NCBI RefSeq assembly: GCF_030693775.1
Contig: NZ_JAUXZY010000005.1
Location: 248,001-312,000, forward strand
DNA: 64,000 nt
Origin: Polynucleobacter sp.
GTDB taxonomy: Bacteria > Pseudomonadota > Gammaproteobacteria > Burkholderiales > Burkholderiaceae
Direction: 5' to 3'
Under the pieces are notes generated by a model. The model was not told the origin of the DNA. It ran no database searches and saw only the letters and a list, made by a program, of their open reading frames with translations. Position numbers and translations under genes: made by a program. This document shows, one piece after another, positions 1 to 64,000 of the stretch (position 1 is its first letter; the number at the start of each line of letters is the position of its first letter).

Positions 1-340
1 CCCGGAGGAGTTCTTGCGCCGTCAAACTGCCAACCGAATGCAACGTGCCAGCTACCGCGGGCAAAAGCAGATTTGGTTTTTGTTACGCCTGACTGGGCAC
101 GACAGCGACATTCACCTGCGCGCAACTGAACACCCTGAATTCGATGCTTGGCGCTGGCACCCCTATTGGATAGAGCTCGATTCCGTCGTGGATTTTAAGC
201 GCGAGGTCTATGAATTGGCCTTATCCGAACTGGCACGCTACCTGACCCGCAATCTGAAATTACAGCAGCTGGTTTGGGGTGCGCCACTCGACCTCACACA
301 ACACATTCGGCGCCATGATTCAGACGCCCCATCCAACTAA
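1..340 (+). CDS. rppH: RNA pyrophosphohydrolase RppH, C-terminal part
   Basis: C-terminal part of a Nudix hydrolase that removes pyrophosphate from the 5' end of triphosphorylated mRNA and starts decay by RNase E. The frame is open to the left edge (reads [13 protein letters not shown] before the listed ORF start), so the Nudix box lies outside the window. The visible part has the family-typical [11 protein letters not shown] strand, the [11 protein letters not shown] segment and the VDFKREVYE helix. The final ~25 residues after LARYL are a non-conserved tail. Partial only because of the window edge. Identification is by family recognition. Confidence 0.93.
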
Positions 341-366
341 AGTAGCGCCCTCCTTTTAGGCTAATC

Positions 367-942
367 ATGCATACACCCCTTTTTGCGCGCCCCCGCTGGT
401 TTAGCTATACAGGCTGCATCCTTGTTTCGGCAAGCTTGATTGGATGCTATGGCGACCCCATGATCAGTGGCGTTGATCCTTATGCTCCCACGGTATTTAA
501 AGAGGGCAACACCGCTATGCCGCTAGTAGCACCAAACCCCAAAACCCTACTGCCTTTTTATGTTTCTGAAACCACCATCTTCAAGTTTGCCATCGATACC
601 CAATCGATCTTGGTTGGTAATGATGGCGTCACGCGGTATATGGTGCAAATCACGAGCCCGAGTGGATCAAAACAAACCCAATACGAAGGCATTCGCTGTG
701 ACTCCTATCAAGCGCGTCTTTATGGCACGTATGAAGCCAACTCCAGTTGGCGAGAAAATCCCCTTGGCGGCTGGTCTGCAATCAAAGACAACATCCCCAA
801 TCGCTATCAAGCTGCTTTAGCGCAAGGTGCTATCTGTAATTTATCGAGTCAAGTAAAAAGTGTGAATACCGTCATCCAGTCACTTAACCCCAATAGCTTT
901 ATTGGGGGCAATCAAGTGCCTGGCTTTAACAATTCAAATTAA
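367..942 (+). CDS. CNP1-like family lipoprotein
   Basis: 191-residue putative outer-membrane or periplasmic lipoprotein. A hydrophobic leader ends in the lipobox LIGC, with Cys27 as the predicted lipidated residue. The mature part (LPFYVSETTIFKFAIDTQSI, then VRYMVQITSPSG and a GIRCDSYQ segment) matches the CNP1-like family common in Burkholderiales, whose function is not established. Two cysteines in the mature domain (about 110 and 157) could form a disulfide. It lies 26 bp after rppH on the same strand, so the two may be co-transcribed, and it ends 12 bp before the convergent proB. No function is claimed beyond lipoprotein. Confidence 0.78.
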   Translation: MHTPLFARPRWFSYTGCILVSASLIGCYGDPMISGVDPYAPTVFKEGNTAMPLVAPNPKTLLPFYVSETTIFKFAIDTQSILVGNDGVTRYMVQITSPSGSKQTQYEGIRCDSYQARLYGTYEANSSWRENPLGGWSAIKDNIPNRYQAALAQGAICNLSSQVKSVNTVIQSLNPNSFIGGNQVPGFNNSN

Positions 943-954
943 CTGTTTTACTTA

Positions 955-1743
955 TTACTGTGGACTGAGGCAGGTACCAATTGGTTCGCCAGCAAGCAGT
1001 CGGGTTAATACGCCCGGCTCATGGCCAGAGGCTATCACGGTACTTGCACCAGTAGCCATAGCTGTCTTAGCGGCTAAGACTTTCGTCAACATGCCGCCTT
1101 TACTTAATGCACTTCCAGCGCCGCCCGCCATCGTTTCTAAATTTGGATCGCCAGCAATGGCATTGGCAACCAAGCTGGCGTTAGCGTCTTTTCTGGGGTC
1201 GGCTGTATAGAGACCGCCTTGATCAGTCAAGATCACCAGGGCATCTGCACTGACTAAGTTGGCAACAAGAGCTGCGAGGTGATCGTTGTCACCAAACTTA
1301 ATTTCATCGGTCACGACCGTATCGTTTTCATTAATGATGGGCACTACACCCAACTGCAGTAATGTAGTGAGCGTTGCCTTTGCGTTGGCATTACGCTCGT
1401 TATTCGCCAAATCGGCATTGGTAAGCAAGACTTGAGCGCTACGCAAACCAAAACGGGCAAAAGAACTTTCATATACCTGCACTAAACCCATTTGACCGAC
1501 CGCAGCGGCAGCCTGCAGCTGGTGAATTTCAGTGGGGCGCTGCGTCCATGCAAGGCGCTGCATACCCTCAGCAATTGCGCCCGAACTCACCATCAAGACT
1601 TCACAGCCGGATTTTTGCAAACCAGCCACTTGTTCTGCCCAGTTCGTGATGGCAGCGTGATCAAGGCCCTCGCCATTATTAGTGACCAGGCTAGAACCCA
1701 CTTTCACCACAATTCGTTTTGCGTTCTGTATTCCCATGTACAT
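955..1743 (-). CDS. proB: Glutamate 5-kinase, kinase domain only
   Basis: Cytoplasmic kinase that phosphorylates L-glutamate to glutamyl 5-phosphate, the first step of proline synthesis. The amino-acid-kinase fold is complete: KVGSSLVTN at the N terminus, [10 protein letters not shown], the PIINENDTV segment, [22 protein letters not shown] and the [13 protein letters not shown] loop. At 262 residues it stops just after the kinase domain, whereas most proteobacterial ProB proteins are about 370 residues and carry a C-terminal PUA domain. The stop is only 12 bp from the end of the convergent lipoprotein gene, leaving no room for PUA. It is the last gene of the rplU-rpmA-obgE-proB run, 24 bp after obgE. 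M3 (MGIQNAKR) is an alternative start. Confidence 0.95.
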
Positions 1744-1767
1744 CTCAATCGTATTATTTGTTCCTAA

Positions 1768-2874
1768 TTAATCTTCGGCGTCCATCACCTTACGTGCGCG
1801 CTCATCATCATTGCCTTGATAACGCGGATCGATTGCGCGCTCCTCTGCAGCATCATGCTCACGGCGTACCGAGTCTAAATAATCTTGCAAGGCATAGCAG
1901 AGCTTTTCACAGCCAAGGCCTGTCAAGGCTGAAATCTCAAAGACAGGGCCCTTCCATTTAAAGCGCTTAATGAAGTCTTTTACCTTTGCGGCGCGCTCAT
2001 CCTCAGGGATCATATCGATCTTGTTGAGCACCAACCAACGTGGCTTTTCAGCCAAAGCCTCATCGTATTTGTGTAACTCATTGACGATTGCTTTTGCATC
2101 GGCCACGTTATCCACGCCTTCATCAAAAGGGGCCAGATCAACCATGTGCAATAAAACGCCGGTACGCTGCAAGTGGCGCAAGAATCGATGACCCAAACCA
2201 GCGCCTTCTGCCGCTCCTTCAATCAAACCTGGAATGTCCGCAATCACAAAGCTACGCTCCTGCCCAACGCGTACCACTCCTAAATTGGGATGCAAGGTCG
2301 TGAACGGATAATCGGCAATTTTGGGTCTGGCATTCGATACTGCAGTAATCAAGGTCGATTTACCAGCATTGGGCATGCCCAGCAAACCCACATCGGCCAA
2401 TACTTTTAATTCGAGTTTGAGCTTACGCCGGTCCCCTGGCTTGCCATTGGTCTTTTGCCGCGGCGCACGATTCGTACTGCTCTTAAAGTGAATATTGCCC
2501 CAGCCGCCGACGCCACCCTCAGCCAAACACAGGCGTTCGCCATGCGTAGTCAGATCAGCAATCAGATCGCCGGTTTCAAAATCGGAAATGATAGTACCTA
2601 CCGGCATGCGCAATTCAATATCAACACCCGCCCTGCCATAGCAGTCAGCGCCCCGCCCCGGCTCACCATTTTTGGCGGTATGGGTTTTGGCATAGCGGTA
2701 ATCAATCAAGGTATTGATGTTGCGATCAGCAACCGCATAGACACTGCCGCCGCGCCCGCCATCGCCACCATCGGGTCCACCAAACTCGATGAACTTTTCT
2801 CGGCGCATGGAAGCACTACCAGCGCCACCGTCGCCAGCAATTACTTCAATTCGAGCTTCGTCAATAAATTTCAT
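1768..2874 (-). CDS. obgE: Obg family GTPase
   Basis: Essential GTPase involved in late 50S assembly and in coupling ribosome state to growth. The 368 residues hold the glycine-rich Obg domain (1 to ~158, [19 protein letters not shown]), then a G domain with P-loop [10 protein letters not shown] (~166), switch [15 protein letters not shown] (the NKxD specificity motif) and SALTG. A short acidic/basic tail follows, as in many betaproteobacteria. It follows rpmA, the usual rplU-rpmA-obgE order. The start ATG lies only 10 nt from a hairpin with a T-rich tract, and no Shine-Dalgarno sequence lies between hairpin and start; the nearest purine run (GCGAGG) is in the hairpin stem. Confidence 0.97.
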
Positions 2875-2877
2875 GAA

Positions 2878-2904
2878 TAAAAAAGGCCTCGCTGTGCGAG
2901 GCCT
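2878..2904 (-). terminator. Hairpin plus T-tract between rpmA and obgE
   Basis: A perfect 9-bp stem (AGGCCTCGC / GCGAGGCCT, loop of 3 nt) is followed on the minus strand by seven T residues, the form of an intrinsic terminator after rpmA. It ends 10 nt before the obgE start codon, so it may act as a partial terminator or attenuator. It may also fold the only obgE ribosome-binding candidate (GCGAGG) into its stem. Confidence 0.75.
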
Positions 2905-2966
2905 GTTCCTAAGAGTTAAATTTCGGTGTTGCGTTCAGAAATAAAACAGATCTCAGTCAGGCTGCC

Positions 2967-3227
2967 TTATGAACGAGGCAATACCGAAACTTGGGCCTTA
3001 TTCAAGGCACCTTTGACGCCGAACTGAACTTGACCATCAATTAATGCAAACAAAGTGTGGTCTTTACCAATGCCGACGTTTGCGCCAGGATGAACCTTGG
3101 TGCCACGTTGACGAATGATGATGCTGCCAGCATTAATGTGCTCGCCGCCAAATACCTTCACGCCTAAGCGTTTCGATTCTGAGTCGCGGCCATTTCGTGT
3201 CGAGCCGCCGCCTTTTTTCTGTGCCAT
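2967..3227 (-). CDS. rpmA: 50S ribosomal protein L27
   Basis: 86-residue large-subunit protein that sits near the peptidyl-transferase centre. The sequence begins [24 protein letters not shown], the conserved lysine/glycine-rich N-terminal arm, and contains [15 protein letters not shown]. Length is normal. No N-terminal cleavage extension of the Firmicutes type is present. It lies 33 bp after rplU, with a good ribosome-binding site (GGAGAA just upstream of the ATG), and is followed by the hairpin described above. Confidence 0.98.
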
Positions 3228-3260
3228 TGTTCTTCTCCTGCTATTTCAGCGTGTGCCTAA

Positions 3261-3572
3261 TTAGGCCTTGATCGTATTAATCAAAATTTCAGTGAAATTC
3301 TGACGATGACCCTGGTGCTTTTGATAGTGCTTGCGCCGGCGCATCTTAAAGATTTTCACTTTGTCGTGACGTCCTTGGGAGATGACAGTGGCCATCACAG
3401 CGGCACCATTAACCAGTGGATCACCCAACTTCAGTGAAGCGCCCTCGCCTACGGCGAGAACTTGGTCTAAGGTAATTTCGCTGCCGATATCCGCTGGTAT
3501 CTGTTCTATTTTCAATTTTTCACCAGCAGCAACTTTATACTGTTTGCCACCGGTTTTTATGACCGCGTACAT
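3261..3572 (-). CDS. rplU: 50S ribosomal protein L21
   Basis: 103-residue large-subunit protein that binds 23S rRNA. The start is placed at [14 protein letters not shown], the conserved N terminus of L21; the ORF track begins five codons earlier at a TTG. GAGG lies 9 nt upstream of the chosen ATG, which supports it. The C-terminal [16 protein letters not shown] segment is the basic L21 signature. It is the first gene of the leftward rplU-rpmA-obgE-proB unit and has a perfect-consensus promoter upstream. Confidence 0.97.
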
Positions 3573-3634
3573 GGTTTGAAACCTCAAATTAATGAAACAT
3601 TGAAGCTAATCCACACGGACTAGCTGAGCCGATT

Positions 3635-3663
3635 ATTATATCTTGCATGAGTACCACTGTCAA
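3635..3663 (-). promoter_or_regulatory. Perfect-consensus sigma70 promoter for rplU operon
   Basis: On the minus strand TTGACA (3658-3663) and TATAAT (3635-3640) are separated by exactly 17 nt: both hexamers and the spacer match the sigma70 consensus. Predicted transcription start is near 3628, giving a leader of about 55 nt before rplU. The -35 hexamer lies inside the first codons of the divergent ispB, so the two transcription units share this short region. Confidence 0.85.
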
Positions 3664-4651
3664 AACTACTGATCTGGCTGCCATTTTGGCCCCAATAGCC
3701 CCTGATTTAAAGGCTCTAGACGAGGTTATTAAGCGCCGTTTGGCCTCTGAAGTGGCCTTAATTGACCAGATTTCGGGCTATATCATCCAATCCGGGGGGA
3801 AAAGAGTACGTCCCGCCCTGTTAATTTTGGTCGCAAAAGCCCTCTCCAGCGGCCGAGAAATCCCCCATGTGCTGGATTTAGCCGCTGTTGTCGAGTTTAT
3901 CCATACCGCCACCCTCTTACACGACGATGTGGTCGATGAATCCACCCTGCGCCGAGGGCGTGAGACTGCCAATGCGGCCTTTGGCAACGCTGCCAGCGTG
4001 CTCGTCGGGGATTTCTTGTATTCCAGGGCATTCCAAATGATGGTGGCCCCCAATGACATTCGGATCATGCAGATTCTGTCGGATGCCACCAATACGATTG
4101 CTGAGGGCGAGGTATTGCAGCTCCTCAATATGAATGACCCTGAGGTGGACGAGTCCAGCTACCTTCAAGTAATTCGCTATAAAACGGCCAAACTGTTTGA
4201 AGCTTCCAGTGAGCTGGGCGCTATTTTGGCCGGGGCGAGTAATAGCGAACGTGAACTTGCCGCGGCTTTTGGTCGTCATATCGGCACCGCATTTCAGCTG
4301 ATGGATGATTTACTCGACTACACGGCCACCGCCACTCAAATGGGCAAAAACGCCGGGGATGATTTACGTGAAGGAAAACCAACGCTCCCGTTGATTTACT
4401 TATTGGAAAAGGGCAATACGGAAGAGCAGCTCTTAGTACGCGCAGCCATTACCCAAAATACCGATCTTCCGGAAGATGTATTTGAGCAAATACTGACTGC
4501 GGTACAGTGCTCTGGCGCACTCGAATACACCCAGCTGGCTGCCAAACGCGAAGCAGACTTAGCTCTGAGTAATATCAAAGCGTTCCCAAAGAATGCAGCG
4601 ACAGACTCCTTGATTGCCCTTTGCGAATACTCCCTTGCAAGGCAAATGTAG
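3647..4651 (+). CDS. ispB: All-trans polyprenyl diphosphate synthase (octaprenyl type)
   Basis: Trans-prenyltransferase that extends farnesyl diphosphate with isopentenyl diphosphate to make the ubiquinone side chain. The 334 residues hold both aspartate-rich motifs: the first in LLHDDVVDESTLRRG and the second in QLMDDLLDYTA, plus GGKRVRP near residue 51 for IPP binding. It is divergent from rplU by 74 bp. A TATTAT/TATATC stretch lies only 5-8 nt before the ATG, with no clear -35 or Shine-Dalgarno sequence, so a very short leader is possible. Chain length (C40 rather than another) is inferred from the family. Confidence 0.95.
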   Translation: MSTTVKTTDLAAILAPIAPDLKALDEVIKRRLASEVALIDQISGYIIQSGGKRVRPALLILVAKALSSGREIPHVLDLAAVVEFIHTATLLHDDVVDESTLRRGRETANAAFGNAASVLVGDFLYSRAFQMMVAPNDIRIMQILSDATNTIAEGEVLQLLNMNDPEVDESSYLQVIRYKTAKLFEASSELGAILAGASNSERELAAAFGRHIGTAFQLMDDLLDYTATATQMGKNAGDDLREGKPTLPLIYLLEKGNTEEQLLVRAAITQNTDLPEDVFEQILTAVQCSGALEYTQLAAKREADLALSNIKAFPKNAATDSLIALCEYSLARQM

Positions 4652-4747
4652 TAGCCTGCATTAACCCCTATTCCAGGCAACACTAGTCAGATAAAATAGA
4701 TGTATTGGCATCGCTAGTTGACAGCATCGCCATAGAGCAATACAAAA

Positions 4748-4824
4748 CGGAATGTAGCGCAGCCTGGTAGCGCACCTCGTTCGGGACGAGGGGGTCGGAG
4801 GTTCGAATCCTCTCATTCCGACCA
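4748..4824 (+). tRNA. tRNA-Pro (anticodon CGG)
   Basis: 77-nt cloverleaf with encoded CCA. The acceptor stem CGGAATG pairs with CATTCCG; the anticodon stem CCTCG/CGAGG encloses the loop TTCGGGA with anticodon CGG; the T arm GGAGG-TTCGAAT-CCTCT is canonical. It reads codon CCG. It sits alone between ispB and a leftward reductase gene; no terminator hairpin was found in the 24 bp after it. Confidence 0.97.
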
Positions 4825-4848
4825 CATCCCCTAGATTGATTTACTTGC

Positions 4849-5793
4849 TTACTTTCCCACCGTTTTTAATCGCAAGGCCTTAGCAGTCTCGCGTACGGCC
4901 TCTGCTTCGGCTTTTAAGCGCACCACCTCTTCAGGTGACAAGCGCTCAATATTGGAATAGTCGAGCTTCCAGCTTGGATCCTCATTCCAGATGAGCGGCG
5001 ACTGCATCGTGGTTCGAGGTCCGACTGCCGACTCTAATAAACGCAATGCCAACTCAAAATTAGTTGCGCGCGACTCGGGGTCATTTGGTCTTGCCGCGGC
5101 ATTGCCCAGCGGAAAATCGCTAAACAGCATGCGCGGCACACCGCAGTACTCAACAATGTCTTTTGCGCTCGCCATCACGACAGTAGAGATCCCTGCAGAC
5201 TCTAAGGCCCTGGCCAGCAGACTTTGGGATTGATGGCAGATCGGACAGTTGGGGATTAACACCGCAACATCCACCGCATCTGCTTGGCACATGGCAATGA
5301 TGGCGGGCGCATCGATCTCCACGGTATGGCGCTGGCTGCGATTGCTGGGTAATCCATAAAAACGGGGGGAGAGCGTTGCAATGCGGCCCGATTGCTGAGC
5401 GGCCTGCGCCGCCTCATATGGAAACCAGCATTCGCTATCGCTCATATTGGCGTGCTTACGATCAATCCCAACATGGGCAATACGTAAATCCGGCTTACTG
5501 GCCATTGATCCTGCATAAGGCTGATAAAACTTTGCACTCGCGTTGTATGCTGCGCCCGCACCCTGCGGACCTTTATCTGCCTGATAAGGGGCTGCCGTTG
5601 TCACCAAGGCCAGCCTAGATGCGCTCAGCGGTTTTTTGAGTGGTGCAAACGGTGCATCAATGTAATGGGCCCAAACGTAGGGATTTTCATAGCCTAAGCC
5701 TAAGTAATAGCTTCGGGTACGCAACATGTAACGCACGGGTTGATCGAATTCCGGTGCAAAACGGATTTCAGCTGGGGCCACAGGCTGGGACAT
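4849..5793 (-). CDS. Glycine/sarcosine/betaine reductase selenoprotein B-like protein, cysteine form
   Basis: 314-residue protein resembling the GrdB/PrdB family. In anaerobic clostridia these subunits use a selenocysteine in a UxxC redox motif to activate glycine, sarcosine, betaine or D-proline. Here the motif reads NCPICHQ (Cys183, Cys186), so selenocysteine is replaced by cysteine. Other supports are RIAHVGIDR, the [17 protein letters not shown] strand and the [14 protein letters not shown] segment. The genuine partner subunits (GrdA, GrdC/D, GrdE) are not in the window. It faces a fumarylacetoacetate-hydrolase-family gene across 55 bp. A thiol-disulfide reductase role in an aerobe is inference; the substrate is unknown. 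Confidence 0.7.
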
Positions 5794-5848
5794 AACCGAT
5801 CCTTGATAAGATAGAACGCATCAATACTGAAAACAAAAGGAATTCATT

Positions 5849-6616
5849 ATGACGCAATGGGTACGCTATCAGCACCAAGGTCAGATTGGCTTTGGGCAAA
5901 TTCAAAACGATCAAATCACGGTGTACAGCGGCGATCTGTTTTGTAATCCCACGCCAACCGGGGCCACCCTAAAGCTATCCGATGTCGTGATTGATATTCC
6001 CTGCGTGCCAACGAAGATGGTTGCGCTCGTTGACAACTTCCACGCCCTGGTAACCAAGCTTGAGCATGCGGTACCAGCAGAGCCGCTGTATTTCTTGAAA
6101 TCCAATAGCTCATTTCTGGCAGCCAATCAAACCATTCGTATGCCCAAGTCCTACTCCGGCAAAGTGGTGTACGAAGGTGAAATCGGCATCGTAATTGGGC
6201 GGCGTTGCCAAGGCATTAGCGAGGCTGAAGCCGCCTCCGCTATTTTTGGCTACACCTGCATTAATGACGTTACCGCGATTGAAATCCTCAACCGTGATCC
6301 CGGCTATGCCCAGTGGACACGCTCCAAGAGCTTCGATACCTTTGGTGTCTTTGGCCCCTACATCACCACTGGCATCGACCCAAGCCAGTTACACATTAAG
6401 ACCATCTTGAACGATCAAGAGCGTCAAAACTATCCAGTTGCCGATATGATTTTTCAACCCGCCAAATTGGTGAGTTTAATTTCCCAAGACATCACACTCG
6501 AAGTCGGTGACATCATTGCCTGCGGCACTTCGGTTGGTGTTGGCTCGATGAAGCCTGGCAGCAAGGTCAGCATCATCATTGATGGCGTAGGGCAACTCGA
6601 CAACACATTCGAGTAA
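5849..6616 (+). CDS. Fumarylacetoacetate hydrolase family protein
   Basis: 255-residue enzyme of the FAH superfamily, whose members hydrolyse, decarboxylate or hydrate acylpyruvate-type compounds using a divalent metal. Metal-site features are visible: YEGEIGIVIGR (the ExE pair near residue 110) and the conserved DVTA...W..SKSFDTFGVFGPYI block. The N-terminal part (1-60) is the usual short leader domain. AAGGAATT upstream of the ATG serves as ribosome-binding site. It is divergent from the GrdB-like gene and convergent with the PanE-like gene, which suggests a catabolic locus for a small organic acid. The exact substrate cannot be read from the sequence. Confidence 0.88.
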   Translation: MTQWVRYQHQGQIGFGQIQNDQITVYSGDLFCNPTPTGATLKLSDVVIDIPCVPTKMVALVDNFHALVTKLEHAVPAEPLYFLKSNSSFLAANQTIRMPKSYSGKVVYEGEIGIVIGRRCQGISEAEAASAIFGYTCINDVTAIEILNRDPGYAQWTRSKSFDTFGVFGPYITTGIDPSQLHIKTILNDQERQNYPVADMIFQPAKLVSLISQDITLEVGDIIACGTSVGVGSMKPGSKVSIIIDGVGQLDNTFE

Positions 6617-6632
6617 ATACACAGAGCTCATA

Positions 6633-6668
6633 AAAAAGCCTCAAGGCATTGCTGCTTTGAGGCTTTTT
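6633..6668. terminator. Bidirectional intrinsic terminator
   Basis: Inverted repeat AAAAAGCCTCAA ... TTGAGGCTTTTT with a 12-nt loop. The A/T flanks give a T-tract on both strands, so it can end transcription of the rightward FAH gene and of the leftward PanE-family gene (57 bp beyond its stop). It sits between the two convergent genes. Confidence 0.9.
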
Positions 6669-6725
6669 AACAATCAAACTAAGGTAATTCGAGTTTAAAA
6701 CACCTTATCGCTTCGCCAACTCGGC

Positions 6726-7745
6726 TTAATATCCCGCAGCAAATGGCAAAGCCAAACTACCATTGGATGCTTGGACGTTTTCATCCAGCACTTTAGTTAA
6801 TGCAAACACCGTACTGAGGCATGGTGTCGGGGTCTTGGTGATCTGACCGAGTTCGATAACGGAACCCAGCAAGGCATCAATCTCGAGCGAACGGCCCGCT
6901 TCCAAATCCTGCAACATCGATGTTTTATGTTTACCGACTTTTTCTGCGCCACCAATCCGGCGCTCGATATCTACCCGGAACGTCACACCCAGTTTCTCGC
7001 CAATGGTTTGTGCCTCAGCCATCATGTTGCGCGCCAGATCTTTGGTTAGTGGATGGCGACAGATTCCTTCAAGGTGGCCATGCGTTAAGGCGCTGATCGG
7101 ATTGAAGGTCATATTGCCCCAAAGTTTGAGCCAAATCTCAGCGCGAATGTCTTCTAGAATCGGTGACTTAAAACCAGCTGCGGCCATCAACTCGGAAACC
7201 ATTTTTGCGCGATCGGACACGGAGCCATCGAGCTCACCAATTGGGAAGCGCGTTCCTTCCACATGGCGAATCACGCCAGGGGCTTGGGTAAATGTAGCGG
7301 GATAAACCACGCAACCCAAAATATTGTTGGGGTTGATAGCGCGCATGATGAGGCCGCCTGCATCCACCGTCTCAACGGAGTGGTCTTGATACTCGCCAGG
7401 CAACTTCTGAAAGTACCACCACGGAATCCCGTTTTGCATGGGAATCAAGATCGTGTCAGGACCCATGATGGACGCCATGTCGTGCACGACTGGCTCCACT
7501 TGGTGGGCCTTGACCGCCAAAATAATGATGTCCGGCTTACCGGCATCGGTAATCTTTTCAACCGCAGTAACGGTGGCATGCAAGGGCTCGGGCTCTTCAT
7601 TCGTGATTAGAGCCAGTCCCCTCTCCTGAATTGCTTTTAATGTGGCCCCTCGGGCGACCACCGTTACATCATTGCCAGCTCTCGCTAACATGACAGCTAG
7701 GTAGCCGCCAATGGCTCCACCCCCGCCGATCACACAGATTTTCAT
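6726..7745 (-). CDS. 2-dehydropantoate 2-reductase family protein (PanE/ApbA)
   Basis: 339-residue NADP-dependent ketoacid reductase. The N-terminal Rossmann fold has KICVIGGGGAIGGYLAVMLARAGNDVTVVARG, and the C-terminal helical domain contains EIWLKLWGNMTFNPISALTHG with the conserved Lys-Asn-Asn/Ser-type catalytic region. True PanE makes pantoate for coenzyme A. In this setting, between an FAH-family enzyme and a sodium symporter, a catabolic reductase acting on another 2-oxoacid is equally possible. It lies 113 bp after the symporter gene on the same strand. I leave the gene symbol blank because the family is broad. Confidence 0.85.
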   Translation of the reverse strand: MKICVIGGGGAIGGYLAVMLARAGNDVTVVARGATLKAIQERGLALITNEEPEPLHATVTAVEKITDAGKPDIIILAVKAHQVEPVVHDMASIMGPDTILIPMQNGIPWWYFQKLPGEYQDHSVETVDAGGLIMRAINPNNILGCVVYPATFTQAPGVIRHVEGTRFPIGELDGSVSDRAKMVSELMAAAGFKSPILEDIRAEIWLKLWGNMTFNPISALTHGHLEGICRHPLTKDLARNMMAEAQTIGEKLGVTFRVDIERRIGGAEKVGKHKTSMLQDLEAGRSLEIDALLGSVIELGQITKTPTPCLSTVFALTKVLDENVQASNGSLALPFAAGY

Positions 7746-7858
7746 AACAACTCCATAAGAACAAAAAATTTTTCATTGCTTCCATCGTAGGCAACTTTTG
7801 CTGCGAGATCTCGCGCAGCGGATCAATCACAACAAAATACAAATTATTCAACCTGCAC

Positions 7859-9265
7859 TTAACGCAGTGCAGAGCGGGGGACTAGACCACCCAGCAGCAT
7901 CCCAGCGATGCTGGCCAAGAGTCCCGCCAATTGCGGCGGTAAAGTAGCTTCAGGAGCTAATATCTCAGCCCCAATCCAAACTGTCAAGCCAAAAACGACG
8001 GCAAGCAGACCGCCCAAGGAATTGGCCTTCGACCAGTAAATTCCGAAGGCAAGAGGCACAAATGCGGCAACTAAAGTGACTTTATAGGCACTTTCGACCA
8101 TCTTAAAGATAGATAGCTCCGAATTCATTGCAAATAAGGTCACCGCCAATGTGAAGAAAAGGACCGTAATTCGCATAATTTTTAGCAAGCCTTGATCACT
8201 TAAGTTCTTATAAAACCCGCGCACGATGTTTTCCGCAAAGCTGACCGATGGCGCCAATAATGTTGCACTTGCACAACTTTTGATGGCCGAGAGCAGTGCG
8301 CCAAAAAATAGAATTTGGGCAAATACCGGCGCATGCTCAAGCACTAACTTGGGCAAAATCATTTGGGAATCGGTATTGATGTAGCGCTCTACCAAACCAG
8401 GATCAATTAAAGTTGCCGAATAGGCTAAGTACATTGGCACAAACGCAAAGATAAAATACAAAACACCGCCCAAAATCGACGCCTGCACAGCGATATTGAC
8501 GTTCTTGGACGAACTAATGCGCTGGAAGACGTCTTGCTGCGGGATCGAGCCTAGCATCATGGTGCACAGCGCGGCTGTAAACCCGAGGATCGAGACGAGA
8601 TTCATGTCGGGCCAAAAAGAGAACTTGCCAGCTGCAGCCGCATGCTCAACTACTACAGTAAATCCACCCGTGAGCGCGGTCATCTCCCCACTGATGTAGA
8701 GCATCCCAATCACAATCACAATCATCTGAATGAAGTCGGTAATCGCCACCGACCACATGCCGCCAAACAGGGTATAGATCAATACGCTGCAAGCGCCAAT
8801 GATCATGCCCAGATTTTCTGAGATGGCACCATCCGAGACGACATGAAAGACCAGGCCCAGCGCTTTGATCTGCGCAGCCACCCAGCCTAAATAGGAAACG
8901 ACGATGCATAAGGTAACCAAGACCTCGACTGTACGGCCATACTTTTCACGAAAGAAATCGCCGATCGTCAGCATCCGGCGGTTATAGAGGTGCTTGGCAA
9001 AAAAGAGGCCGACTAAGATTAAACAGAGCGCCGATCCAAATGGGTCAGCGACCACCCCGCCCAGACCCTCCTTAATAAACTCAGCCGGAATACCTAAAAC
9101 TGCTTCCGAACCAAACCAAGTAGCAAAAACCATGGCAGTGACAATCGGCAGGGGGAGGCTATGACCTGCTGCTGCAAAATCGGCCGTATTTTTAACGCGC
9201 ATAGCAGCCCACAGGCCGATGCCAACCGAGATTACCCAATAGATGACAACAAACCAAATCAGCAC
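7859..9265 (-). CDS. Sodium:solute symporter family (SSS) transporter
   Basis: 468-residue inner-membrane protein with about 13 hydrophobic segments starting at MLIWFVVIYWVISVGIGLWAA. SSS features include the FAAAGHSLPLP loop after helix 1, ATWFGSEAVLGIPAEF in helix 2, GDFFREKYGR, and the long SSKNVNIAVQASILGG region. Members couple sodium entry to uptake of sugars, proline, carboxylates or osmolytes. The substrate cannot be deduced. It is upstream of the PanE-like gene, same strand, and divergent from the squalene-synthase-like gene across 106 bp. Confidence 0.88.
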   Translation of the reverse strand: MLIWFVVIYWVISVGIGLWAAMRVKNTADFAAAGHSLPLPIVTAMVFATWFGSEAVLGIPAEFIKEGLGGVVADPFGSALCLILVGLFFAKHLYNRRMLTIGDFFREKYGRTVEVLVTLCIVVSYLGWVAAQIKALGLVFHVVSDGAISENLGMIIGACSVLIYTLFGGMWSVAITDFIQMIVIVIGMLYISGEMTALTGGFTVVVEHAAAAGKFSFWPDMNLVSILGFTAALCTMMLGSIPQQDVFQRISSSKNVNIAVQASILGGVLYFIFAFVPMYLAYSATLIDPGLVERYINTDSQMILPKLVLEHAPVFAQILFFGALLSAIKSCASATLLAPSVSFAENIVRGFYKNLSDQGLLKIMRITVLFFTLAVTLFAMNSELSIFKMVESAYKVTLVAAFVPLAFGIYWSKANSLGGLLAVVFGLTVWIGAEILAPEATLPPQLAGLLASIAGMLLGGLVPRSALR

Positions 9266-9371
9266 AGCAAACCGCCCTCACTCATCATTTGCACAAATTA
9301 TATGACCTTGTTACTTATGGCAAATATGTTTTTGACGACCCCGGAAGCAGCCGCTCTGACATAATTCCAGC

Positions 9372-10346
9372 ATGAGCAAGGCGCGCCCCCAATCCATGTC
9401 CGACATGGCTTATCAGCAGTCCATTTTGGGGGCGGTTTCTAGAACCTTTGCCCTCACTATTCCCCTGCTGCCTAAGGCGCTCGAAACTGTGATCGGGAAT
9501 ACCTATTTACTATGCCGCATCATCGACACGATCGAAGACGCCCCCACCTTGAGCATCGAAGCCAAGCAGGATTTATCTTCGCTGTTTCTAGATGCTGTTT
9601 TAGGCAAGCAACCGGTTGATGCCTTTGTAAGCCCGTGTCTACATGCACTCGAAGGGCATTGCAACGCAGACGAGCGCGATTTAATTGCCAATACCCCAAC
9701 CGTACTGCGCATTTTTCATCGCTTTAGTGAAAACGAGCGCGCGGCTATTAGCCGCTGTGTTGAAATTATGTCGAACGGCATGCTGCGTTTTCATGACAAA
9801 CAAACCTTAGCGGGTTTACGCGACCTGCCTGAATTTGAAGAGTACTGCTATGTAGTAGCAGGCGTCGTTGGTGAAATGCTCACCAGCGTCTTTGCGCTGC
9901 ACTCCCCGGCATTTGCTCGCGCCATTGCTGGTAAAGAATATCTGGCGATTGGCTTTGGTCAAGCCTTGCAAATGACCAATATTTTGAAAGACTCGCCTGA
10001 AGACAGCGCGCGCGGCGTTTCTTGGAAACCCCAAGGCTACAGCCAACTAGCGCTACTAGCCATTGCTGATCAGAAGTTAGCAGAGGCAATGGACTACATA
10101 CGCGTGATTCCATCCAATGAGGTGGGTATTCGGCGCTTTTGTTTTTTAGCCCTTGGATTGGCCGTGCTCACGCTCAGTAAGATTGCCGACCGAAGTCATT
10201 TTTCTCGTGGGAATGAAGTCAAACTGCCTCGCAGAACAGTCTGGCTTTTTTATTACTTCACATTGATTGCTGCACGTTCTGATTATGTGATGCAGCAATT
10301 TTGCACGATTGCAGGAAGACCAATCAAGCGCGCGCTTCGTGATTGA
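9372..10346 (+). CDS. Squalene synthase-like enzyme (squalene/phytoene synthase family)
   Basis: 324-residue head-to-head prenyl transferase. The first aspartate-rich motif is DTIED (52-56), the squalene-synthase form rather than the DDIVD of phytoene synthases. Other family landmarks are SRTFALTI (23-30), YCYVVAGVVGEML (158-170) and QMTNILKDSPED (200-211). The second acidic motif reads DSPED. The C terminus lacks a clear membrane anchor, though LFYYFTLIAA is hydrophobic. The product could be squalene or a related C30 precursor; no other hopanoid or carotenoid gene is nearby. Its last 23 bp overlap the convergent ogt. Confidence 0.83.
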   Translation: MSKARPQSMSDMAYQQSILGAVSRTFALTIPLLPKALETVIGNTYLLCRIIDTIEDAPTLSIEAKQDLSSLFLDAVLGKQPVDAFVSPCLHALEGHCNADERDLIANTPTVLRIFHRFSENERAAISRCVEIMSNGMLRFHDKQTLAGLRDLPEFEEYCYVVAGVVGEMLTSVFALHSPAFARAIAGKEYLAIGFGQALQMTNILKDSPEDSARGVSWKPQGYSQLALLAIADQKLAEAMDYIRVIPSNEVGIRRFCFLALGLAVLTLSKIADRSHFSRGNEVKLPRRTVWLFYYFTLIAARSDYVMQQFCTIAGRPIKRALRD

Positions 10347-10839
10347 GCAGCCACAACTTAATATCCCGATAGAGGCCGGGAGCATCTTGTCCCATAAAAC
10401 CACCTAGATTGGCTTTGGCAACAACTCGGTGGCACGGAATCACCAAGGGAAAATAATTGACGCCGCACGCACCGCCGACGGCGCGCGCCCCCGAATGCAA
10501 ATGGGCTGCAATCTCCCCATAGGTAATTCGTTCACCCGCTTTTAGCTGCGCAACCGCATCCCAGACCCGCTGTTGAAACGCAGTGCCTTGGGGCTTTAGG
10601 GGCAAATCAAATACCGCCCTAGGATCCGCAAAATAGGCACGGCATTGCTCCTCTACCAAGGCTGCTAAGGCATTACCAGGCGCCTGATGCTTTGCCGATG
10701 CGGGCAGATAACGAATATGGGCAAGCATCAAACTGCCGTCGACCATTTCCGTAGTGATGCCCAGGCATCCAAACGGCGCAGCAATCACGCACGCACTGCT
10801 CTGGTGATTTGGATGTGGGCTAGACGTGGTTGAAGTCAT
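10324..10839 (-). CDS. ogt: Methylated-DNA--protein-cysteine methyltransferase
   Basis: 171-residue suicide enzyme that transfers the methyl group of O6-methylguanine to its own cysteine. The active site IPCHRVVAKANLGGF is intact, as are the helix-turn-helix part RITYGEIAAHLHSG and FQQRVWDAV. There is no AdaA-type N-terminal domain, so it is the Ogt form rather than Ada. It is divergent from pilB by 89 bp and overlaps the convergent squalene-synthase-like gene. Confidence 0.94.
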   Translation of the reverse strand: MTSTTSSPHPNHQSSACVIAAPFGCLGITTEMVDGSLMLAHIRYLPASAKHQAPGNALAALVEEQCRAYFADPRAVFDLPLKPQGTAFQQRVWDAVAQLKAGERITYGEIAAHLHSGARAVGGACGVNYFPLVIPCHRVVAKANLGGFMGQDAPGLYRDIKLWLLNHEARA

Positions 10840-10928
10840 GATTGGGATCTATGGTATCTGACAGGCAATTCAATCTCGCCCGATAGTACTTACGGCGAGC
10901 AATCGCTACAGTAAAACCAAGCGATTCC

Positions 10929-12104
10929 GTGCGCCAAATGCATGGCCTCTTACTTCAATATTGTTCAAGGTACTGTATTAATTTGACCCCACAAAATGAT
11001 GACTTCATGGTTATTCGGGTATGGCAAGCCATCGTTACCCAAGCGATTCAGGCGCGCGCAAGCGATATTCATATTGAGGCGCTTGAATATAAAACCATCA
11101 TTCGGATCCGTGTTGATGGCGTATTGCAAACACTGCAAATCCCGATTGCCGTCGAGCATGAACGCATCATTGCCCGCATCAAAATACTGGCCAGATTGGA
11201 TATTGCCGAGCAGCGCATTCCCCAAGATGGCAGACTCTCGGTGGGACTCAATTACACGCACCCCAATATCGATTGCCGCGTATCCATACTTCCGACGCTG
11301 CATGGGGAAAAAGCCGTAGTGCGTTTATTGCCATCCCCCACTACTGCATTGGATTTGAGTTTGCTGGGCCTGCATGCACCGCAATTGGCGCACTTCGCTG
11401 ATGCTATTGCTCAGCCCGATGGTCTGATCCTCGTTACAGGGCCGACTGGCAGCGGCAAAACCCGCACGCTCTACAGCTGCTTAAACCAATTAAATACCAG
11501 CGGCCGAAATGTATGCACCATCGAGGACCCGATCGAGATCCGTCTTGCTGGCGTGAATCAGATTGCCTACCATCCAAAGGCGGGCTTGGATTTCAATGGC
11601 ATTATTCGCGCCCTACTTCGGCAAGATCCTGATGTCATTATGATCGGTGAAATTCGCGATGCGGTGACCGCCGAACTGGCCATGCAGGCTGCGCAAACCG
11701 GCCACTTGGTATTGAGCACCTTGCACACCCGTGGCGCTCTGGCGAGTATTCAACGGCTGCGCAGCTTGGGTATAGCCAGTGATGTGTTGCGAGCTTGCTT
11801 GCGCTGCGTTAGCTCACAGCGCTTGGCACGTCAGATCTGTTCCAAATGCGATGCTAAAACGTCAATGGATGACTGCCCACAGTGCGGCGGAATAGGCCTA
11901 TTTGATCGGATTGGTATCCATGAGGTTTTACCATTTACGAATACCATCGCTAATGCATTTGAGAGTGCAGCCACTGCCGCTGACTTAACTGAGCAAGTTC
12001 AAAAAAACGGTTTTCAAGATATGCGCTCTGCTGGAATGATCCATGTTGATCATCACCGCATCACACTTGCCGAGCTCAATGCCCAGATTGGCTCCTGGCA
12101 TTAA
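10929..12104 (+). CDS. pilB: Type IV pilus/type II secretion assembly ATPase, short form
   Basis: 391-residue secretion ATPase that powers pilin polymerisation from the cytoplasmic face of the inner membrane. Visible motifs: [12 protein letters not shown] (start of the N2 domain), Walker A GPTGSGKT (171-178), Walker B region [12 protein letters not shown] (233-244), the [11 protein letters not shown] His box, and a four-cysteine zinc site (C304, C307, C316, C319). The ~170-residue N1 domain that docks to PilM/GspL in normal PilB (about 570 residues) is absent. The ORF track starts at a GTG; ATG at 10938 or 11008 are alternatives and no strong ribosome-binding site decides. It begins pilB-pilC-pilD-coaE-zapD. 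It could also be called GspE-like. Confidence 0.85.
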
Positions 12105-12106
12105 TC

Positions 12107-13153
12107 ATGGCCCTCAGAAAACAAGAGCAGCTGTATTTCGTTGAGCGCATGCTCGTCTTGCTGGATGCCGGACTACCATTGTTAGAAAGCATCACGCTAA
12201 TCCATCAATCAGCTTCGCCTGCGTGGCAAAAAGTCACAGCATTCATTGCGCATCACCTCAAACAAGGTGAGCGCTTCTCGCAATGCCTATCGATGCAACA
12301 TGCTGTTTTTGATCCGGCCTTTATCGGCTTAATCCGCGTCAGTGAAGAATCCGGCGAAATCAATCTTGCCCTGCGCACCATCCAACAGCAATTACGCACT
12401 CAAATTGAATTTCGTCGCCAGATACGACAGGCCCTGGCTTATCCCACGATTACTCTAGGCTCAGCATGCTTACTCATGCTTGCGATGCTCGTCTGGGTCA
12501 TTCCCGTGTTCAGCGACGTATTCAGTCACTTCAATGCACGCCTACCCTGGGCAACGCAATTGCTTCTTAATGCGGCGGAGCAATTCATGCTGTACTTGCC
12601 GGCAATAGGCGGTGGAATTGCACTCACTTTAGTTAGTACCTCCACACTATGGCTGCGTCATTCGGGATTTCAGAAACGCTGTGATCAGTACTTATTACGG
12701 ATTCCCATAATTGGAGATATGTTTCGTCAGTCGACCTTAGCGTGCTGGTGTCGTAGCTTAGGCTATTTAATGCAGGCTGGTTTACCTGCATTAGAGGCCA
12801 TGCGCATTACAGCGCAAACCTCAAATCAATGGCTTTCCCATGATCTCTGTGCCCATATCTTTAAATCGCTTGCACAAGGATGGTCTTTTGGTGAAGCCTT
12901 GCAACGCGCCGATCCGCGGCAGCAGTTTTTTGATCACGAGACAGCACAACTGTTACATATAGCTAGCGCTAGCGGCTCCTTGGCAACGATGCTCAGCAAT
13001 CGCGCTGATGCCCTCGAACGGCAGCTTACTAGCCAACTTACCTTATTGAGCCATAGCTTAGAACCTATACTCGTAGTATTCGTAGGACTTTTGATTGGTG
13101 GATTGGTGATAATCCTGTACTTACCAATTTTTAACTTAGGGCAAATTGTTTGA
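12107..13153 (+). CDS. pilC: Type IV pilus inner-membrane platform protein
   Basis: 348-residue GspF/PilC family protein, which forms the membrane platform turned by the assembly ATPase. It has two repeated cytoplasmic domains: the first (roughly 5-105) contains LLDAGLPLLESI and FIGLIRVSEESGEI, the second (roughly 200-310) contains SLGYLMQAGLPALEAM. Hydrophobic stretches at about 118-140, 157-180 and 318-342 are the expected three membrane helices. It is somewhat shorter than the usual ~400 residues, lacking the N-terminal extension. It starts 2 bp after pilB and overlaps pilD by 4 bp. Confidence 0.92.
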   Translation: MALRKQEQLYFVERMLVLLDAGLPLLESITLIHQSASPAWQKVTAFIAHHLKQGERFSQCLSMQHAVFDPAFIGLIRVSEESGEINLALRTIQQQLRTQIEFRRQIRQALAYPTITLGSACLLMLAMLVWVIPVFSDVFSHFNARLPWATQLLLNAAEQFMLYLPAIGGGIALTLVSTSTLWLRHSGFQKRCDQYLLRIPIIGDMFRQSTLACWCRSLGYLMQAGLPALEAMRITAQTSNQWLSHDLCAHIFKSLAQGWSFGEALQRADPRQQFFDHETAQLLHIASASGSLATMLSNRADALERQLTSQLTLLSHSLEPILVVFVGLLIGGLVIILYLPIFNLGQIV

Positions 13154-13647
13154 CTGATCTCACCTTACTTGCTGATGTGATTCGCTATGGCTTAATTTTG
13201 CCCTTGGCCTATGTGGCCTATGTGGATTTTCGAACGTTTCGGATTCCGGATGCCATCACCTTTCGGCTGATTGCCGGGGGCTTACTGTTTAATCTGTTTT
13301 TGGATATACGCTTTTGTAGCCCCCAAGAAGCCATTCTCGGTGCGACGGTTGGTTTTGGATTCTTCTGGGGGTTAAATTGGCTTTATCGCGCACTTAAAGG
13401 CCGTGACGGCTTGGGCATGGGAGATGCAAAGCTTCTAGCGGCGCTGGGTGCTTGGCTGGGCTGGCAAGCCTTGCCTGGCATCGTGTTGCTATCCGCACTG
13501 AGTGGCTTGCTGGGTGGCCTAATATGGCTTTACTGGCAAAAACAAGGTCGTGCACAAGCCTTTCCATTCGGGCCCTTTTTGGCATTTGCTGGCATTATTT
13601 ATCTAATATGGCCTCAACTCCTGCGCATTCCACTCTCGCTGCACTAA
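13150..13647 (+). CDS. pilD: Prepilin peptidase, peptidase domain only
   Basis: 165-residue A24-family aspartic peptidase of the inner membrane that cleaves prepilin leader peptides. Both catalytic aspartates are visible: in AYVDFRTFRIPDAI (first) and GMGDAKLLAALGAW (the GxGD motif). Several membrane helices follow. Standard PilD (~280 residues) has an N-terminal N-methyltransferase domain with a zinc CxxC pair; it is missing here, so N-methylation of pilins would need another enzyme or would not occur. The start is TTG within the pilC stop (TTGA overlap), which suggests translational coupling. The 3' end overlaps coaE by 40 bp. Confidence 0.85.
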   Translation: MTDLTLLADVIRYGLILPLAYVAYVDFRTFRIPDAITFRLIAGGLLFNLFLDIRFCSPQEAILGATVGFGFFWGLNWLYRALKGRDGLGMGDAKLLAALGAWLGWQALPGIVLLSALSGLLGGLIWLYWQKQGRAQAFPFGPFLAFAGIIYLIWPQLLRIPLSLH

Positions 13648-14279
13648 AAGGGAAAATTCCGCTCATTGGATTAACGGGCGGAATAGGATCCGGCAAATCA
13701 CTAGTAGCGAAGCGCTTGGCTGAGCTAGGGGCAACGGTAATTGATTCGGACCAAATTGCCCATGACATTACTACCCCCCATGGAGCTGCTATTGCCCCAA
13801 TTCAAACTCGTTTTGGCTCTGAATTATTGGCCGCCGATGGATCCCTGGATCGGCCTAAGATGCGGAATCTTGTATTTAAAGATCCAAGCGCCCTTAAATC
13901 GCTGGAGGCGATAACCCACCCTCTAATACATGCAGAAACTGCCCGGCAAGCTAGCGTAGCACATAAAAACGGTGCTTTATACTTGGTCTTTATGGTACCC
14001 CTCTTGGTGGAATCAGGTACGTGGTCCAAATTAATCGACCACCTGCTTGTGGTTGACTGCCCCGAGGAGCTGCAAATTGCACGGGTCATGCAGCGCAGCA
14101 ATTTAGAACGCAGCCAAATTGAGCAGATTATGAGCAAACAAGCATCGCGCGAGGATCGGCTAGCGGCAGCAGATACGATTCTTCTCAATGACGGAGACCT
14201 CGATACGCTGATTCCCCAAATCGATGCCTTGCACCAATTGATCATCAAAAATGGGTTCAAGCCCGGAAATTCCGCATAG
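13608..14279 (+). CDS. coaE: Dephospho-CoA kinase
   Basis: 223-residue P-loop kinase for the last step of coenzyme A synthesis. The P-loop is LTGGIGSGKS, followed by VIDSDQIAHDI (DPCK signature), and the lid region RSNLERSQIEQIMSKQ with ASREDRLAAADTIL. The ORF track extends 52 codons upstream inside pilD in another frame; I place the start at the ATG giving MASTPAHSTL, because the kinase fold begins just after it. The gene overlaps the last 40 bp of pilD. Order pilD-coaE-zapD is widespread in beta- and gammaproteobacteria. Confidence 0.95.
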   Translation: MASTPAHSTLAALKGKIPLIGLTGGIGSGKSLVAKRLAELGATVIDSDQIAHDITTPHGAAIAPIQTRFGSELLAADGSLDRPKMRNLVFKDPSALKSLEAITHPLIHAETARQASVAHKNGALYLVFMVPLLVESGTWSKLIDHLLVVDCPEELQIARVMQRSNLERSQIEQIMSKQASREDRLAAADTILLNDGDLDTLIPQIDALHQLIIKNGFKPGNSA

Positions 14280-14289
14280 AATAGATTCC

Positions 14290-15042
14290 GTGATTGTTTA
14301 TGAATATCCTTTCAATGAGTTGGTCCGCAATATGCTCCGTTTGGAGTATTTGTTTGGGCGCTATACCCATTTTGCTAAATCGGATGACCCTGAACTACAC
14401 CAATGTGCCATTGCAACTCTATTTGAGTTAGGTGACATTGGCGCACGGGGTGATATCAAATCATTGCTCTTAAAAGAGTTTGAGCGGCAAAAGCAGGCAC
14501 TACACGGCCTCAAATCATCAGCAAAGGTAGATCAAGCTGCATTGAGTCAAGCGCTTGCCGAGATTGATGGCGCATCAGCACACCTCAATCAGTCGCTTGG
14601 TAAACCCAATTCAGCGATTACCGAAAATGAATGGTTAAACGGCATTCGTACGCGTCTCTCGATACCAGGAGGTACTAGCCCGATTGATCTGCCCAATTTT
14701 CATGCATGGAAATGCAGCGCACCAGGTGATCGGCGTGAGCTGCTACAGAATTTCATAGCACCCCTACTGCCGTGGAATGAGTCATCTCAATTATTTTTAA
14801 AGTTGCTGCGACAGTCGGGAGAGTCACGCGATGCGGTTGCTCACCAAGGCGCATTTCAACAAGCGCCATCTGGCAAGGTCTACCAACTCATGCGCATTGG
14901 GGTTGAGGATGATTCCGTCTTTTCCGAAATCAGTGCAAACAAATACTTGCTATCTGTTCGTTTCTTAAAAAGCGAACGGGACAAAAAGCCGCACCCCATT
15001 CTAGAAGACATCCCATTCAAACTAACTTTGTGCCAGTTTTAA
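14290..15042 (+). CDS. zapD: Cell division protein ZapD
   Basis: 250-residue FtsZ-binding protein that bundles protofilaments at the Z-ring (formerly YacF). Family landmarks: IVYEYPFNELVRNMLRLEYLF at the N terminus, RTRLSIPGG (~150), DLPNFHAW, and the C-terminal SANKYLLSVRFL. The start is taken as GTG at 14290, matching the common M-I-x-Y-E-x-P N terminus; the ORF-track ATG at 14251 overlaps coaE by 29 bp and remains possible. The small zinc protein YacG, often next in this cluster, is absent. The end overlaps convergent mutT by 26 bp. Confidence 0.9.
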   Translation: MIVYEYPFNELVRNMLRLEYLFGRYTHFAKSDDPELHQCAIATLFELGDIGARGDIKSLLLKEFERQKQALHGLKSSAKVDQAALSQALAEIDGASAHLNQSLGKPNSAITENEWLNGIRTRLSIPGGTSPIDLPNFHAWKCSAPGDRRELLQNFIAPLLPWNESSQLFLKLLRQSGESRDAVAHQGAFQQAPSGKVYQLMRIGVEDDSVFSEISANKYLLSVRFLKSERDKKPHPILEDIPFKLTLCQF

Positions 15043-15460
15043 TCTCGGCATAAAACTGTTTCAACTCTTGAATCATTGGTAGCGCTGCCGGTAGCAGCGG
15101 ATCCACAGTAAGCTGATCGCTATTTAAATCTTGCCACGACAGAGCTTGGTTTTCACACCCAGTAGGCTCGCCGCTCCAATCCTGAATCACGCTAACGTGA
15201 ATGCGCACATACGCATGCGGATAATCATGCTCAATCGTCATTAAGTCGACGCTACCATGAATGGTGATTCCGAGCTCTTCCTGGAGTTCACGCTGCAGAG
15301 CCAGAAATAGTGTTTCACCTACCTCAACTTTACCGCCCGGAAATTCCCAATAGCCCTCATAGGGTTTGCCGGTGGGTCGCTGACCCATCAAGAAGCGCTG
15401 CCGCGCATCGAGCAAAATACCGGCTGCCACCTCGGTTACTGGGCGACGAGCATCACTCAT
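15017..15460 (-). CDS. mutT: 8-oxo-dGTP diphosphatase (MutT type Nudix hydrolase)
   Basis: 147-residue Nudix hydrolase that sanitises oxidised guanine nucleotides. The Nudix box is complete: GGKVEVGETLFLALQRELQEELGI, preceded by FEPGGK-like YWEFPGG and by RFLMGQRPTGKPYEGYWEF, typical of MutT. The C terminus continues after the Nudix fold with a short helix. It lies 6 bp after the DUF815 ATPase gene on the same strand and overlaps zapD at its 3' end. Confidence 0.92.
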   Translation of the reverse strand: MSDARRPVTEVAAGILLDARQRFLMGQRPTGKPYEGYWEFPGGKVEVGETLFLALQRELQEELGITIHGSVDLMTIEHDYPHAYVRIHVSVIQDWSGEPTGCENQALSWQDLNSDQLTVDPLLPAALPMIQELKQFYAEIKTGTKLV

Positions 15461-15466
15461 AAAGGC

Positions 15467-16324
15467 TTAGGCGTGCGTGCCAGTCCAATGTTTTGCAAAC
15501 TGCCATGCAACCCGGCCCGAACGTGATCCGCGCTCCAATGCCCAAACCAGAGCCTCCGATCGAGCAGCCTCAATTTGGACATCACTCAAACCAAAATGCC
15601 GCAGCCAATGCGCCACGATGGCGAGGTATTCATCTTGCTTGGGCGGATAAAAGGAAAGCCACAAACCAAAGCGCTCCGATAAAGAGATCTTTTCTTCCAC
15701 CACCTCACCTGGATGAATTTCACCATCGTCATCGTGATGATACGTTTGGTTGTCTTTCATGTACTCGGGCAATAAATGGCGGCGATTCGATGTGGCGTAA
15801 ATCAAAATGTTATCAACCTGGGCGGATATCGAACCGTCTAAAGCTGACTTCATTGCTTTGTAGCCAGACTCCCCTTCCTCAAAGGAAAGGTCATCGCAAA
15901 AAACGACAAAGCGCTCCGGGCGATCGGCCAGTAAATCAGTAATGTCTGCTAAGTCCGCTAAGTGCTCTTTTTCAACCTCAACCAAGCGCAGGCCATCTTT
16001 TGCAAAGGCATGCAGACTGGCCTTAATTAATGAAGACTTACCAGTGCCGCGTGCGCCGGTGAGCAGAATATTATTAGCTGGTTTCTTTTGTACAAAGTTG
16101 CGGGTATTTTCTTTAATCGCATCGCGCTGACGATCAATGTGTTGCAGGTCTTCATACGAAATATCAGCAACGTGTTTTACGGGTTGTAAAAAACCAATGC
16201 TGCCAAAGATACTATCGCGACGGCGCCAACGAAATGCAGTTGATGATTTCCACTGCGCCTCATCCAATGGTTTTGGAAGAAAGGTTTCGAGGTGACTCAG
16301 TAATCGATCTAGTTTTTCGTTCAT
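15467..16324 (-). CDS. DUF815 family AAA-type ATPase
   Basis: 285-residue P-loop protein of the DUF815 family, conserved in proteobacteria but without a settled role. Walker A is LTGARGTGKSS (~88-98) and Walker B is VVFCDDLSFEEGE. A sensor-like IYATSNRRHLLPEYM and an arginine-rich ALERGSRSGRVAWQF end segment follow. The start is taken at MNEKLDRLL, 4 bp after the argJ stop; the ORF-track start reaches into argJ. It sits between argJ and mutT as in many Burkholderiales. The function is not claimed. Confidence 0.85.
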   Translation of the reverse strand: MNEKLDRLLSHLETFLPKPLDEAQWKSSTAFRWRRRDSIFGSIGFLQPVKHVADISYEDLQHIDRQRDAIKENTRNFVQKKPANNILLTGARGTGKSSLIKASLHAFAKDGLRLVEVEKEHLADLADITDLLADRPERFVVFCDDLSFEEGESGYKAMKSALDGSISAQVDNILIYATSNRRHLLPEYMKDNQTYHHDDDGEIHPGEVVEEKISLSERFGLWLSFYPPKQDEYLAIVAHWLRHFGLSDVQIEAARSEALVWALERGSRSGRVAWQFAKHWTGTHA

Positions 16325-16328
16325 GGAA

Positions 16329-17567
16329 TTAAGAGCGGTAATCGGCGTTGATCGAAACGTATTCATGGGATAAATCACAGGTCCACATGGTCTGCTCGGA
16401 AGCGCCGCGACCTAAGTCGATTTTGACCGCAATCTCGGTAGCCTGCATCACGCGTTTACCATCGGCCTCTTGGTAGCTGGGATTGCGTCCACCATCTTTT
16501 GCGACCCAAACGTCACCTAGCCAGAGCTGAACTCGGTTCACATCCAGATCGGCAATTCCGGCATAGCCAATGGCAGCCAGAATGCGGCCTAAATTGGGGT
16601 CACTGGCAAAAAAAGCGGTCTTTACCAAAGGAGAATGGGCTACTGCCTCTGCCACTAAACGGCACTCTTCGTTTGTCTTGCCGCCCACAACTTCAATCGA
16701 AATAAATTTCGTAGCGCCTTCGCCATCGCGCACAATCATTTGCGCCAGTCGGCGCGCAAATGCGATGAGTGCAGATCGCACAATGGGGTAGCTGGCATCG
16801 GCCGTATTCTTAATCTTTACTGGAGAAACGCCAGTCGCCATCACAATAAATGAATCATTGGTGCTGGTGTCGCCATCGATCGTGATGCTATTAAAAGAAA
16901 GGTCAGCCACTTCTTTGGTTAGATTTTGCAATACCTCTGGCGCAAAGCCAGCATCCGTTGCAATAAAGCCCAGCATCGTAGCCATGTTGGGGTGAATCAT
17001 GCCGGCACCCTTGCAAATGCCGGTGAGCGTGATGAGTCCATCCGGCGTAATAACAACTTGCGACAGGGCCTTGGGCTGAATATCCGTAGTCATGATTGCT
17101 TCGGCTGCATCGAACCAGGCATCATCAGTTAACTTAGCGATGGCAGTGGGGAGCGCAGCAGTCAGCTTTGCAATCGGCAAGGGCTCTAAGATGACGCCGG
17201 TGGAGAAGGGCAGCACTTGCTCTGGCTGGATATTCAAAGCGGCCGCCAAGGCGCAGCAGGTCTCCAGGGCATCGCGCATTCCTTGCTCGCCAGTTCCCGC
17301 ATTGGCATTGCCGGTATTCACAACCAATGCACGAATTCCACTACCAGTTTGGGCAACCCAGTCTAAATGAGCTCTACAGAGCTGCACTGGGGCAGCGCAA
17401 AATCGATTTAAGGTAAATACACCAGCCACCTGTGTGCCAGGACTAAGGGTGATGACTAAAACATCCTTGCGATTGGCTTTCTTGATACCCGCCTCAGCAA
17501 TACCCAACTGCACTCCAGCAACTGGGCTCAGCGCTGAGCGCTCTGGCAAGGGTAAATTGACTGGCAT
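16329..17567 (-). CDS. argJ: Glutamate N-acetyltransferase / amino-acid acetyltransferase
   Basis: 412-residue enzyme of arginine synthesis that moves acetyl from N-acetylornithine to glutamate; some members also use acetyl-CoA. It is an Ntn-type hydrolase that cuts itself at the Thr in NMATMLGF, here within [14 protein letters not shown] (~175-190). The C-terminal subunit shows [15 protein letters not shown] and RDGEGATKF. The start at [11 protein letters not shown] is 2 bp after the secA stop. The upstream ORF-track extension lies inside secA and is not used. Confidence 0.95.
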
Positions 17568-17569
17568 GA

Positions 17570-20320
17570 TTAACTCAAGGCACCGCAGCAGGCTTTGTAT
17601 TTTTTGCCACTGCCGCATGGGCAGGGATCGTTGCGACCGACTTTGGGTCCCGATCGAACAGGAGCAGGCGCCGCAGCAGGCTGTTCGCCCTCGGCCGAAT
17701 CCGTAGTCACATCGGCATGCTGATACTGCACATCCTTGACTTGACTCATGTCTTCATTAATGGATTCTGAGGCAGCATCTAACTCATCGGCAGTCCGAAT
17801 TCTGACCGCCATGATGCTCTTGACCACATCATTCTTAATCACATCCAAGAGTTCGCCATAAAGCTCAAATGCCTCACGGCGGTATTCTTGTTTTGGATCT
17901 TTTTGTGCGTAGCCCCGCAAATGAATGCCTTGGCGCAAGTGATCTAGAGCAGCCAAATGCTCACGCCAGTGGCTATCTAAGCTGTAGAGCATGACTGAAC
18001 GCTCATAGCCAGCAAATGACTCGCGTCCCGATAGCTCTACTTTGCCGTCATAGGATGCTTTCGCGGCGGTCAAGACGTGCTCGACTACATCCTCTGCCTC
18101 GATTGAGTCGGCTGACTGAACCAGCCCAGTTAAATCAACACCGAGACCCCATTCATTCGCTAAGCTATTTTCGAGTCCCGGTAAATCCCATTGCTCTTCC
18201 ATCGACTCTGGCGGAACATACAACTGGCAAAAGCTGCGCAGCGCATCTTCGCGTAAGTTGGCGATTAAATCGCCAATGTCTTTACTTTCAAGCACTTCGT
18301 TGCGCAAGCGGTAGGTCTCTTTACGCTGATCATTGGCAACGTCGTCGTACTGCAACAGCTGCTTTCGAATATCAAAGTTACGGGCTTCCACCTTACGCTG
18401 TGCAGACTCGATTGAGCGGGTAACCATCCCGGCCTCAATTGGCTCGCCCTCTGGCATCTTTAGGCGATCCATCACTGCCCGCAAACGATCGCCTGCAAAA
18501 ATGCGTAAGAGTGGATCGTCTAAAGACAAGTAAAAACGCGATGAGCCTGGATCGCCTTGGCGACCCGATCGACCACGCAATTGGTTATCAATACGGCGAC
18601 TCTCGTGGCGCTCGGTACCAATAATATGCAAACCACCTGCAGCCAATACTTGGTCGTGTAGGCCCTGCCACTCATCATGCAAGACTGCAATGCGCGCTTC
18701 TTTATCCGCAGGCGCTAAATTGCCATCGGCCTCAATGAGCGACGCTTGCTTCTCGACATTGCCGCCGAGCACAATGTCAGTACCGCGACCAGCCATATTG
18801 GTCGCAATGGTAATCATTTTTGGGCGGCCTGCCTGCGCAATAATCTCAGCCTCTTTTGCATGCTGCTTTGCATTCAAGACCTGATGTGGCAACTTCTTCT
18901 GATCCAATAAGTGCGAAATCAACTCGGAGTTTTCAATCGACGTGGTGCCCACCAATACAGGCTGACCTCGGCCGTAGCATTCTTCAATGTCTTTGACTAC
19001 GGCGGCGTAACGCTCTGCGGATGTTTTATAGATTTGATCTTGGCGATCGGTCCGCTGACTCATGCGGTTGGGCGGAATAACGACGGTCTCTAAATTATAG
19101 ATTTCCTTGAACTCGTAGGCTTCGGTATCGGCAGTACCGGTCATGCCAGCCAACTTCCCGTACATGCGGAAATAATTTTGGAAGGTGATGGTTGCTAAGG
19201 TGCGATTCTCACTCTGAATCGGCACACCTTCTTTTGCCTCGACTGCCTGATGCAGCCCATCTGACCAGCGGCGGCCCGTCATTAAACGGCCCGTGAACTC
19301 ATCCACAATGATCACTTCTTGGTTTTGAACCACGTATTGTTGATCGCGGTGTTGCAAGCAATGTGCTCGCAACGCAGCATAGACGTGATGCATCAAGGTG
19401 ATGTTCTGGGGTGCGTAAAGTGAATCACCTGGATTTAAAACACCAATTTGCGCCAAGATACTCTCGGCTTTTTCATGGCCAGTCTCGGTTAAGTAGACTT
19501 GCTGGGTTTTTTCATCAACCCAGTAGTCACCTGGCTTTTCAACACCGGTGCCATCAGACTTTTCTTCGCCAATCTGCCGCTCTAAGTGCGAAGGCAATTG
19601 ATTCATTTTCAGATAGAGGTCGGTATGATCTTCTGCCTGCCCTGAAATAATCAATGGCGTACGCGCCTCGTCAATCAAGATCGAATCGACCTCGTCAACG
19701 ATGGCGTAGGCTAAGCCGCGCTGAACCCGCTGCGCAGCATCTTGCACCATGTTGTCGCGCAAATAATCAAAGCCAAATTCATTGTTGGTGCCATACGTAA
19801 TGTCAGCTGCGTAGGCTGCTTGCTTTGCCTCGTGATCCATTTGGGATAAATTGATCCCAACCTGAAGACCCAAGAAGTTATAGAGCTTGGCCATCCACTC
19901 GGCATCGCGCTGTGCCAGGTAATCATTAACCGTCACCACATGAACGCCCTTACCTGCAATCGCATTGAGGTAAACAGCTAAGGTTGCAGTCAGGGTTTTG
20001 CCCTCGCCTGTACCCATTTCAGCAATCTTGCCTTGGTGCAGAGCTAAGGCGCCCATAATCTGCGCATCAAAGTGACGCATCTTCATGACGCGGCGACTGG
20101 ATTCGCGGACTACGGCAAATGCCTCGGCAGTAAGGTCATCCAGAGATTCGCCGGCAGCAAGGCGTGATTTGAATTCTGCTGTTTTTGCTTGAAGCGCAGC
20201 ATCATCGAGTGATTGCAAGGTAGGCTCAAGTGCATTAACCTTGAGCACGACTTTGCGGTATTGCTTTAAGAGTCGATCATTTCGACTGCCAAATAGAGTT
20301 TTTAGAATGCCGATTGCCAT
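17570..20320 (-). CDS. secA: Preprotein translocase ATPase SecA
   Basis: 916-residue motor that pushes unfolded proteins through SecYEG. Visible features: N-terminal [13 protein letters not shown], Walker [12 protein letters not shown] (~105), the [19 protein letters not shown] Walker B region, [11 protein letters not shown] in the second nucleotide fold, [15 protein letters not shown], and the C-terminal zinc finger [14 protein letters not shown] that binds SecB. Length is normal for betaproteobacteria. It is divergent from the dciA-like gene by 55 bp and upstream of argJ by 2 bp. Confidence 0.99.
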
Positions 20321-20375
20321 GGGATTTTGACCAAAATTAAGCCTTTGAGTTTATCACCCGAATCCCCTTTTCCCC

Positions 20376-20894
20376 ATGAATCTAAAGCCAAAAACCCCTT
20401 ATTCTGCCAAGCCCAAGATAGCCCGAGAGTGGATAGACTGCTTGCGTGGGCCAGAAGGAATCAGTGGTATTTTGGCGCGTACTGAAGATTTGGCCAAACT
20501 GAAGGCTTGCCTGCAGCAATGCCTAAAAACCCTGGAATTAGCTCACTTTGGCTCTAAGGTAGAGCCGGTTTGGGTCTCTGGCAAGCCTACCGAGCTGTTG
20601 CTGATGGTGCCCAATGCCACCATTGCCGCTCGCTTACAGCAGTCTTTACCTAGCTTAATCAACGAGTTAGTGAAAAATGGTCAGAATTGCTCGGCTATAA
20701 AAGTGAGCCTAAAGCCGGCCCTTCCTCAGTCGGAGTGGGTTATTCAGCCACGAGCCCCAGCCAGGGAAAAGCCCAAAGGGCTTAATCCGGTCGCTCGTTC
20801 AGCGTGGCTTGATTTGCTGAATAAATTGGAGCCGGAGTCGGACCTCAGCAAGGCAGTCCAGCGCCTGCTGCAATCGAAAACGGGTGCGCCTTAA
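20376..20894 (+). CDS. DciA-like (DUF721) protein
   Basis: 172-residue protein resembling the DUF721/DciA family, whose typical member helps load the replicative helicase DnaB in bacteria without DnaC. The recognisable part is the C-terminal region, with [34 protein letters not shown] as the KH-like strand-helix segment. The N-terminal ~45 residues are basic. The location, between secA and lpxC on the opposite strand, matches the position of DUF721 genes in Burkholderiales. The 3' end overlaps convergent lpxC by 4 bp. The family match is moderate, so the role is inferred. Confidence 0.68.
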
Positions 20895-21805
20895 AAAAAG
20901 AGGGGCTGATTTTCTACGGTGTAGGCTGCTGGCGCTTTATTGAGCGGAAACGACTCAATTGCAAAAGCGCTGGGATCTTCAAATAATTTGCGCAATAAGG
21001 CGTTATTCAGTGCATGGCCTGATTTTTTTGCAACATACGATCCCACAATCGGATGTCCTGCTAAATACAAATCACCAATGGCATCGAGGATCTTGTGGCG
21101 CACAAACTCATCCTCGTAACGTAATTCTTCATTATTGAGAATGCGGTGCTCATCTAAAACAATCGCATTATCTAAACTACCGCCGCGCGCAAGACCAATT
21201 TCGCGCAAGGCCTCAACCTCGTGCGCAAAACCAAATGTACGTGCACGACCGATTTCGCTGCGGTATGCATGCTCTGCAAAGTCGACCACAAAATGCTGGC
21301 CTGTTTTATCCACAGCCGGATGCTTAAAGTCTATCGTGAAATCCAGCTTGAATCCGAAAAAAGGATCGAGGCGAGCTAACTTATCGCCATCCCGCACTTC
21401 CACGGATTTCTTAATCACCATGAACTGACGGGGCGCATCTTGCTCCGCTATGCCGGCAGACTCCAGCAAAAAAAGGAAGGATGCAGCGCTGCCATCCATG
21501 ATTGGAATCTCTTCGCAATCCACTTCAATTAATACATTATCTAACCCTAGCCCGGCACAAGCAGACAGCAAGTGTTCGACTGTAGACACACGCACACCGT
21601 CTTTTTGTAAAACCGATGCCAAGCGCGTATCGCCAACCAGCATGGCATCTGCCGCAATCACGACCGGCTCAGGTAAATCAATACGGACAAACTGAATTCC
21701 CGAATTCACGGGCGCAGGCTTAATTGATAGGCTTGCTTTACGACCCGAGTGCAAGCCAATGCCAACCGTTTTGATGGGATTGGCAATGGTGCGTTGCTTG
21801 AGCAT
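20891..21805 (-). CDS. lpxC: UDP-3-O-acyl-N-acetylglucosamine deacetylase
   Basis: 304-residue zinc enzyme for the committed step of lipid A synthesis. Zinc ligands are seen in [15 protein letters not shown] (first His) and in [22 protein letters not shown] (His and Asp); the catalytic His is in [34 protein letters not shown] is the classic N terminus. It follows the ftsZ and peroxiredoxin genes on the same strand, the usual dcw-distal place for lpxC, and overlaps the dciA-like gene by 4 bp at the 3' end. Confidence 0.98.
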
Positions 21806-21850
21806 GGTCGCGTTCGTAAATTCGGGGGATCGATGAAACGAGTAATTGAA

Positions 21851-22351
21851 TTACAGCTGTTTTAATACCGAGGCAGCATCGCTCACCTCAAACTTACCCG
21901 GGGCTTCGAGGGATAGTGATTTCACTACGCCGTTCTCTACCACCATGGCGTAACGCTGGGAACGAATTCCGAGTCCACGCTTGGTTAAGTCAAATTCCAT
22001 ACCCAATTTGCTGGTGAACTCAGCGCTACCGTCACCGAGCATACGTACTTTTTTACCTACATTCAGATCGCGACCCCATGCACCCATGACAAATGGGTCA
22101 TTCACGGACACACACCAAATTTCGTCAACGCCTTTTGCTTTAATGGCATCAAACTGGGCAACATAACCTGGCACGTGTTGTGCGGAGCAGGTTGGCGTAA
22201 AGGCGCCAGGCAAAGCAAAAATCACAATTTTTTTACCAGCAACTAACTTCTCCACTTCAAACGCATTAGGGCCAATAGAGCAGCCTTCGGTTTCTTCATT
22301 CAGAAACTCATACAGGGTGGCGTTCGGTAGTTTTTGTCCAACTGCAATCAT
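21851..22351 (-). CDS. Prx5-type peroxiredoxin
   Basis: 166-residue thiol peroxidase. The peroxidatic cysteine is in GAFTPTCSAQHVPGYV (PxxxTxxC), followed by the Prx5-specific CVSVNDPFVMGAWG and RSQRYAMVVENGVVKSL near the end. It resembles the peroxiredoxin-5 group that uses glutathione or glutaredoxin for recycling; no fused glutaredoxin domain is present. It stands between ftsZ and lpxC, where a peroxiredoxin is commonly found in Burkholderiales. A strong hairpin without T-tract precedes it. Confidence 0.93.
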   Translation of the reverse strand: MIAVGQKLPNATLYEFLNEETEGCSIGPNAFEVEKLVAGKKIVIFALPGAFTPTCSAQHVPGYVAQFDAIKAKGVDEIWCVSVNDPFVMGAWGRDLNVGKKVRMLGDGSAEFTSKLGMEFDLTKRGLGIRSQRYAMVVENGVVKSLSLEAPGKFEVSDAASVLKQL

Positions 22352-22384
22352 AAAATCTCCAATTCAATAGTTATAAATGGGTGA

Positions 22385-22431
22385 GCCAACGCAAGCGCAG
22401 GATTCGTCGTCCGGAGGGGCGCTGCGCTGGC
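22385..22431 (-). other. Stable hairpin between ftsZ and the peroxiredoxin gene
   Basis: Outer stem GCCAACGCA / TGCGCTGGC (9 bp, one G-T pair on the transcript) with a further GCGC/GCGC inner pairing after a one-base bulge. On the minus strand the hairpin is not followed by a T-tract, so it is not a typical intrinsic terminator. It could protect the 3' end of ftsZ mRNA or serve as a processing site. Confidence 0.45.
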
Positions 22432-22464
22432 ATCTCTCATAACACTATTGTATTGAGCAATTCA

Positions 22465-23808
22465 TTAGTCAGCCTGTTTCCGCAGAAAAGCCGGAATTTC
22501 ATAGAAATCCGCCCCTTTATCCAGCATGGTTTTGGCCTGTGGCGAGCTATCTGCACCCAAGGTTGGCGCACTGCTCGGCTCTGAACGGGACCGAAATACC
22601 CGTGGCAAATCATATTGGCTATAGTCGACCCCGGCCGGCTGGGCTGGAGCAGCGCCAAATGCATTGCCACTAGCTGAAGCCATCCCTGCGCCAGAACCCA
22701 CTGCCGAAATAGTGGAATCCATACCTGCCATGCTCATTGCAGCCGATGGGCTAGATGGAGCAAAGCTATTTAAGTCAGCCATCGTAGGCATTGCATCGTG
22801 TGTACCCGTTGCTTTACGCCAAATGACTTCGGGCTGGCTTTTTTGCATGGCTTGGGGGTGATTAAGGCCTGTCGCTACCACCGTAACGCGCAAGGCATCG
22901 CCCAAACTATCGTCGTACACCGTACCAAAAATGACCGTGGCATCATCCGCGGCATAACCACGAATGGCTGCCATGACTTCACGTGTTTCCGATAACTTGA
23001 GGGAACGGCTAGCAGTAATGTTGACCAAAACACCACGCGCACCCGATAGATCAACACCTTCCAACAGGGGCGATGCTACTGCTGCCTCTGCGGCCAAACG
23101 AGCGCGGTCCATTCCAGAAACAGTAGCAGTTCCCATCATGGCTTTGCCCTGCTCGCCCATCACCGTCTTCACATCTTCAAAGTCGACGTTAATCAAGCCT
23201 TGGACATTGATGATTTCAGCAATGCCTGAAACGGCATTATGTAAAACATCATCAGCGCAGGCAAATGCTTTATCAAACTCGGCATCTTCACCCATGACTT
23301 CGAATAACTTCTCATTGAGAACAACGATGAGCGAATCGACATACGCCTCTAATTCATGCGCTCCATCTTCTGCCACCTTTAAGCGCTTAACGCCCTCAAA
23401 ATCAAATGGCTTACTAATGACACCAACTGTCAAAATTCCCATTTCCTTGGCGACTTGAGCTACGATGGGCGCAGCGCCCGTACCGGTTCCGCCGCCCATA
23501 CCAGCGGTAATGAACACCATATGAGCGCCCTGCAATGAATCCGCAATCCGAGCGCGGGCCTCTTGTGCAGAAGCTGCGCCAATTTCTGGTTTTGCACCTG
23601 CGCCAAGACCGCTTGAGCCTAATTGCAAGTTAATCGATGCCGCGGAGCGCTGCAATGCACCCGCATCCGTGTTCATGCAAATAAATTCCACTCCGTCCAC
23701 ACCGCGACGAATCATATGCTGGACAGCATTGCCACCAGCGCCCCCGACTCCAACCACTTTAATAATGGTCTTGCCGGCTAAATCTTGATCTACCATTTCG
23801 AATTCCAT
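22465..23808 (-). CDS. ftsZ: Cell division GTPase FtsZ
   Basis: 447-residue tubulin homologue that forms the Z-ring. The nucleotide-binding loop VGVGGAGGNAVQHMI, the tubulin signature GMGGGTGTGAAPIVA, and NVDFEDVKTVM (T7 loop) are present. A variable Ala/Ser/Met-rich linker (~320-415) leads to the conserved C-terminal peptide FYEIPAFLRKQAD, which binds FtsA and, in other species, ZapD and MinC. GAGG lies upstream of the ATG. It is the last dcw gene, 46 bp after ftsA. Confidence 0.99.
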   Translation of the reverse strand: MEFEMVDQDLAGKTIIKVVGVGGAGGNAVQHMIRRGVDGVEFICMNTDAGALQRSAASINLQLGSSGLGAGAKPEIGAASAQEARARIADSLQGAHMVFITAGMGGGTGTGAAPIVAQVAKEMGILTVGVISKPFDFEGVKRLKVAEDGAHELEAYVDSLIVVLNEKLFEVMGEDAEFDKAFACADDVLHNAVSGIAEIINVQGLINVDFEDVKTVMGEQGKAMMGTATVSGMDRARLAAEAAVASPLLEGVDLSGARGVLVNITASRSLKLSETREVMAAIRGYAADDATVIFGTVYDDSLGDALRVTVVATGLNHPQAMQKSQPEVIWRKATGTHDAMPTMADLNSFAPSSPSAAMSMAGMDSTISAVGSGAGMASASGNAFGAAPAQPAGVDYSQYDLPRVFRSRSEPSSAPTLGADSSPQAKTMLDKGADFYEIPAFLRKQAD

Positions 23809-23854
23809 AAACCCTCCTGAGTTACTTAGTTACATTGACGACGACGAAAAAAAC

Positions 23855-25087
23855 TTAAAAATTACCCGCGAACCATTCCTTCATTCGCGAAAAAACACCT
23901 TGAAAAGAGCCGGATTGCGATACGCGACGACCCCGCATCAGCTGCGCCTGACCTTCCATTAAGAGTCCAATGCCCGTTGAAAAGCGTGGACTGCGTAATA
24001 CCTCATGAAGATGGCCGCGGTACTCTGGGGTTCCAATTCGTGCAGGCCTCAAAAAAACCTGCTCTGCTAACTCGACCATGCCAGGCATCAAGGAGGTGCC
24101 GCCCGTCAGAACAATGCCTGACGAAACCATGCCCTCATACCCCGAGTCACGCACAACCCCCAATACCAAAGTAAATAATTCTTCGACGCGTGGCTCAATC
24201 ACCGCAGCGAGAGCCTGCTTTGAGATCGGCCGTGGTTCGCGATCACCCACACCAGGCACATCGATCATGGCAGTGGAATCCGCCATATCTTGGCGGGCAA
24301 TTCCATAATGAATTTTGAGGTCTTCGGCCTCTACCGTCGGAGTGCGTAATGCCATTGCAATGTCATTGGTAATTTGATCGCCTGCAATCGGAATTACCGC
24401 GGTATGGCGAATCGATCCTTGGCTGTAGATTGCAATGTCCGTTGTACCGCCACCAATGTCGACTAACACCACACCAAGCTCTTTCTCATCATCCGTAAGG
24501 ACTGCAAGACTAGATGCAAGGGGTTGCAGAATGAGATCGTTCACCTCTAAACCACAGCGTCGAACACACTTCACAATATTTTGGGCCGCACTCACAGCGC
24601 CGGTAACAATATGAACCTTCACTTCCAAACGCAGTCCACTCATGCCAATTGGCTCGCGCACATCTTCTTGCCCATCGATGATGAATTCCTGAATCAGGAT
24701 ATGCAGAATTTGTTGGTCCGTCGGAATGTTGATGGCCTTTGCTGTCTCCAGTACACGCTCTACATCGGTGGAGCCCACCTCTTTGTCCCGGATGGCAACC
24801 ATGCCACTCGAGTTAAAACTAAAAATATGATTGCCTGCAATGCCAGTAAAGACCTGAACAATGCGACGATCCGCCATGACCTCGGCTTCCTCGAGCGCTT
24901 TTTGAATCGATTGCACTGTGGCCTCAATGTTGACCACAACGCCCTTCTTCAAACCCTTGGACGCGGTTTGGCCAACGCCAACCACATTAAATTGCCCATC
25001 CGCATCAAGCTCAGCAACCAAAGCAACTACTTTTGATGTGCCAATATCAAGACCGACCAAAAGGTCTCGGTTATCCTTACTCATCAA
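23855..25087 (-). CDS. ftsA: Cell division protein FtsA
   Basis: 410-residue actin-family protein that tethers FtsZ to the membrane. The phosphate-1 motif is GLDIGTSKVVALVAEL, phosphate-2 is VLVDIGGGTTDIAIY, and adenosine-site GGTSLMPGMVELAE follows. The end KEWFAGNF is the amphipathic membrane-targeting helix. The ORF track begins MMSKDNRD; either Met could start. It is 18 bp after ftsQ. Confidence 0.98.
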   Translation of the reverse strand: MMSKDNRDLLVGLDIGTSKVVALVAELDADGQFNVVGVGQTASKGLKKGVVVNIEATVQSIQKALEEAEVMADRRIVQVFTGIAGNHIFSFNSSGMVAIRDKEVGSTDVERVLETAKAINIPTDQQILHILIQEFIIDGQEDVREPIGMSGLRLEVKVHIVTGAVSAAQNIVKCVRRCGLEVNDLILQPLASSLAVLTDDEKELGVVLVDIGGGTTDIAIYSQGSIRHTAVIPIAGDQITNDIAMALRTPTVEAEDLKIHYGIARQDMADSTAMIDVPGVGDREPRPISKQALAAVIEPRVEELFTLVLGVVRDSGYEGMVSSGIVLTGGTSLMPGMVELAEQVFLRPARIGTPEYRGHLHEVLRSPRFSTGIGLLMEGQAQLMRGRRVSQSGSFQGVFSRMKEWFAGNF

Positions 25088-25105
25088 ATTTCCTCATGAT
25101 TAAAT

Positions 25106-25963
25106 TCACCGTTGTACCCCACTCTTTTTTGTATCGAGCTCGGGCTTTTTGTTAGCCGCACTAGCAAGGTGTATTGCAAATCCATTGCCGTACCGTAAAT
25201 CAATTGCATCAACACGGCCCGTCAGGCGCTCTTGTGCCTTTGGCCAGTATTCAATGAGGCGAGCAACACGCTCTTCGGTTAAGGCTTTGCCTTGGGCCTC
25301 CTCATCGCGGCCAAATTCCACACGGATGCCATTGGATAGCTTCACGCTCCAGGAATACCGATCCGATAAAGTAACGCCAACAACGTCGACATTCCAAGGC
25401 GCAAACCAACGGGTCGCTTTTTGATAGAGTTGCATGACTTCTTTGCTCGAGTCATTCGGCCCCGATACTTCAATTAAATGGGAAGGGTCGTCGACCTGCG
25501 AAAGGCTGCCGCTAAATACTTCGCCAAAACCATTCATGAACTTTTGCTCGCTGCGGTTACCCCATATGGCAAATGGCTTTTGCTCTTCGATACTCACGGC
25601 GATGCCATTCGGCCATACGCGCCGCACACTAGCGTGGCGAACCCATGGCAGATCTTCAAACGATTCTTTGATGTTTTCGAGGCGTACTGTAAAAAAGTTA
25701 CCTTGGACTTGTTCCAGTACTTGATTTTTTACTTGGGATAAATTGACGTGTTTGACAACTTGTCCTGGTAAGGGCTCAACTTGCATTTGGCGTAAGGCAA
25801 AAACAGGTCGCTGGCTTAGCCACATTAATCCTGCAACTGTTGCCAGCAGAAAAAAGAGACGCATTAACCAACGACTCACTTCGGTCATTCGCGCAGGATT
25901 ATTCAGCAAAGGTGTTGACATACCTAGGAGAAAATGGAATGAGCGCTTCGCTAAATTACTCAT
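25106..25963 (-). CDS. ftsQ: Cell division protein FtsQ
   Basis: 285-residue bitopic membrane protein of the FtsQBL divisome complex. A cytoplasmic N-terminal stretch is followed by a membrane helix ([19 protein letters not shown]), a POTRA domain beginning at [14 protein letters not shown], and the periplasmic beta domain with [29 protein letters not shown]. The start at MSNLAKRSF overlaps the ddlB stop in an ATGA, typical of this operon. The ORF-track start 11 codons earlier lies inside ddlB. Confidence 0.95.
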
Positions 25964-26952
25964 TGCCTTACATCCATTGTTTGGCTTAATAACCACAACA
26001 CTAAATCGGCGTAACTCACGCCTGCTGCTTTTGCTGCCATCGGCACTAGGGAATGGGATGTCATGCCAGGGGATGTATTCATCTCCAATAAATACGGTGT
26101 GCCATCGCGGCTATCCAACATCACGTCCGCACGACCCCAGCTACGGCAACCCAATGCACGATAAGCAGCCAGCGCTAGGGCTTGAACCTTTTGGTTAACC
26201 GCCTCATCCAAGCCAGTAGGGCAACAGTATTGCGTATCGTTTGAGAAGTACTTATTGTGGAAATCGTAATTGGCATCTGGTGGAACAATCCGAATGACTG
26301 GCAGCGCTTCGGCGCTTTCCCCCTCACCCACCAATGGGCAAGTCAGTTCATCACCAATAATGCAAGTCTCTGCAATGACTTTGGTATCCAAAGCGGCTGC
26401 TTTTGCATAGGCGCTCGGAAGCTCATCTACGGTTTTGACTTTGGTTAAACCCAATGATGAGCCTTCATGGGCTGGCTTGACGATCAATGGTAAGCCCAGG
26501 AGCTTTGCTACTGCAGTCCAATTGCTTTGAGGCGTTAGCTCTTCGAATTCAGGTGTTGATAAACCATTACTGAGCCAGATTTGCTTGGTTGCAATTTTGT
26601 CGATGGATAGCGCGGAAGCAAGGACACCACTGCCGGTATACGGAATTTCCAGCAACTCAAGCAAGCCCTGAATCGTGCCATCCTCGCCATACCGGCCATG
26701 CAGGGCAATAAAGACCCGATCAAACCGTTCCTTCGAAATCTCAGTAGGGCTGCGCGTACCGGGATCAAAGGCGTGCGCATCAACCCCTTTTTCCAGTAAA
26801 GCGCTTAAAACACCATTGCCCGACAAGAGGGAAATTTCCCGCTCGCCTGATTTGCCACCGAGCAATACTCCGACCTTACCCAAATCACTCGGCTTAAGCT
26901 TAGCAAGATCAGTCTTGACTCGCTCTCCCCAGGGCATCGTGCGATTAAGCAT
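25960..26952 (-). CDS. ddlB: D-alanine--D-alanine ligase
   Basis: 330-residue ATP-grasp enzyme that makes D-Ala-D-Ala for peptidoglycan. Signature segments are [21 protein letters not shown] (~25), [15 protein letters not shown], the [18 protein letters not shown]-grasp loop and [17 protein letters not shown] near the C terminus. The start at [10 protein letters not shown] overlaps the murC stop by 8 bp; MPWGER five codons on is possible. It joins murC and ftsQ in the dcw cluster. Confidence 0.96.
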
Positions 26953-28384
26953 GCTGCGCTCCCGATAGAATAGCGGGCAACGTGGATATGGATCCGGCGC
27001 CCATCGTAATAACCACATCACCATCACGCAGCATGGTCGTAATCGCTGCAGGCATATCCGCTACTTTGGCTATGTAAATAGAGTCGGCATTCTGTAGCAA
27101 TGCTGACTTGGCTTCAGCGTCATTACTGCAGGTTGCTTTAAAGAGACTCTCCCCATCAGCACCTTTGATGCGGGGCTCTCCGGCGGGATAGACATCCGTC
27201 AACACCAAGGCATCGAAGCCGCGCAACACATCCACAAAGTCACCAAAACAATCGCGTGTTCGGGTATAGCGGTGGGGCTGAAATGCCAAAACCAGTCGGC
27301 GACCCGGATAAGCCCCACGTGCTGCCGCCAAAGTGGCTGCCATTTCAACGGGGTGGTGTCCATAATCATCGATTAAGGTAAAACTTCCACCCTTTGCCAA
27401 TGCAATATCGCCGTAGCGTTGGAAACGCCTACCGACGCCGCCAAACTCCGATAAAGCTTTGACAATAGCTTCATCGCGTATACCCAATTCAGTCGCTATA
27501 CCAATCGCAGCAAGCGCATTGCGCACGTTATGCAATCCCGGAAGGTTCAACTCGATTTGCAAGGGTCCGGGCTTAGCGCCATGACGCCGAATCGTACGGC
27601 GCTCCACCGTAAAGCGCATCCGCGTTCCGTCGGCCTGAATGTGGTGCGCGCGGATGTCGGCATCATCAGCAGTGCCGTATTTCAGAATAGGTTGCGATAC
27701 AAATGGGATTAGATCCCGCACGTTGGCATCGTCTGCACACACAATCGCAATGCCATAAAAAGGCATGCGCTGCGTAAATTGCACAAACGCTTGCTTGAGG
27801 CGCGCCATATCATGCTGATAGGTATCCATGTGATCGGCATCAATGTTGGTGATGACTTCCATCGCCGGAAATAACTGCAAGAATGAGGCATCCGATTCAT
27901 CTGCCTCGACCACAATAAAATCGCCCTGCCCCAAGCGTGCATTGGCATTGGCTGAATTGAGTTTTCCGCCAATTACAAATGTGGGATCAAGCCCGCCCTC
28001 AGCGAGCACCGAAGCAACTAAACTGGTCGTTGTGGTTTTTCCATGCGTTCCTGCAATCGCAATGCCTTGCTTTAAGCGCATCAGTTCACCCAGCATTACT
28101 GCCCGCTGAATAATCGGAATTTTTGCAGCGCGTGCAGCAATCACTTCAGGATTGTTGCCAGCGACTGCTGTTGAAATCACCACGGCCTCAGCAGTACCAA
28201 CATGACTCGCCTTGTGGCCAATCTGAATATCGGCACCTAGCCCACGCAAGCGTTTCGTTGTCGCGCTTTCAGCCAAATCGGAACCCGAAACTTGGTATCC
28301 CAAATTGAGCAGTACTTCGGCAATGCCGCTCATGCCCGCGCCGCCAATACCGACAAAATGAATCTGCTGAACAATATGCTTCAT
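26945..28384 (-). CDS. murC: UDP-N-acetylmuramate--L-alanine ligase
   Basis: 479-residue Mur ligase that adds L-Ala to UDP-MurNAc. The N-terminal domain has [21 protein letters not shown], the P-loop is [16 protein letters not shown], and the MurC-specific [14 protein letters not shown] and FQPHRYTRT sequences are present. Length matches the family. The start overlaps the murG stop in an ATGA. Confidence 0.98.
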
Positions 28385-29454
28385 TTATTTGCTCCTGCAG
28401 ACTCGGCGCATATGGCTGCCACGCGCTCGGTTGCCTGCATCTTTGCTAGAGTGCGAGCACGCTCTGCCATTGCCATTAGTTCAGGGCGCCGTAAAGTTTG
28501 TAACCAAGCAGCCAGTGCGCTTGGATTAAGCTCAGTTTGTGGCCACAACTTAGCGGCATCTGATCTTGATAAAAACGCTGCATTGGCTGTTTGGTGATCA
28601 TCAATGGCAAATGGAAATGGCACGAAGCAAGCGGCAACGCCGCAGGCAGCAATCTCCGATACGGTCATTGCACCCGAACGGCATATGATGAGATCGGCTG
28701 CAGCATACGCCTCTGCCATGTCGCCAATAAAGGCGCGAACATCTGCAGTAACCCCGTAATCAGCATAGCGCTGCTTGAGTTCAGCGACGTGTTTTTCACC
28801 CGCCTGATGCAGCACCTGAGGCCTTTCCTCAGCAGGCATCAGGGCTAACGCAGCGGGAATCGTTTCATTTAGGGCGGCGGCACCCAAACTACCACCAACA
28901 ACCAATAATGTCAGGCGGCCAGTACGCGCGCCGTAACGCTCAACAGGGGATGCGATTGATTCAAACTCACTGCGAATCGGATTACCAACCCACTCGCCTT
29001 CGGGCAACGTATTCGGAAATCCCGTCAGGGTTTTAGTCGAAATCCTGGAGAGATAGCGATTGGCGCTGCCAGCAACTGAGTTTGCCTCATGCAAAACCAG
29101 TGGTCGCTTCAGCAAGGCGCTCATTAATCCACCAGGAAAAGTAATGTAGCCGCCCATGCCCAGTACGACACTGGGCTTGAGCCTACGAATAATCTGCCAG
29201 CTTTGCAAACATGCTCTTGCTAGATTAAAAGGCAGCATTAACTTAGTCAGCAAACCCTTACCGCGCAGGCCGCCAAAATTGACTGCCTCAAACGGAAACC
29301 CGCGACTCGGCACCAAGCGGTATTCCATGCCAGAAGCATTGCCTAACCATGCCACCTGCCAGCCACGCGCACGCAAAAGCTCAGCCACTGCTAATCCGGG
29401 GAAGATATGCCCGCCAGTACCGCCGGCCATGACTAAGATGGAAGGCTGATTCAT
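28381..29454 (-). CDS. murG: Lipid II-forming GlcNAc transferase MurG
   Basis: 357-residue peripheral inner-membrane glycosyltransferase that adds GlcNAc to lipid I. The glycine loops are [20 protein letters not shown] (N-terminal) and [19 protein letters not shown] (C-terminal), with [21 protein letters not shown] for donor binding and [12 protein letters not shown]. It overlaps ftsW and murC by 4 bp at each end. Confidence 0.98.
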
Positions 29455-30686
29455 AACTTGCCTCCCCGCATTAAGACGCGGTTTTCGTAATCAATCTTGA
29501 GCAATACGCCAATAGCAACGGCATTCATCAAAATTCCAGAGCCGCCATAACTAATTAATGGCAGGGTTAAGCCTTTTGTCGGTAATAGGCCTAAATTCAC
29601 CGCCATATTGATAAAGGCTTGCCATCCAATCCAAATACCAATCCCCTTTGCTACCAAACCAGCAAAGCTACGATCTAATTGCAGTGATGTTCGGCCAATC
29701 AGAAAAGCACGGCGCACAATCCAGTAAAACAAAAAGATAATGACGAGTACTCCGGCAAAGCCAAGCTCCTCACCAATTACCGCCAAGATGAAATCGGTAT
29801 GCGCTTCGGGTAAGTAATGCAATTTTTCGACACTGCCACCAAGGCCAGTACCAAACCACTCGCCGCGTCCAAACGCCATCAGCGAATGGGTTAGTTGATA
29901 GCCTTTATTCGCCGCATGATCTGCTGCCCAAGGATCTAGGAATGCAAAAATGCGTTCGCGACGAAATGGTGAGAGAGCGATGATGATGGCGGCGCTGGTA
30001 ATTCCAGCAACCACCAAGCCACCAAATAACTTCACATTAATTCCGCCCAAGAAAAGAATACCAAAGGCAATTAAAGCAATCACTACGAAAGCGCCCATAT
30101 CCGGCTGCCATAGCAGCAATGCGCCAATGATCATGACAGCAACACCCATTGGTACCAAACCCTTCACGAACGAGTGGAGATACTCTTGGCGCTGAACGGT
30201 ATAGCTCGCAGCAAAAATGACAACGGCAAACTTCATCAGCTCCGATGGCTGGAAATTCATAAACCCAAAGGAGATCCAGCGGCGCGCTCCGTTCACGCCT
30301 TTACCGATTCCAGGGATCAGGACTGCAATCAACAATAGGATGGTAATTCCGAATAGAATCGGCGCAAGCTTGTCCCACATCTTTACTGGAATCCGAAACA
30401 CACACAAGCCAACTACCGTGGCAATCGTGAGTGAAATCAAATGCCGAATCAGAAAGTGATTGCTACTGTAGTTTTTATACTTCGGACCGTCGGCTAAGGT
30501 AATCGATGCGGAGTACACCATCACCAAACCAATGAGCGCCAATGAAACGACTGCCCATACCAGCAACTGGTCATATTCCATCATGCGCGAGCGCGTTTGC
30601 TCTACTCCTGTAACGGCATCACGTAAGCCAGTTCGAAAGCCAGTGATACCGCCGCGGGAGTAATTCCAAAAGCGATTAAGGTTCAT
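29451..30686 (-). CDS. ftsW: Lipid II polymerase FtsW
   Basis: 411-residue SEDS-family glycosyltransferase that polymerises septal peptidoglycan with FtsI. About ten membrane helices begin at [21 protein letters not shown]. Conserved SEDS sequences include [52 protein letters not shown] with the [17 protein letters not shown] segment, and [13 protein letters not shown]. The start MNLNRFWNY overlaps the murD stop in an ATGA. Confidence 0.97.
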
Positions 30687-32353
30687 GCGCTTACCCCAGA
30701 CGAACAATCTGCCTCAAGACTAGAGTCGGAAAACTGCATTCCCAGCTCTTCCACCTCAGATACAAATACAGCAGCACGGTGGACGTAATCCTTGAACTGA
30801 TCAAAGCTGGCGCATGCTGGAGAAAGGAGAACCACATCTCCTGAAGTTGCGCGCTCTGAAGCAGTCTTCACTGCGACCGCAATCGTTTCGCAGTGCTCTA
30901 CTACAACGCCGGTTGCTTGCAGCGCATCTTGAATAAGCGGCGCATCCTTACCAATCAATAGAACGCCTTTTGCAAAACGCTGCACTGGATCAAAGAGGGG
31001 CGAAAAATCTTGGCCTTTGCCATCGCCGCCCGCAATTAACCAAATCTTTTTAGAACCGGTTGCGTCGCCAAGGCCATTCAGAGCCGCAACGGTAGCACCT
31101 ACATTGGTTCCTTTACTGTCATCAACGTACTCGACATCCCGAATGACAGCAACGCTTTGTACGCGATGCGGTTCACCGCGGTACTCGCGCAAACCATGCA
31201 GTAATTTATTGAGCGGCAAGCCAACTGCGCGTGCTAATGCCAAGGCAGCCAGGGCATTGAGAGCATTGTGTTTGCCGCGGATACGTAGCGCATCTGCCGG
31301 AATTAAGCGCTTTAAGCGTAGTGGCTCAGCTTCTTCTGCCATCGCTTTGCGTCGCCGCTTGGGCTTTTCTAACTCAGCATTCTCATCCACCTCAGCCCAA
31401 ACTAACCAATCAATTCCTCCAGCCTGAGGATCGCGCTCAATACCAAATGACCCTGGCTCATCCGGCCGATTTGAGCCGAAGTGAATGATCTGCCGATCTT
31501 CTAATTGACTGCTTAGCAAGCGATTTAATTCAACTTCATCCCGGTTCACAATACAAATGCTGCTGGGTCCAAAAATAGCGGCTTTAGCAGTGGCATAGGC
31601 CTGCATATCGCCATGCCAATCCAAGTGATCCTGACTTAAATTGAGAACCGTTGCTGCGCTGGGATTGAGGCTATAGGTAAAGTGCAATTGAAAACTCGAT
31701 AACTCGAGCACCCATAACTCCGGCAGATCATGCAATCCATCGGCGCTATCCAGGCAAGCCATTAGCTTATCCAGTGCTGCGGGGCTAATATTGCCAGCCA
31801 CTGCCGCTGTTTTACCGGCACGCTCACACAACTGGCCCACTAGTGCCGTTGTGGTTGTTTTGCCATTCGTGCCAGTAATGGCGATGATTTTAGGTTGGTA
31901 AGTCCAACCCTCATGGTCCACTACCTCGGCAACCGATTCCCGCTCCAGCGCGGCAATACCGCGGGCAAAGAACTCGATCTCACTCCACACCGGAATACCT
32001 TTTTCCTGTGCTGCTGCCAAAATCGATTGTGCTGGCTCCGCAATTGGCGATAGCCCTGGTGATATGCCAATCACATCAATGTGATCCAACATACTGGCGT
32101 CCCAGCTACCAAAATGCATGTCGGTTAGACCAGCAAGCTCCAGTTCGCTTAGTTGTGCCCGTTGTTTTTCATTGAGGGCGCTTCGCTCGCGCGTATCAAC
32201 CAAGCGAGTATGCGCACCATGACGCAAGCACCATTTCGCCATTGCGATTCCAGACTCACCCAGCCCCAGAATTAAAAAGCGTGTTGGCTCAACTGAGAGT
32301 GCTTGCGCTCTACTCAGCTCAGGACAAATAAATGGATCTTTTACATTGCGCAT
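30683..32353 (-). CDS. murD: UDP-N-acetylmuramoyl-L-alanine--D-glutamate ligase
   Basis: 556-residue Mur ligase that adds D-Glu. Landmarks: FLILGLGESGIAMAKWCLRHG (N-terminal Rossmann), ITGTNGKTTTTALVGQL (P-loop), VLNLSQDHLDWHGDM, KGTNVGATVAAL and LLSPACASFDQFKDY. It is about 100 residues longer than the enterobacterial enzyme. Extra segments include one near 125-150 and a basic/acidic insert (EKPKRRRKAMAEEAE) around 330-350, just before the RIRGKHN motif. It starts 10 bp after mraY. Confidence 0.96.
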   Translation of the reverse strand: MRNVKDPFICPELSRAQALSVEPTRFLILGLGESGIAMAKWCLRHGAHTRLVDTRERSALNEKQRAQLSELELAGLTDMHFGSWDASMLDHIDVIGISPGLSPIAEPAQSILAAAQEKGIPVWSEIEFFARGIAALERESVAEVVDHEGWTYQPKIIAITGTNGKTTTTALVGQLCERAGKTAAVAGNISPAALDKLMACLDSADGLHDLPELWVLELSSFQLHFTYSLNPSAATVLNLSQDHLDWHGDMQAYATAKAAIFGPSSICIVNRDEVELNRLLSSQLEDRQIIHFGSNRPDEPGSFGIERDPQAGGIDWLVWAEVDENAELEKPKRRRKAMAEEAEPLRLKRLIPADALRIRGKHNALNALAALALARAVGLPLNKLLHGLREYRGEPHRVQSVAVIRDVEYVDDSKGTNVGATVAALNGLGDATGSKKIWLIAGGDGKGQDFSPLFDPVQRFAKGVLLIGKDAPLIQDALQATGVVVEHCETIAVAVKTASERATSGDVVLLSPACASFDQFKDYVHRAAVFVSEVEELGMQFSDSSLEADCSSGVSA

Positions 32354-32363
32354 CGTCTACTGA

Positions 32364-33533
32364 TTACCGTAATTTCAAGCTAGATAAACCAACCAGCACC
32401 AATAAGATAGTGATGATCCAAAAACGAACAACGACTTGGGTTTCGCGCCAACCACCCAGTTCAAAATGGTGGTGCAGTGGTGCCATCCGAAAAATGCGGC
32501 GTCCTTCGCCATAGCGTTTTTTGGTGTATTTGAACCAAATCACCTGCATCATCACGGAAACCGTTTCGGCAACAAAAATACCGCCCATCACAAACAAAAC
32601 AATCTCTTGGCGCACAATCACCGCAATGGTTCCAAGGGCGCCGCCTAGAGCTAAAGCGCCAACATCGCCCATAAAGACCTGTGCAGGATGGGTGTTGTAC
32701 CAAAGGAAGGCGAGGCCCGCGCCGCCCATGGCGCCGCAGAAAATCATCAACTCACCTGCCCCAGGAATAAATGGAAACAGTAAATACTTCGCGTAGATTG
32801 CGTTACCCATTACATAGGCAAACGCGCCCAGTGCAGCCCCGACCAAAATCACGGGCATGATGACCAGACCATCAAGGCCATCCGTTAAATTGACTGCGTT
32901 ACTGCTGCCAACAATTACCAAGTAACTCAAAATGATGAAGCCCATCACTCCCAGTGGATAGCTAACTTCTTTCACAAAGGGAAGATAGAGGTTTGATTTG
33001 GCTGGTAGGTCCAATGAAAAACCGCTCTGCACCCAGTCAATGAATAACTGCAGCACTTTTAAGTTGTTAACCTCAGATACAGAGAATGCCAAATAAATTG
33101 CAGCAAATAATCCAATTACGGTTTGCCAGAAAAACTTTTCGCGCGACGCCATTCCCTTTGGGTCTTTGCGAGCAACTTTGCGGTAATCGTCAACCCAGCC
33201 GATCAAGCCAAAGCCAAATGTAACCAGCATCACAATCCAGATGAATCGATTGGTCAGGTCAGCCCATAAAACACATGAGGTAAATATGCCAATCAGAATG
33301 AGCACACCGCCCATGGTTGGCGTTCCTGATTTGACTAAATGCGTTTGTGGTCCATCAGTACGAACTGCCTGACCCATTTTTAACTCAGTCAATCTCCGAA
33401 TAACCCAGGGCCCCGAAATCAAACCAATCAACAATGCCGTCAATGTCGCCATCACGGCGCGGAAGGTAATGTAATTAAATACTCGGAAAAAACTGTAATC
33501 GTCTTGTAACCACTGCGCCAAGATTAAGAGCAT
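32364..33533 (-). CDS. mraY: Phospho-N-acetylmuramoyl-pentapeptide transferase
   Basis: 389-residue ten-helix membrane enzyme that makes lipid I from UDP-MurNAc-pentapeptide and undecaprenyl phosphate. Conserved sites: [47 protein letters not shown], and [14 protein letters not shown], followed by [12 protein letters not shown] in the HHH loop. Start and length agree with the betaproteobacterial enzyme. It overlaps the murF stop by 10 bp. Confidence 0.98.
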
Positions 33534-34966
33534 GCTTTAACCTCCGCCAGCGTGTCTTTTAACGCCGCTACTACTCGCTCCATGCGCATAAAACGTGATC
33601 CTTTTACTAGTACTGCATAGGGCTGAGATACTGAGGCGCCCTCAGAAAATAAATCGGCAACGGTCACCGCCCGTGCGTTTAAGGCGTCGATGCTTTCAAA
33701 ATGGATTGCCGCATTACTACTTCCGATGCGTCCATTGAATTCATTAAAGCCGCGTACTGAAGCCTGCGTTTGCTCTCCTAGCGCCCATAAGTGCGCAATG
33801 CCACGCTCTGCCGCATAGGCGCCAACCTCATAATGAAACTCTGGGCCATTTGATCCCACTTCACCCATGTCACCCAGGACCAAACAGGTTTTTTGGCTAG
33901 CCTGACTAAGGGCGTCAATTGCAGCGCGTACTGAGTCGGGATTGGCGTTATAGCTGTCATCAATCAACAGGCAAGTGCCCAATTGGTTTGCCATCATTCG
34001 GCCGCTGACCGCCTGAAATGATTCCAATCCAAGGCGAATAGCCTCTAAATCTACCTTTGCAGCTAAGGCTACAGCCGTCGCGGCAAGGGCGTTACGCAGA
34101 TTGTGCTCACCGAGCACGGAAAGTCGAACATGGATGATTCCGTCGCTTGTTTTTATTTCAAGCGCACCGTCTTCCAAGAGCATGCCACTAACTGCTGCAG
34201 GGCCATTGAGTGCAAAGTCAATGTAGCGGCGCCCGCTGGCTTTTTTGCGCCACTCGGCACTAAACGAAGTGTCTGCTGGAAAAACCGCAACACCATCTGC
34301 TGGCAACGATGCAATTGCATCCGCATGCTCATGCGCAACCGCATCAACGGTCTCCATAAATTCTTGGTGTTCCCGCTGGGCATTGTTGATAAGCGCAATT
34401 GTTGGCTTAGCGATATTAGCAAGGTAGGCCGTCTCGCCCGGATGATTCATTCCGAGCTCAATCACAGCCAATCGATGGTGCTCACGCAAACGCAATATCG
34501 TCAGCGGCAGTCCAATATCGTTATTCAAATTGCCTGGCGTAACCAGAGTTGCTTCTTTACCTACTGCCGCGCTAAAGATAGCTGCGATCATCTCTTTCAC
34601 GGTAGTCTTGCCGTTACTACCAGTTACCACCACTAGCGGTAATGTAAATTGCTGCCGCCATGCTGCAGCAAAATCACCTAAACCAATTCGCGTGTCAGCA
34701 ACGCATACTGCGGGAAGCTGATTTGGGCACGCCTTCTCATCTTCAATCAGTGCGGCGCTTGCTCCGGCAGCACTAACCGCGCCTAGGAATTGATGCGCAT
34801 CAAAGCGCTCGCCCTTAAGTGCGATAAAGAGGGACCCACCCTCAATCGCCCTACTATCCGTAGAAATGGAATCGATTAGATAGCTTTGCGCAGCCGCCTT
34901 AGAAATATTGATCAATTTACTGGATGGTAAAAATGCATGGATTTGGCCCAAGGTAGTCATCGCCAT
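33524..34966 (-). CDS. murF: UDP-N-acetylmuramoyl-tripeptide--D-Ala-D-Ala ligase
   Basis: 480-residue Mur ligase that completes the cytoplasmic pentapeptide precursor. The P-loop is [16 protein letters not shown], followed by [28 protein letters not shown] and [16 protein letters not shown], all MurF-specific. The start Met overlaps the murE stop by one base (TAATG); the third codon is another ATG. Confidence 0.97.
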
Positions 34967-36507
34967 TAGACGGAGCCTCCACTAGCCAATAAAACATGTT
35001 CTTGATCTGAAAAATCTACTTTTCTGCCATTAATCTCTTGGCTTGTTTCGTGGCCCTTACCTGCAATCAATACAACATCATTCACTTCTGCGTGCCGAAC
35101 TCCGCTAAGGATCGCTGCAGCACGATCTAGGATGACTTGTACTGACTTGCCATTACCCATTCCAGCTTGAATATCGGCGCTGATTTTTTCTGGATTCTCG
35201 GAGCGTGGGTTATCGCTGGTCAAAATAGTATGGTCAGCTAACTCTGCCGCAATCTGCCCCATGAGCGGTCGCTTGCTCGCATCGCGATCACCGCCACAAC
35301 CAAAAATGCACCACAACTTTCCTGCTCGCTGGCTTGCGATGGGGCGCAAGGTACTCAATACTTTTTCTAGTGCATCTGGGGTATGGGCGTAGTCAACAAT
35401 AACTAATGGGCCTGTGCTACGTGAGTTGCCGAGCACCATTTCCATTCTTCCGCTGACTGGCTTTAAAAGTGCAATGCGCTTACCTGCCTCAATCACATCC
35501 ATGCCACTAGCCAATAGGCAGGCCCAGACTGCAAGGCAATTACTTAGATTAAAGTCGCCCACAACCGGAACATTGACTTCAGTCCTGCCATGGTCTTGCC
35601 ATTCAAATACACCCTGATAGCCATAATCCTTAAACTGCATGCCGCTTGAAAAAATAGCATGCAGTCGCTTACCGAACTTTTCAAAGCCGGCAAAGACCTT
35701 GTGGTCAACCGCATAGCCCCACACCTGAACGCCTGTCTTTGCCAACATCTGCATGGCTAATTCACGACCCAAAGGATCTTCTAAGTTAATGACCGCATTC
35801 TGTAAGCCAGGGAACTGAAACAAACGAAACTTGACTGCTGCATATTCCGCCATACTGCCGTGGTAATCCAAGTGGTCTTGACTCAAATTGGAAAACACAG
35901 CGGTGCTGAATTGGACGCCATGAACGCGTCCCTGTTCTAGGGCGTGTGAAGAGACTTCCATGGCAATTTGCTTTGCATTGGAATCTAAAAGTGTTTTGAG
36001 TTCGGTTTGTAAGCGTGCAGCATTTGGCGTGGTGTAGCCTGTTGCCTCTAAATGCCCTGGAAAACCAATACCTAAGGTACCGATTACAGCTGCACGCGAC
36101 TTAGGGCGATCTAAGGCTTGAGAAAGCCATTGCGTAATGCTCGTCTTGCCATTCGTTCCAGTTACCCCAAACACCATCATCTGACTGCTCGGCTTACCGT
36201 ACCATTCAGAGCAGATTGGCCCCGCATGGGCAGATAAATTTTCTAGCGGGAAACAACGTGGATCACTCAAGGCTGGAATTTCTTCTAAATCCCTTAGGTC
36301 ATAAATAACCGCAGCGACCCCAGCATCTAAAGCCTCTGCAATGTAGGCGCGGCTATCCTGTATGGCAGCACCATGCCCTACCCGGTAAGCAAAAAAGATA
36401 TCGCCCACCTTGATTTGCCGTGTATCGCTCACGATGCGCGCCGTTGGCAAAGCCAATCGCCGTAGGTGATCGATGGCTTGCTCTGGCTTAATGAAAGTAG
36501 CCATCAT
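34966..36507 (-). CDS. murE: UDP-MurNAc-L-Ala-D-Glu--meso-diaminopimelate ligase
   Basis: 513-residue Mur ligase. The P-loop is GVTGTNGKTSITQWL; the substrate loop SDNPRSENPEKI carries the DNPR motif that marks meso-diaminopimelate rather than lysine specificity, as expected for a Gram-negative. Further signs are TTPNAARLQTEL, EVSSHALEQGRVHG and IVDYAHTPDALEKVL. It overlaps the ftsI stop by 4 bp. Confidence 0.98.
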   Translation of the reverse strand: MMATFIKPEQAIDHLRRLALPTARIVSDTRQIKVGDIFFAYRVGHGAAIQDSRAYIAEALDAGVAAVIYDLRDLEEIPALSDPRCFPLENLSAHAGPICSEWYGKPSSQMMVFGVTGTNGKTSITQWLSQALDRPKSRAAVIGTLGIGFPGHLEATGYTTPNAARLQTELKTLLDSNAKQIAMEVSSHALEQGRVHGVQFSTAVFSNLSQDHLDYHGSMAEYAAVKFRLFQFPGLQNAVINLEDPLGRELAMQMLAKTGVQVWGYAVDHKVFAGFEKFGKRLHAIFSSGMQFKDYGYQGVFEWQDHGRTEVNVPVVGDFNLSNCLAVWACLLASGMDVIEAGKRIALLKPVSGRMEMVLGNSRSTGPLVIVDYAHTPDALEKVLSTLRPIASQRAGKLWCIFGCGGDRDASKRPLMGQIAAELADHTILTSDNPRSENPEKISADIQAGMGNGKSVQVILDRAAAILSGVRHAEVNDVVLIAGKGHETSQEINGRKVDFSDQEHVLLASGGSV

Positions 36508-38270
36508 TGTGTTAACACGACGCGTTGAATTGGCGCAGCTGTAGCGGGCTTAATCGCATCATCTCGCTGCACCATATTTTTAACTGTGCTATCCGGCGCA
36601 ACATTCATTGCGCGAAGCGTTTCAGAAACAATAGTTGAGAAAATAGGCGCCGCAACTTGGCCGCCATAGTAACCATTTGCAGTGGGCTCATCGACCATCA
36701 CTGCCACCACAATCCGTGGGGCGCTCATCGGCGCAATACCCGTGAAATAAGCTAAGTATTTATTGGTGGCATAGCCCTTGCCTGCTACCTTATGGGCCGT
36801 ACCTGTTTTACCGCCAACGCGATAACCCTCAGCGTGGGCTTTCAGCGCAGTACCCCCAGGCTCAGTTACCGACTCCAACATGCTACGCATCTCGATTGCT
36901 GTTTTTGCCGAGATAACGCGTGTACCGGGTTTGTAATCTGGGCTATGTTCTATCGTGACCGGAACCAACTCGCCATCGCGAGCGAAGATGGTGTAGGCGC
37001 GAGCCATCTGAAAAAGTGAGGTTGATATGCCATAGCCGAACGCAATCCGCGCTTGATCAGTTGGCATCCATTTTTGATGGGGATGCACCCGGCCCGCAAC
37101 GGCACCGGGAAATCCAACCTTGGGAGCTTGACCAAATCCAACAGCAGTAAATAAGTCCCACATTTCGCTGGCTGGCATATTCATTGCCAACTTAGAGGTA
37201 CCAATATTGCTGGATTTTTGGATTACCTCTGCCACCGTCAGCGATGGATAAGGGTGGGTATCAGTAATAGGTTTAGGTCCAACCAAATACTTAGCGCCAA
37301 TCGCCATCACTGTATTGGGGTTCACTTGCCCTTTTTCCATGGCCAGTGCAACGGTAAATGGCTTAATGGTTGAGCCCGGCTCAAACGTATCGGTCATCAC
37401 ACGATTGCGTAACTGTTCGCCACTTAATATCTTGCGATCGTTTGGGTTATAGCTTGGCCAATTGGCGAGCGCTAAAATTTCACCCGTCTGCACGTTAATG
37501 ACAACTGCTCCGGCCGCTTTGGCGCGATGTTTTTCAACCGCATCTTTCAATGCGTTATAAGCAATGTATTGAATCTTGCTATCAACCGAGAGTTTTAAAT
37601 CCTTGCCGTTTTGCGGTAACTGCAAAACGCCCATATCTTCGACGATGCGCCCCAGGCGATCGACCACAACACGTCGCTTACCGGTACTCGCAGCCAAATC
37701 GTTTTCGCGCGATAGCTCCATCCCCTCTTGACCGCGATCTTCCACATTGGTGAAACCCACTACGTGGGCCATTGCCTCGCCTTCGGGATAAAAGCGACGA
37801 AACTCATTATTTAATCCAATGCCTGGAATTTCTAACTTGCGGATTTGCTGAGCCACTGCAGGATCAACCTGCCGCTTTAAGAAAACTTGGTTACGCTCAT
37901 CTTTTAATTTTTTTCGAACATCAGCTTCACGCATCTCGAGCAAGGCTGCAAGCTGCTTGATTTTTTCATCGGATAAATCTTTTGGAATCGTATCGTTATA
38001 GGCAATCACTGCTTTTGCCTCAAGGCTGGTTGCAATGACTTGGCCGTTGCGATCCAATATTTTTCCGCGGCTAGCCGACATCTCAAGTTCACGCTGCGTT
38101 CCCTTAACTGCCTTGGCCTCGTAGAACGCATTACCAGGACCCTGAATCCAAAGTGCGCGTAGTACAAGGGCAGCAAACGCGACAAACAACATGAACAGCA
38201 TTAAGCGCGACCGCCACATCGGCAGGCGCAACACTAAATTAGGCGTGGTTGAGAATCCGACTCGCTTCAC
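36504..38270 (-). CDS. ftsI: Septal peptidoglycan transpeptidase FtsI (PBP3)
   Basis: 588-residue class B penicillin-binding protein. A short cytoplasmic tail and one membrane helix (LMLFMLFVAFAALVLRALWIQG) lead to the pedestal domain (SRGKILDRNGQVIATS) and the transpeptidase domain with the active-site serine in EPGSTIKPF (SxxK), the SSN motif in QKSSNIGTSKLA, and KTGT in VGGKTGTAHKV. The C-terminal end is short. It overlaps ftsL and murE by 4 bp on each side. Confidence 0.98.
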   Translation of the reverse strand: MKRVGFSTTPNLVLRLPMWRSRLMLFMLFVAFAALVLRALWIQGPGNAFYEAKAVKGTQRELEMSASRGKILDRNGQVIATSLEAKAVIAYNDTIPKDLSDEKIKQLAALLEMREADVRKKLKDERNQVFLKRQVDPAVAQQIRKLEIPGIGLNNEFRRFYPEGEAMAHVVGFTNVEDRGQEGMELSRENDLAASTGKRRVVVDRLGRIVEDMGVLQLPQNGKDLKLSVDSKIQYIAYNALKDAVEKHRAKAAGAVVINVQTGEILALANWPSYNPNDRKILSGEQLRNRVMTDTFEPGSTIKPFTVALAMEKGQVNPNTVMAIGAKYLVGPKPITDTHPYPSLTVAEVIQKSSNIGTSKLAMNMPASEMWDLFTAVGFGQAPKVGFPGAVAGRVHPHQKWMPTDQARIAFGYGISTSLFQMARAYTIFARDGELVPVTIEHSPDYKPGTRVISAKTAIEMRSMLESVTEPGGTALKAHAEGYRVGGKTGTAHKVAGKGYATNKYLAYFTGIAPMSAPRIVVAVMVDEPTANGYYGGQVAAPIFSTIVSETLRAMNVAPDSTVKNMVQRDDAIKPATAAPIQRVVLTQ

Positions 38271-38533
38271 CGATCTTCTCGCAAATAAATGGTTCGATTG
38301 GGTGAGATGGGACTCATATTGAGTTGATTGCGCGCCACATCCCGAATCCGAGCTGATTTAGACAGATTGCGTTGTTCGTATTCAAGGCGAAGCCACTCTT
38401 GATTGAGTTTGCGCTCTTCTATTTGTGCGCGCTCAATTGCAGTAACCAGCTTGCGACCACGCTGCTGTGCCGATACGAGCGATAGCGCACAGATTAGTAA
38501 TAAAGCGAGTAGGGTTAGTGTGGCCCGATTCAT
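38267..38533 (-). CDS. ftsL: Cell division protein FtsL
   Basis: 88-residue small bitopic divisome protein. It has an N-terminal membrane helix ([18 protein letters not shown]) and a periplasmic coiled-coil segment ([31 protein letters not shown]) that pairs with FtsB. Sequence identity in this family is low, so position between rsmH and ftsI weighs heavily. It overlaps both neighbours by 4 bp. Confidence 0.93.
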
Positions 38534-39504
38534 TGGCTCACCTGTCGTCGATAAATGAGGCCGGCCTCTAGACTGCGTTTTTGCGCTACCCGCATTACTG
38601 CTGAACGTGCGCGCGGATTCTCACTAACTTCAACGCTGCTTGGCTTAACTCTAGCAATGAGTTCTAAATCTCCCTGCGGTAAATCTTTTGCACGAATTGG
38701 CAAACCACGTGGCACCTCCACTGCTGAGTGCATTTGCATAAACTGCTTGACGATGCGGTCTTCTAGGGAGTGAAAGCTGATGACAACTAAACGTCCACCT
38801 GGCTTGAGTAAATCCAAGGCTGCTTTCAGCCCACTGGCCAGATCATCTAACTCTTTATTGATGAAGATGCGCAGCGCTTGAAAGGTCCGCGTTGCTGGAT
38901 CCTGTCCTGGCTCGCGTTTTTTAACAACGCCAGCAACCAGGTTGGCTAAATCTAAGGTGGTCGCCAAGGGCTGATTCAATTCACGGCGCGCAAAGATCGC
39001 TTTCGCAATCGGCAAGGCGAAGCGCTCTTCGCCGTAGGTTTTAATTACGCGCGCAATATCATCCACGCCAGCTTGATTCAACCACTGTGCCGCCGTTAAT
39101 CCAGTCGTAGTATTCATGCGCATATCAAGCGGCCCATCGCGACGAAATGAAAAGCCACGCTCGGCTTCGTCTACTTGTGGCGAGCTGATACCCAAATCGA
39201 GCAGCACCCCTGCTACCGATGCAGGCTCGGCATGCTGATCCATGTATGCAAAGCTGCTGTGAACAATCTGAAAGCGCGTGTCGCTTATCTTTTTTGCTTC
39301 TGCAATCGCTTGCAGATCCTTGTCGAATGCAATCAAATTTGCATTGGATGGAATCGCTTCCAAGAGTGCTCGTGTATGACCGCCGCGCCCGAAGGTACCG
39401 TCGATCAAAATGGATTTCTCGGAGGATTCTGCTTGCAATAAAGGACTTTCCAATAGTGCAGTTACCGCCTCGGCCAGTAAGACTGGGCGATGAGTCTGAT
39501 TCAT
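38530..39504 (-). CDS. rsmH: 16S rRNA (cytosine-1402-N4) methyltransferase
   Basis: 324-residue SAM-dependent methyltransferase (MraW) acting on C1402 of 16S rRNA. Landmarks: [14 protein letters not shown], the SAM loop [45 protein letters not shown], and [16 protein letters not shown]. It begins 12 bp after mraZ. Confidence 0.98.
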
Positions 39505-39516
39505 GCGGCCCTGTCA

Positions 39517-39948
39517 TTAATAAGTAAATTGTTTGAGGGCGTCCGGCACACCTTGCATCATTGCGGCCTGCTCTTTTGTTGCGTACGTTGCTGCATCCCA
39601 TAACTCAAGGTGACTACCCATACCAAGCAGAATGACTTCACGCTGAATACCCGCAGCGGATCGTAGTTCGGGGCTCACCAAAATTCGCCCTGCACTGTCG
39701 AGATCAAGTTCGGTTGCATTGCCTAGAAAAATTCGACGCCACCAATGGGCATCCATTGGTAACTGCGCTACACGCGCTCGAAAGGCTTCCCACTCAGGGC
39801 GTGGGAAAACCATCAAACAACCATCGGGGTGTTTTGTTAAGGTCACTCTTCCCTCACCTTGCACGAGCAAGGCGTCACGATGCTTTGCCGGCACAGACAT
39901 GCGGCCTTTTGCATCTAAATTGAGAGCTGACGCACCTTGAAACACCAT
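39517..39948 (-). CDS. mraZ: Transcriptional regulator MraZ
   Basis: 143-residue AbrB-like DNA-binding protein that represses the dcw promoter in characterised bacteria by binding TGGGN repeats. Two copies of the domain are seen: [25 protein letters not shown] (N-terminal) and [21 protein letters not shown] (C-terminal). The listed start is ATG at 39948; the next codon is GTG, giving the common MFQGAS N terminus with a better-spaced GTGGGG ribosome-binding site, so 39945 may be the true start. Three TGGGN-type repeats lie immediately upstream. Confidence 0.97.
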
Positions 39949-39951
39949 TTA

Positions 39952-39976
39952 CCCCACTTTTTCACACTTCTTCCCA
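39952..39976 (-). promoter_or_regulatory. Three MraZ boxes at 10-nt spacing
   Basis: On the minus strand the sequences TGGGA (39972-39976), TGTGA (39962-39966) and TGGGG (39952-39956) recur exactly every 10 nt, the pattern of MraZ sites (TGGGN repeats with 5-nt gaps) known from E. coli and other species. The middle copy has one mismatch. They overlap the predicted transcription start of the mra promoter, which fits autorepression. Confidence 0.8.
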
Positions 39977-40004
39977 CTTTAGAGGAAGGGATTCAGAGGG
40001 TCAA
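39976..40004 (-). promoter_or_regulatory. Predicted mra (dcw) promoter
   Basis: TTGACC (39999-40004) and TAAAGT (39976-39981) on the minus strand are separated by 17 nt; they match the sigma70 consensus at 5/6 and 4/6. The predicted start near 39969 gives a leader of about 20 nt to mraZ and places the MraZ boxes over the -10 and +1 region. Confidence 0.65.
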
Positions 40005-40058
40005 GTGTTTTAATGGGTTTTTTTTGGATTTTCTCTATTGTTTACAGTCACTTAGCGA

Positions 40059-40091
40059 TGACTATTCATTTAAGCTTTTGAAAAATAGTCA
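40059..40091. repeat. Inverted repeat upstream of mraZ
   Basis: TGACTATT (40059-40066) and AATAGTCA (40084-40091) form an 8-bp inverted repeat with a 17-nt spacer, about 55 bp upstream of the predicted mra -35 hexamer. It could bind a dimeric regulator or form a hairpin in a transcript from the upstream promoter. No known factor is assigned. Confidence 0.4.
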
Positions 40092-40161
40092 CCCGAAACA
40101 AGGGCTTGGAAAATATACTTAAGAAGGTATCTTAGATATATTACTTAATTATCTAAATTAA

Positions 40162-40181
40162 TACTGTTTATATATACAGTA
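40162..40181 (-). promoter_or_regulatory. LexA-type SOS operator
   Basis: TACTGTTTATATATACAGTA has the CTGT-N8-ACAG form of the LexA box of E. coli, which betaproteobacterial LexA proteins also recognise, and differs from the ideal E. coli site by one spacer base. It lies 2 nt downstream of a TATAAT hexamer on the minus strand, so a LexA dimer would cover the transcription start. The only downstream gene on that strand is mraZ, about 215 bp away. No gene on the plus strand starts here. Confidence 0.7.
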
Positions 40182-40183
40182 TT

Positions 40184-40189
40184 ATTATA
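40184..40189 (-). promoter_or_regulatory. Candidate -10 box of a second, upstream mra promoter
   Basis: Perfect TATAAT on the minus strand, followed after 2 nt by the LexA-type operator. No good -35 hexamer is seen 16-18 nt upstream (CTAAGG at 17 nt), so the promoter would be weak or need an activator. Predicted start near 40177. Confidence 0.4.
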
Positions 40190-40242
40190 CTTAGAGCGAA
40201 TAATATCCTTAGTTTTATTGGGTTTAGATAATCAAACCCGAT

Positions 40243-40878
40243 TTACACCTTATATGCTGTCGTCGTCATGATTTTGGATATGGCCTCCATGGCATTTTTG
40301 ATGGGCTGCGGCAAAGGCTGGCCGCCGGCATCCCATGCTGATTGGCCGTGATCGATTTCATCGCGGCGCATCTGATCAACAATGGCACGCGAGCGCGCAT
40401 CTGCTAGCGGCAAGGTTTCAAGGTGGCTATTGAGGTGCTTTTCGACCTGCTTTTCGGTTTCCGCAACGAAGCCCAAACTCCATCGATCGCCGGCCAAGCC
40501 AGCCAGTAATCCGATCCCAAAAGAACCGGCATACCAGATCGGATTTAGATAACTGGTGTGCGAGCCGAGCTCAGACAGGCGCTCTTCACACCAGGCCATA
40601 TGGTCCATTTCCTCTTGTGCCGCATGGTCGAGCATGGCGCGTGTTTCTGAGCTGCGTGCCACGATTTTTTGCGATTGGTATAGGGCTTGGGCGCACACTT
40701 CGCCCACGTGATTAACACGCATGAGCCCAGCCGCATGGGCACGTTCAGCAGCATCAAGGGTGCTTGCACTTTCTGCTGTTGGCATTACACGATGGGCCTG
40801 AGCGCCGCCAGCAAGGGATCGCAAAGCGACATCAAACTCCGTAATGAATCGGTCCAGCAATGACATAGGCATGGACAA
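40243..40878 (-). CDS. coq7: Demethoxyubiquinol hydroxylase Coq7
   Basis: 211-residue di-iron monooxygenase that hydroxylates 2-polyprenyl-3-methyl-6-methoxy-1,4-benzoquinol in ubiquinone synthesis; it replaces the UbiF flavoprotein used by E. coli. Iron ligands are in [33 protein letters not shown] and [13 protein letters not shown] hydrophobic hairpin ([15 protein letters not shown]) suggests membrane association. It starts 2 bp after the bioB stop on the same strand, so it is probably read through from bioB. Confidence 0.95.
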
Positions 40879-40880
40879 AA

Positions 40881-41915
40881 CTATACCGTGACTTCCGCCT
40901 TCACGTGTTGCTTTGTCTTGAGGCCCAATTCGGCCAGAAGTGCGCGATCTTCCTCGGCTTCTGGGTTACCCGTTGTCAGCAATTGATCGCCATAAAAAAT
41001 CGAATTGGCGCCTGCCTGAAAGCACATTGCTTGGACGGCTCGGCCCAGCTCTTGCCTTCCGGCCGATAAACGTACCCGGGCTTTTGGCATGGTGATGCGT
41101 GCCACGGCAATGGTCCGCACAAACTCCAGCGGATCCATCGGCGGCTGATCAGCCAGTGGCGTACCGGCTACCGGAACCAAGTGATTGATGGGTACCGACT
41201 CAGGATACGGACTCAAATTAGCTAAGCGGGCAATAAAAGCGGCGCGCTGCTCGCGCGATTCACCCATACCCACAATGCCACCACAGCACACCGACATTCC
41301 AGCAGCACGAACATGAGAGATCGTATCCAAGCGATCCTGATAGTCACGGGTCTTAATGACCGAGCGATAAAAATCTTCGCTGGTATCCAGATTGTGGTTA
41401 TAAAAATCCAATCCCGCGCCCTGCAGCGCCTTGGCCTGCTCTGGCTCGAGCATGCCCAGTGTGGCGCAGGTTTCGAGACCCAGCGCTTTGACGCCCCGAA
41501 TCATGGCGGACACCTTTTCAATATCACGGTCTTTGGGTTCACGCCAGGCTGCGCCCATACAGAATCGATTAGAGCCAGCCGCTTTCGCTGCCTTCGCCGC
41601 CTCAAGCACTTCCTCTAAATCCATCAGTTTGTTGGCCTTCACATCGGTGTTGTACCGCGCCGCTTGGGGGCAATAGCCACAATCTTCTGGACAGCCACCG
41701 GTCTTAATGGATAGCAGGGTAGCTAATTCCACGTCACCTTCGGGGAAATAAGCGCGGTGCACTTCTTGGGCACGAAAAAGCAAATCATTAAACGGCAAGG
41801 CAAACAAGGCTTCGACCCCCGCTACCGTCCAGTCACCCTCGGAAACACTTGCTTTGGCGACCGATGCGGACTTCGCTTGAATCAGGGGTTTTTCGAGGAC
41901 TTGACTTTGGGACAT
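40881..41915 (-). CDS. bioB: Biotin synthase
   Basis: 344-residue radical-SAM enzyme that inserts sulfur into dethiobiotin. The [4Fe-4S] motif is [13 protein letters not shown] (CxxxCxxC); [11 protein letters not shown] and the auxiliary-cluster region with RLSAGR are present. The start [11 protein letters not shown] is chosen because the 26-codon extension in the ORF track is not conserved-looking and crosses the promoter region; GGAAATT lies upstream. It is divergent from bioA by 87 bp. No clear BirA operator was found in that interval. Confidence 0.96.
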
Positions 41916-42002
41916 AAGGAAATTCCAAAAAAGGTGGGAATAAGCCATAAACATAACAGATGAATCCACTTCAAGCCGAAAACTAATGGTCAAATATCAC
42001 TC

Positions 42003-43358
42003 ATGACGACATCGGTAAGCCAGCCCAAGCAAACAGACGAGTGGATTTTGCGCAGTCTTGCGTCGGTATGGCACCCGTGCACACAAATGAAGCACCATGA
42101 GCACATGCCCTTGGTGACAATTGCGCGAGGGAAGGGTGCTTGGCTGTATGACGATCAAGATAAGCCCATTCTGGATTGCATCAGCTCCTGGTGGACCAAT
42201 TTATTTGGTCATTCCAACCCCTTTATTAATCAACGCATTCAGGCTCAACTCGAAAAAATTGAGCATGTAATGCTGGCAGGGTTTACACACCAGCCCGTCA
42301 TCGAGCTCTCGGAACGCCTCTCCGCTTTAACGCAGCATCGCTTAGGCCATGCTTTTTACGCATCGGATGGTGCTTCTGCCGTTGAGATTGCCTTAAAGAT
42401 GAGTCACCACTATTGGCAACTTTCCGGCAAGCCTGAGAAATCACGCTTCGTCTGCTTACAAAACAGTTACCACGGCGAAACCCTAGGGGCATTGGCCGTA
42501 ACCGATGTACCTTTGTTTCGGACCGCGTACGGATCACTGCTTTCAGATGTGTTCACCGTGATGTCGCCTGATAGTCGTCAAGCGCAGGATGGAGAATCAG
42601 CGACTGAGGTTGCGCTGCGTGCCGCGGATGCATTAGAAAAGCTTTTGCAACGGGAACACCATCATATTGCTGCTCTCATACTCGAGCCACTTGTGCAATG
42701 TGCAGGACAAATGGCGATGCACCCGCCAATCTATCTTCAGCGTGCCCGTGCACTGTGTGACCAGTATGGTGTTCACCTGATTGCCGACGAAATTGCCGTG
42801 GGATGCGGCAGAACGGGCAAGTTTTTTGCCTGTGAGCATGCGGGCATTTGGCCTGACTTCATCACTCTCTCCAAAGGAATTAGTGGCGGCTATTTACCGC
42901 TGTCACTGTGCCTGACAACTGACGCCATTTATCAGGCCTTCTATTCGGATGACACTACCCGCGGATTTTTGCATTCCCACTCTTACACTGGCAATCCCTT
43001 AGCCTGCGCTGCTGCGCTAGCCTGCCTTGATCTTTTTGAAACGGAAGATGTTTTAAATAGCAATCTGCAGCGCGCGCACGATCTAGCATCTGCATTTGCG
43101 TGGACCAAGTCAGATAAGCGCATTGAACACCCAAGACAACAAGGTATGATCTTGGCTTTTGATGTTGTCCATGATGCATTGAATAAGCCAGGTGCCTTTG
43201 CACGTGAAGTCTTTACACGCGGCATTGAGGAAGGTGTTTTGGTAAGACCCATTGGCTCTACTGTCTACGTCATGCCGCCCTACATACTGAGCGCCGATGA
43301 AACCATGGCAATGGGTCAGCGCATTCAGCGAGTAGTGGAAGACGTCCTGCGCGCATAA
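42003..43358 (+). CDS. bioA: Adenosylmethionine--8-amino-7-oxononanoate aminotransferase
   Basis: 451-residue PLP-dependent class III aminotransferase making 7,8-diaminopelargonate. Landmarks: VWHPCTQMKHHEHMP at the N terminus, ISSWWTNLFGHSNP, the YASDGASAVEIALKM phosphate loop, LIADEIAVGCGRTGKFFACEH, and the PLP lysine in LSKGISGGYLPLS. First gene of bioA-bioF-bioD, with bioF starting 5 bp after its stop. Confidence 0.97.
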   Translation: MTTSVSQPKQTDEWILRSLASVWHPCTQMKHHEHMPLVTIARGKGAWLYDDQDKPILDCISSWWTNLFGHSNPFINQRIQAQLEKIEHVMLAGFTHQPVIELSERLSALTQHRLGHAFYASDGASAVEIALKMSHHYWQLSGKPEKSRFVCLQNSYHGETLGALAVTDVPLFRTAYGSLLSDVFTVMSPDSRQAQDGESATEVALRAADALEKLLQREHHHIAALILEPLVQCAGQMAMHPPIYLQRARALCDQYGVHLIADEIAVGCGRTGKFFACEHAGIWPDFITLSKGISGGYLPLSLCLTTDAIYQAFYSDDTTRGFLHSHSYTGNPLACAAALACLDLFETEDVLNSNLQRAHDLASAFAWTKSDKRIEHPRQQGMILAFDVVHDALNKPGAFAREVFTRGIEEGVLVRPIGSTVYVMPPYILSADETMAMGQRIQRVVEDVLRA

Positions 43359-43363
43359 AAACC

Positions 43364-44638
43364 ATGAAGTCCAGCACAACTCCGTTCACTGCCCTTGCGC
43401 TTGCGCAGCAACAGCTAGACGCCCTGGATGCCTCACTGTTGAGACGTCGCCTCAAGCAAACGCAAAGCGCTTGCGATGTCGAAGTCAAAGTAGCAGGCCG
43501 CCTACTGAAGGCATTTTGCAGCAATGATTACCTGGGGTTTGCTAATCACCCGCGGCTTATCGCAGCAATGGCTGAAGGCGCAGAACGGTATGGTGTTGGT
43601 AGTGGCGCTTCTCACCTCATCAGCGGTCATAGTGTGGCACACGACTTACTTGAAACAGAATTAGCTCGCACACAACAGAAACATATCGACGATGCGCGCG
43701 CGCTCTTCTTTTGCACAGGCTATCTTGCCAATATCACTGCGATTACTGCGCTAGCGGGATTGGGAGTGGGATTGCAAGCAGCAAAACAGAATGCTGGCAT
43801 TAGCATCTATTCCGCCAAGTTAAATCATGCATCCTTAATCGATGGCGTCAAACTGGCGGCGGCGCAGACAAAAGCAAGCGTTCATTTATTCGATCACACG
43901 AAGCTGGCTGCTTTAAACGAAATGCTGCAAGCGGATTCAGCGGCACACAAATTGATTGTGACGGACGGTGTCTTTAGCATGGATGGCGACCTAGCTCCGG
44001 TAGCCGATCTACTAGCGATTGCAGAAGCCCATGATGCACTGCTGATTGTCGATGACGCACACGGCTTTGGTGTGCTCGGAAAATACGGTCACGGTATTTT
44101 GGAGCACTTCCAAATTCAATCGAATCGCATTGTCTATATTGGCACCCTCGGTAAGGCTGCTGGTGTTAGTGGCGCCTTTGTCTGCGCTCATAAACTACTA
44201 ATGGAGTGCTTGATTCAAAAAGGACGGCCGTACATTTACAGCACTGCCACCCCTCCCGCCATTGCGCATACGGTGCTGGCGAGTTTGCATTTGATTGAAG
44301 GTGAGGAGGGTCAGGCACGACGTGCCCATTTAAATCAACTGATTGCTATTTGGCATCAAGAATTACAACTTGATCATTGGCAAATTAGTTCGTCGATGAC
44401 TCCGATTCAGCCGCTGGTATTGGGGAGTAATGCCGCGGCACTATCAGCATCAAAACAATTAGACGAGGCAGGTTACTGGATTCCGGCGATACGTCCGCCA
44501 ACCGTTCCGGAAGGCAGTGCGCGCCTGCGGATTACGTTCTCGGCCAATCACAGCACCCAAGCAGTGCGCGAACTCATTGCCGAGTTACAAAAAATAGAAG
44601 CCCTCGTTTATATCTCTAGCGAAACGAAATCAGTATGA
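43364..44638 (+). CDS. bioF: 8-amino-7-oxononanoate synthase
   Basis: 424-residue PLP enzyme condensing pimeloyl-thioester with alanine. Landmarks: FCSNDYLGFANHPRLIAAM, GVGSGASHLISGHSVAHDLLE, VDDAHGFGVLGKYGHGI, and the PLP lysine in IGTLGKAAGVSGAF. It is about 35 residues longer than the E. coli enzyme, mostly in short internal inserts (for example GLQAAKQNAG). It overlaps bioD by 4 bp. The pimeloyl-route genes bioC and bioH are not in the window. Confidence 0.96.
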   Translation: MKSSTTPFTALALAQQQLDALDASLLRRRLKQTQSACDVEVKVAGRLLKAFCSNDYLGFANHPRLIAAMAEGAERYGVGSGASHLISGHSVAHDLLETELARTQQKHIDDARALFFCTGYLANITAITALAGLGVGLQAAKQNAGISIYSAKLNHASLIDGVKLAAAQTKASVHLFDHTKLAALNEMLQADSAAHKLIVTDGVFSMDGDLAPVADLLAIAEAHDALLIVDDAHGFGVLGKYGHGILEHFQIQSNRIVYIGTLGKAAGVSGAFVCAHKLLMECLIQKGRPYIYSTATPPAIAHTVLASLHLIEGEEGQARRAHLNQLIAIWHQELQLDHWQISSSMTPIQPLVLGSNAAALSASKQLDEAGYWIPAIRPPTVPEGSARLRITFSANHSTQAVRELIAELQKIEALVYISSETKSV

Positions 44639-45381
44639 GTCAATTACGTAAGCGTGGATTTTTTATTACCGGTACCGATACCGAGGTAGGTAAGACGCTG
44701 ATTGCTTCTGCGCTAATTCTCAAAATCAAAGCGCTTGCACCCAATCAACCGGTCATCGGATTTAAACCCGTGGTCGCTGGAACAAGTCAGTCGTCCGCAG
44801 GCCTTACAGTGAATGAAGACCTGGAGTCACTCAAATTAGCATCGGGCTATCCGGGGAATGCAAATGATCTATGCCCTTATGTATTACCAACCCCCGCAGC
44901 ACCCCACTTAGTAGCCAAATCCATGGGCGTCACGCTAGCGCTCTCCACCATGCTTTCGGCGTGCGAGCGTATCAGGGCGCAGGCCGACTGGATTGTGGTG
45001 GAAGGCGCAGGAGGCTTTTTGGTGCCAATCAATGCAGAGCAGGATTTAGGGGATTTAGCCGAGGCCCTGCAGATGCCAGTCATCCTCGTGGTTGGGCTGC
45101 GCCTGGGCTGCATTAATCATGCCCTCTTAACCGTTGCAGCAATTGCCCAGCGTGGCCTTACGCTTGCCGGATGGGTAGCGAATACCATGGATGCGGATAT
45201 GCCCTACTTGCATGAGAATATCGACACACTACGGTCACGAATTTCAGCGCCCCTCTTAGGGGTTGTACAGTCACTGCCCGCAGAATGTCGACACCAAAGC
45301 AATCATGCTTATCCCTTAGCAGCAATGCAGTTTGCAGCTGATGCGCTTGACTCAGACCGTGTTGCGCGCTTGATCGCGTAG
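44635..45381 (+). CDS. bioD: Dethiobiotin synthase
   Basis: 248-residue ATP-dependent carboxylase that closes the ureido ring of dethiobiotin. The P-loop is FITGTDTEVGKTLIASALI, followed by FKPVVAGTS and the VVEGAGGFLVPIN segment. Its 3' end overlaps the convergent acyl-CoA ligase gene by 30 bp. Confidence 0.95.
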   Translation: MSQLRKRGFFITGTDTEVGKTLIASALILKIKALAPNQPVIGFKPVVAGTSQSSAGLTVNEDLESLKLASGYPGNANDLCPYVLPTPAAPHLVAKSMGVTLALSTMLSACERIRAQADWIVVEGAGGFLVPINAEQDLGDLAEALQMPVILVVGLRLGCINHALLTVAAIAQRGLTLAGWVANTMDADMPYLHENIDTLRSRISAPLLGVVQSLPAECRHQSNHAYPLAAMQFAADALDSDRVARLIA

Positions 45382-47064
45382 TACGCGCCGCAGTATCTTG
45401 CCGACGTTATTTTTAGGCAGGCTCTCCGTAAACTCGATCGCACTCGGGCGCTTGTAGGGGCTGAGCTGCTCTCCGCATACCGCCATAATCCGCTCCGCAG
45501 TCAAATCAGGGTCGTCTGACACAACGAACAGCTTCACAAGTTCACCCGATGCGGATTCGATGCCGATAACAGCGCATTCCAATACGCCGGGTATTGATGC
45601 AACGACATCCTCTACTTCATTCGGATACACCTTAAATCCAGCAACCGTAATCATGTCTTTTTTACGATCGACGATACGAAAAAAACCAGTCGAGTCCATC
45701 ACGCCGATATCACCTGTTTTAAAGAATCCATCTGCTGTGATTGCATTCGCGGTTTCTTCTGTTTGATTCCAATACCCTTGCATTACTTGCGGACCGCGAA
45801 TATAAATCTCGCCCGCTTCTCCTGCTGGCAATGGCGCTCCTAATTCATCTCGAATCGACAACTCCGTATCGGGGAGTGGATAGCCAATGCCGCCAGTAAA
45901 TGATTCAATCAAGGGCGTATTGCAACAGGCTACAGGTGCGGTTTCGGACAGGCCGTAGCCCTCAGCGATCGCAACACCGGTCAGGGCTTTCCAGCGGTCT
46001 GCTACCGATTTTTGTACCGCCATGCCGCCACCAATCGTCAGTACCCATTGCGAGAAATCCAGCTTAGCAAAGTCAGCATTATTCAGCAGGGCCTGAAACA
46101 AGGTATTTACACCGGGGAAAAAATTAATCTCCGGAAACTCTTTTAAGATTCCGACCAAATTGGGAACATCACGGGCATTCGGAACCAAGATAATTTTTGC
46201 GCCCAAGCGCATACCCAAAAGGCCGCATCCCGTAAAAGCAAAGATGTGATACAGCGGCAGTGCACATAAAAAATTCCATTGCCGAATAGGCTTGACCTTC
46301 TCAATTGGCCTGAGCCAAGTTTCGACCTGCAATAGATTGGCCAGTAAATTACGGTGCGTCAAAATGGCGCCTTTGCTCACACCCGTAGTACCGCCGGTGT
46401 ATTGCAATAAGGCAATTGAATCGCCATTCAGAGGCGGTCTTTGGTATTGCACCCGCTTACCCAAATCAAGCGTTGGCTTAAGTTGCAAGCAATTGAGGTT
46501 TTTTGGCAAGGTATAGGGCTCGACCTTGCGTTTAAATGTTCGAATAAAACGATCTAGCCAAGGACCACGCCAACCCAAAAACTCGCCAATGCTACTGACA
46601 AACGCATGCTTGATTGGCAGCCCTGGATTAATGCGGAGCGCTTGCTCTAGGGTGTTACCAAAATGCTCCAAAAACACAATCGCTTCTGCGCCGCTGTCGC
46701 GCAACTGAAACTCCAATTCATGAGCGGTGTACTGAGGATTAACGCTCACCACCACATACCCTGCCCGCATAATTCCGTATAAGGCAACGGGGTATTGCGG
46801 CAAATTGGGCAACATAATCGCTACGCGTGCACCTTTACTCAAACCAATGCTTTGTAAGTAGCCGGCAAATTGCAGTGATGCCGTGTCGAGCTCCCGGTAG
46901 CTCAGGCCTTTGCCCATGCACCAAAACGCCGTCCGCTCTGCATAGCGGCTGAACGCATCTTCCAGTACCTCGACCAGGGACTGATGGGCGCTGTAGTCCA
47001 GCTGCGCAGGTACGCTAGCGGGGTATTGCGCAAGCCAAGGAAGGGATGGGGCAGTGTTTGACAT
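45352..47064 (-). CDS. Long-chain fatty acid--CoA ligase (AMP-binding)
   Basis: 570-residue adenylate-forming enzyme that activates a fatty acid to its CoA ester. The AMP-binding P-loop is LQYTGGTTGVSKGAILTH, with YGLSETAPVACCN, TGDIGVMDSTGFFRIVDRKKDMI and the C-terminal catalytic lysine in LPKNNVGKILRRVLRD. It resembles FadD most closely. The start MSNTAPSLPW is preferred to the 11-codon upstream extension. It is divergent from an M20 amidohydrolase across 109 bp, where a 15-bp palindrome lies. Confidence 0.9.
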   Translation of the reverse strand: MSNTAPSLPWLAQYPASVPAQLDYSAHQSLVEVLEDAFSRYAERTAFWCMGKGLSYRELDTASLQFAGYLQSIGLSKGARVAIMLPNLPQYPVALYGIMRAGYVVVSVNPQYTAHELEFQLRDSGAEAIVFLEHFGNTLEQALRINPGLPIKHAFVSSIGEFLGWRGPWLDRFIRTFKRKVEPYTLPKNLNCLQLKPTLDLGKRVQYQRPPLNGDSIALLQYTGGTTGVSKGAILTHRNLLANLLQVETWLRPIEKVKPIRQWNFLCALPLYHIFAFTGCGLLGMRLGAKIILVPNARDVPNLVGILKEFPEINFFPGVNTLFQALLNNADFAKLDFSQWVLTIGGGMAVQKSVADRWKALTGVAIAEGYGLSETAPVACCNTPLIESFTGGIGYPLPDTELSIRDELGAPLPAGEAGEIYIRGPQVMQGYWNQTEETANAITADGFFKTGDIGVMDSTGFFRIVDRKKDMITVAGFKVYPNEVEDVVASIPGVLECAVIGIESASGELVKLFVVSDDPDLTAERIMAVCGEQLSPYKRPSAIEFTESLPKNNVGKILRRVLRDQARNTV

Positions 47065-47124
47065 AGGTTCCAGAATGTTGTTTCCGTACTGTAGCAATAT
47101 TCGTATTTTTTAGGATTTATACCG

Positions 47125-47139
47125 TATTGCATTGCAATA
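47125..47139. promoter_or_regulatory. 15-bp palindrome in the divergent promoter region
   Basis: TATTGCA-T-TGCAATA is a perfect 7-1-7 palindrome between the leftward acyl-CoA ligase and the rightward M20 amidohydrolase (start 35 bp downstream). Size and symmetry suit a dimeric TetR- or GntR-type repressor. No regulator gene is adjacent, and its binding protein is unknown. Confidence 0.5.
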
Positions 47140-47173
47140 TGCAGGTGATTTGCCTTTCAGATAAGATCTTCGT

Positions 47174-48370
47174 ATGCGATTACTTCCCGAAATCGTCGAT
47201 TCAGCGGCAAGCATACAAGCCATTCGACGTGACATCCACGCCCATCCCGAGTTGCGCTTTGAGGAAATCCGTACAGCTGAACTGGTAGCAAAAGCGCTGA
47301 CCAGCTGGGGCATTCCGATTGTGCGCGGCCTAGGCAAGACTGGTGTGGTCGGTCGCGTTGACGGTGAGGCAGGCCCAGGAAAGATGATTGGTTTGCGCGC
47401 CGATATGGACGCCCTGCCGCTGCAAGAAAAAAATGTGTTTGCGCATGCATCGCAACATGCCGGAAAAATGCATGCCTGCGGTCACGATGGACACACTGCC
47501 ATCTTGCTCGGGGCCGCACACTACTTTTCAAGCCACCGTAACTTTGCCGGCTCGATCATTTTTATCTTCCAGCCGGCTGAAGAAGGCGGTGGCGGCGCTC
47601 GCGAAATGATTAAAGATGGTTTGTTTAAACAATTTCCATGCGATGCTGTATTCGGCTTACACAATTGGCCCGGTTTAGCGGAGGGTCACTTTGGGGTTAC
47701 TCCAGGGCCAATGATGGCATCAAGCAATGAGTTCGCGATCACCATTCGCGGTAAAGGTGGTCATGCTGCCTTACCGCACAACAGCGCCGATCCAGTTCTT
47801 GCTGGAGCGCACGTGGTGACAGCACTGCAAAGCATCATTACCCGCAATAAGCGTCCAGTCGACGCCGCTGTTCTATCGGTGACGCAGTTTCATGCAGGCG
47901 AGACCAGCAATGTCATTCCCGATAGCGCACAGATTGGGGGTACAGTTCGCACCTTTACCAACGAGGTGCTCGACCTAATTGAGCGACGCTTAAATGACGT
48001 TGCCCAGCATGTTGCAGAAGGTTTTGATTGCAAAGCCGATGTTGTCTTCACACGCAATTACCCACCTACGATCAACCATGAGCAGGAAACGCAATTTGCC
48101 ATCGGCGTCATGCAGGATCTTGTGGGCACAGAAAACGTCAATGTCCGAATTGATCCCACTATGGGGGCAGAAGACTTTGCCTTCATGTTACAAGAAAAAC
48201 CCGGATGCTATGTGTTTTTAGGTAATGGTGATGGCGATCACCGCAGTACCGGTCATGGCATGGGCCCGTGCCACCTACACAATCCCTCGTACGACTTTAA
48301 TGACGCACTGATCCCGGTCGGCGTGAATTACTGGGTTGCATTGGCACAAAAATTTCTAGCCAAATCCTAA
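47174..48370 (+). CDS. M20 family metal-dependent amidohydrolase
   Basis: 398-residue zinc peptidase/amidohydrolase of the hippurate/N-acyl-amino-acid hydrolase group. Metal-site segments: RADMDALPLQEK, HACGHDGHTAILLGAA, IFQPAEEGGGGAREMI and the dimerisation domain starting at GKGGHAALPHNSADPV; DPTMGAEDFAFML closes the site. Members free carboxylates from N-acyl amino acids. The exact substrate is not visible. It is convergent with the enoyl-CoA hydratase gene 18 bp away. Confidence 0.9.
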   Translation: MRLLPEIVDSAASIQAIRRDIHAHPELRFEEIRTAELVAKALTSWGIPIVRGLGKTGVVGRVDGEAGPGKMIGLRADMDALPLQEKNVFAHASQHAGKMHACGHDGHTAILLGAAHYFSSHRNFAGSIIFIFQPAEEGGGGAREMIKDGLFKQFPCDAVFGLHNWPGLAEGHFGVTPGPMMASSNEFAITIRGKGGHAALPHNSADPVLAGAHVVTALQSIITRNKRPVDAAVLSVTQFHAGETSNVIPDSAQIGGTVRTFTNEVLDLIERRLNDVAQHVAEGFDCKADVVFTRNYPPTINHEQETQFAIGVMQDLVGTENVNVRIDPTMGAEDFAFMLQEKPGCYVFLGNGDGDHRSTGHGMGPCHLHNPSYDFNDALIPVGVNYWVALAQKFLAKS

Positions 48371-48388
48371 ACGCAGTAAATAATTCGA

Positions 48389-49165
48389 TTACGAGTTTTT
48401 AAATTGGGGTGGTCGCTTTTCAATGAATGCGGCCATGCCTTCTTTTTGATCCTCTGTTCCAAAACAGCTATGAAAGAGGCGACGCTCAAAGCGAATGCCC
48501 TCACTTAAAGGCATCTCATAGGCCGCATTGATGCTTTCTTTGACCATCATGGTGGTGAGTAGCGGCATGTCGGCAATGGTCTTTGCAATCCCGCCCACTT
48601 GAGTGAGTAATTCTGCGGCAGGGAAAATACGACTCACCAAACCAGCGCGCTCAGCCTCTTGAGCATCCATCATGCGCCCAGTAAGGCACAGGTCCATTGC
48701 CTTGGATTTAGAGACTGCTCTGGGTAAGCGCTGCGTGCCGCCTGCACCTGGCAAGATGCCTAATTTCACTTCGGGCTGACCAAACTTAGCGCCATCGCCA
48801 GCAATGATCATGTCGCACATCATGGCAAGTTCACAGCCGCCGCCAAGTGCATAGCCATTGACCGCCGCAATTACCGGCTTACGAATTTTCCGAATGGTTT
48901 CCCAATTACGGGTAATGAAGTCTTGTCGATACACTTCATGAAATCCATACTCAGCCATCTTTGCAATGTCTGCGCCAGCAGCGAATGCTTTCTCGCTCCC
49001 CGTAATAATGATGCAGCCAATCTGGTCGTCTGCATCAAATGCCAATAAGGCCGCGCCCAACTCATCCATCAAGTCATCGTTTAAAGCATTGAGGACCTGT
49101 GGGCGATTTAAGGTAACCGTTGCTACTCTGCCATCGACGGCGGTAAGTATGGTGTCGTAATGCAT
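48389..49165 (-). CDS. Enoyl-CoA hydratase
   Basis: 258-residue crotonase-fold enzyme that hydrates 2-enoyl-CoA in beta-oxidation. The oxyanion-hole segments are [18 protein letters not shown] and [44 protein letters not shown], which contains both catalytic glutamates. Its closest recognisable type is the short-chain PaaF/EchA1 form. The nearby acyl-CoA ligase fits a fatty-acid degradation role but is not in the same transcription unit. Confidence 0.92.
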
Positions 49166-49211
49166 TTTTTCCTTTAAGCGATTGCGATTTGGTGCGCATC
49201 ATTGCGCGCAT

Positions 49212-50387
49212 TTACTTCGGTAATAGTAACCACATCTGCCCGTCTTGCTTCATCCTGCCTGCAAGCTCTCCAGCAGCATCACCCGTACCCCAATAGTAAT
49301 CGGCACGAACGCCGCCCACAATAGCCGTCCCCGTATCTTGCGCCATCACTAAGCGGCGTAAGGTTTGTTTACTCAAAGGCCGTGTGGTTGTAATGAAAAC
49401 AGGCGCTCCGAGCGGCATTGCTTTGAGGTCAACGGCAATGCTGCGCTCTGCTGTTAATGGCACGCCCAGCGCGCCGATCGGACCTAAGTCGGGACTAACA
49501 TTACTCGGCAACTCTTTAAAGAACACAAACCGTGGATTGGCATTGAGCATCTCTTCCACGCGGCGGGGGTTGCGTTTAGCCCAGCTCTGAATGCCCTGCA
49601 TCGTCGCTTGGCTGCGGGTGATCTCGCCTTTATTTAAAAGCCATTGCGCAAACGACTTAAATGGTTGCTCATTGGTGCCAGCAAAGCCAAAGCGCAAAAC
49701 CGTACCATCATCCAATTTCACTTTGCCCGAGCCCTGAATTTGCATGAAGGCTGCAGCGACTGGATCTTCGACCCAAACGAGCTCTGAGCCGCGCAATAGA
49801 TTCGAATCCATTAACTCAGCGCGTGTTGGTCCTGGATTCGGTTTATTGCGACTCCATGCTGCGGGATAGCCATATAGGGGGACGGTATATCGCGACGTAC
49901 GTACACGCGAGCCATTCATGATCGGCTCGTAATAGCCCGTCACTAAGCCTGTTTCACTGCCAGAGGAATTGCTACGAATGGCATATGCCTGAAACGCATC
50001 TTCAAAATAGCGTCGCACTGCCTGTGGATTCGAACCAGAAACGGATTTGGCGCGATCGCAAACGCCGCTCCATGAGCGCGTGCTGTTGCGCTTCACCATG
50101 GCTTTGCAACTTTCAAGCCATGCAGACCACGCCGCGCTCAAATCATCCTCTTGCCAGCCGGGTATTTGCTGCCACGCGACCGGACTAAATGTAGCGATCG
50201 GGCTATTAAAGCTGGCTGCGGGAGCGCTGCTATCAATCGATGGTGTTCGTTGTCCAGGGCCTCGTGTAGGTGGAGTAGCGCAGCCCACGAGCAAAACCAG
50301 CACTAGAGCGCACATCGCGATAAGATGACAGCGGTACAGCGATTGCTGTTTCGTGGCTTTACAAAAAGGGTACCAATTCATCATCAT
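49212..50387 (-). CDS. mltA: Membrane-bound lytic murein transglycosylase A
   Basis: 391-residue lipoprotein that cleaves peptidoglycan glycan strands. The signal region IAMCALVLVLLVGCATPP contains a lipobox ending at Cys. The MltA domain is seen in ETGLVTGYYEPIMNGSR and VEDPVAAAFMQIQGSGKVKLDDG; the C-terminal 3D domain has AQDTGTAIVGGVRADYYWGTGDAAGELAG with the catalytic aspartate. Three consecutive ATG codons (50387, 50384, 50381) can start it; the ORF track uses an upstream TTG, which I do not adopt. Its start overlaps a candidate small divergent ORF by two bases. Confidence 0.94.
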   Translation of the reverse strand: MMMNWYPFCKATKQQSLYRCHLIAMCALVLVLLVGCATPPTRGPGQRTPSIDSSAPAASFNSPIATFSPVAWQQIPGWQEDDLSAAWSAWLESCKAMVKRNSTRSWSGVCDRAKSVSGSNPQAVRRYFEDAFQAYAIRSNSSGSETGLVTGYYEPIMNGSRVRTSRYTVPLYGYPAAWSRNKPNPGPTRAELMDSNLLRGSELVWVEDPVAAAFMQIQGSGKVKLDDGTVLRFGFAGTNEQPFKSFAQWLLNKGEITRSQATMQGIQSWAKRNPRRVEEMLNANPRFVFFKELPSNVSPDLGPIGALGVPLTAERSIAVDLKAMPLGAPVFITTTRPLSKQTLRRLVMAQDTGTAIVGGVRADYYWGTGDAAGELAGRMKQDGQMWLLLPK

Positions 50388-50505
50388 GATTGCCAATTTA
50401 CTCGATCAATACCCCATGCTACTTTTTGTACTCGAGGGTCTGCTTGCCTTATGCCTACTTTTATTCATTGTTTTTTGGACCAGCAAGGGTAGAAAAGAGG
50501 ACTAA
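50386..50505 (+). CDS. Candidate small membrane protein, 39 residues
   Basis: An ORF below the track's size limit: ATG to TAA, 39 codons. It reads [20 protein letters not shown] and continues with a single strong membrane helix (~12-31), a Trp at the interface and a basic/acidic cytoplasmic tail (SKGRKED). The positive-inside pattern looks like a genuine small membrane protein. It is divergent from mltA and overlaps its start; it ends 10 bp before the convergent apaG. No clear Shine-Dalgarno sequence is seen. The function is unknown, and chance occurrence is possible. Confidence 0.45.
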
Positions 50506-50515
50506 GCTAATACCC

Positions 50516-50890
50516 TTAATGCAGGGTGCGCGGCATCACGAGGGCAAATTCAGCAATCGGCGCCTGAAAAAAGTGGGCATCCTCCGTAACGCAGAAATAT
50601 TCACCGCGCATCGTTCCCGCCGGCGTGGGCAAAGTAGCCCAACTGGTGTACTCAAACTGCTCACCTTCGCGCAAAAGGGGCTGTTGCCCCACAATCCCAA
50701 GGCCACGAACTTCCTGCACGGCATTGTCCCCATCGGTGATGTGCCAGTGGCGTGCAATGAGCTGCACCGGGGTGGTGCCAATATTGCGAATCGTGACCGT
50801 GTAGGCAAAGGCAAATTGCCGGTTATCGGGGTCGGACTGCTCTGGCAAGTACTGGGTGCGTACAGAAATACGGATTTCGTGGGAATTCAT
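50516..50890 (-). CDS. apaG: Co2+/Mg2+ efflux protein ApaG
   Basis: 124-residue single-domain protein with a fibronectin-III-like fold; the role is unclear although it is historically tied to cobalt and magnesium phenotypes. Landmarks: [46 protein letters not shown]-type [19 protein letters not shown] and [10 protein letters not shown]. The start [10 protein letters not shown] is preferred over the six-codon upstream extension. It is divergent from rpe. Confidence 0.94.
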
Positions 50891-50927
50891 GGAGGCATTC
50901 TGCTTCATCCTGAGGGCAACTGCAAGC

Positions 50928-50933
50928 TAGAAT
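50928..50933 (+). promoter_or_regulatory. Candidate -10 box ahead of rpe-trpEGDC
   Basis: TAGAAT (5/6 match) lies 41 bp before the rpe start. A -35 element is weak (TTCATC at 18 nt). The predicted transcription start falls at about 50940, which is the A of a 12-codon upstream ORF. Confidence 0.35.
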
Positions 50934-50974
50934 CTAGGTATGGACCGTCAAAAACTCTTTTCTTTCAAGCCAAT

Positions 50975-51694
50975 ATGAGCCAAAAGCCAGAACTAGGTCA
51001 ATCAAAGCAATACCTTATTGCCCCCTCCATTCTGTCCGCTGACTTTGCTCGCCTTGGCGCGGAAGTCACTGACGTTCTGTCTGCAGGGGCAGACTGGGTG
51101 CACTTTGATGTGATGGACAACCATTACGTGCCCAATCTCACCATTGGGCCTCTGGTTTGCGAAGCCATCCGCTCTTATGCCGTGAAAGATGGCAAACCAG
51201 CCATGATTGATGTCCATTTAATGGTGGAGCCCGTTGACCGCATCATTCCAGACTTTGCTAAGGCCGGGGCCAATTTAATTAGCTTTCACCCCGAAGCGAG
51301 TAGTCATGTGCACCGTAGCCTCAACTTGATTCGCGATCAGGGCTGCTACGCCGGCCTTGTGTTTAATCCAGCTACGCCACTGGATCATCTTGATCACACC
51401 TTGGATTTAATTGATTTGGTTTTGCTGATGTCGGTAAACCCCGGTTTTGGGGGGCAATCCTTTATTCCGAGCACGCTAGAGAAAATTGCAACAGTACGTG
51501 CTCGCCTGGATCGCTACGAACAGGAGACCGGCAAACACATTCGCCTCGAAGTCGATGGCGGCATTAAGGCCGACAATATTGCGGCGATTGCCAAGGCGGG
51601 TGCCGACACCTTTGTTGCGGGATCAGCTATTTTTGGCAAACCAAATTATGTGGATGTCATAGCGGCCATGCGAACGGAAGTGAGCAAAGTCTAA
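50975..51694 (+). CDS. rpe: Ribulose-phosphate 3-epimerase
   Basis: 239-residue TIM-barrel enzyme that interconverts ribulose-5-P and xylulose-5-P. Landmarks: [64 protein letters not shown] and [11 protein letters not shown]. The ORF track runs 195 codons upstream in the same frame, antisense to apaG; the start [10 protein letters not shown] fits the family. No good Shine-Dalgarno sequence precedes it. It is joined to trpE by a TAATG overlap; the phosphoglycolate phosphatase gene often found between them is absent. Confidence 0.96.
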
Positions 51695-53199
51695 TGCAAC
51701 GCACTGAATTTGATGCCCTCGCTGCGCAGGGTTTTAATCGCATTCCGCTTGTACAAGAAACCCTAGCGGACTTAGAGACGCCACTCTCTCTGTACCTCAA
51801 ACTGACCAGCACCAGCGGTCAAAAAAATACCTATTTACTCGAGTCCGTTGTTGGGGGCGAGCGCTTTGGGCGTTTTTCGTTTATTGGCCTTCCAGCAAAA
51901 ACCATTCTTCGCTCGATTGGCACGCCGCTCGCACCCGTTACCGAAGTCGTTACCGATGGCACGGTTGTTGAAACCAATCACGACAATCCATTGGATTTTG
52001 TCGATGCCTACTTTAAGCGCTTTAAGGTAGCTGTTCCTCCCGGCCTCCCACGCTTCTGCGGTGGTCTCGCAGGGTATTTTGGCTATGACACGGTGCGCTA
52101 CATCGAATCCCGTCTGGCGCAACATACGCTACCAGACGAATTACATGTACCCGATATTCAATTGATGCTCACTGAAGAGCTCGCCGTGATTGATAATGTC
52201 GCGGGCCGCATTTACTTAATTGTGTATGCCGATCCCACTATCAAAAACGATTTTGAGCGGGCCCAAGCCAGATTAGATGAACTGCGACAGTGCATCGGTC
52301 GGTCAATCACCATGCCAGCAACACCGCCAAGCACCAAAACCGAACTGATTCGCCGCTTTGATGCAGCTGATTTTGAAGCAGCTGTTCGTCGCACCAAAGA
52401 CTACATCTTGGCGGGAGACTGCATGCAAGTGGTAATTGGTCAGCGCATTAGTAAGCCGTTTACTGAATCGCCCTTAGCGCTTTATCGCGCACTACGCTCA
52501 TTAAACCCATCACCGTATATGTACTTCTATGACTTTGGGGACCTACAGGTAGTCGGCTCATCACCCGAGATCTTGGTACGGCAAGAGCTGCGTGAATCAC
52601 AAAAGATTGTGACCATCCGCCCTCTCGCTGGAACGCGTCCGCGCGGCGCTACCCCCGAAGAAGATGCGCGCCTGGCAACCGAACTCTTAGCCGATCCAAA
52701 AGAAATTGCCGAGCACGTGATGTTGATTGATTTAGCACGCAACGATGTGGGTCGCATTGCTAAGACGGGCACGGTCAAGGTCACGGACTCGATGGTGATT
52801 GAAAAATACTCCCACGTGCAACACATCGTCAGCTCGGTCGAGGGCGAGTTACTCGATAACATGAGCAATATGAATGTGCTCCGAGCTACTTTTCCAGCAG
52901 GCACTTTATCGGGCGCTCCTAAAATACGCGCCATGGAAATTATTGATGAGATGGAGATTACTAAGCGTGGCATTTACGGTGGCGCAGCCGGCTATCTGTC
53001 TTTCTCTGGCGACATGGATGTGGCCATTGTGATTCGTACGGGCGTCATTCGCGATGGCATGCTGCACTCGCAAGCGGGTGCTGGGGTTGTGGCTGACTCT
53101 GACCCAGCTGCTGAATGGCGCGAAACCGAAGCCAAGGCACGTGCGGTTCTAATGGCTGCGGATTTAGTACAAGGAGGTCTTGATGCTCCTCATGATTGA
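51694..53199 (+). CDS. trpE: Anthranilate synthase component I
   Basis: 501-residue chorismate-utilising enzyme for the first step of tryptophan synthesis. N-terminal part carries the feedback-site-type sequence [19 protein letters not shown] (LLES motif near 45). The catalytic part shows [42 protein letters not shown] and [18 protein letters not shown]. It overlaps trpG by 17 bp. Confidence 0.97.
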
Positions 53200-53755
53200 T
53201 AACTACGACTCGTTCACCTATAACTTGGTGCAGTATTTCGCTGAACTGGGTGAAGATGTTCGTGTGTATCGCAACGACGAAATCACCCTAGCGCAGATTG
53301 AGGCACTCAAACCAGATCGAATCTGTATTTCACCAGGGCCTTGCAGCCCAAGCGAGGCAGGCATTTCAGTGGATGTGATTAAGCACTTTGCTGGCAAAGT
53401 ACCTATCTTAGGAGTTTGCCTTGGCCACCAGGCTATTGGTGAAGCCTTCGGGGGCGATATCATTCGCGCGCAAAAAGTCATGCATGGCAAAACCGATGCG
53501 ATTACACATACCGGTGCCGGTGTATTTGAAAATCTTCCAAGCCCATTTACGGTCACGCGCTATCACTCGCTCGCGATTGATCGCAAAACTATTCCAGCGT
53601 GCTTAGAGATTACGGCGCAATCTGCCGATGGTGAAATCATGGGCGTACGGCACCGCGACTTACCGATCGAGGGTGTCCAGTTCCACCCTGAATCGATTTT
53701 GTCGGAGCAAGGCCATGCCCTACTCAAGAACTTCCTGCAATTAAAGGTGCATTAA
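53183..53755 (+). CDS. trpG: Anthranilate synthase component II (glutamine amidotransferase)
   Basis: 190-residue class I glutamine amidotransferase that supplies ammonia to TrpE. The oxyanion loop is [11 protein letters not shown], the nucleophile is in [15 protein letters not shown] and the His-Glu pair is in VQFHPESIL. The start ATG at 53183 has AAGGAGG 5 nt upstream, inside trpE, which supports it over the ORF-track TTG one codon earlier. It could also serve folate synthesis (PabA) as in many bacteria with a single gene. Confidence 0.97.
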
Positions 53756-53758
53756 GCC

Positions 53759-54787
53759 ATGCCGATTACGCCATCCGAAGCTCTGCAATGCTGTATTGAC
53801 GGTCGTGAACTGAGTCATGACGACATGACTGCCATGATGCGCCACATCATGAGCGGCGACATTCCGCCTACCCTGGTCGCTGCTTTTTTAGTCGCGCTGC
53901 GAACCAAAAAAGAAACTGTGGGCGAAATCGCAGCTGCGGCGCAAGTCATGCGCGAGTTTGCCACTCCAGTTCATATCAAGGACACACGGCATTTAGTCGA
54001 TGTAGTTGGTACCGGCGGTGATGGTGCGCATACCTTTAATATTTCAACCGCAGCGATGTTTGTAGCCGCTGCTGCCGGCGCCAAGATTGCTAAGCATGGC
54101 AATCGCAGCGTGAGCAGTAAGTCCGGTAGTGCCGATGTTTTAGAGTCCTTGGGCGTCAATCTCAACGTCAGTCCAGAGCGTGTTGCAGAAAGTATCTCAA
54201 CACTTGGTGTGGGCTTCATGTTTGCACCCAACCACCACCCTGCAATGAAGAATGTGGTTCCCATTCGCAGAGAGCTTGGGGTTCGCACTGTATTTAACAT
54301 TTTGGGTCCGCTGACCAACCCAGCTAATGCAAAGCATATTTTGATGGGTGTGTTTAATGCGGAGTTGGTCGGCATTCAGGCGCGCGTACTGCAATCCCTT
54401 GGTATGACCCATGCCATGGTGGTATTTGGTCGCGATGGCCTTGATGAAATCTCCCTAGAAGGCCCCACACTCATTGGTGAACTCAAAAATGGGCTGGTGA
54501 GTGAATATGAGATTCATCCCCGTGATTTTGGTTTAAGCACCGCGCCCACCAGCGGCTTTCAGGTAGCTAATGCCGAAGAGTCAAAGCAGATTGTCTTGCG
54601 CGTCCTAGGTGGTGAGGCAGGTCCTGCGAGTGACATTGTTTGCCTCAATGCCGGCGCCACAATCTATGTTGCCGATCTAGCGCCCGACATTGCCACCGGA
54701 ATTGCCATGGCTAAAGCGGCCATCGCAAATGGCACTGCACGTAGCACCTTAGATCAGTTCATTGCGGCAACGCAGCTTAAATCATGA
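53759..54787 (+). CDS. trpD: Anthranilate phosphoribosyltransferase
   Basis: 342-residue enzyme transferring phosphoribose from PRPP to anthranilate. Landmarks: [70 protein letters not shown] and [16 protein letters not shown]. It begins 3 bp after the trpG stop and overlaps trpC by 4 bp. Confidence 0.98.
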
Positions 54788-55587
54788 GCGATATCTTAGA
54801 GCGCATTATTGCGACTAAGCGCGTTGAAGTCGCGCACGGCCTGAACACCATGCCAATGAACGCATTGCGTGATCAAGTCGAAGCGCAGCGTCAAGATCCT
54901 TTCTATACACCGCGTGGATTCGTGGCGGCGATTGAGGGCAAGATCACCAACGGTAAATCAGGCATCATCGCTGAAATTAAAAAAGCCAGTCCCAGCAAGG
55001 GCATCTTGCGCGCCGAGTTTGATCCTGCATGGATTGCAAAAAGCTATGCGCAGCACGGCGCAGCTTGCCTTTCTGTATTAACCGATGTGCAGTACTTTCA
55101 GGGCTCCAGTGACTATTTAAAAGTAGCACGCGCAGCTTGTGCCCTCCCAGTGCTACGCAAAGATTTTATGATCGACCCCTACCAGGTGCTTGAAGCGCGT
55201 GCCATGGGTGCAGATGCGATTCTGCTCATTGCAGCGGCGCTCGATTTAGATCATATGCGTGAGCTTGAGCAATGCGCACACGATCTGGGCATGGATGTCT
55301 TGGTTGAAGTGCACAATGCAGAAGAGCTTAGGGCTGCACTCCAGCTTAAAACACCCTTATTGGGCATCAATAACCGTAACCTCAAAACCTTTGAGGTTAC
55401 GCTAGAAACCACCATTGACTTACTCAGCAGCATTGGCGACGACAAGATCATCGTGACTGAATCCGGCATTCTGGAGCGAGCAGATGTTCTGCGCATGCGA
55501 GAGCATCAGGTCAATGCATTTTTAGTGGGCGAAGTATTTATGCGAGCGCCTGACCCTGGCGTAGCACTCGCTGCACTTTTTGCCTAA
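54784..55587 (+). CDS. trpC: Indole-3-glycerol phosphate synthase
   Basis: 267-residue TIM-barrel enzyme, the monofunctional form without a fused TrpF. Landmarks: [79 protein letters not shown] and IVTESGIL. It ends the rpe-trpEGDC unit and overlaps the convergent membrane-protein gene by 4 bp; both stops lie in a small TGCCTAA/TTAGGCA inverted repeat. Confidence 0.97.
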
Positions 55588-56159
55588 GGGCCTTTAGGCA
55601 GGCGACGCCGCATTAAATCAATACCGTATTTAATGAGGGCGATCAGCAAAATCGATCCGGCGACGTCACCGGCAAACATCACAAAAAAATGATTAATGCT
55701 GCCGGACTCTAAATCGCGCAACATAAACCAATACTGATGGAATGCCGAACTCATTAAGGCATAGATCACAATGCAAAGAAGAATTTTTTGCATGCTTAAA
55801 TTACTGAGATCATTACTAATATAAGTATTCGAAACAACAACCCACTTTGCAAATAAAGGTGCAAATCCGGATATCAGGCCTATACCAATACAGGTTACTA
55901 AATCGGGTATGAAAACCCCAAAATACGAAATAGCGAAGGAGGCCGCTGCAATACCGATAGCGCCAGCCAAACCAAATATCAAAATAAGAAATAAACGCAG
56001 GCCCGCTGGTAAGTAAATCCAGCTCACACCGAGATCGTATTTCAAGGTCTCAGTGATCCAGTCATTGAAAAAAAATAAAGCACTGTACAGTAGCGCACTA
56101 ATTAATGTGCCCACCAGAAATACCGACAAACGATTAGAAAATGTCCTTACAGATTCCAT
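55584..56159 (-). CDS. Hypothetical inner-membrane protein, about six helices
   Basis: 191-residue protein I do not recognise with certainty. Hydrophobic segments at about 12-33, 48-70, 75-105, 119-137, 150-170 suggest five to six membrane helices. The [28 protein letters not shown] part recalls the PAG-containing loop of MASE1-type sensory membrane domains, but no output domain follows. The ATG at 56159 is chosen over an upstream GTG. The gene is visibly more AT-rich than its neighbours and is divergent from a winged-helix regulator, so the two may form a sensor/regulator or effector/regulator pair. Function unknown. Confidence 0.62.
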
Positions 56160-56221
56160 ACTTTCTTCTTGCGCGACAAAAGAGTGCGTCACACTTACAA
56201 AGGGTTTATACTTAGCTCAAC

Positions 56222-56231
56222 GGTGTACACC
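56222..56231. promoter_or_regulatory. Palindromic operator candidate GGTGTACACC
   Basis: A perfect 10-bp palindrome in the AT-rich 131-bp region between the divergent membrane-protein and winged-helix genes. It is 62 bp from the membrane-protein start and 59 bp from the regulator start, so one dimer could control both. Binding by the adjacent regulator is inference. Confidence 0.4.
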
Positions 56232-56290
56232 ATTGTTTGTTTATATATTTACTAATATAACGAAGGTTTTTGAGTTTAAAAATTTAAATA

Positions 56291-56650
56291 ATGCCAGGCC
56301 CATCCAACTCTAAGAATTCTGCCTATATTCGCTTCCTCAATTTAATTGACGTGCTGGATCGCATTAATCCAGGCAAGAAATTGGACGCCACAGAAGAAAG
56401 TTTACTCAATAAGATTGTTTTAAGCGCGCACCAAGGTCGGGTTATGTTGGTGGGTGATCTCATTTCGCTCGCTGAGTTCGGTTCGCAAGCGACCTTACAC
56501 GGTCGACTTAAAAATTTACGCGCGATGGGTTTAATTGAGATGACCGCAGATGAAGATGGTCGCAAAAAACACGTCGTGCCCACCAAGTCCGCTATGAAGC
56601 GCTATGAAGAGTTATCCAAATGTCTGGAAAAAGCGGTTCGCGCGAGCTAA
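56291..56650 (+). CDS. Winged-helix (MarR-like) transcriptional regulator
   Basis: 119-residue small DNA-binding protein. The region VMLVGDLISLAEFGSQATLHGRLKNLRAMGLIEMTADEDGRKKHVVPTKSAMKRYEEL (about 52-110) reads as helix-turn-helix with a recognition helix (QATLHGRLKNL) and a beta wing (DEDGRKKHVVPT), as in MarR-like proteins. The N terminus is short with a helix (YIRFLNLIDVLDRI). It is divergent from the AT-rich membrane-protein gene and is probably its regulator. The ligand is unknown. Confidence 0.72.
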   Translation: MPGPSNSKNSAYIRFLNLIDVLDRINPGKKLDATEESLLNKIVLSAHQGRVMLVGDLISLAEFGSQATLHGRLKNLRAMGLIEMTADEDGRKKHVVPTKSAMKRYEELSKCLEKAVRAS

Positions 56651-56656
56651 ATTGAC

Positions 56657-57751
56657 TTAGACGTTAAATAAGAAATTCAGTACGTCGCCATCTTTAACGA
56701 CGTACTCCTTCCCTTCGGCACGCATCTTGCCTGCCTCTTTGGCGCCCGATTCCCCTTTGTATTGAATAAAGTCATCAAATGCAATGGTTTGTGCCCGGAT
56801 AAAGCCGCGCTCAAAATCAGTATGAATCACGCCTGCTGCATTCGGCGCTGTATCGCCAATGCGAATCGTCCATGCACGTACCTCTTTTACGCCTGCCGTG
56901 AAATAGGTCTGTAAGCCAAGTAAAGCATAGCCCGCACGAATCACCCGATCGAGGCCAGGCTCTTGCATACCCATGTCGGCTAAGAATTCGGTTTTATCCG
57001 CATCGTCGAGATCAGCAATCTCAGCTTCGATGGCGGCGCAAACCGCCACAACTGGGGCGCCCTCTTTTGCAGCATGCGCAATCACGGCATCCAAATGGGG
57101 ATTGTTCTCAAAGCCATCGTCTTTCACGTTAGCCACATACATGGCAGGCTTAGCAGTAATTAAGCAAAGGGGTTTGAGAAGCAACTTCTCGTCATCACTC
57201 AGGCTCATGCTTCGTACTGGCTGAGCCTCATTCAAATGAGCCTGGACCTTGCTGAGAACGGCAACTAAGGCAGCCGCTTCTTTATCGTTACCTGACTTGG
57301 CTGCTTTACTGGAGCGATTCAGGGTTTTTTCAACCGTAGCCAGGTCGGATAGCGCCAACTCCGTATCAATCACCCCAATATCCGCAATGGGATCGATCTT
57401 GCCAGCAACGTGAATCACGTTCGGGTCATCAAAACAACGCACCACATGGGTAATCGCATCAGTTTCCCGAATATTGGCCAAAAATTGATTGCCAAGGCCT
57501 TCGCCCTTGGATGCACCAGCAACCAAGCCCGCAATATCAACGAACTCGACCGCCGCCGGCACGATGCGCTCTGGAGTCACGATGGCAGCCAAGGCAGCTA
57601 AACGGGGGTCAGGAACCTCGACTACGCCTACATTGGGCTCGATCGTGCAGAAGGGATAGTTTTCTGCCGCGATGCCAGCTTTGGTAAGCGCATTGAAGAG
57701 GGTGGATTTGCCGACGTTAGGCAGGCCGACGATGCCGCATTTTAAAGACAT
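56657..57751 (-). CDS. ychF: Redox-regulated P-loop NTPase YchF/EngD
   Basis: 364-residue Obg-related protein that prefers ATP over GTP and binds ribosomes; it is linked to oxidative-stress control in E. coli. G1 is [20 protein letters not shown]3 is [23 protein letters not shown], and the altered G4 NVKD explains the nucleotide preference. The C-terminal TGS-like domain contains [31 protein letters not shown]. Normal length. It is convergent with the winged-helix gene, 6 bp apart. Confidence 0.97.
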
Positions 57752-57791
57752 GCCTCCATTGTAATTCGGCTTGTTTCGATATCATCGGGTT

Positions 57792-59078
57792 ATGGCATTC
57801 AATTCACCCAAATCCACTTCTTCAGCCAAGACGCCCATACCGGCTACCGGCAAAACGCGTCGGTGCGATATTGCCATCATTGGCGGGGGTATTGTCGGTA
57901 AAGCCTGCGCTCTGGGCTTAGCCCAACAGGGTTTTGATGTGGTTCAAATCGCGCCCGATATAGATCAGCAAACCCCCAAACCAAGCGGGGATCACTGGGC
58001 TGAACGCATTTATGCCATTTCTCCTGGGACTCGCTCCCTATTGCAATCCCTGCAAGTGTGGGATGCCATTGATCACCACCGCCTCCAAGTCGTCCGGGAT
58101 ATGCGCATTTATGGCGACCGCGGCGAACGCAGCGATGGGCTGCATCTCTCCGCATTTGAGGCAGGCGTTCCCGAGCTTGCCTGGATCGGAGAGTCCGATT
58201 TACTAGAGCACATACTTGAGCAAGCCTGCCGCTTTCAGTCGAAATTGGAGTGCATTGTTGGATCACTCGAGAATCTGTTTGTCGAGCCCGATGGTGCCTT
58301 GCTCCGATTCGATGGTGCGCAATCGCTTGGTGAGATTAAAGCCAGTTTGGTGATTGCAGCCGATGGTGCGAATTCATCCCTGCGCTCCATGCTCGAAATC
58401 CAAACAGATCACAAATCATATGAACAACGCGCAGTCGTCGCCAATTTTGTATGCACGAACGCCCATTTAGAAACCGCATATCAGTGGTTTTTACCAGGTG
58501 GCGACATTCTCGCGATGCTACCCCTCCCAGGCAAACAGGTGTCGATGGTGTGGTCAACCTCACCTGAAAACGCGGCCCGGCTGCTTACCCTCGAAGCAAA
58601 CCAATGGCAGTCTGAGTTTGCAGCACTTCAGGATGGCGCGATTGTCCATGCCCTTGGAACACTGTCCCCACACTCGAAACCAGGCTCGTTTCCGTTGCGC
58701 AAAATCCGTGCGCAGCGCGTGATCGGCCCGGAGCTCATGCCTAAAGTGATTTTGATTGGCGATGCTGCGCACGTCATTCACCCCTTAGCTGGGCAAGGAT
58801 TAAATTTGGGCTTGCGCGATGTAGCCGCCCTACTGCGCATCCTGCGCGAACGTGAATCATTTCGAGCAATTACGGATCCGGTCTTGCTGCGTCGCTATGA
58901 GCGTGGACGCCAAGGTGATACCGGTGCCATACTGTGGGTGACCGATCGACTGAAGCAATTGTTTACAAGCACGAGCCCTCTGCAGCAAAAAATTCGTAAT
59001 TGGGGAATGGGCTTAGTGAATCGCAGCCATTTGATGAAACGGCATTTAATAAAAGAAGCGTTAGGAGAAGTGCAATGA
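57792..59078 (+). CDS. UbiH/UbiF/VisC family FAD-dependent hydroxylase
   Basis: 428-residue flavoprotein monooxygenase of ubiquinone synthesis. The FAD-binding fold has DIAIIGGGIVGKACALGLAQQGFDVV; the second motif GDAAHVIHPLAGQGLNLGLRDVAALL is the UbiH signature. It could hydroxylate the C5 or C1 ring position; Coq7 in this window covers C6, so UbiI/UbiH-type activity is likely. The start MAFNSPKST is chosen over the seven-codon upstream extension. It overlaps dsbC by 4 bp. Confidence 0.88.
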   Translation: MAFNSPKSTSSAKTPIPATGKTRRCDIAIIGGGIVGKACALGLAQQGFDVVQIAPDIDQQTPKPSGDHWAERIYAISPGTRSLLQSLQVWDAIDHHRLQVVRDMRIYGDRGERSDGLHLSAFEAGVPELAWIGESDLLEHILEQACRFQSKLECIVGSLENLFVEPDGALLRFDGAQSLGEIKASLVIAADGANSSLRSMLEIQTDHKSYEQRAVVANFVCTNAHLETAYQWFLPGGDILAMLPLPGKQVSMVWSTSPENAARLLTLEANQWQSEFAALQDGAIVHALGTLSPHSKPGSFPLRKIRAQRVIGPELMPKVILIGDAAHVIHPLAGQGLNLGLRDVAALLRILRERESFRAITDPVLLRRYERGRQGDTGAILWVTDRLKQLFTSTSPLQQKIRNWGMGLVNRSHLMKRHLIKEALGEVQ

Positions 59079-59812
59079 AAACCAGTCTACGAAATACCGC
59101 TTCCGCCTTGGCATTTTGCGCTAGCGTGATTGGCCTATTGGCCAGCTCTTCTATTGCACAAGCTCAGAACACACAGCAGATTAAAGCGGAGTTACAAAAA
59201 CGCTTAGGCAGCACTGCCAACATTAAAGGCGTATCAGCCTCACCAGTACCAGGCTTATTTGAAGTGCAGCTCAATAGCGAAATCTTTTATACCGACGCCA
59301 ACGCAAAATACCTGATTCAGGGTGAAGTTATTGAATTGGCTACTGGTCAAAACCTGACAGAAAAACGTCAGGCTGACCTCAATCGCATTCGCTGGTCTGA
59401 TCTGCCTCTGAGTAATGCCATCAAAATGGTGCGCGGCAATGGTAGTCGTCAACTTGCTGTTTTTGCTGACCCCAATTGCGGTTACTGCAAGCGTTTAGAA
59501 AAAACATTTCAACAGCTAGATAACGTGACGGTATACACCTTTTTATTGCCAATTCTATCTGCAGACTCGGTACAAAAGTCCAAGCAAATTTGGTGCTCTG
59601 CGGATGCCACGAAAACATGGATTGACTGGACCATTAATAACACCGCGCCCAGTGGCAAAGGCGAGTGCACTACGCCGATTGATAAGAACCTGGCCTTGGC
59701 TAAGTCCTATGGCATCACTGGCACACCCACCATCTTCTTTACTGATGGCTCACGCTTCCCGGGCGCAGTGCAATTGAGCGACATTGAAAAGAAGTTTGCT
59801 TCGCTAAAATAG
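59075..59812 (+). CDS. dsbC: Periplasmic thiol:disulfide interchange protein DsbC
   Basis: 245-residue disulfide isomerase. A signal peptide (MKTSLRNTASALAFCASVIG, cleaved after about AQA-Q30) is followed by the dimerisation domain with GVSASPVPGLFEVQLN and a thioredoxin fold with active site DPNCGYCKRLE (CxxC) and the cis-proline in ITGTPTIFF. AGGAG lies 7 nt before the ATG and the start overlaps the upstream stop (ATGA). Two further cysteines (CSADATKTW and GECTTP) match the second disulfide of DsbC. Confidence 0.95.
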   Translation: MKTSLRNTASALAFCASVIGLLASSSIAQAQNTQQIKAELQKRLGSTANIKGVSASPVPGLFEVQLNSEIFYTDANAKYLIQGEVIELATGQNLTEKRQADLNRIRWSDLPLSNAIKMVRGNGSRQLAVFADPNCGYCKRLEKTFQQLDNVTVYTFLLPILSADSVQKSKQIWCSADATKTWIDWTINNTAPSGKGECTTPIDKNLALAKSYGITGTPTIFFTDGSRFPGAVQLSDIEKKFASLK

Positions 59813-59814
59813 CA

Positions 59815-60111
59815 ATGATGAATATGCTTAATCCAGCACACCCTGGTGAAGTATTGAGGCAGTGGCTTCCCGAAGGCATGCGCATTGAAGATGCGGCCGA
59901 GCAACTGCACATTTCACGCACATCACTATCCAAAGTCCTTAACGCCAAATCTGGACTCACTGCACCCATGGCATTACGACTTGCCTCTTGGCTTGGCACT
60001 TCGCCAGACTTATGGCTTGGTATGCAGCTCCAGTGGGATCTGCGCCAAGCAAGAAAATTACGCCTTCCAAAGATAAAACCATTAAAACGTGTAGAAGCAT
60101 CCACTTCCTAA
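59815..60111 (+). CDS. HigA-family antitoxin-like HTH protein, orphan
   Basis: 98-residue XRE-type DNA-binding protein. NPAHPGEVLRQWLPEGMRIEDAAEQLHISRTSLSKVLNAKSGLTAPMALRLASWLGTSPDLWLGMQLQWDL is the typical HigA/VapI pattern: helix-turn-helix over ~25-60, then SPDLWLxMQ. In addiction modules it is preceded by the RelE-like toxin HigB, but here dsbC is directly upstream (2 bp) and the M61 peptidase gene directly downstream (7 bp). It is either a solitary regulator or a remnant antitoxin. The first of three closely spaced Met codons is used. Confidence 0.85.
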   Translation: MMNMLNPAHPGEVLRQWLPEGMRIEDAAEQLHISRTSLSKVLNAKSGLTAPMALRLASWLGTSPDLWLGMQLQWDLRQARKLRLPKIKPLKRVEASTS

Positions 60112-60118
60112 AGTCAAT

Positions 60119-61876
60119 ATGCCTCTCCCAGCAATTCAATACACCGTCCATGCCGCCGACTTAGATGGCCATCGCTACGAAGTTGCCCTGCGGATTGCCA
60201 ATCCCAATCCTGTAGGACAAGTGCTCCGTATGCCAGCCTGGATTCCCGGCAGTTATTTAATTCGGGACTTTAGCAAGCATATCGAAACCATCACTGCTTT
60301 TTCCGTCACGGATACAGCAGAGACTGAACTGCAGCTTGAACGCATCGATAACGACACCTGGAAATTACCTGCAGTATCTGCAGATACCGTGATTGAGGTT
60401 CGCACTACGGTGTATGCCTTTGATACCTCGGTTCGCACGGCATATCTAGACTCAGAGCGTGGCTTCTTTAACCCTAGCAGTTTGTGCTTGGCTGTGGAAG
60501 GTCAAACTCACTTACCTACTGCGCTCGCGATTGCGCCTGTCGGTACCTGGTCAGTACAAACCACTTTGAGTCGTGTAAAAACCGATGCTGCGGGATTTGG
60601 TTTTTACCTCGCGCCCAACTATGACGCCTTATTAGATCATCCCGTTGCGCTAGGGCATTTTCAGACGGTTGATTGGAAATCTCGCGGCACCGCCCACAGC
60701 ATGGTGATTCAGGGCTGCCTACAGGAAGTCGATCGCCAGCGTTTAGCAACCGACTTGGCCGCTATTTGTGAATCTATCGTTGATTTATTTGAGCCGAAGA
60801 CAAAGCAAGCGCCATTTCAGCGGTATTTGTTTTTAGTCAATGCGGTTTTATCGGGCTACGGCGGTTTAGAGCACGCAGACAGCACAGCCTTGCTATGCAA
60901 TCGTGATCACTTACCGCAACACGGTCTCCCACTCAATGAAGATGGCTATCGTGAATTTTTAGGTCTTTGCAGCCACGAATATGTTCATGCCTGGTTAGTG
61001 AAGCGTATTCAGCCCAAGGCATTCCAGCCCTACGATTTACAAGTCCGCAATCACACACGTCTGCTTTGGCTCTTTGAGGGCTTCACCAGCTACTACGATG
61101 ACTTGCAGTTACTGCGCAGTAAGCGCATTACCTTACAGTCCTATCTCGACTTAGTCGCCAAGAATTGGAATATGGTTTTGCGCGGCCCTGGTCGTCACAA
61201 ACAAAGCGTCGCCGATAGCTCCTTTGATGCCTGGACCAAGTATTACCAGGCAGATGAACACACTCCCAATGCCGTAGTGAGTTATTACGCCAAAGGCGCT
61301 TTAATTGCGCTTGGCCTCGATCTACTCATTCGGGTGCAAACCCGCCAACGCAAATCCTTAGATAAGGTCATGCAATTGCTCTGGGCCGCCCATGGCAAGA
61401 CGCAAGAGGGTTTGGTGGAAGATGGTTTTGACCGGATTGTGCTGGCTGCGATTGGTCCTGACTTTAAAAAGCCGTGGCTGCAATTTAAGGCGCGCTACAT
61501 CGAGGGCACGCATGACCTACCCCTGGTTCAGTGGCTTACAGCCCAGGGTATTGTGGTTACCGACAAAAAAATGAGTCTACTCGAGCATATGAAATTGCAA
61601 TGGGCCATGCGCTACAGCGATCAAAATGGCTGGGTTAAGGTAACGCATGTGTTGGACGGAGGCATCGCTCAGCGTGCTGGTTTGGCTCCAGGTGATTTAA
61701 TCGCTAGCATCAATGGCCAACGCATTACTCCAAGTCGACTGGATGCGGTGTTTGCCCAATTGCAAATGGGGATGACTGCGCGCTTGCGTTTTTATCGCCA
61801 AGACTGTGAGCATGAGAGCCAATTTGTACTAGAGCCCTCCAGTCCCGTTATGCAGTACCAACTTTCTGCACAGTAA
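60119..61876 (+). CDS. M61 family metallopeptidase with PDZ domain
   Basis: 585-residue zinc peptidase similar to glycyl aminopeptidases. It has an N-terminal beta domain (YTVHAADLDGHRYEVALRI), the gluzincin motif SHEYVHAW (HExxH) with the downstream glutamate in LLWLFEGFTSYYDDL, and a C-terminal PDZ domain (VLDGGIAQRAGLAPGDLIASINGQRI). No signal peptide is evident, so a cytoplasmic location is likely. It follows the orphan HigA-like gene and ends 21 bp before ung. Confidence 0.92.
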   Translation: MPLPAIQYTVHAADLDGHRYEVALRIANPNPVGQVLRMPAWIPGSYLIRDFSKHIETITAFSVTDTAETELQLERIDNDTWKLPAVSADTVIEVRTTVYAFDTSVRTAYLDSERGFFNPSSLCLAVEGQTHLPTALAIAPVGTWSVQTTLSRVKTDAAGFGFYLAPNYDALLDHPVALGHFQTVDWKSRGTAHSMVIQGCLQEVDRQRLATDLAAICESIVDLFEPKTKQAPFQRYLFLVNAVLSGYGGLEHADSTALLCNRDHLPQHGLPLNEDGYREFLGLCSHEYVHAWLVKRIQPKAFQPYDLQVRNHTRLLWLFEGFTSYYDDLQLLRSKRITLQSYLDLVAKNWNMVLRGPGRHKQSVADSSFDAWTKYYQADEHTPNAVVSYYAKGALIALGLDLLIRVQTRQRKSLDKVMQLLWAAHGKTQEGLVEDGFDRIVLAAIGPDFKKPWLQFKARYIEGTHDLPLVQWLTAQGIVVTDKKMSLLEHMKLQWAMRYSDQNGWVKVTHVLDGGIAQRAGLAPGDLIASINGQRITPSRLDAVFAQLQMGMTARLRFYRQDCEHESQFVLEPSSPVMQYQLSAQ

Positions 61877-61897
61877 ATCAACTCTTCGAAACATGGC

Positions 61898-62707
61898 ATG
61901 GCAATGCTCAATGTAGAGGCGCTAATACCAAGCGATTGGAAATTACTGCTTGGGGATTACCTCGCTTCACCGGATTGGCAGCAGCTGCGTACTAATTTAC
62001 ATAAGGCAATTGAAGAAGATGCGAATGCGATTTGCCCTCCGCCCCCGCTGTTCTTTCGGGCTTTAGAACTCACTCCATTAGAAGCGGTATCGGTGGTTAT
62101 TCTTGGGCAAGACCCCTACCACTCGCCGGGCCTCGCGCAGGGTCTCGCATTTTCAATACCCGCTTCCGTTGTTCCCAGCTCACGCAGCTTTCCGAGCTCG
62201 CTGCGCAACATCAGCAAAGCCTTAGAGCTCGAAGGGTTTGGTTCCTTGGCACATGGTGACTTACGTGATTGGGCCGAGCAAGGTGTCTTGCTTTTAAACA
62301 CCGCGCTTAGCGTCAAACAAGGAGAGGCTGGCAGTCACTTTCATCTGGGCTGGCAGCATTGCATCAATGCATTGATCCGGCAACTGTCGATTGCTAAGCC
62401 CAATTTAGTTTGGCTACTTTGGGGGGCGCACGCCCAATCCAAAATACCCCTGATTGAGCATGGGGAGCTTGGTTTAGAAGAGTCTAGCCATCTGATATTG
62501 CAAGCCTCGCATCCTTCGGGCTTGGGGGTTTATAAAACGGCACAGCCTTTTTTAATTCAGCAGCGCGCGGGTGAACAGCCCGATGCGAGCTGCGGGCATT
62601 TCACTAAAACCAATGATTGGTTGATTGCCCACGGCAAAGACCCCATTCGCTGGATTGGCCCCCAGCAGCAATCGAGACAAACCGGCTTATTTGCGGATAA
62701 CCGTTAA
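61898..62707 (+). CDS. ung: Uracil-DNA glycosylase
   Basis: 269-residue family 1 uracil-DNA glycosylase that removes uracil from DNA. The water-activating motif GQDPYHSPGLAQGLAFS is intact, with LLLNTALSVKQGEAGSH and the LLWGAHAQ region followed by the HPSGL minor-groove loop (ASHPSGLGVYK). It is about 40 residues longer than E. coli Ung, mainly at both ends. Its last 21 bp overlap the convergent small membrane-protein gene. Confidence 0.97.
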   Translation: MAMLNVEALIPSDWKLLLGDYLASPDWQQLRTNLHKAIEEDANAICPPPPLFFRALELTPLEAVSVVILGQDPYHSPGLAQGLAFSIPASVVPSSRSFPSSLRNISKALELEGFGSLAHGDLRDWAEQGVLLLNTALSVKQGEAGSHFHLGWQHCINALIRQLSIAKPNLVWLLWGAHAQSKIPLIEHGELGLEESSHLILQASHPSGLGVYKTAQPFLIQQRAGEQPDASCGHFTKTNDWLIAHGKDPIRWIGPQQQSRQTGLFADNR

Positions 62708-62956
62708 CAACAAACCCGCGAGCCAGGCCGATCCGATGGCAGTCAGCCATTCTGCAATCTGACCTGACTGAAATAGCCCTAAGGCCTGACCACCATACGA
62801 TCCAGCAGTAGCCCCCAGAGAACCCACTAAGAAAAGGCCACAGAGCCCCAATAGGCCGGTTTTTTGGCGTGAGCGGCCAGGGTAAAAGTAATGTGCCGAC
62901 CACCCAACGGCCGACCCAATCAGTAGAAAAGCCAAAAACCCCATGCGCATCCCCAT
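62687..62956 (-). CDS. Small hypothetical membrane protein
   Basis: 89-residue hydrophobic protein starting MGMRMGFLAFLLIGSAVGWSA, with three membrane helices and a basic loop (GRSRQKTG). The glycine-rich layout (GLLGLCGLFLVGSLGATAGSYGGQ) resembles the GlsB/YeaQ/YmgE (transglycosylase-associated) family of small stress-related membrane proteins, but I cannot confirm it. The ORF track's longer start lies inside hemA and is not used. It is divergent from hemA by 31 bp and overlaps ung. Confidence 0.6.
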   Translation of the reverse strand: MGMRMGFLAFLLIGSAVGWSAHYFYPGRSRQKTGLLGLCGLFLVGSLGATAGSYGGQALGLFQSGQIAEWLTAIGSAWLAGLLLTVIRK

Positions 62957-62973
62957 TAAAACGCCATCAAACC

Positions 62974-62979
62974 TATAAT
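62974..62979 (+). promoter_or_regulatory. TATAAT hexamer just before hemA
   Basis: A perfect -10 hexamer ends 8 nt before the hemA ATG, so transcription from it would begin at or next to the start codon and give a leaderless mRNA. No good -35 hexamer is seen at 16-18 nt. It may be fortuitous. Confidence 0.3.
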
Positions 62980-62987
62980 TAGGGCCT

Positions 62988-64000
62988 ATGAAGCTGTTGA
63001 CCCTCGGCATCAATCATCACACAGCGCCAGTGGACGTTCGGGAAAAAGTCGCCTTTGACCCTGAATACCTCCAAGAAGCGTTGCATGACTTGCGCCAGCA
63101 CCTCAGCGGCGTCAGTCAATCTGGCTTGCCTGAAGCCACCATTTTGTCGACGTGCAATCGAACCGAACTGTATTGCGCCGCCAACGATGCCGACTCTGCC
63201 TCCCTCTTGCACAGCGCTACCTTTGATTGGCTCGCAAAAAGCCAGCAACTGGCTCCCAGCAGTTTAGAGCCCCATATTTATTCCTTGCCCCAGTCCGATG
63301 CTGTACGCCATGCGTTTCGGGTTGCGTGCGGCCTGGATTCCATGGTCCTTGGTGAAACCCAAATCCTCGGGCAAATGAAAGATGCGGTTCGTACAGCCAA
63401 TCAAGCAGGGGCACTCGGCACCTACTTAAACCAGCTCTTCCAAAAAACCTTTGCGGTTGCCAAAGAGGTACGGGGCTCAACCGAGATTGGCGCGCACTCG
63501 ATTTCGATGGCGGCAGCAGCAGTAAGGCTCTCCGAGCGCATCTTCGAAAAAATTGCCGAGCAGCGCGTTCTCTTTATCGGCGCAGGGGACATGATCTCCT
63601 TGTGCGCCACCCACTTTGTGGCACGCCAGCCCAAGCAAGTGGCGATTGCTAATCGCACGATTGAACGTGGCCAAGAATTAGCCGACTCAATTGCATCGCA
63701 AAATGTCGAAGCAGAATCATTCAAACTATCTGATTTACCGAGTCGCCTCCATGAGTTCGACATCATTGTGTCGTGTACCGCAAGCTCCTTGCCTATCATT
63801 GGGCTTGGTATGGTTGAGAGCGCTCTAAAGCAACGGCGCCGCAAGCCCATGGTGATGATTGACCTGGCGGTACCACGTGACTGCGAGCCAGAAATAGCCC
63901 GCTTAAATGACATTTACCTCTACACCGTCGACGACCTAGGTGTGATGATTCAGACGGGTAACTCGATGCGGCATGCGGCGGTAAGCCAAGCAGAAGCTAT
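62988..64000 (+). CDS. hemA: Glutamyl-tRNA reductase, N-terminal part
   Basis: Open to the right edge (337 codons visible), which is why the ORF track omits it. The enzyme reduces glutamyl-tRNA to glutamate-1-semialdehyde, starting tetrapyrrole synthesis. Landmarks: [20 protein letters not shown], the catalytic Cys in [30 protein letters not shown], the NADPH fold [15 protein letters not shown], and [15 protein letters not shown]. The C-terminal dimerisation domain lies partly outside the window. Confidence 0.97.

Follow-up and report, generated by a model that had tools for sequence, protein, structure and literature searches.

A putative LexA operator upstream of mraZ and the division and cell-wall gene cluster in Polynucleobacter

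Introduction

The SOS division inhibitors of the SulA and YneA types are inhibitor proteins, through which DNA damage is coupled to cell division. LexA has also been connected with the division and cell-wall (dcw) cluster itself. According to PMC3265435, which cites Vicente et al. 1998, LexA represses the 5' region of the E. coli dcw cluster through three SOS boxes, and LexA of B. subtilis binds in vitro a site upstream of the mraZ homologue of a Gram-positive gut bacterium (PMC3998124). In view of these two reports, the idea of a link between LexA and dcw is not new. PMC8475190, citing Eraso et al. 2014, reports that MraZ acts as a repressor of its own operon in E. coli and, in Mycoplasma genitalium, of the division cluster. 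For Polynucleobacter, our literature search returned nothing on the SOS response, LexA binding, transcription start sites or expression.

Organization of the mraZ upstream region

The DNA analyzed here, called the window below, is a stretch of 64,000 nucleotides from a Polynucleobacter genome. A predicted LexA operator was found in it between coq7 and mraZ, in the following arrangement:

40243..40878, minus strand: coq7, the upstream gene on the same strand (PF03232, 6.5e-45)
40184..40189, minus strand: TATAAT hexamer pointed out in the first-pass annotation, peculiar to the source genome and unconserved
40162..40181, minus strand: LexA operator (SOS box) TACTGT-N8-ACAGTA, 20-mer TACTGTTTATATATACAGTA, predicted from sequence
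40158..40163, minus strand: candidate -10 immediately 3' of the operator, TATTAA in the source genome
40082..40130, minus strand: conserved non-coding blocks (TCTTAAGTATATTTTCCAAG, TTGTTT) between the operator and Pmra, from the alignment
40038..40058, minus strand: conserved CTAAGTG-TTGTAA element upstream of Pmra, TAAGTGACTGTAA here
39976..40004, minus strand: Pmra, the predicted main mraZ promoter, TTGACC-N17-TAAAGT
39952..39978, minus strand: MraZ-box-like repeats GTGGGA, GTGTGA and GTGGGG, recurring every 10 nt and overlapping the start region of Pmra
39517..39948, minus strand: mraZ, first dcw gene (PF02381, 6e-31)
22465..39504, minus strand: rsmH, ftsL, ftsI, murE, murF, mraY, murD, ftsW, murG, murC, ddlB, ftsQ, ftsA and ftsZ

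The genes downstream of the operator are indeed, as first annotated, mraZ and 14 further dcw genes from rsmH to ftsZ, all on the minus strand; rsmH, ftsI and ftsZ are supported by Pfam and the remaining dcw genes were named from their translations. The operator, with its CTGT-N8-ACAG at 40164-40179, lies about 214 bp upstream of mraZ, and coq7 ends about 60 bp ahead of the box. Pmra and the three repeats, which we take to be MraZ boxes, fall in nearly invariant columns of the genus alignment. CTGT-N8-ACAG occurs once in the window against 0.61 occurrences expected by chance. As a lone match per 64 kb is close to chance, the significance of the site must rest on the rest of the genome and on the relatives.

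The mraZ site among the SOS operators of the genus

Genomes were scanned by pattern search, with the pattern read backwards as a control. Perfect TACTGT-N8-ACAGTA was found four times in the 1.94-Mb source genome, only at recA, umuDC, mraZ and a gene for a DUF4407 protein, whereas the reversed pattern occurred once. Across 31 genus genomes the counts ranged from 0 to 6 (mostly 2 to 4), against 0 to 1 for the reversed control, and the third site, where inspected in main-clade genomes (G004, G018), was that of umuDC. The set of strong SOS operators typically comprises recA, umuDC and mraZ, plus lexA itself. The lexA gene is present in the source genome, with a near-perfect (one-mismatch) TACTGT-N8-ACAGTA site just upstream. 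Of 144 near-complete genomes of the genus, 142 have lexA.

The mraZ site has the CTGT-N8-ACAG palindrome with an A/T-rich core that characterizes proteobacterial LexA operators, and it shares the TA flanks of the recA, lexA and umuDC operators; the operators of lexA and recA in its own genome are of the same type. The 20-mer of the window is identical to the recA operator of a congener (G031). Using a matrix trained on recA, lexA and umuDC boxes only, the site scored 27.8, the training boxes themselves ranging from 18.0 to 28.2. Unlike those operators, it is directed at dcw and not at a repair gene, and some 185 bp separate it from the main promoter downstream.

Two further observations concern other operators of the genus. 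The perfect site before the DUF4407 gene (L004:1501-1516; G000:C1:853911) may mark an additional SOS target. In most sampled congeners, the lexA operator reads CTGTATACAATCCCAG, and a degenerate second site, TATGGACATAAATACAG, comes after it (lexA upstream regions L122-L150); this lexA box is weaker than the recA or mraZ boxes.

Conservation and origin of the operator

The mraZ upstream regions were gathered across the genus, and 96 of them were long enough for scoring. A perfect CTGT-N8-ACAG was present in 79, a CTGG-N8-ACAG variant in five, and neither form in 12, namely 11 basal Polynucleobacter and one decayed site. The perfect boxes lie 220-262 bp (mostly 234-237) from the mraZ start region, a nearly fixed spacing, and with the recA/lexA/umuDC matrix the box scored best among all 20-mers of the upstream region in 84 cases out of 84. 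Read on the other strand, CTGG-N8-ACAG is CTGT-N8-CCAG, the lexA operator form of most sampled congeners, so the variant sites probably still bind LexA.

A set of loci from named records, overlapping with the previous one, gave the same picture. The box was perfect in all 45 untruncated Polynucleobacter-type loci whose MraZ is at least 82% identical, and it was not found in nine more distant Polynucleobacter-type loci, in 22 Burkholderia/Paraburkholderia loci or in any of the sampled Burkholderiales outgroups. This absence from mraZ does not reflect a loss of LexA, given the near-universal presence of lexA in the genus and the fact that two of the more distant genus genomes (G080, G102) retain the same lexA operator type. 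A plasmid search retrieved no related DNA.

The sequence 3' of the box was used to build a tree, on which parsimony gave an average of 0.5 changes per site in the eight CTGT/ACAG positions and 6.25 in the N8 core. The 5' flank gave about 22 changes per column, a count inflated by its gap-free alignment, although a -35 or any other element at a fixed distance from the box would remain visible. The operator has thus been kept in the main clade while its 5' flank diverged. Matching the SOS operators of its own genome, where lexA is present, and conserved in the main clade despite a variable core and variable flanks, the site upstream of mraZ can be regarded with high confidence as a real LexA operator, as the first-pass annotation had suggested. 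The sequences indicate that it was probably gained within Polynucleobacter, a single gain being the simplest history; the operator would have arisen in the ancestor of the main clade and then been held by selection.

One 1.55-Mb single-contig genome (G017; L067, G017:C1:86518-87278) combines a decayed box (TTGG) with a frameshifted mraZ, seen as two matches in different frames.

Promoter at the operator and proposed mechanism

The first annotation had proposed a second, LexA-repressed promoter of the dcw cluster at this site, relying on the TATAAT beside the operator. The operator and its target neighborhood are well supported, but the hexamer is not: it does lie on the minus strand (40189-40184), yet it is not conserved, and the closest relative that was fetched (G010) reads CTATTA at this position. 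There is no conservation 5' of the box, and TATAAT, which has no accompanying -35, was rejected as the -10. A better candidate is the TATATT that abuts the 3' side of the box in most species, although the source genome and its closest relatives have TATTAA, a weak -10. Ahead of the box, the genus alignment shows neither a conserved -35 nor a good one. Mean sigma-70 promoter scores were modest, with 7.7 of 12 toward mraZ versus 6.6 on the opposite strand, and sequence conservation beside the box is restricted to the mraZ side. Because the scores are modest and no -35 is conserved, the promoter at the box is a feature that we infer. Its overlap with the operator and the sign of the effect of LexA are likewise proposals.

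Starting from the observed operator, its conservation, its target neighborhood and the presence of LexA, we infer LexA binding, the direction of transcription and a physiological effect. It is likely that LexA controls mraZ-dcw transcription through this operator. Once bound, LexA would repress transcription that feeds into the mraZ-dcw operon from about 185 bp ahead of the normal mraZ promoter. This transcription would most likely come from a second, operator-overlapping promoter with its -10 within or abutting the box. Upon DNA damage, RecA-triggered cleavage of LexA would release this distal transcription and raise the expression of mraZ and of the dcw genes closest to it. As MraZ represses its own operon elsewhere, expression of the division genes may on balance be re-set for a time; SOS-driven MraZ could lower the output of Pmra while the distal promoter is active.

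Alternative explanations

The operator could also act without any promoter of its own, LexA stopping read-through from coq7 into mraZ until damage lets it extend into dcw. The same-strand coq7 ending about 60 bp before the box, the lack of -35 conservation ahead of it and the failure to find a canonical terminator in 39900-40320 would all suit such an arrangement. However, the conserved TATATT just 3' of the box is unneeded by a roadblock, and LexA is not known to act as a strong one, making this explanation improbable.

A slimmer prospect, raised in the first-pass annotation, is that the operator drives a short SOS-induced leader or small RNA that ends before mraZ and either affects Pmra in cis or works in trans. 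The precedent is UpsM of Rhodobacter sphaeroides, a dcw-leader small RNA for which a long leader upstream of mraZ likewise serves as a stress-linked regulatory region (PMC5089854). A long conserved non-coding stretch does follow the box, and RNAalifold gave a z of about -7.7 against column shuffles for the conserved leader. The consensus fold, however, forms its pairs between DNA elements that do not vary (CTAAGTG and the -35 CACTTG), so covariation support is absent and a conserved RNA structure was rejected. UpsM has an intrinsic terminator, which yields a discrete small RNA, and its paper makes no mention of LexA (PMC5089854), whereas no terminator-like site was found in 39900-40320 of the Polynucleobacter leader. 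The Rfam search was also without a match. Moreover, parts of the conserved TCTTAAGTATATTTTCCAAG and TTGTTT blocks are present in basal species that lack the operator, pointing to blocks that serve something older than the box. We therefore do not favor a short leader RNA.

Transcription running away from mraZ, antisense to coq7, is very improbable: LexA sites are symmetric and there is a weak plus-strand promoter match at the operator, but on the coq7 side conservation is lacking as far as the edge of the box, with approximately 22 changes per column, and the mean promoter score is lower on that strand. That the site is a chance palindrome, a functionless relic or the site of another regulator is equally hard to sustain, since the 0.6 matches expected per window stand against the near absence of change, across the genus, at precisely the bases that LexA contacts, the identity with a recA operator, the presence of lexA and the finding of the decayed site in a genome with a frameshifted mraZ.

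Comparison with known links between SOS and division

Control of mraZ-dcw by LexA would resemble the dcw repression described for E. coli in PMC3265435. In MG1655, however, no CTGT-N8-ACAG was found in 88900-92000, the best candidates being one-mismatch sites inside mraZ, whereas Polynucleobacter has a perfect and conserved site in an intergenic position. On site strength, we rejected E. coli K-12 as a strong parallel; as far as sequence can tell, the Polynucleobacter instance is the stronger of the two and has evolutionary support. The Gram-positive case (PMC3998124) likewise has a LexA site upstream of mraZ but differs in LexA motif and lineage, and is a link independent of the one in Polynucleobacter.

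Like SulA or YneA, the Polynucleobacter operator would couple DNA damage to division; its target is instead mraZ and not a LexA-controlled gene of the SulA family. In 41 genus genomes, no SulA family member scored above the cut-off. SOS and division could accordingly be linked in another way here, although an unrelated inhibitor would also be compatible with this result. A SulA-like match in one genome (G016) fell below the family cut-off and was disregarded. The site had been called unusual among the known SOS links to division. This holds for its target, which is not of the SulA type, but less so for the link between LexA and dcw or mraZ, which is reported in PMC3265435 and PMC3998124.

A speculative and rather unlikely extension is that MraZ itself is the SOS division effector in Polynucleobacter, a genus without a recognizable SulA. 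Damage would then derepress the LexA-controlled promoter, MraZ would accumulate and shut Pmra through the MraZ boxes, and division would be delayed. Such an SOS checkpoint would rely on a repressor of division-cluster transcription, and not on a protein that inhibits FtsZ or FtsW. The mraZ operator places the entire dcw cluster of a freshwater genus in a very small set of genes with strong SOS operators. Whether MraZ or dcw levels constitute a DNA-damage checkpoint is now a directly testable question, for which the basal species without the operator are natural controls.

The element upstream of Pmra has a wider distribution. It reads TAAGNNNTTGT in other Polynucleobacter, including species without the LexA box, and TAAGTCCTTGTTCTA in Burkholderia/Paraburkholderia (22 of 22 loci). 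A TAAGNNNTTGT-type element also precedes Pmra in most other Burkholderiales families sampled and is located about 186 nt before mraZ in loci L260-L282. It looks like an old conserved regulatory site of the dcw cluster.
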